From Bacillota bacterium (GTDB taxonomy: Bacteria; Bacillota; Clostridia; Lachnospirales; Lachnospiraceae): DNA of 13,059 bases. Positions 1 through 13,059 of this stretch are shown here, in pieces. The stretch spans positions 1 to 13,059 of the forward strand of contig JAEWRS010000052.1 in assembly GCA_023398855.1 (NCBI GenBank), given 5' to 3'. The position numbers and the translations under genes are program-made. A model generated the notes under the pieces. The model had not been told where the DNA came from, ran no database searches, and was given only the letters and a program-made list of their open reading frames with translations. The stretch's first letter is position 1, and each line of letters starts with the position of its first letter.

Positions 1-1
1 A

Positions 2-373
2 CTTGAGTCAGTTCAAAAGCAGTCTTTTGATTATTACAGGCACAATAATTTTGATTGGAATAAAAGAATATTATCTGAACAATACGTTGAAAAGTATGGG
101 AGATATATTCCGCAGCTTTCTTTTTCGTATTTTTGTACAAATAAAGAACCTTCCTTTTCATTTGCTGCTTTGAACTATCAACACTGTGAAACGGATTTAC
201 TGCCTTTGACCATATACATTTCGGATTATCTTGATTGGAGAACAATAAACTTTAATTTTATGTATTGGGATAACTACTTCACTGAGCAAGAAATTGTAGG
301 AATTCATCAGAAACTGGAACATAAAATGAAAGATATTATTGATGAAAAATGGATTGCTCAACAGAAAAAATAG
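2..373 (+). CDS. Condensation-domain-like protein, C-terminal fragment (5' end outside window)
   Basis: The reading frame is open from the first complete codon at position 2 to the TAG at 371-373, giving 123 residues with no internal stop, so the gene begins upstream of the window. An apparent TTG start at 170 lies in the middle of this open frame and is probably not the real start. The C-terminal part, with LTIYISD, then INFNFMYWDNYFTEQEI, then a helix rich in E, K and I, resembles the last strands and helix of NRPS condensation domains and related acyltransferases, where a 'fdy....f..e.i..l...l..ll' pattern is usual. The catalytic HHxxxDG motif would lie upstream and cannot be checked. The next two genes encode an adenylating enzyme and a carrier protein, which supports a role in transferring a carrier-bound acyl or peptidyl group. 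The family call is tentative because only the end is visible. It could also be another CoA-dependent acyltransferase fold. Confidence 0.6.
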   Translation, partial: LESVQKQSFDYYRHNNFDWNKRILSEQYVEKYGRYIPQLSFSYFCTNKEPSFSFAALNYQHCETDLLPLTIYISDYLDWRTINFNFMYWDNYFTEQEIVGIHQKLEHKMKDIIDEKWIAQQKK

Positions 374-410
374 GATAGCGAAAAATATGCTTGCAGCGGA
401 GGGGATATTA

Positions 411-1904
411 ATGTTTGAAAACATCTCGACAATCAGGGAATTACTTTCTTTCACGACAGAATGCTACGGTGAAAAACCTGTCTTTTCGTATATGAAAGAT
501 GGAAGGATGAACTCTGTCACCTATTCTGAATTTTCAAAAATGGTTACAGCTGTTGCAAAGCGATTGATTTTAAAGGGCATTACCAATAGCAAGGTGTCTA
601 TTGTATCGGAAAATTCGTATTACTGTTTATTGTGGAGCTATGCAGTGCCACTGTCAGGTAATGTTTTGGTTATGCTGGATAATATGGCAACGACGCAGGA
701 AAAATCTTATATGGTGGAGCATAGTGATACCGTCTGTCTGGTTTATTCTGCCTTTAATCAGCCGGATTGTGATTATATAACAAAGCACAACAAAAGTGTG
801 ATACATACAATTTGTATAGAAGCAGATACAGAGGACTTTCTCAATTGTGAAGAGGAGGTTACTTTACCAGATACTGACGGTTCAGAGCTGTCCTATCTGT
901 TTTATACTTCAGGAACCACAGGCAAACCCAAGGGTGTGATGCAGTCACAAATTAATTTGCTACGTTCTAGTTTTTATATATCCTATAGTCTTAAAATTAA
1001 AGATACGAATTATTTCATGCTGCCGGTCCATCATATTCTTCCATTTGCGAATCAGGTGCTTTTATCCATGTATTGTGGGGGAAATATTTTTATATCCGCA
1101 GGACTAAAGTATCTTTTAATGGAAATGCAGCAGGCCCGGCCATATTGTGTGTTTTTAGTTCCGGCGGTGCTGGCTTATTTTGAGAAAATCATTGAGGAAA
1201 CAGCACAAGAACAAATGAAAATAAATTGCTTTGATCATCTGATGGCGCGGAAACAGGTTTTTAGCCAACTGTTCGGAGGAAATTTACATATCATTATCAG
1301 TGGCGGAGCACCTTTAAATATTGATATTGCAAAACGTATGCAGGAATTGGATGTCTTAGTAATCAATGGATATGGGCTGACCGAAACCGTGGGATCAATT
1401 ACTGTTAATCCAAATGATGATATTCGTTTGGGAAGTATTGGACGGATTAATGCGAATTCCCAAGCAAAAGTAAAAGACGGGGAATTATTGTTTAAAAGCG
1501 CCTATCTATTTATGGGGTATTATAAGGATCCTGAGGCTACTGCAGAGGCATTTGATGGGGAATGGTTTTTAACCGGAGATTTGGGATATATGGAAGACAA
1601 TTTTGTATATTTAACCGGGAGAAAAAAGAACCTGATTGTCTTGCCCAATGGAAAGAATGTAAGCCCGGAAGAACTTGAATTTGTTTTTATGAAAATTGAA
1701 GAGATCAAAGAAATCGTGATATGTGAACAAAACGGGAAACTGACAGCCAAGATCTATTCAGATTGTGATGAAGGCATAATCCGCAAAAAAATCAGCGAAA
1801 TGAACAAGGGTTTGGCTTCCTATAAACAAGTTGAAAGCATAGTGTTTTATGATAAAGAATTTCCCAAAACAGCAAGCAAAAAGATTAAAAGAGGAGAAAT
1901 ATAA
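411..1904 (+). CDS. Stand-alone AMP-dependent acyl-adenylating enzyme (ANL superfamily)
   Basis: This 497-residue enzyme is predicted to adenylate a carboxylic acid with ATP and load it on a thiol, most likely the carrier protein encoded next. All the core ANL motifs are present: the P-loop YTSGTTGKPKG (about residues 165-175), GYGLTE (about 320-325), TGDLGY (388-393), GRKKNLIVLPNGKNVSP (about 404-420) and a C-terminal PKTASKKIKR with the expected catalytic lysine. The frame is open upstream to a TTG at 339, but the ATG at 411 has a GGAGGGG Shine-Dalgarno site at 398-404 and gives a normal N-terminus, so 411 was chosen. In the A4 region the sequence is LPVHHILPF (His207-His208). This looks like acyl or aryl acid ligases more than amino-acid-activating NRPS domains, which carry an Asp there to hold the alpha-amino group. 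The likely substrate is therefore a fatty or other carboxylic acid, which is an inference. The gene starts 37 nt after the preceding one and ends 1 nt before the next. Confidence 0.9.
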   Translation: MFENISTIRELLSFTTECYGEKPVFSYMKDGRMNSVTYSEFSKMVTAVAKRLILKGITNSKVSIVSENSYYCLLWSYAVPLSGNVLVMLDNMATTQEKSYMVEHSDTVCLVYSAFNQPDCDYITKHNKSVIHTICIEADTEDFLNCEEEVTLPDTDGSELSYLFYTSGTTGKPKGVMQSQINLLRSSFYISYSLKIKDTNYFMLPVHHILPFANQVLLSMYCGGNIFISAGLKYLLMEMQQARPYCVFLVPAVLAYFEKIIEETAQEQMKINCFDHLMARKQVFSQLFGGNLHIIISGGAPLNIDIAKRMQELDVLVINGYGLTETVGSITVNPNDDIRLGSIGRINANSQAKVKDGELLFKSAYLFMGYYKDPEATAEAFDGEWFLTGDLGYMEDNFVYLTGRKKNLIVLPNGKNVSPEELEFVFMKIEEIKEIVICEQNGKLTAKIYSDCDEGIIRKKISEMNKGLASYKQVESIVFYDKEFPKTASKKIKRGEI

Positions 1905-1905
1905 G

Positions 1906-2124
1906 ATGCTTATTGAAGTCATTCATATCATTATTGATAATTTTGCACCAACCATTGAGGTTACAGGGGATACTGCTATTAAAACAGATTTAGGGCTGGA
2001 TTCCTTTGAAATGATAAGACTCATCTGTATACTGGAAGAAAAGTATAACATCAGCATTAATGAAAGGGATGTGATTTTGCTGGCAACAGTAAATGATATT
2101 TGTAATTATATTGCTGACAGGTAA
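1906..2124 (+). CDS. Acyl/peptidyl carrier protein
   Basis: This is a 72-residue carrier protein of the phosphopantetheine-binding family. The motif LGLDSFEMIRL contains Ser33, the expected attachment site of the 4'-phosphopantetheine arm. The flanking helices (IIIDNFAP at the start, ICILEEKYNISI after the Ser, VNDICNYI at the end) match the four-helix ACP fold, and the length is close to that of free-standing ACPs. The frame can be extended upstream to 1849, but the ATG at 1906 sits one base after the stop of the adenylating enzyme and has GAGGAG at 1891-1896, so this start was preferred. The one-base junction suggests translational coupling and a dedicated enzyme-carrier pair. The helix after Ser33 differs from the housekeeping fatty-acid ACP pattern (DSLDxVEL), which fits a specialised carrier. 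Confidence 0.92.
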   Translation: MLIEVIHIIIDNFAPTIEVTGDTAIKTDLGLDSFEMIRLICILEEKYNISINERDVILLATVNDICNYIADR

Positions 2125-2195
2125 TGGGTACTGACCATTAATCTATTAGTTTTAAGTTATTAAGTTTGTTTTTGTATTATCTGGAGGAGATGGTT

Positions 2196-3122
2196 ATGAT
2201 AGAGCAAAAGGATGATTACAAAGCACTGTTCAAATTAACATTAATGAACTTTTTAATTACAGGTGTTATTGCTCTGGGGTTCATGACTTATTTATATTTT
2301 ACGTCGCATTCACTTTTGTTTTTAATACAAGCTGTCAGTAACATAGGATCAACAGTTGTATTGGGGATGTTTGCTTTGGTACTGAAAAGGCAGGCAGATA
2401 ACAAGTCTTATGAATATGAATATGGATTGGGTAAGTTTGAGGCACTGGGCACCTTTGCGGGCTTTATCATTCAGGATGTCAACCTTATGATACTGGCCGT
2501 GTTATCTGTGAATGATTTTATCCATGCTGATAGAGAAGTTTCTTTTGGTGTGCTGGAGTTTGCCTATCCAATAGCCGTAGTAATATATGATGTTGTAATT
2601 ATTATGACACTAAAGAGGAAAAGCAGTAGTAACAATGGAATGATAAAATCCCAAATTGTGGATTGTATGAATGAGGGACTTCAATTAATGGTATCCCTTG
2701 TGATCATGACACTGATTTGCCTGCTTCCTCATGTGATGGGAATATACAAATTTCAATATATCATCTGTCTTGCTATCATTGGTTATACTTTTTATTTGAG
2801 TGTGGATTCTATCAAACGTAGTGCACATTCATTACTGGACAAGTGTACAGATGAAACTGTGTCACTAAAAATACTTAGCGTTCTTACTGCTAATCATGAG
2901 CTTTATCAATATTTTGAAACATATCACACGAGAGTCTCTGCCAGAACCACATTTGTTGATATATTCATTGGTTATGAGGCTGATCTGACTATGAAAGAAA
3001 TATTACATAGAAATAATAAGATTAAAAATGATATAAAGGCACTTGTTCCGGATACGATTGTAAATTGTATCCTGATTGGCGACACTGACAGCCAGTCATA
3101 CCCACCGGAAAGCTGGATATGA
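2196..3122 (+). CDS. CDF (cation diffusion facilitator)-family membrane protein with atypical metal site
   Basis: This is a 308-residue inner-membrane protein with about six hydrophobic helices (roughly residues 14-35, 40-64, 85-109, 117-139, 160-183, 188-212) and a soluble C-terminal domain. The order of helices, the 'YGLGKFEAL' stretch after TM2 (HGHGKxE in typical members) and 'SLLDKCTDE' before the cytoplasmic domain identify the CDF fold. In proteins such as E. coli YiiP, the transport site uses Asp45 and Asp49 of TM2 with His153 and Asp157 of TM5. By hand alignment the same positions here are Gln45, Asn49, Asp156 and Glu160, and the HxxxH-type loop reads YxxGL. The transported substrate may therefore not be Zn or Fe, or the protein may have a different role. 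ATG 2196 was chosen because GGAGG at 2183-2187 is 8 nt upstream; the frame also allows starts at 2190 and 2166. It follows the carrier protein by 71 nt with no terminator seen, so it is probably in the same operon. Confidence 0.8.
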   Translation: MIEQKDDYKALFKLTLMNFLITGVIALGFMTYLYFTSHSLLFLIQAVSNIGSTVVLGMFALVLKRQADNKSYEYEYGLGKFEALGTFAGFIIQDVNLMILAVLSVNDFIHADREVSFGVLEFAYPIAVVIYDVVIIMTLKRKSSSNNGMIKSQIVDCMNEGLQLMVSLVIMTLICLLPHVMGIYKFQYIICLAIIGYTFYLSVDSIKRSAHSLLDKCTDETVSLKILSVLTANHELYQYFETYHTRVSARTTFVDIFIGYEADLTMKEILHRNNKIKNDIKALVPDTIVNCILIGDTDSQSYPPESWI

Positions 3123-3157
3123 CCGTAATCAAAACATTTATTCTGGAGGAAAAGAAA

Positions 3158-3454
3158 ATGACTATTAGCAAGACATTGAATGGGAACGGACTAACGGTGA
3201 ACCTGTCCGGCCGCCTGGATACTACTACAGCGCCTCATTTGGAGGCGGAGCTAAAAACAACACTAACCGGTTTGAATTCCCTGGTAATGGATTTTGCAGA
3301 GCTGGAGTACATCTCCTCAGCCGGTCTGCGAGTACTGCTCTCGGCCCAAAAGGTGATGAACAAACAAGGAGAAATGGTGATTCGCCATGCCAATGAGACT
3401 ATCCTTGAAGTCTTTGAGGTTACTGGTTTTATTGATATCCTGACTATCGAGTGA
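3158..3454 (+). CDS. STAS-domain anti-sigma-factor-antagonist-like protein
   Basis: This is a 98-residue single-domain protein of the SpoIIAA/RsbV type. In such systems the unphosphorylated STAS protein binds an RsbW/SpoIIAB-like kinase, the kinase phosphorylates it, and a PP2C phosphatase restores it. The typical elements are visible in order: an N-terminal strand with LSGRLDTTTAPHLE (about residues 16-29), a central VMDFAEL strand, and the phospho-acceptor loop YISSAGLRVLL with Ser54 aligning with the phosphorylated Ser58 of B. subtilis SpoIIAA. The C-terminal FEVTGFIDILTI is also typical. The frame is open back to an ATG at 3119 overlapping the previous stop, but the ATG at 3158 has GGAGG at 3145-3149 at ideal spacing and is preferred. 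The gene is first in an operon that also encodes a PP2C-kinase protein and a second RsbW-like domain, which are its probable partners. Confidence 0.93.
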   Translation: MTISKTLNGNGLTVNLSGRLDTTTAPHLEAELKTTLTGLNSLVMDFAELEYISSAGLRVLLSAQKVMNKQGEMVIRHANETILEVFEVTGFIDILTIE

Positions 3455-4320
3455 TGACTGCCAGCGATTACAGCTGCCGCAAAATTCGTTTCGTGGACAG
3501 GGAGGCAGTGGAGGCCATTCGTTTAAAAGAAAGTCATGTGCTTAGTTCCCATGCCTTTGTCTCTTTGTTCCTGTGGCAGGAATCCATGGATCTTTCCCTT
3601 TGCCTGAGGAAGGACGCTTTTTTTGTCCGCACTGGTGTGAGGGGAGAGAACGCATGGTTGTTTCCCTGCGGCAGCCGGGAACAGAAGCTGAATTTCCTGA
3701 ATGTCATGGCGGCTACCCCTGGCTTTTCCCTGCATTACATCCGAGAGGAGGACATGAATTTTGTGGAGGAGCTTATGCCAGGGCGATTTCACTTTATGGA
3801 GACCAGGGGGGATGCGGAATATGTTTACCACCGCGCAGCACAGGTGGATATGCCTGGCCGAACTTATAAGAATCTCCGGGCCAAGGTTCACCGGGCTAGA
3901 GACCGCCACAACTGGCGGATCAGTACACTGGAGGCTGCCTCCTTACAGGAGGTCACCCAAGTAATATACACCTGGAGAAATCATCACGGCTCAAAGGGGG
4001 ATGCGGATGTAGCTCTTCTTGCCATAAGGCAGCACCTGGAGCTGGACTTGCAGGGCATTGTGCTGCAGGATGAGACAGGAGTCCAGGCGGTTGCTTTGGG
4101 CTCTGTCATTGCGCCCGGAGTGTTTGACCTTCATGTAACCAAAACCCTTCTGCCAGGTCTGGACGGCTATCTTAAGTGGGAGCTTTATCAGCGCCTCCCC
4201 AGTACTGTGGAGTGGATTGATCAGGAGGAGGATCTTGATCTGCCCGGGTTGCGTGCCAACAAGCTGGAATCTCAGCCGGACCGGCTGATTCCCCTTTGGA
4301 AGGGAGTTCCGAAGAAATGA
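3454..4320 (+). CDS. DUF2156 / phosphatidylglycerol lysyltransferase C-terminal-like protein
   Basis: This is a 288-residue soluble protein matching the DUF2156 (LPG_synthase_C) family, a double GNAT-like fold related to the catalytic half of MprF-type aminoacyl-phosphatidylglycerol synthases. Supporting features are YVYHRAAQVDMPGRTYKNLRAKVHRARD (about residues 123-150; family pattern 'Y.l.gr.y..kr..i..f'), the mid-protein GSV(I)..gvfdLHvtK strand, and the C-terminal WIDQEEDLDLPGLRANKLESQPDRLIPLW (about 254-282), typical of the family's end. No membrane segment is present, so unlike MprF it lacks the flippase half. The ATG at 3454 overlaps the previous TGA by one base, and a GTG at 3451 is the alternative. 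Either way translation is coupled to the STAS gene, and no good Shine-Dalgarno site is seen. The acyl or aminoacyl substrate is unknown; lipid modification is inferred from family only. Confidence 0.82.
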   Translation: MTASDYSCRKIRFVDREAVEAIRLKESHVLSSHAFVSLFLWQESMDLSLCLRKDAFFVRTGVRGENAWLFPCGSREQKLNFLNVMAATPGFSLHYIREEDMNFVEELMPGRFHFMETRGDAEYVYHRAAQVDMPGRTYKNLRAKVHRARDRHNWRISTLEAASLQEVTQVIYTWRNHHGSKGDADVALLAIRQHLELDLQGIVLQDETGVQAVALGSVIAPGVFDLHVTKTLLPGLDGYLKWELYQRLPSTVEWIDQEEDLDLPGLRANKLESQPDRLIPLWKGVPKK

Positions 4321-6065
4321 GTGAAACTTTTTTTACACATAAAATATTTTACCGGTTCTTCTTTCCCGCGGTGATTTCTTCCCTGTGCCTGGCATTGGCT
4401 AATCTGACGGATGCCCTCTGTGTAGGGATTCGTCTGGGGGAAAGTGCTTTGGCTGCCATCGGGCTGGTGACTCCCATTTGGTTAGTCTTTAACATTCTGG
4501 ATGTGGGGCTGGCCGTTGGTGGAGCAGTCACCTTTACCCGGCTTCTGGGAGAGGGAAGGGCGAAACAGGCCTTAAACGTTTTCGCACAGCTTTTGACCTG
4601 CGTGCTTTTTCTCAGTACGTCTATTGCTGTCTTAGGTGTAATCTTTCTAGAACCTGTTCTGTCCGTGTTGGGAACCGATCCCAGCCAGGGTATCGTGTAT
4701 AAAATGACAAGGGACTATGCCCTGCGGTTATTTCTTTCGGCGCCCCTTTATTTTCTAAATCTGCTATTTTACCACTTCATTCGCTGTGATGATGGAGAGG
4801 GGAGGGCCGGCGCAGGCCTGACAGTAGCTAACCTGCTGGATGTTGGACTCTCCTTTGTACTGGTTCTAGGCTTTGGCATGGGAGTCCGGGGGGCTATTTA
4901 CTCTACCATCCTGGGAACTGCTGCAGGTATTTTGATCTACCTGCCCCATTTCTTTCGCAAAAGCAATATTCTTAGCCTCAGGCTGGTGAGACCCCGTGTG
5001 ACAACCATATTTCCCTGTTTTAAGACTGGCTTCTCCTCGTCCTCCCAATACCTGTGGCAGTTTTTTCTGCTTTTAGTGCTCAATAACCTGCTGATACGCC
5101 GTCATGGGGAAGGGGGGCTGGCTGTCTTTAACGTTGTCCTCAATATTTCATATGTGGTAGCCGGTTTGTTCGACGGGCTGGGTGCCACCATACAGCCCTT
5201 GGTGGCTACCTTTCACGCCGAGCGTAACCAGGCGGCCAAGGAGCAGACCATGAAGCTGGCCTTTGCCTGGGGAACAGGACTGGGAGCGGTGCTTTTAACT
5301 GCGGTGGTGGTGCTTGCTCCTAAAATTGCAGAGGTCTTTGGTCTGTCGAAGACATTGGTTACTACGGGAGCAACCGCGCTGCGATGGTATGCTCTGAGTG
5401 CGGTTGCCGTAGGAGTCTCGGTAATATTGGCAGCCTATTGGCAGTCGGTGGAGCGTGATGCGGATACCCTGCGTCTTACCTTTCTGCGAACTTTTGCAGT
5501 TTATCTTTTGGCTGCCATACCTCTCGCAATGGGACCCTTAAACACCTTTTGGCTGGTCTTTCCCATTACGGAAATGGGAAGCCTGCTCCTATTGGGCCTA
5601 TGGAAAATAGGGCGGGGACAAAAAGGTTTTTCCTTTGGCAGTCTGGACGGAGTTCCCATCTATCAGCGGCTGCTACAGGAGGGGAATGATGCACTTTCCC
5701 TACTCATGGAGGAGGTGGAAGAGTTCTGCTCCCACCAGAGTGCCGGTAGGGCTCAGACTATGTTGGTGAATATGGCGCTGGAGGAAACATGCCAGGCCAT
5801 CTTCTTACATGTAGGAGAAAAGCGCAGGAATGATATATACATCATGATCACTCTTTTTTCCACGGAGGACGGAGGCTTTGAGCTACATATCAGGGATAAT
5901 GCCCCTGCATTTGATCCTTTTTCTCTGCGCACAGTGAAAATATCCGAGGCAGAGAATGAGGACCATGCCATGGAGAATATCGGGATACTTATGGTGAAGA
6001 AAAAGGCGAAAGAGTGTTACTATCGCCATTATCAAGGCTTTAATACTCTGACTGTACGCATGTAA
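4317..6065 (+). CDS. MATE-type transporter fused to a C-terminal RsbW-like HATPase domain
   Basis: This 582-residue protein has two parts. Residues 1-430 carry about twelve hydrophobic segments in the MATE (multidrug and toxic compound extrusion) pattern, beginning with FFFPAVISSLCLALANLTDALCVG, followed by GESALAAIGLVTPI and a second half from about residue 235. Residues about 445-582 form a cytoplasmic domain resembling anti-sigma-factor kinases: ALEETCQAIFLH (487-498, N-box region), HIRDNAPAFDPF (524-535, G1 region), ENIGILMVKK (553-562, G2 region) and the final YxHYQGFNTLTVRM. The last segment closely matches the end of the downstream protein's kinase domain. The Mg-binding Asn appears as Gln493, DxG reads DNA and GxG reads NIG, so ATP binding may be weak or lost. 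ATG 4317 overlaps the previous stop as ATGA, indicating coupled translation. An in-frame TTG at 4296 was not used. The fusion suggests that transport is gated by the STAS/phosphatase switch, which is an inference. Confidence 0.85.
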   Translation: MSETFFTHKIFYRFFFPAVISSLCLALANLTDALCVGIRLGESALAAIGLVTPIWLVFNILDVGLAVGGAVTFTRLLGEGRAKQALNVFAQLLTCVLFLSTSIAVLGVIFLEPVLSVLGTDPSQGIVYKMTRDYALRLFLSAPLYFLNLLFYHFIRCDDGEGRAGAGLTVANLLDVGLSFVLVLGFGMGVRGAIYSTILGTAAGILIYLPHFFRKSNILSLRLVRPRVTTIFPCFKTGFSSSSQYLWQFFLLLVLNNLLIRRHGEGGLAVFNVVLNISYVVAGLFDGLGATIQPLVATFHAERNQAAKEQTMKLAFAWGTGLGAVLLTAVVVLAPKIAEVFGLSKTLVTTGATALRWYALSAVAVGVSVILAAYWQSVERDADTLRLTFLRTFAVYLLAAIPLAMGPLNTFWLVFPITEMGSLLLLGLWKIGRGQKGFSFGSLDGVPIYQRLLQEGNDALSLLMEEVEEFCSHQSAGRAQTMLVNMALEETCQAIFLHVGEKRRNDIYIMITLFSTEDGGFELHIRDNAPAFDPFSLRTVKISEAENEDHAMENIGILMVKKKAKECYYRHYQGFNTLTVRM

Positions 6066-6079
6066 AGGAGGTGAGTACC

Positions 6080-8101
6080 TTGAATAAGAAAGCAAGAGTA
6101 TCTCTAAGAACAAAATCAGTACTGGTAATTGCCCTGATGGCACTCTTAATGGGAGCAGCCGCGATTACCGTAAGCTATCAAACCTATGCTAATGCAATTG
6201 ACAAACATTATAAGACGTTAGCAGTGGATCTTGCCCGGACAGCGGCGACTCAAATGGACAGCAATGTTTTGATTGGCAGTATAAAGGAGGGAAAGCCGGT
6301 TGGAGATTATAACCGGATGCTGGATTTTCTTCGCGATGTACAGGCCGCCAACAGCGTGGAATACATTTATGTCCTTCAGCTCAGGCCGGAGCAGCAAGAG
6401 ACATTCACAGTCATGGATACCGATCCCGACGTGAGCTTTGGGGCAATTGATACGCTGGTACAGGATATGCCTGAGGATAAAGATGAGCTGGTGTATATCA
6501 GCAATACAAAAGCCTTTGGCTGGCTTTCCTCAGCAATGGTAAAGCTAAAGGATGACACGGGCAAGGCCTATGCAGTCATGTGCGTGGATATTTCCATGAA
6601 TCATGTGATGTGGGACAGGTACCACTTTCTTATAGTTGTACTGCTGGTGGTATGTATAGTGATGATAGCATCGGCTCTCATTATGGTCCTGCTGGTCAGC
6701 CGTTTTGTCGTCAAACCAATCAATCAGCTCTCCCGTGCAGCCAGTAGCTTTGTTTCAGACCGAGAGAGTGAGGAGACCGCCACAGCTGCCGACCAGCTCC
6801 GGTACAAGCGGGATGTAAATGCATCTTCCGCGTTAGCCCGGCTTGAAATCCATACTGGAGATGAGATTGAGTCATTGGCCGAGGCAATTAAGACGATGGA
6901 GCAGGAAATCAATGACTATATTGAAAACCTCACTGCAGTTACTGCTGAAAAGGAGCGTATCGGCGCAGAGCTTAATGTGGCAAAGCATATTCAGGCCAGT
7001 ATGCTTCCCAGCATCTTTCCAGCCTTCCCCCAACGGCCTGAGCTTGACATCTACGCGACCATGACTCCTGCCAAGGAGGTGGGCGGCGACTTTTACGACT
7101 TTTTCCTGGTGGATGATGACAGGCTGGCTATGGTGATGGCCGATGTGTCCGGCAAGGGAGTACCGGCGGCCCTTTTTATGGTGATTGCCAAGACCCTTAT
7201 CAAAAACGTGACGCAAACAGGCCTTTCGCCCAGGGCTGTGCTGGAGAAGGTTAACAATCAGCTTTGCGTTGGTAACGAGGCGGAGATGTTTGTCACAGTC
7301 TGGCTGGGTATTCTGGAAATCTCAACGGGAAGGTTAACCTGCGCAAACGCAGGGCACGAATACCCGGTAATCAAGCGGGGGGACGGTGATTATGAGCTCA
7401 TCAAGGATAAGCATGGTTTTGTGCTGGCCGGTATGGAGGGAACCCATTACAAGGAGTATGAGCTGCATATGAATGCAGGCGATCGGTTTTTCCTTTATAC
7501 GGATGGTGTGGCAGAGGCTACCGACGCGCAGAACCAGCTTTACGGCACGGACCGCATGCTCTCAGCCCTGAATAGTAATAAAAAAATGGATTGTGAAAAG
7601 CTGCTTGGCCGGATGAAGGAGGACATTGATGCCTTTGTGGGTGATGCACCTCAGTTTGATGACATCACGATGCTGAGCCTGGAACTAAAGCCACAGAAAG
7701 GTCCTGGTATGAAAAAGCTGAAATTAAAGCCTTCTTTAGAGGCCGTGGGCGAAGTGACTGCTTTTGTAGAACAGGAGCTTGAGACTTTGGAGGTCTCCAG
7801 GAAGGTAATCGCTCAGATGAACATTGCAGTAGATGAGCTATTCTCCAACATTGCCCGTTATTCAGGGGCCAATGACGCGACCGTGGGCGTGAGTGTGCAG
7901 GAGGGCCTTGTTAAATTGCGCTTTGCTGATAATGGCCGGCCCTATGACCCTACCGGGAACCCGGACCCGGACACCACACTCTCCGCTGAGGAACGGGACA
8001 TCGGCGGCCTTGGTATTTTCATGGTGAAGAAGTCCATGGACACTGTGGAATACGAATATCACGACGGCCTTAACATCCTGACACTGACAAAGCAGAACTG
8101 A
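6080..8101 (+). CDS. Membrane sensor with HAMP, SpoIIE-type PP2C phosphatase and RsbW-like kinase domains
   Basis: This is a 673-residue regulator. TM1 spans about residues 13-33, an extracytoplasmic sensor about 34-181 (Cache-like by size and topology), TM2 about 183-208, and HAMP about 208-282. A coiled linker with the SpoIIE/RsbU signature AELNVAKHIQASMLP (296-310) follows. The PP2C domain carries GGDFYD (335-340), ADVSGKGVPAALFM (354-367), ANAGHEYP (422-429), YTDGVAEATD (473-482) and FDDITML (526-532), so the metal-binding Asp337, Asp355, Asp475 and Asp527/528 are all present. The C-terminal HATPase domain (about 545-673) keeps DELFSN (Glu586, Asn590), DNG (617-619) and GGLGIFMVKK (642-651), so it looks like an active kinase. 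One protein can therefore both phosphorylate and dephosphorylate the STAS protein. TTG 6080 was chosen because AAAGGAGGTGAG at 6064-6074 serves as its ribosome site; the GTG at 6071 lies inside that site. The gene begins 14 nt after the transporter gene. Confidence 0.92.
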   Translation: MNKKARVSLRTKSVLVIALMALLMGAAAITVSYQTYANAIDKHYKTLAVDLARTAATQMDSNVLIGSIKEGKPVGDYNRMLDFLRDVQAANSVEYIYVLQLRPEQQETFTVMDTDPDVSFGAIDTLVQDMPEDKDELVYISNTKAFGWLSSAMVKLKDDTGKAYAVMCVDISMNHVMWDRYHFLIVVLLVVCIVMIASALIMVLLVSRFVVKPINQLSRAASSFVSDRESEETATAADQLRYKRDVNASSALARLEIHTGDEIESLAEAIKTMEQEINDYIENLTAVTAEKERIGAELNVAKHIQASMLPSIFPAFPQRPELDIYATMTPAKEVGGDFYDFFLVDDDRLAMVMADVSGKGVPAALFMVIAKTLIKNVTQTGLSPRAVLEKVNNQLCVGNEAEMFVTVWLGILEISTGRLTCANAGHEYPVIKRGDGDYELIKDKHGFVLAGMEGTHYKEYELHMNAGDRFFLYTDGVAEATDAQNQLYGTDRMLSALNSNKKMDCEKLLGRMKEDIDAFVGDAPQFDDITMLSLELKPQKGPGMKKLKLKPSLEAVGEVTAFVEQELETLEVSRKVIAQMNIAVDELFSNIARYSGANDATVGVSVQEGLVKLRFADNGRPYDPTGNPDPDTTLSAEERDIGGLGIFMVKKSMDTVEYEYHDGLNILTLTKQN

Positions 8102-8205
8102 TCAGACGAAGAAACAGATGAGGAACAACAGGAAGGTGAAATGCAGTTAAAATATACATAATGCAAAAGACTTCAGCCAGATGATACCTTAAGAATCAGA
8201 TAGAT

Positions 8206-8254
8206 AAAGAGCCATGTTTATGATATAGTAAATATATCATAGCTTGGCTCTTTT
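8206..8254 (+). terminator. Rho-independent terminator of the partner-switch operon
   Basis: AAAGAGCCA at 8206-8214 pairs with TGGCTCTTT at 8245-8253, and inside it TATGATATA at 8219-8227 pairs with TATATCATA at 8233-8241 around a GTAAA loop. The outer stem ends in a TTTT run at 8251-8254. It lies about 105 nt after the stop of the phosphatase-kinase gene. The outer stem starts with AAA, so it could also terminate on the - strand. Confidence 0.8.
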
Positions 8255-8307
8255 CGGTTGAAAGGAATGCAGGATGTTATGGTAAGGATCCATATGAAGC
8301 TGTTGGA

Positions 8308-8350
8308 AAAAGGCTTGCTTTTCCGCAAGATTGGTAAAAGCAAGCCTTTT
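8308..8350 (-). terminator. Bidirectional terminator, mainly for the HD-GYP gene
   Basis: This is a perfect 15-bp inverted repeat: AAAAGGCTTGCTTTT at 8308-8322 and AAAAGCAAGCCTTTT at 8336-8350, with a 13-nt loop. Read on the - strand it lies 21 nt after the HD-GYP stop and ends in five T residues, as a rho-independent terminator does. Read on the + strand it also ends in TTTT, so it would back up the terminator at 8206-8254. Confidence 0.88.
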
Positions 8351-8371
8351 CTACTGTCTGTAAAATCCAGA

Positions 8372-9442
8372 TTATTCATTATCATCAATAATAGTAAGGT
8401 TAAAGAGCGTACAGGATAAGTCCACATCTTTGCCTGCCTTTTGAGAAGGACTGATAAAACGGATAATCGGGCGAAGGGAAAATCCCGGAGTATTATCTTT
8501 TACGACCGCAGAGCTGCCGTCACTAAGATGAACAATGGTACCGATTGGATATGCTGAGACACAGTGAAGGAAAGCTGTCAGTAATTCCGGGTCAAAATGG
8601 CTATTGGAGCAGCTGGTGAGATAATCAAAGATCTGCCTGGGTGACCATGCTTTCCGGTATGGTCTGGTAGAGCTTAGGGCATCATATACATCGGCAATGG
8701 CCAGAATGCGTGCAAAAAGGGGGATGTTTTTGCCTGAGAGCCCTAAAGGGTACCCGCTACCATCATATTTTTCATGATGGGTCTGAACTCCCTGAAGCAC
8801 TGCCTGGGAAATTACCATATGTTCTTCCAGCTTTTTATAGGAAAGGCTGGGATGCTGTTTCATGATTTCAAATTCAACGCTGGTAAGAGGACCTGGTTTG
8901 TTGGTAATATCAATGGAAATATCTGTTTTCCCAATATCGTGAAGAAGGCCGCAGAGCGCCAGATCGTTTAGATTGGAAATGGTAAGGCCGATGTATTTTC
9001 CCAATAAAACGCTTAAAATGCCTACATAAAGACTGTGGGAATAGGTGTAGCCGTCATAATCCCTGATATCAATCATCTGAAAGAGATACTTATCTTTATT
9101 CAGGACATTCATAACAACGGATTCGGCTACTTTGGTGATTTCTTCGTAAACCTGTTTGCTGGACTGAAAAGTGAATTTTTTTAGGCTCTGGTCAAAGACA
9201 TCACGGATGCTTGTGAGCATTTTTGCCTTTAATTCCGGCTCCACGAAGTCTTCTGGTTCAATGCCTTCTGTTAGCTCTGTACCGATATATGCCCCTTGGA
9301 TTCCGATTCTTTTCATGCGGTTGATCATACGTTCGCTTAGCTTACAGCCGGTTACCGCAAAAGGAAGCATTGGGTTTATTCCCGGAATATTACGGGCTAA
9401 TTCCATACCTTCAGTCAATTTCTCAATAGGAAGATAAATCAA
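8372..9442 (-). CDS. HD-GYP domain protein, probable cyclic-di-GMP phosphodiesterase
   Basis: This is a 356-residue cytoplasmic protein (numbered from the TTG start). Residues 1-110 form the N-terminal region common in Clostridia HD-GYP proteins (IYLPIEKLTEGMELARNI near the start). The HD-GYP domain spans about 125-300 with the expected metal and signature residues: YSHS (His136), LLHDIGK (His168-Asp169), KQHP (His197), THHEKYDGSGYP (His222-His223, GYP 230-232) and IADVYDALSSTRPYR (Asp251). These residues indicate an intact hydrolytic site for c-di-GMP. No receiver or sensor domain is visible, so activity may be set by transcription. The frame can begin at GTG 9451, but that GTG forms part of GAGGTGA, the only good Shine-Dalgarno site, while TTG 9442 lies 6 nt after it, so 9442 is preferred. 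The terminator at 8308-8350 lies beyond its 3' end and the promoter at 9563-9591 upstream. Confidence 0.9.
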   Translation of the reverse strand: MIYLPIEKLTEGMELARNIPGINPMLPFAVTGCKLSERMINRMKRIGIQGAYIGTELTEGIEPEDFVEPELKAKMLTSIRDVFDQSLKKFTFQSSKQVYEEITKVAESVVMNVLNKDKYLFQMIDIRDYDGYTYSHSLYVGILSVLLGKYIGLTISNLNDLALCGLLHDIGKTDISIDITNKPGPLTSVEFEIMKQHPSLSYKKLEEHMVISQAVLQGVQTHHEKYDGSGYPLGLSGKNIPLFARILAIADVYDALSSTRPYRKAWSPRQIFDYLTSCSNSHFDPELLTAFLHCVSAYPIGTIVHLSDGSSAVVKDNTPGFSLRPIIRFISPSQKAGKDVDLSCTLFNLTIIDDNE

Positions 9443-9550
9443 TTCTTTCACCTCAACAGACCAAAACTCAGTCTCTTCTTTCTGTTCCTCAAATTCCTTT
9501 TATGCTATCTGTAAGTTCCTTTTTATGTTAAAGTTGGAAATATATACACA

Positions 9551-9591
9551 TTGACACATTAAATTATAGTGGGAATTTACTAATGAGTCAA
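9551..9591. promoter_or_regulatory. Imperfect inverted repeat, possible operator over the HD-GYP promoter
   Basis: TTGACACATTA at 9551-9561 and TAATGAGTCAA at 9581-9591 are reverse complements at 10 of 11 positions, and their starts are 30 bp apart (about three helical turns). One half covers the -35 box and the other covers the expected start of transcription of the - strand promoter. This arrangement suits a dimeric or cooperative repressor. The regulator is unknown. Confidence 0.5.
9563..9591 (-). promoter_or_regulatory. Sigma-A type promoter of the HD-GYP gene
   Basis: On the - strand TTGACT (9591-9586) is followed by a 17-nt spacer and a perfect TATAAT (9568-9563). This is one mismatch from the full vegetative consensus, with ideal spacing. 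Transcription should begin near 9556, leaving a 5' leader of about 115 nt before the TTG start. Confidence 0.8.
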
Positions 9592-9744
9592 TGAAAATTT
9601 GCATTTTAGATCCTGGTTTGACAGAGAAAAGTTAAGAGCAAATTTATGCAAAAAATCAATTATATTTTTTGAATGGAACGAAGAGCTGACTTAAAAATAC
9701 CATAAAAAAGTTATAAAAAAAGAAAGGGAAAGAGAGGAAATCTT

Positions 9745-10605
9745 ATGATCGAAATCTTAAACGGGATGCACGAAACCATTCATTATGAGTGTTCATTAGG
9801 GCTTCGTCTGTATCATAATACGAATTGTGAGGATTATCCGGATCATTGGCATGGAGGCATTGAAATAATTATGCCAACAATGGGAGGATATGAGGTCATA
9901 GCAGGGGAAGAACATTATTCTCTTGAGGCGGAAGATATCATTGTGATTCATTCTGGAGTAATCCATTCCTTAAAGGCACCTCTTGCGGGAGAACGTTATA
10001 TTCTTCAGTTTGATACGGCTCTTCTCTACAACTTAAAAGAAATGGAAACCCTGCTTCACATGATCCCTCCGGCAATACATATGAAAAAGGCGGACAAGGG
10101 TTCCCTTTATCGCTTTGTTAAGAAAAAGCTTGATAAAATTATTGAAGAATATCAGGGGAACAGCAGTTTCCGGGAAGCGTCCATCTATGCTGCTCTCATT
10201 GAGATATATGTGAAGCTGGGCAGAACCGCAGTATGGAGGGACAAAGTATGCCGGAAATTTCATAGTATGAAAGGCCACGAGTATTTCGGCGCTGTTATGA
10301 GCGCCTGTAATTTTATCAATCAGCATTTTATGGAGAATCTTACATTGGAAGAGGTGGCCCGGATCGGAGGATTTTCCAAATACCACTTTACCAGGATCTT
10401 TAAACAGTATATGAATATGACTTTTTACGAGTATCTGAACTCCAGGCGCATAAAAAAGGCGGAGGAGCTTTTATATAATTGTGGAGGAATGAGCATTACA
10501 GAAATTGCTATGAGCTCCGGCTTTTCCTCTATGAGCGCATTTAACCGTACCTTCAAGATGATTAAACACTGTTCTCCCAGCGGCTACAGGAAGATCAGAC
10601 AGTAG
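9745..10605 (+). CDS. AraC-family transcriptional regulator with N-terminal cupin domain
   Basis: This is a 286-residue one-component regulator. Residues about 15-95 form a cupin-type ligand-binding domain with DHWHGGIEI (His34, His36) and a second conserved His near HSGVIHSL (69-76), typical of sugar-sensing AraC proteins. The C-terminal 100 residues contain the two helix-turn-helix motifs: LTLEEVARIGGFSKYHFTRIFKQ (about 199-221) and MSITEIAMSSGFSSMSAFNRTFK (about 249-271), followed by SPSGYRK (family: P..yR). The ATG at 9745 has AGAGAGGAAA just upstream. It is divergent from the HD-GYP gene and lies 184 nt before a GH3 hydrolase gene in the same direction, with no terminator between. The hydrolase is therefore the probable target, with the product or a related sugar as inducer; this is an inference. 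Confidence 0.93.
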   Translation: MIEILNGMHETIHYECSLGLRLYHNTNCEDYPDHWHGGIEIIMPTMGGYEVIAGEEHYSLEAEDIIVIHSGVIHSLKAPLAGERYILQFDTALLYNLKEMETLLHMIPPAIHMKKADKGSLYRFVKKKLDKIIEEYQGNSSFREASIYAALIEIYVKLGRTAVWRDKVCRKFHSMKGHEYFGAVMSACNFINQHFMENLTLEEVARIGGFSKYHFTRIFKQYMNMTFYEYLNSRRIKKAEELLYNCGGMSITEIAMSSGFSSMSAFNRTFKMIKHCSPSGYRKIRQ

Positions 10606-10789
10606 TTTTATCCCGAAATATACCCATAGGAAGGTTTGCCTTGCAGTTGAATGCATTGGAAAAAGCAATATGTGCACTATTGGAAGCAAGAAGTGTGATG
10701 CTTAGACTGCTATGTTAATGATATGATAAGGTGACAAAGAACGAGGCAGTCAGCCGGAAAAATAAGATTAACAGGAGAGGGCAAATTTC

Positions 10790-12949
10790 ATGAATCAGGA
10801 AAAGCAGAAGGAGTACCGGAGACGGGCAAAGGAACTGGTGGCCAGCATGACACTGGAGGAAAAGGTTTCCCAGACAGTGCATAGTGCTGCAGCAATTCCA
10901 AGGCTGGAAATAAAGGCATATAACTGGTGGAATGAGGGACTTCACGGTGTGGCAAGGGCAGGGGTGGCTACGGTGTTTCCCCAGGCAATCGGTCTTGCGG
11001 CAAGCTTTGATGAGAATTTGCTTTGGGAAGTAGCTGATGTGATTTCCACTGAGGCCAGAGCGAAATTTCATATGCAGCAGAAATTCGGAGACGAGGATAT
11101 TTACAAAGGTCTTACGTTCTGGGCACCTAATGTGAACATTTTCAGAGATCCACGGTGGGGGAGAGGGCATGAGACTTTTGGGGAGGACCCTTATCTGACC
11201 TCAAGACTGGGAGTCAGCTTCATTCATGGCCTGCAGGGAAATGATGAGAATTATATGAAGGCCGCGGCCTGCGCCAAGCATTTTGCCGTTCATTCAGGAC
11301 CTGAGGATGAACGCCACTCCTTTGACGCAGTGGTGACAAAGCAAGATATGTTTGAAACGTATTTACCAGCTTTTGAAGCATGTGTAAAGGAAGGAAAGGT
11401 AGAAGCAGTCATGGGGGCCTACAACAGGACCAATGGGGAACCCTGCTGTGGAAGTAAGACCCTGCTTAAGGATATTTTACGGACTGCCTGGGGCTTCCAG
11501 GGGCATGTAACCTCGGACTGCTGGGCAATCAAGGACTTTCACGAGCATCATGGGATCACAGGCTCTGCCCTGGAATCTGTTGCCCTGGCCATGAAAAATG
11601 GCTGTGATTTAAACTGCGGAAGTTTGTTCTTATATCTTACCGAGGCCGTAAGCCGGGGACTTGTGCCAGAGGAGCGGCTCAATGAGGCAGTGGAAAATCT
11701 TATGGTGTCCAGGCTGAAGCTGGGGTTATTTGAGGAGCCGCAACATGTGAGCTACAATAACATCACTTATGAGCAAAATGATACCAAAGAGCATAGAGAG
11801 CTTTGTTTCAAAGCTTCCAGGAAGTCCCTTGTACTTCTTAAGAATGAGGGGCAAATTCTTCCACTAGATAAGAGTAAGATAAAAACCATTGGGATCATTG
11901 GGCCAAACAGCAATAACCGGAAGGCACTGATTGGAAATTATGAAGGAACTGCATCCAGGTATTTTACCATTTCAGAAGGAATACAGGATTACGTGGGAGA
12001 TGATATCCGTGTTATGGTTTCAGAGGGGTGCCATTTATGTAAACCAAAGGTGAGCAGTCTTGGACAGGAAAACGACCGTTTATCAGAGGTTCGGGGTGTA
12101 TGTGAAGCCAGCGATGTGATCATTGCCTGTATGGGCCTGGATTCCAGCCTGGAAGGGGAAGAAGGCGATGAAGGGAATGAGTATGCCAGCGGCGATAAAC
12201 CGAATCTCTCTCTGCCGGGGCTGCAGCAGCAGGTATTGGAGGAAATCCATAAGAGCGGGAAGCCAGTGGTTCTGGTTCTGTTATCGGGAAGCGCTCTGGC
12301 GGTATCCTGGGCAGACGAGCACATTCCAGCCATTATTGAAGGATGGTATCCCGGGGCTCAGGGAGGCAATGCCCTGGCAGCCGTACTGTTTGGTGATTAT
12401 TCTCCGGAAGGTAAGCTTCCTGTGACTTTTTACAAAACAACAGAGGAGCTGCCGGCTTTTACAGATTATGCCATGAAGGGCAGGACCTACCGTTATATGG
12501 AGAAGGAAGCTCTTTATCCCTTTGGCTATGGACTTTCCTATACAGATTTTTCTTTCAAGGATGTGACTGTAAGCAAAGACAAGATCCAGAAAGGAGATGT
12601 CCTTACCATTAGTGCTGTGTTAAAAAATGAAGGCTCTCGGAAAGGGGCAGAAACCCTGCAGGTATACGTAAAATCCTGTGCGCCCCAAACACCCAATGCC
12701 CAGCTGAAGGCATTTTTAAAGACAGAGCTGGAGCCGGGAGAGGAAAGAGAAGTGAAGCTGACATTATCTGATAAAGCCTTTGCTTTACGGGATGAACAGG
12801 GAGATCTGGTGATGGAGGCCGGTACCTATCAGGTATATGTAGGAACACAGCAGCCTGACAGCCGAAGCCAGAAGCTAACGGGAAAAGCACCGGAATGGGT
12901 TTATGTATCCGTTGATCAGAGAGTTGTCCTGGAAACCTGCTGTATATAA
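10790..12949 (+). CDS. GH3 family glycoside hydrolase (beta-xylosidase/beta-glucosidase type)
   Basis: This is a 719-residue intracellular enzyme with no signal peptide, predicted to remove terminal beta-linked sugars from oligosaccharides. The N-terminal (alpha/beta)8 domain holds YNWWNEGLHGVAR (44-56), APNVNIFRDPRWGRGHETFGEDP (112-134), KHFAVHSGPEDERH (163-176) and MGAYNRTNGEPCC (208-220), with the nucleophile Asp243 in HVTSDCWAI. The second domain (about 330-560) contains LEGEEGDEG, where Glu457 or Glu458 is the probable acid/base region, then LPGLQQQ, then EGWYPGAQGG. An Fn3-like domain closes the protein (about 585-690). YNWWNEALHGV-like wording is common in GH3 beta-xylosidases and related enzymes, so xylosidase is slightly favoured over glucosidase, but substrate cannot be fixed from sequence. 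The ATG at 10790 has AGGAGAGG at 10773-10780. No confident promoter was found in 10606-10789. The AraC gene upstream probably controls it. Confidence 0.93.
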   Translation: MNQEKQKEYRRRAKELVASMTLEEKVSQTVHSAAAIPRLEIKAYNWWNEGLHGVARAGVATVFPQAIGLAASFDENLLWEVADVISTEARAKFHMQQKFGDEDIYKGLTFWAPNVNIFRDPRWGRGHETFGEDPYLTSRLGVSFIHGLQGNDENYMKAAACAKHFAVHSGPEDERHSFDAVVTKQDMFETYLPAFEACVKEGKVEAVMGAYNRTNGEPCCGSKTLLKDILRTAWGFQGHVTSDCWAIKDFHEHHGITGSALESVALAMKNGCDLNCGSLFLYLTEAVSRGLVPEERLNEAVENLMVSRLKLGLFEEPQHVSYNNITYEQNDTKEHRELCFKASRKSLVLLKNEGQILPLDKSKIKTIGIIGPNSNNRKALIGNYEGTASRYFTISEGIQDYVGDDIRVMVSEGCHLCKPKVSSLGQENDRLSEVRGVCEASDVIIACMGLDSSLEGEEGDEGNEYASGDKPNLSLPGLQQQVLEEIHKSGKPVVLVLLSGSALAVSWADEHIPAIIEGWYPGAQGGNALAAVLFGDYSPEGKLPVTFYKTTEELPAFTDYAMKGRTYRYMEKEALYPFGYGLSYTDFSFKDVTVSKDKIQKGDVLTISAVLKNEGSRKGAETLQVYVKSCAPQTPNAQLKAFLKTELEPGEEREVKLTLSDKAFALRDEQGDLVMEAGTYQVYVGTQQPDSRSQKLTGKAPEWVYVSVDQRVVLETCCI

Positions 12950-12977
12950 AAAACAACATATTCTGGTCATTTGCGTG

Positions 12978-12999
12978 GGGGGATTCTTATGAATCCCCC
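12978..12999 (+). terminator. Rho-independent terminator after the GH3 gene
   Basis: GGGGGATTC at 12978-12986 pairs perfectly with GAATCCCCC at 12991-12999 around a TTAT loop, and is followed by a T-rich stretch ending in TTTT at 13007-13010. It lies 28 nt after the GH3 stop. The remaining bases to 13059 are AT-rich with no gene seen. Confidence 0.88.
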
Positions 13000-13059
13000 T
13001 CTGTTATTTTAAAAAAAAATTCTATGTAAAAACAGTGGGGATAACCATTCATACTTAAC

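What the first reader, a model, noticed from the sequence alone, without database searches (positions are those of the whole stretch)
3158..8101. Partner-switch operon with no sigma factor, carrying a transporter and a lipid-modification-like enzyme
STAS antagonist, DUF2156 protein, MATE-HATPase fusion and sensor-PP2C-kinase are encoded in one tightly coupled operon (overlaps of 1 and 4 nt, gap of 14 nt). Seen in the sequence: all switch parts are present, and no sigma factor or DNA-binding protein is in the operon. Known: RsbV/RsbW/RsbU systems use phosphorylation of a STAS protein to free a partner. Inference: the output here is a membrane process (transport or lipid aminoacylation/acylation), not transcription. 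I know of no described system with this set.
Basis: partly seen in the sequence, partly recalled or inferred. Interest (0 to 1): 0.85.

Follow-up and report, generated by a model that had tools for sequence, protein, structure and literature searches.

The report
Phospho-switched exporter cassette without sigma factor
Many Clostridia carry a gene set in which a protein switch normally used to turn genes on is built directly into a membrane exporter and lies next to small-molecule-modifying enzymes, so an outside signal probably controls export itself rather than gene expression.

Summary
STAS (3158-3454), DUF2156 (3454-4320), MATE-HATPase (4317-6065) and sensor-PP2C-HATPase (6080-8101) form one tight operon without a sigma or DNA-binding gene. 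In 80 related loci found through MATE-HATPase, a SpoIIE phosphatase lies nearby in 79, DUF2156 in 56, short STAS in 41; 29 hold the whole set. New here: (1) The HATPase on MATE is a predicted pseudokinase: N-box Asn absent in 80 of 80 and G1 Gly in 79 of 80, while the Glu matching RsbW Glu49, which contacts the STAS serine, is kept in 80 of 80; the separate kinase domains are intact. (2) A formyltransferase joins in 53 of 80 loci, fused to DUF2156 in 5, pointing to small-molecule chemistry as much as lipid. (3) In relatives STAS is fused to an APH-like kinase (ten ORFs) or an NRPS condensation domain (one). Best reading: a signal sets STAS phosphorylation; STAS docks on the MATE pseudokinase and gates export. 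No binding, phosphorylation or transport was shown. Non-transcriptional partner switches are known; one built into a MATE exporter was not found in open PMC text.

The parts
3158..3454 (+). STAS anti-anti-sigma-type protein (98 aa), RBS GGAGG just upstream
   Evidence: Pfam STAS 1.2e-13; TIGR00377 67 bits, over its cut-off (both run from the longer ORF start 3119)
3317..3319 (+). predicted phospho-acceptor Ser codon in SSAGL
   Evidence: motif read in sequence; SSAGL in 54 of 56 STAS ORFs of the 80 loci plus window; site assigned by analogy to SpoIIAA/RsbV
3454..4320 (+). DUF2156 / LPG_synthase_C double-GNAT transferase (288 aa), predicted soluble
4317..5621 (+). MATE transporter part of the MATE-HATPase protein (border approximate)
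   Evidence: MatE 2e-27, two stretches
5640..6065 (+). C-terminal HATPase of MATE, predicted pseudokinase / docking domain
   Evidence: HATPase_c_2 2.9e-08; AF2 pLDDT 88.5, best PDB matches SpoIIAB, RsbW, UsfX, SiaB; N, G1 and most G2 residues lost
5775..5801 (+). degenerate N-box ALEETCQAI (Glu kept, Asn lost)
6080..8101 (+). membrane sensor - HAMP - PP2C (SpoIIE) - intact HATPase kinase
   Evidence: SpoIIE 8.9e-48, HATPase_c_2 1.6e-18, HAMP 24.2 bits, just under its cut-off of 25
7112..7687 (+). PP2C phosphatase domain with GGDFYD, DVSGKG and DDIT motifs
   Evidence: coordinates; motifs in the translation
7730..8092 (+). intact kinase HATPase (DELFSN, DNG, GGLG)
   Evidence: coordinates; motif columns; RsbW 6m36_A E 0.0012
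339..1904 (+). AMP-binding ligase upstream; membership of the cassette uncertain
   Evidence: AMP-binding 6.1e-54; low GC against about 50% for the operon
1906..2124 (+). acyl/peptidyl carrier protein upstream; membership uncertain
   Evidence: PP-binding 3.4e-09
2190..3122 (+). CDF-type cation efflux protein upstream (start codon uncertain); membership uncertain
   Evidence: Cation_efflux 6.2e-13

Best explanation
A complete partner-switch circuit whose output is an exporter. An extracellular signal acts on the membrane sensor of the PP2C-HATPase protein. Its HATPase phosphorylates, and its PP2C dephosphorylates, the serine of SSAGL in the small STAS protein (inferred from intact motifs). Unphosphorylated STAS docks on the C-terminal pseudokinase domain of the MATE protein and changes its transport activity; phosphorylation releases it. 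The exporter moves a small product that the neighbouring DUF2156 transferase helps to make, probably by moving an aminoacyl or acyl group; in many relatives an Fmt-like formyltransferase works with it. Shown by sequence and prediction: gene set, recurrence, degeneracy of the MATE HATPase, its RsbW/SpoIIAB-like predicted fold, intact kinase, phosphatase and phosphosite motifs. Inferred: STAS docking on MATE, the sign of the effect, and the cargo.
For: Operon coupling. SpoIIE within 7.5 kb in 79 of 80 loci, DUF2156 56, formyltransferase 53, STAS under 160 aa 41, long STAS fusions 10, separate small HATPase 31; with MATE clustered at 80% identity, 63, 44, 41 and 35 of 64 clusters have SpoIIE, DUF2156, formyltransferase and STAS of any length. 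In a search of 295 genomes of one order with the HATPase domain alone, 12 of 12 matches above 100 bits that became loci (L081-L092) have a SpoIIE ORF in the 3.4 kb fetched (some are the same loci as). MATE HATPase: Asn 0 of 80, G1 Gly 1 of 80, while Asn is present in 59 of 60 kinase domains of the same loci; Glu equivalent to RsbW Glu49 in 80 of 80; in RsbW, Glu49 touches RsbV Ser56 (PMC7340262, passages). AF2 fold nearest SpoIIAB, RsbW, UsfX, SiaB. STAS SSAGL in 54 of 56. STAS fused to an NRPS condensation domain in L080 and to an APH-like region in ten ORFs (two by Pfam; ten of ten by phmmer). Precedents: STAS-controlled diguanylate cyclases (PMC8457831, passages) and STAS protein MlaB on an ABC transporter ATPase (PMC7367683, passages).
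Against: No interaction, phosphorylation or transport was measured, and no complex was modelled. Of 55 loci with 3.5 kb on both sides, 14 have neither STAS nor kinase nearby, 12 a kinase but no STAS and 4 a STAS but no kinase; only 25 have both. In the one such genome examined (Butyrivibrio, G003) a 98-aa STAS and a 136-aa RsbW-like HATPase lie on another contig. 17 of 57 loci with 3 kb flanks lack DUF2156, so the enzyme is not obligatory. Other RsbV-contact residues of RsbW (Asp42, Lys44) are not kept in the MATE domain, though mostly not in the local kinases either. The G1 Asp (79 of 80) and the last G2 Gly (80 of 80) are kept in MATE domains, so some nucleotide binding cannot be excluded.
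Confidence: 0.55

Rival explanations
1. The MATE pseudokinase pairs with the true kinase, not with STAS: HATPases of the RsbW/SpoIIAB type are dimers, and the dead copy recruits the SpoIIE-HATPase (or the RsbW-like protein) to the exporter, tuning the kinase.
For: SpoIIE is the most constant neighbour (79 of 80), more constant than STAS; RsbW dimerises through helix 1 and strand 1 (PMC7340262 passages); both domains share the fold.
Against: The strict retention of the Glu that touches the STAS serine (80 of 80) is unexplained by pure heterodimerisation; 57 of 84 SpoIIE ORFs show no C-terminal HATPase (some are cut by contig ends).
Confidence: 0.2
2. The operon feeds a distant sigma/anti-sigma pair: STAS and SpoIIE act on a sigma factor elsewhere, and MATE-HATPase merely reads STAS levels or is a bystander.
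For: RsbV/RsbW-type circuits classically free sigma factors; the 8 genomes searched hold several STAS and SpoIIE matches each.
Against: No sigma factor in the operon; no sigma-factor family among the 25 most frequent of 93 Pfam families in 107 of the 178 flanking ORFs listed (68 families not shown; ORFs over about 600 aa mostly left out); the switch domain is covalently part of the exporter.
Confidence: 0.15
3. A split MprF: DUF2156 aminoacylates a membrane lipid and the MATE-family protein (its superfamily also holds lipid flippases, recalled) flips it, under phospho-control.
Confidence: 0.2

Closest known systems
SigB/SigF partner switch (RsbU/RsbV/RsbW; SpoIIE/SpoIIAA/SpoIIAB)
   Same: STAS with an RsbV-type phosphosite motif, PP2C phosphatase, HATPase kinase; MATE HATPase has the predicted RsbW/SpoIIAB fold
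   Different: no sigma factor in the operon; a second, predicted kinase-dead HATPase is fused to an exporter
SiaABCD, HsbA/HsbD and BgrSTUWV (partner switches acting on diguanylate cyclases)
   Same: non-transcriptional output controlled by the phosphorylation state of a STAS or STAS-like protein
   Different: output is a cyclase; here it is a MATE exporter that carries a pseudokinase domain
MlaFB (STAS protein MlaB on ABC transporter ATPase MlaF)
   Same: STAS protein binds and supports a transporter
   Different: ABC transporter; phosphorylation of MlaB not shown in the passages seen; no HATPase domain
Rv1364c-type RsbU-RsbW fusions (PDB 3ke6)
   Same: PP2C and HATPase kinase in one chain
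   Different: linked to sigma control (recalled); no transporter
MprF / A-PGS and L-PGS synthases; Sbb17/Sba18 aminoacyl-tRNA-dependent peptide synthases
   Same: double-GNAT fold of the DUF2156 protein
   Different: standalone, no flippase domain fused; substrate unknown; paired with an Fmt-like formyltransferase in many relatives

Membership tests
Partner-switching system | STAS antagonist with conserved phospho-acceptor Ser/Thr | tested here: met
   STAS Pfam and TIGR00377; SSAGL in the window and in 54 of 56 STAS ORFs
Partner-switching system | GHKL serine kinase with intact N, G1 and G2 motifs | tested here: met
   window SpoIIE C-terminal HATPase N, DxG, GGLG; RsbW match E 0.0012
Partner-switching system | PP2C (SpoIIE/RsbU) phosphatase | tested here: met
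   SpoIIE 8.9e-48; of 80 SpoIIE ORFs over 480 aa, GGDxYD-type motif in 75, DVxGKG-type in 75, DDxT-type in 63
Partner-switching system | exchange of binding partners on phosphorylation | not testable with these tools
   no binding data
Sigma-factor partner switch (SigB/SigF type) | cognate sigma factor encoded with the switch | tested here: not met
   none in the window operon; no sigma family among the 25 most frequent of 93 families in 107 of 178 flanking ORFs of related loci. A distant sigma factor is not excluded
RsbW/SpoIIAB kinase (for the MATE C-terminal domain) | fold | tested here: met
RsbW/SpoIIAB kinase (for the MATE C-terminal domain) | N-box Asn and glycine-rich ATP motifs | tested here: not met
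   Asn 0 of 80, G1 Gly 1 of 80, first and second G2 Gly 1 and 2 of 80; G1 Asp 79 and last G2 Gly 80 of 80 kept
MATE transporter | two MatE repeats | tested here: met
   PF01554 2e-27, two stretches; TIGR00797 123 bits, below its cut-off of 147.4
MprF (LPG synthase) | LPG_synthase_C domain | tested here: met
   PF09924 4.4e-18
MprF (LPG synthase) | fused N-terminal flippase domain | tested here: not met
   288-aa protein; fold model is the double GNAT over its whole length
MprF (LPG synthase) | aminoacyl-tRNA donor and phospholipid acceptor | not testable with these tools
   no assay

The most novel reading that the evidence does not exclude
STAS and HATPase domains have become a regulated plug-and-socket between enzymes and exporter: STAS is welded to enzymes (an NRPS condensation domain in Selenomonas L080; an APH-like kinase in ten ORFs; STAS-APH-HATPase ORFs beside a second MATE-HATPase group) and a dead HATPase is welded to MATE, so dephosphorylation docks the enzyme onto the exporter and channels the product out. 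That would be a phospho-switched biosynthesis-export complex, a new use of partner switching.
Probability: 0.2. Interest if true: 0.88.

Novelty: new variant of a known kind. Interest (0 to 1): 0.7.

Why it matters
Partner switching is best known as a way to free sigma factors. Here one of its two interacting domains is built into an exporter, and in relatives the other is built into enzymes, across many Clostridia. If right, it gives a direct, fast way to gate small-molecule export by an outside signal, marks a set of unexplored small-molecule loci in gut and environmental bacteria, and supplies a natural pseudokinase whose predicted STAS docking can be tested with three purified proteins.

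Tried and rejected
Lipid-only reading of DUF2156: weakened by the Fmt-like formyltransferase neighbour (55 ORFs matched its profile; Pfam; nearest solved structures methionyl-tRNA formyltransferases) and by the 5 single-ORF fusions. The window itself has no formyltransferase.

Linkage seen from the DUF2156 side was weaker than from the MATE side: the family is in 206 of 295 genomes of one order. A score gap separates 5 matches (255 bits or more) from the next (163 bits); 3 of these 5 lie within 2 kb of a MATE-HATPase match. Of the other two, L121 (G071) has no MATE, STAS or SpoIIE in 18 kb, and L122 (G295) has STAS, LDH-like, glyoxalase-like, formyltransferase and DUF2156 genes while MATE-HATPase and SpoIIE sit on another contig of that genome (L109). 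The eight lower-scoring DUF2156 regions that I read (L123-L130) show no cassette gene beside DUF2156 except one plain MATE-like ORF about 6 kb off in L125.

A claim that every MATE-HATPase is degenerate was given up: in a second group (9 sequences, L101-L108, L118) 6 of 9 keep the N-box Asn, though the G2 glycines are lost, and L131 keeps the N-box Asn and DNG. The pseudokinase claim is for the window's family only.

The cassette as a GC island: in 65 loci the cassette differs from its flanks by a mean of only 0.012 (sd 0.033) in GC; the window, L001, L002, L031 and L054 are exceptions. Upstream AMP ligase, carrier protein and CDF gene as part of the cassette: found in that order only in the close relative L001, with the same GC step. 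NRPS-type genes next to the cassette in L010, L028, L043 and L080 keep the link open. The window's first ORF looked to me like the end of a condensation domain, but Pfam and phmmer against my loci gave nothing.

phmmer of the MATE HATPase alone against PDB gave only weak hits to M-CSF and yhcO; fold comparison was needed. Plasmid search: one record covers 80% or more of the fusion, at 23% identity; the rest are partial. Rfam: nothing. Paper searches gave no description of this set (titles, counts and abstract starts seen only; open-licence PMC text only). Passages were seen of PMC8457831, PMC7367683, PMC7340262 and PMC11418112; no paper was read whole.

Gene calls in the loci are mechanical ORFs labelled with HMMs built from the window's genes; truncated contigs lower the counts. 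The loci come from one scan with two peptide patterns from the HATPase end, so members without those motifs are missed; the best 80 of 96 were kept. For the flank scan I gave 107 of 178 listed ORFs; DNA-binding LytTR domains turned up in 4 of them and response regulator domains in 3.
Full report
WHAT IS IN THE WINDOW. ORF listing, Pfam and direct reading confirm four genes in one run: STAS 3158-3454, DUF2156 3454-4320, MATE-HATPase 4317-6065, sensor-HAMP-PP2C-HATPase 6080-8101, with overlaps of 1 and 4 nt and a 14-nt gap. Upstream are an AMP-binding ligase, a carrier protein and a CDF-type protein in DNA of about 36% GC; the operon has about 50%. Downstream are an HD-domain protein on the minus strand, an AraC-type regulator and a GH3 glycosidase. 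No Rfam family was found.

RECURRENCE. A profile of the MATE-HATPase protein found 96 relatives in one genome scan, of which the best 80 were kept; nearly all are titled as Clostridia, Lachnospiraceae, Oscillospiraceae, Butyrivibrio or the like, and one is Selenomonas. Within 7.5 kb on the same strand: SpoIIE 79 of 80, DUF2156 56, formyltransferase 53, STAS under 160 aa 41, longer STAS proteins 10, separate small HATPase 31, GNAT of one cluster 9 (that cluster counted by locus); among 57 loci with 3 kb on both sides the numbers are 56, 40, 42, 29, 8, 27 and 6. Twenty-nine of 80 hold STAS (any length), DUF2156 and SpoIIE together with MATE-HATPase; with MATE clustered at 80% identity, 23 of 64 clusters do. 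Control: in 8 genomes picked from these loci, 314 PF01554 matches were found and 150 printed; apart from three of the fused family, none of the printed rows lies within 5 kb of a SpoIIE match, while each genome's strong MATE-HATPase match lies within 4 kb of one (compared by eye). Only the unfused rows are new information, since the genomes were chosen for their cassette.

THE MATE HATPASE IS A PREDICTED PSEUDOKINASE. In an alignment with RsbW, 33 small HATPases and 27 SpoIIE C-terminal HATPases (window included), the N-box Asn is present in 59 of these 60 but in 0 of 80 MATE domains; no Asn lies within two columns before or one after it either. The G1 glycine is kept in 1 of 80 and the first two G2 glycines in 1 and 2 of 80; the G1 Asp (79) and last G2 Gly (80) stay. 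The Glu equivalent to RsbW Glu49 is kept in 80 of 80; in the RsbV-RsbW structure Glu49 touches the RsbV serine that is phosphorylated (PMC7340262 passages). AlphaFold2 gives the domain at pLDDT 88.5, and the best solved matches are SpoIIAB, UsfX, RsbW and SiaB, most from complexes with STAS or STAS-like partners. So much of the ATP machinery is lost but the partner-facing Glu is kept, as expected of a docking domain. A second MATE-HATPase group (L101-L108, L118) and L131 are less degenerate; 8 of these 9, and L131, have STAS and/or SpoIIE in the region read. Decay from an active kinase is an inference.

THE REST OF THE SWITCH. SSAGL occurs in 54 of 56 STAS ORFs; one exception reads SSVG, and the other is an N-terminally extended ORF in which my search range may have missed it. 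Of 80 SpoIIE ORFs over 480 aa, two PP2C motifs occur in 75 each and a third in 63. Among 55 loci with 3.5 kb on both sides, STAS and a kinase are both present in 25, both absent in 14, kinase only in 12, STAS only in 4. In Butyrivibrio genome G003, whose MATE locus (L059) lacks both, a 98-aa STAS (145 bits) and a 136-aa HATPase (197 bits) lie on another contig, so parts may act from elsewhere; the other 13 loci were not checked.

STAS FUSIONS. Ten ORFs of 392-448 aa begin with STAS; two scanned are STAS-APH, and ten of ten share that APH-like region. In the second group, L103 and L104 are STAS-APH-HATPase by Pfam, and ORFs of L107, L108 and L118 share the APH-like region and a HATPase. In L080 STAS is fused to an NRPS condensation domain, followed by an NRPS gene and MATE-HATPase. 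L028 and L043 carry an aureusimine-like or similar NRPS with a reductase end before STAS-MATE-SpoIIE, in L028 with a PPTase gene between. The NRPS contexts are a small minority.

MECHANISM. Best reading: signal to sensor; PP2C versus HATPase set STAS phosphorylation; STAS docks on the MATE pseudokinase and gates export. Docking, sign and cargo are inferred. Precedents for non-transcriptional STAS outputs are the cyclases SiaD, HsbD and BgrR (PMC8457831 passages) and MlaFB (PMC7367683 passages). Rivals are heterodimerisation with the kinase, a distant sigma factor, and a split MprF.

NOVELTY. Partner switching is known; its fusion to a MATE exporter through a degenerate kinase domain, with STAS fused to enzymes in relatives, was not found in the open PMC text searched. 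I file it as a new variant of a known kind.

Noticed in passing
L080:3718-5313: STAS domain fused to an NRPS condensation domain in Selenomonas, followed by an NRPS gene and MATE-HATPase.
   Followed up: partly
L028:34-8982 and L043:19-8985: NRPS with a reductase end (aureusimine-type by NCBIfam in L028) lies upstream of STAS, MATE-HATPase, SpoIIE, a small HATPase, formyltransferase and DUF2156; L028 has a PPTase gene between.
   Followed up: partly
L103:3770-5389 and L104:8452-10041: STAS-APH-HATPase triple fusions near a second MATE-HATPase group; L107, L108 and L118 have similar ORFs.
   Followed up: partly
L131:4545-6610: A third kind of MATE-HATPase with N-box Asn and DNG kept, next to a STAS gene; no SpoIIE in the 13 kb read.
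   Followed up: no
L122:5203-9440: STAS, LDH-like, glyoxalase-like, formyltransferase and DUF2156 genes without MATE; the same genome holds MATE-HATPase and SpoIIE on another contig (L109).
   Followed up: partly
window 1-3122: AMP ligase, carrier protein and CDF-type gene of about 36% GC directly before the 50% GC operon; the same step in L001. The first ORF (2-373) resembles a condensation-domain end by eye only; Pfam gave nothing.
   Followed up: partly
L055:11030-13390, L057:3985-6345, L061:11033-13393: A 786-aa ORF between MATE-HATPase and SpoIIE; the L055 copy is a MalT/LuxR-type regulator, so some relatives do carry a DNA-binding protein.
   Followed up: no
L005:13480-15681 and L010:3679-5865: ABC transporter genes with C39 peptidase domains near the cassette, suggesting peptide export; L044 and L078 have ORFs of like size and place, not scanned.
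   Followed up: no
window 8372-9451, minus strand: HD-domain (HD_5) protein directly downstream of the operon on the other strand.
   Followed up: no
L133:4595-6586: Another MATE protein with a C-terminal extension that looks like a nucleotide kinase by eye; not scanned.
   Followed up: no
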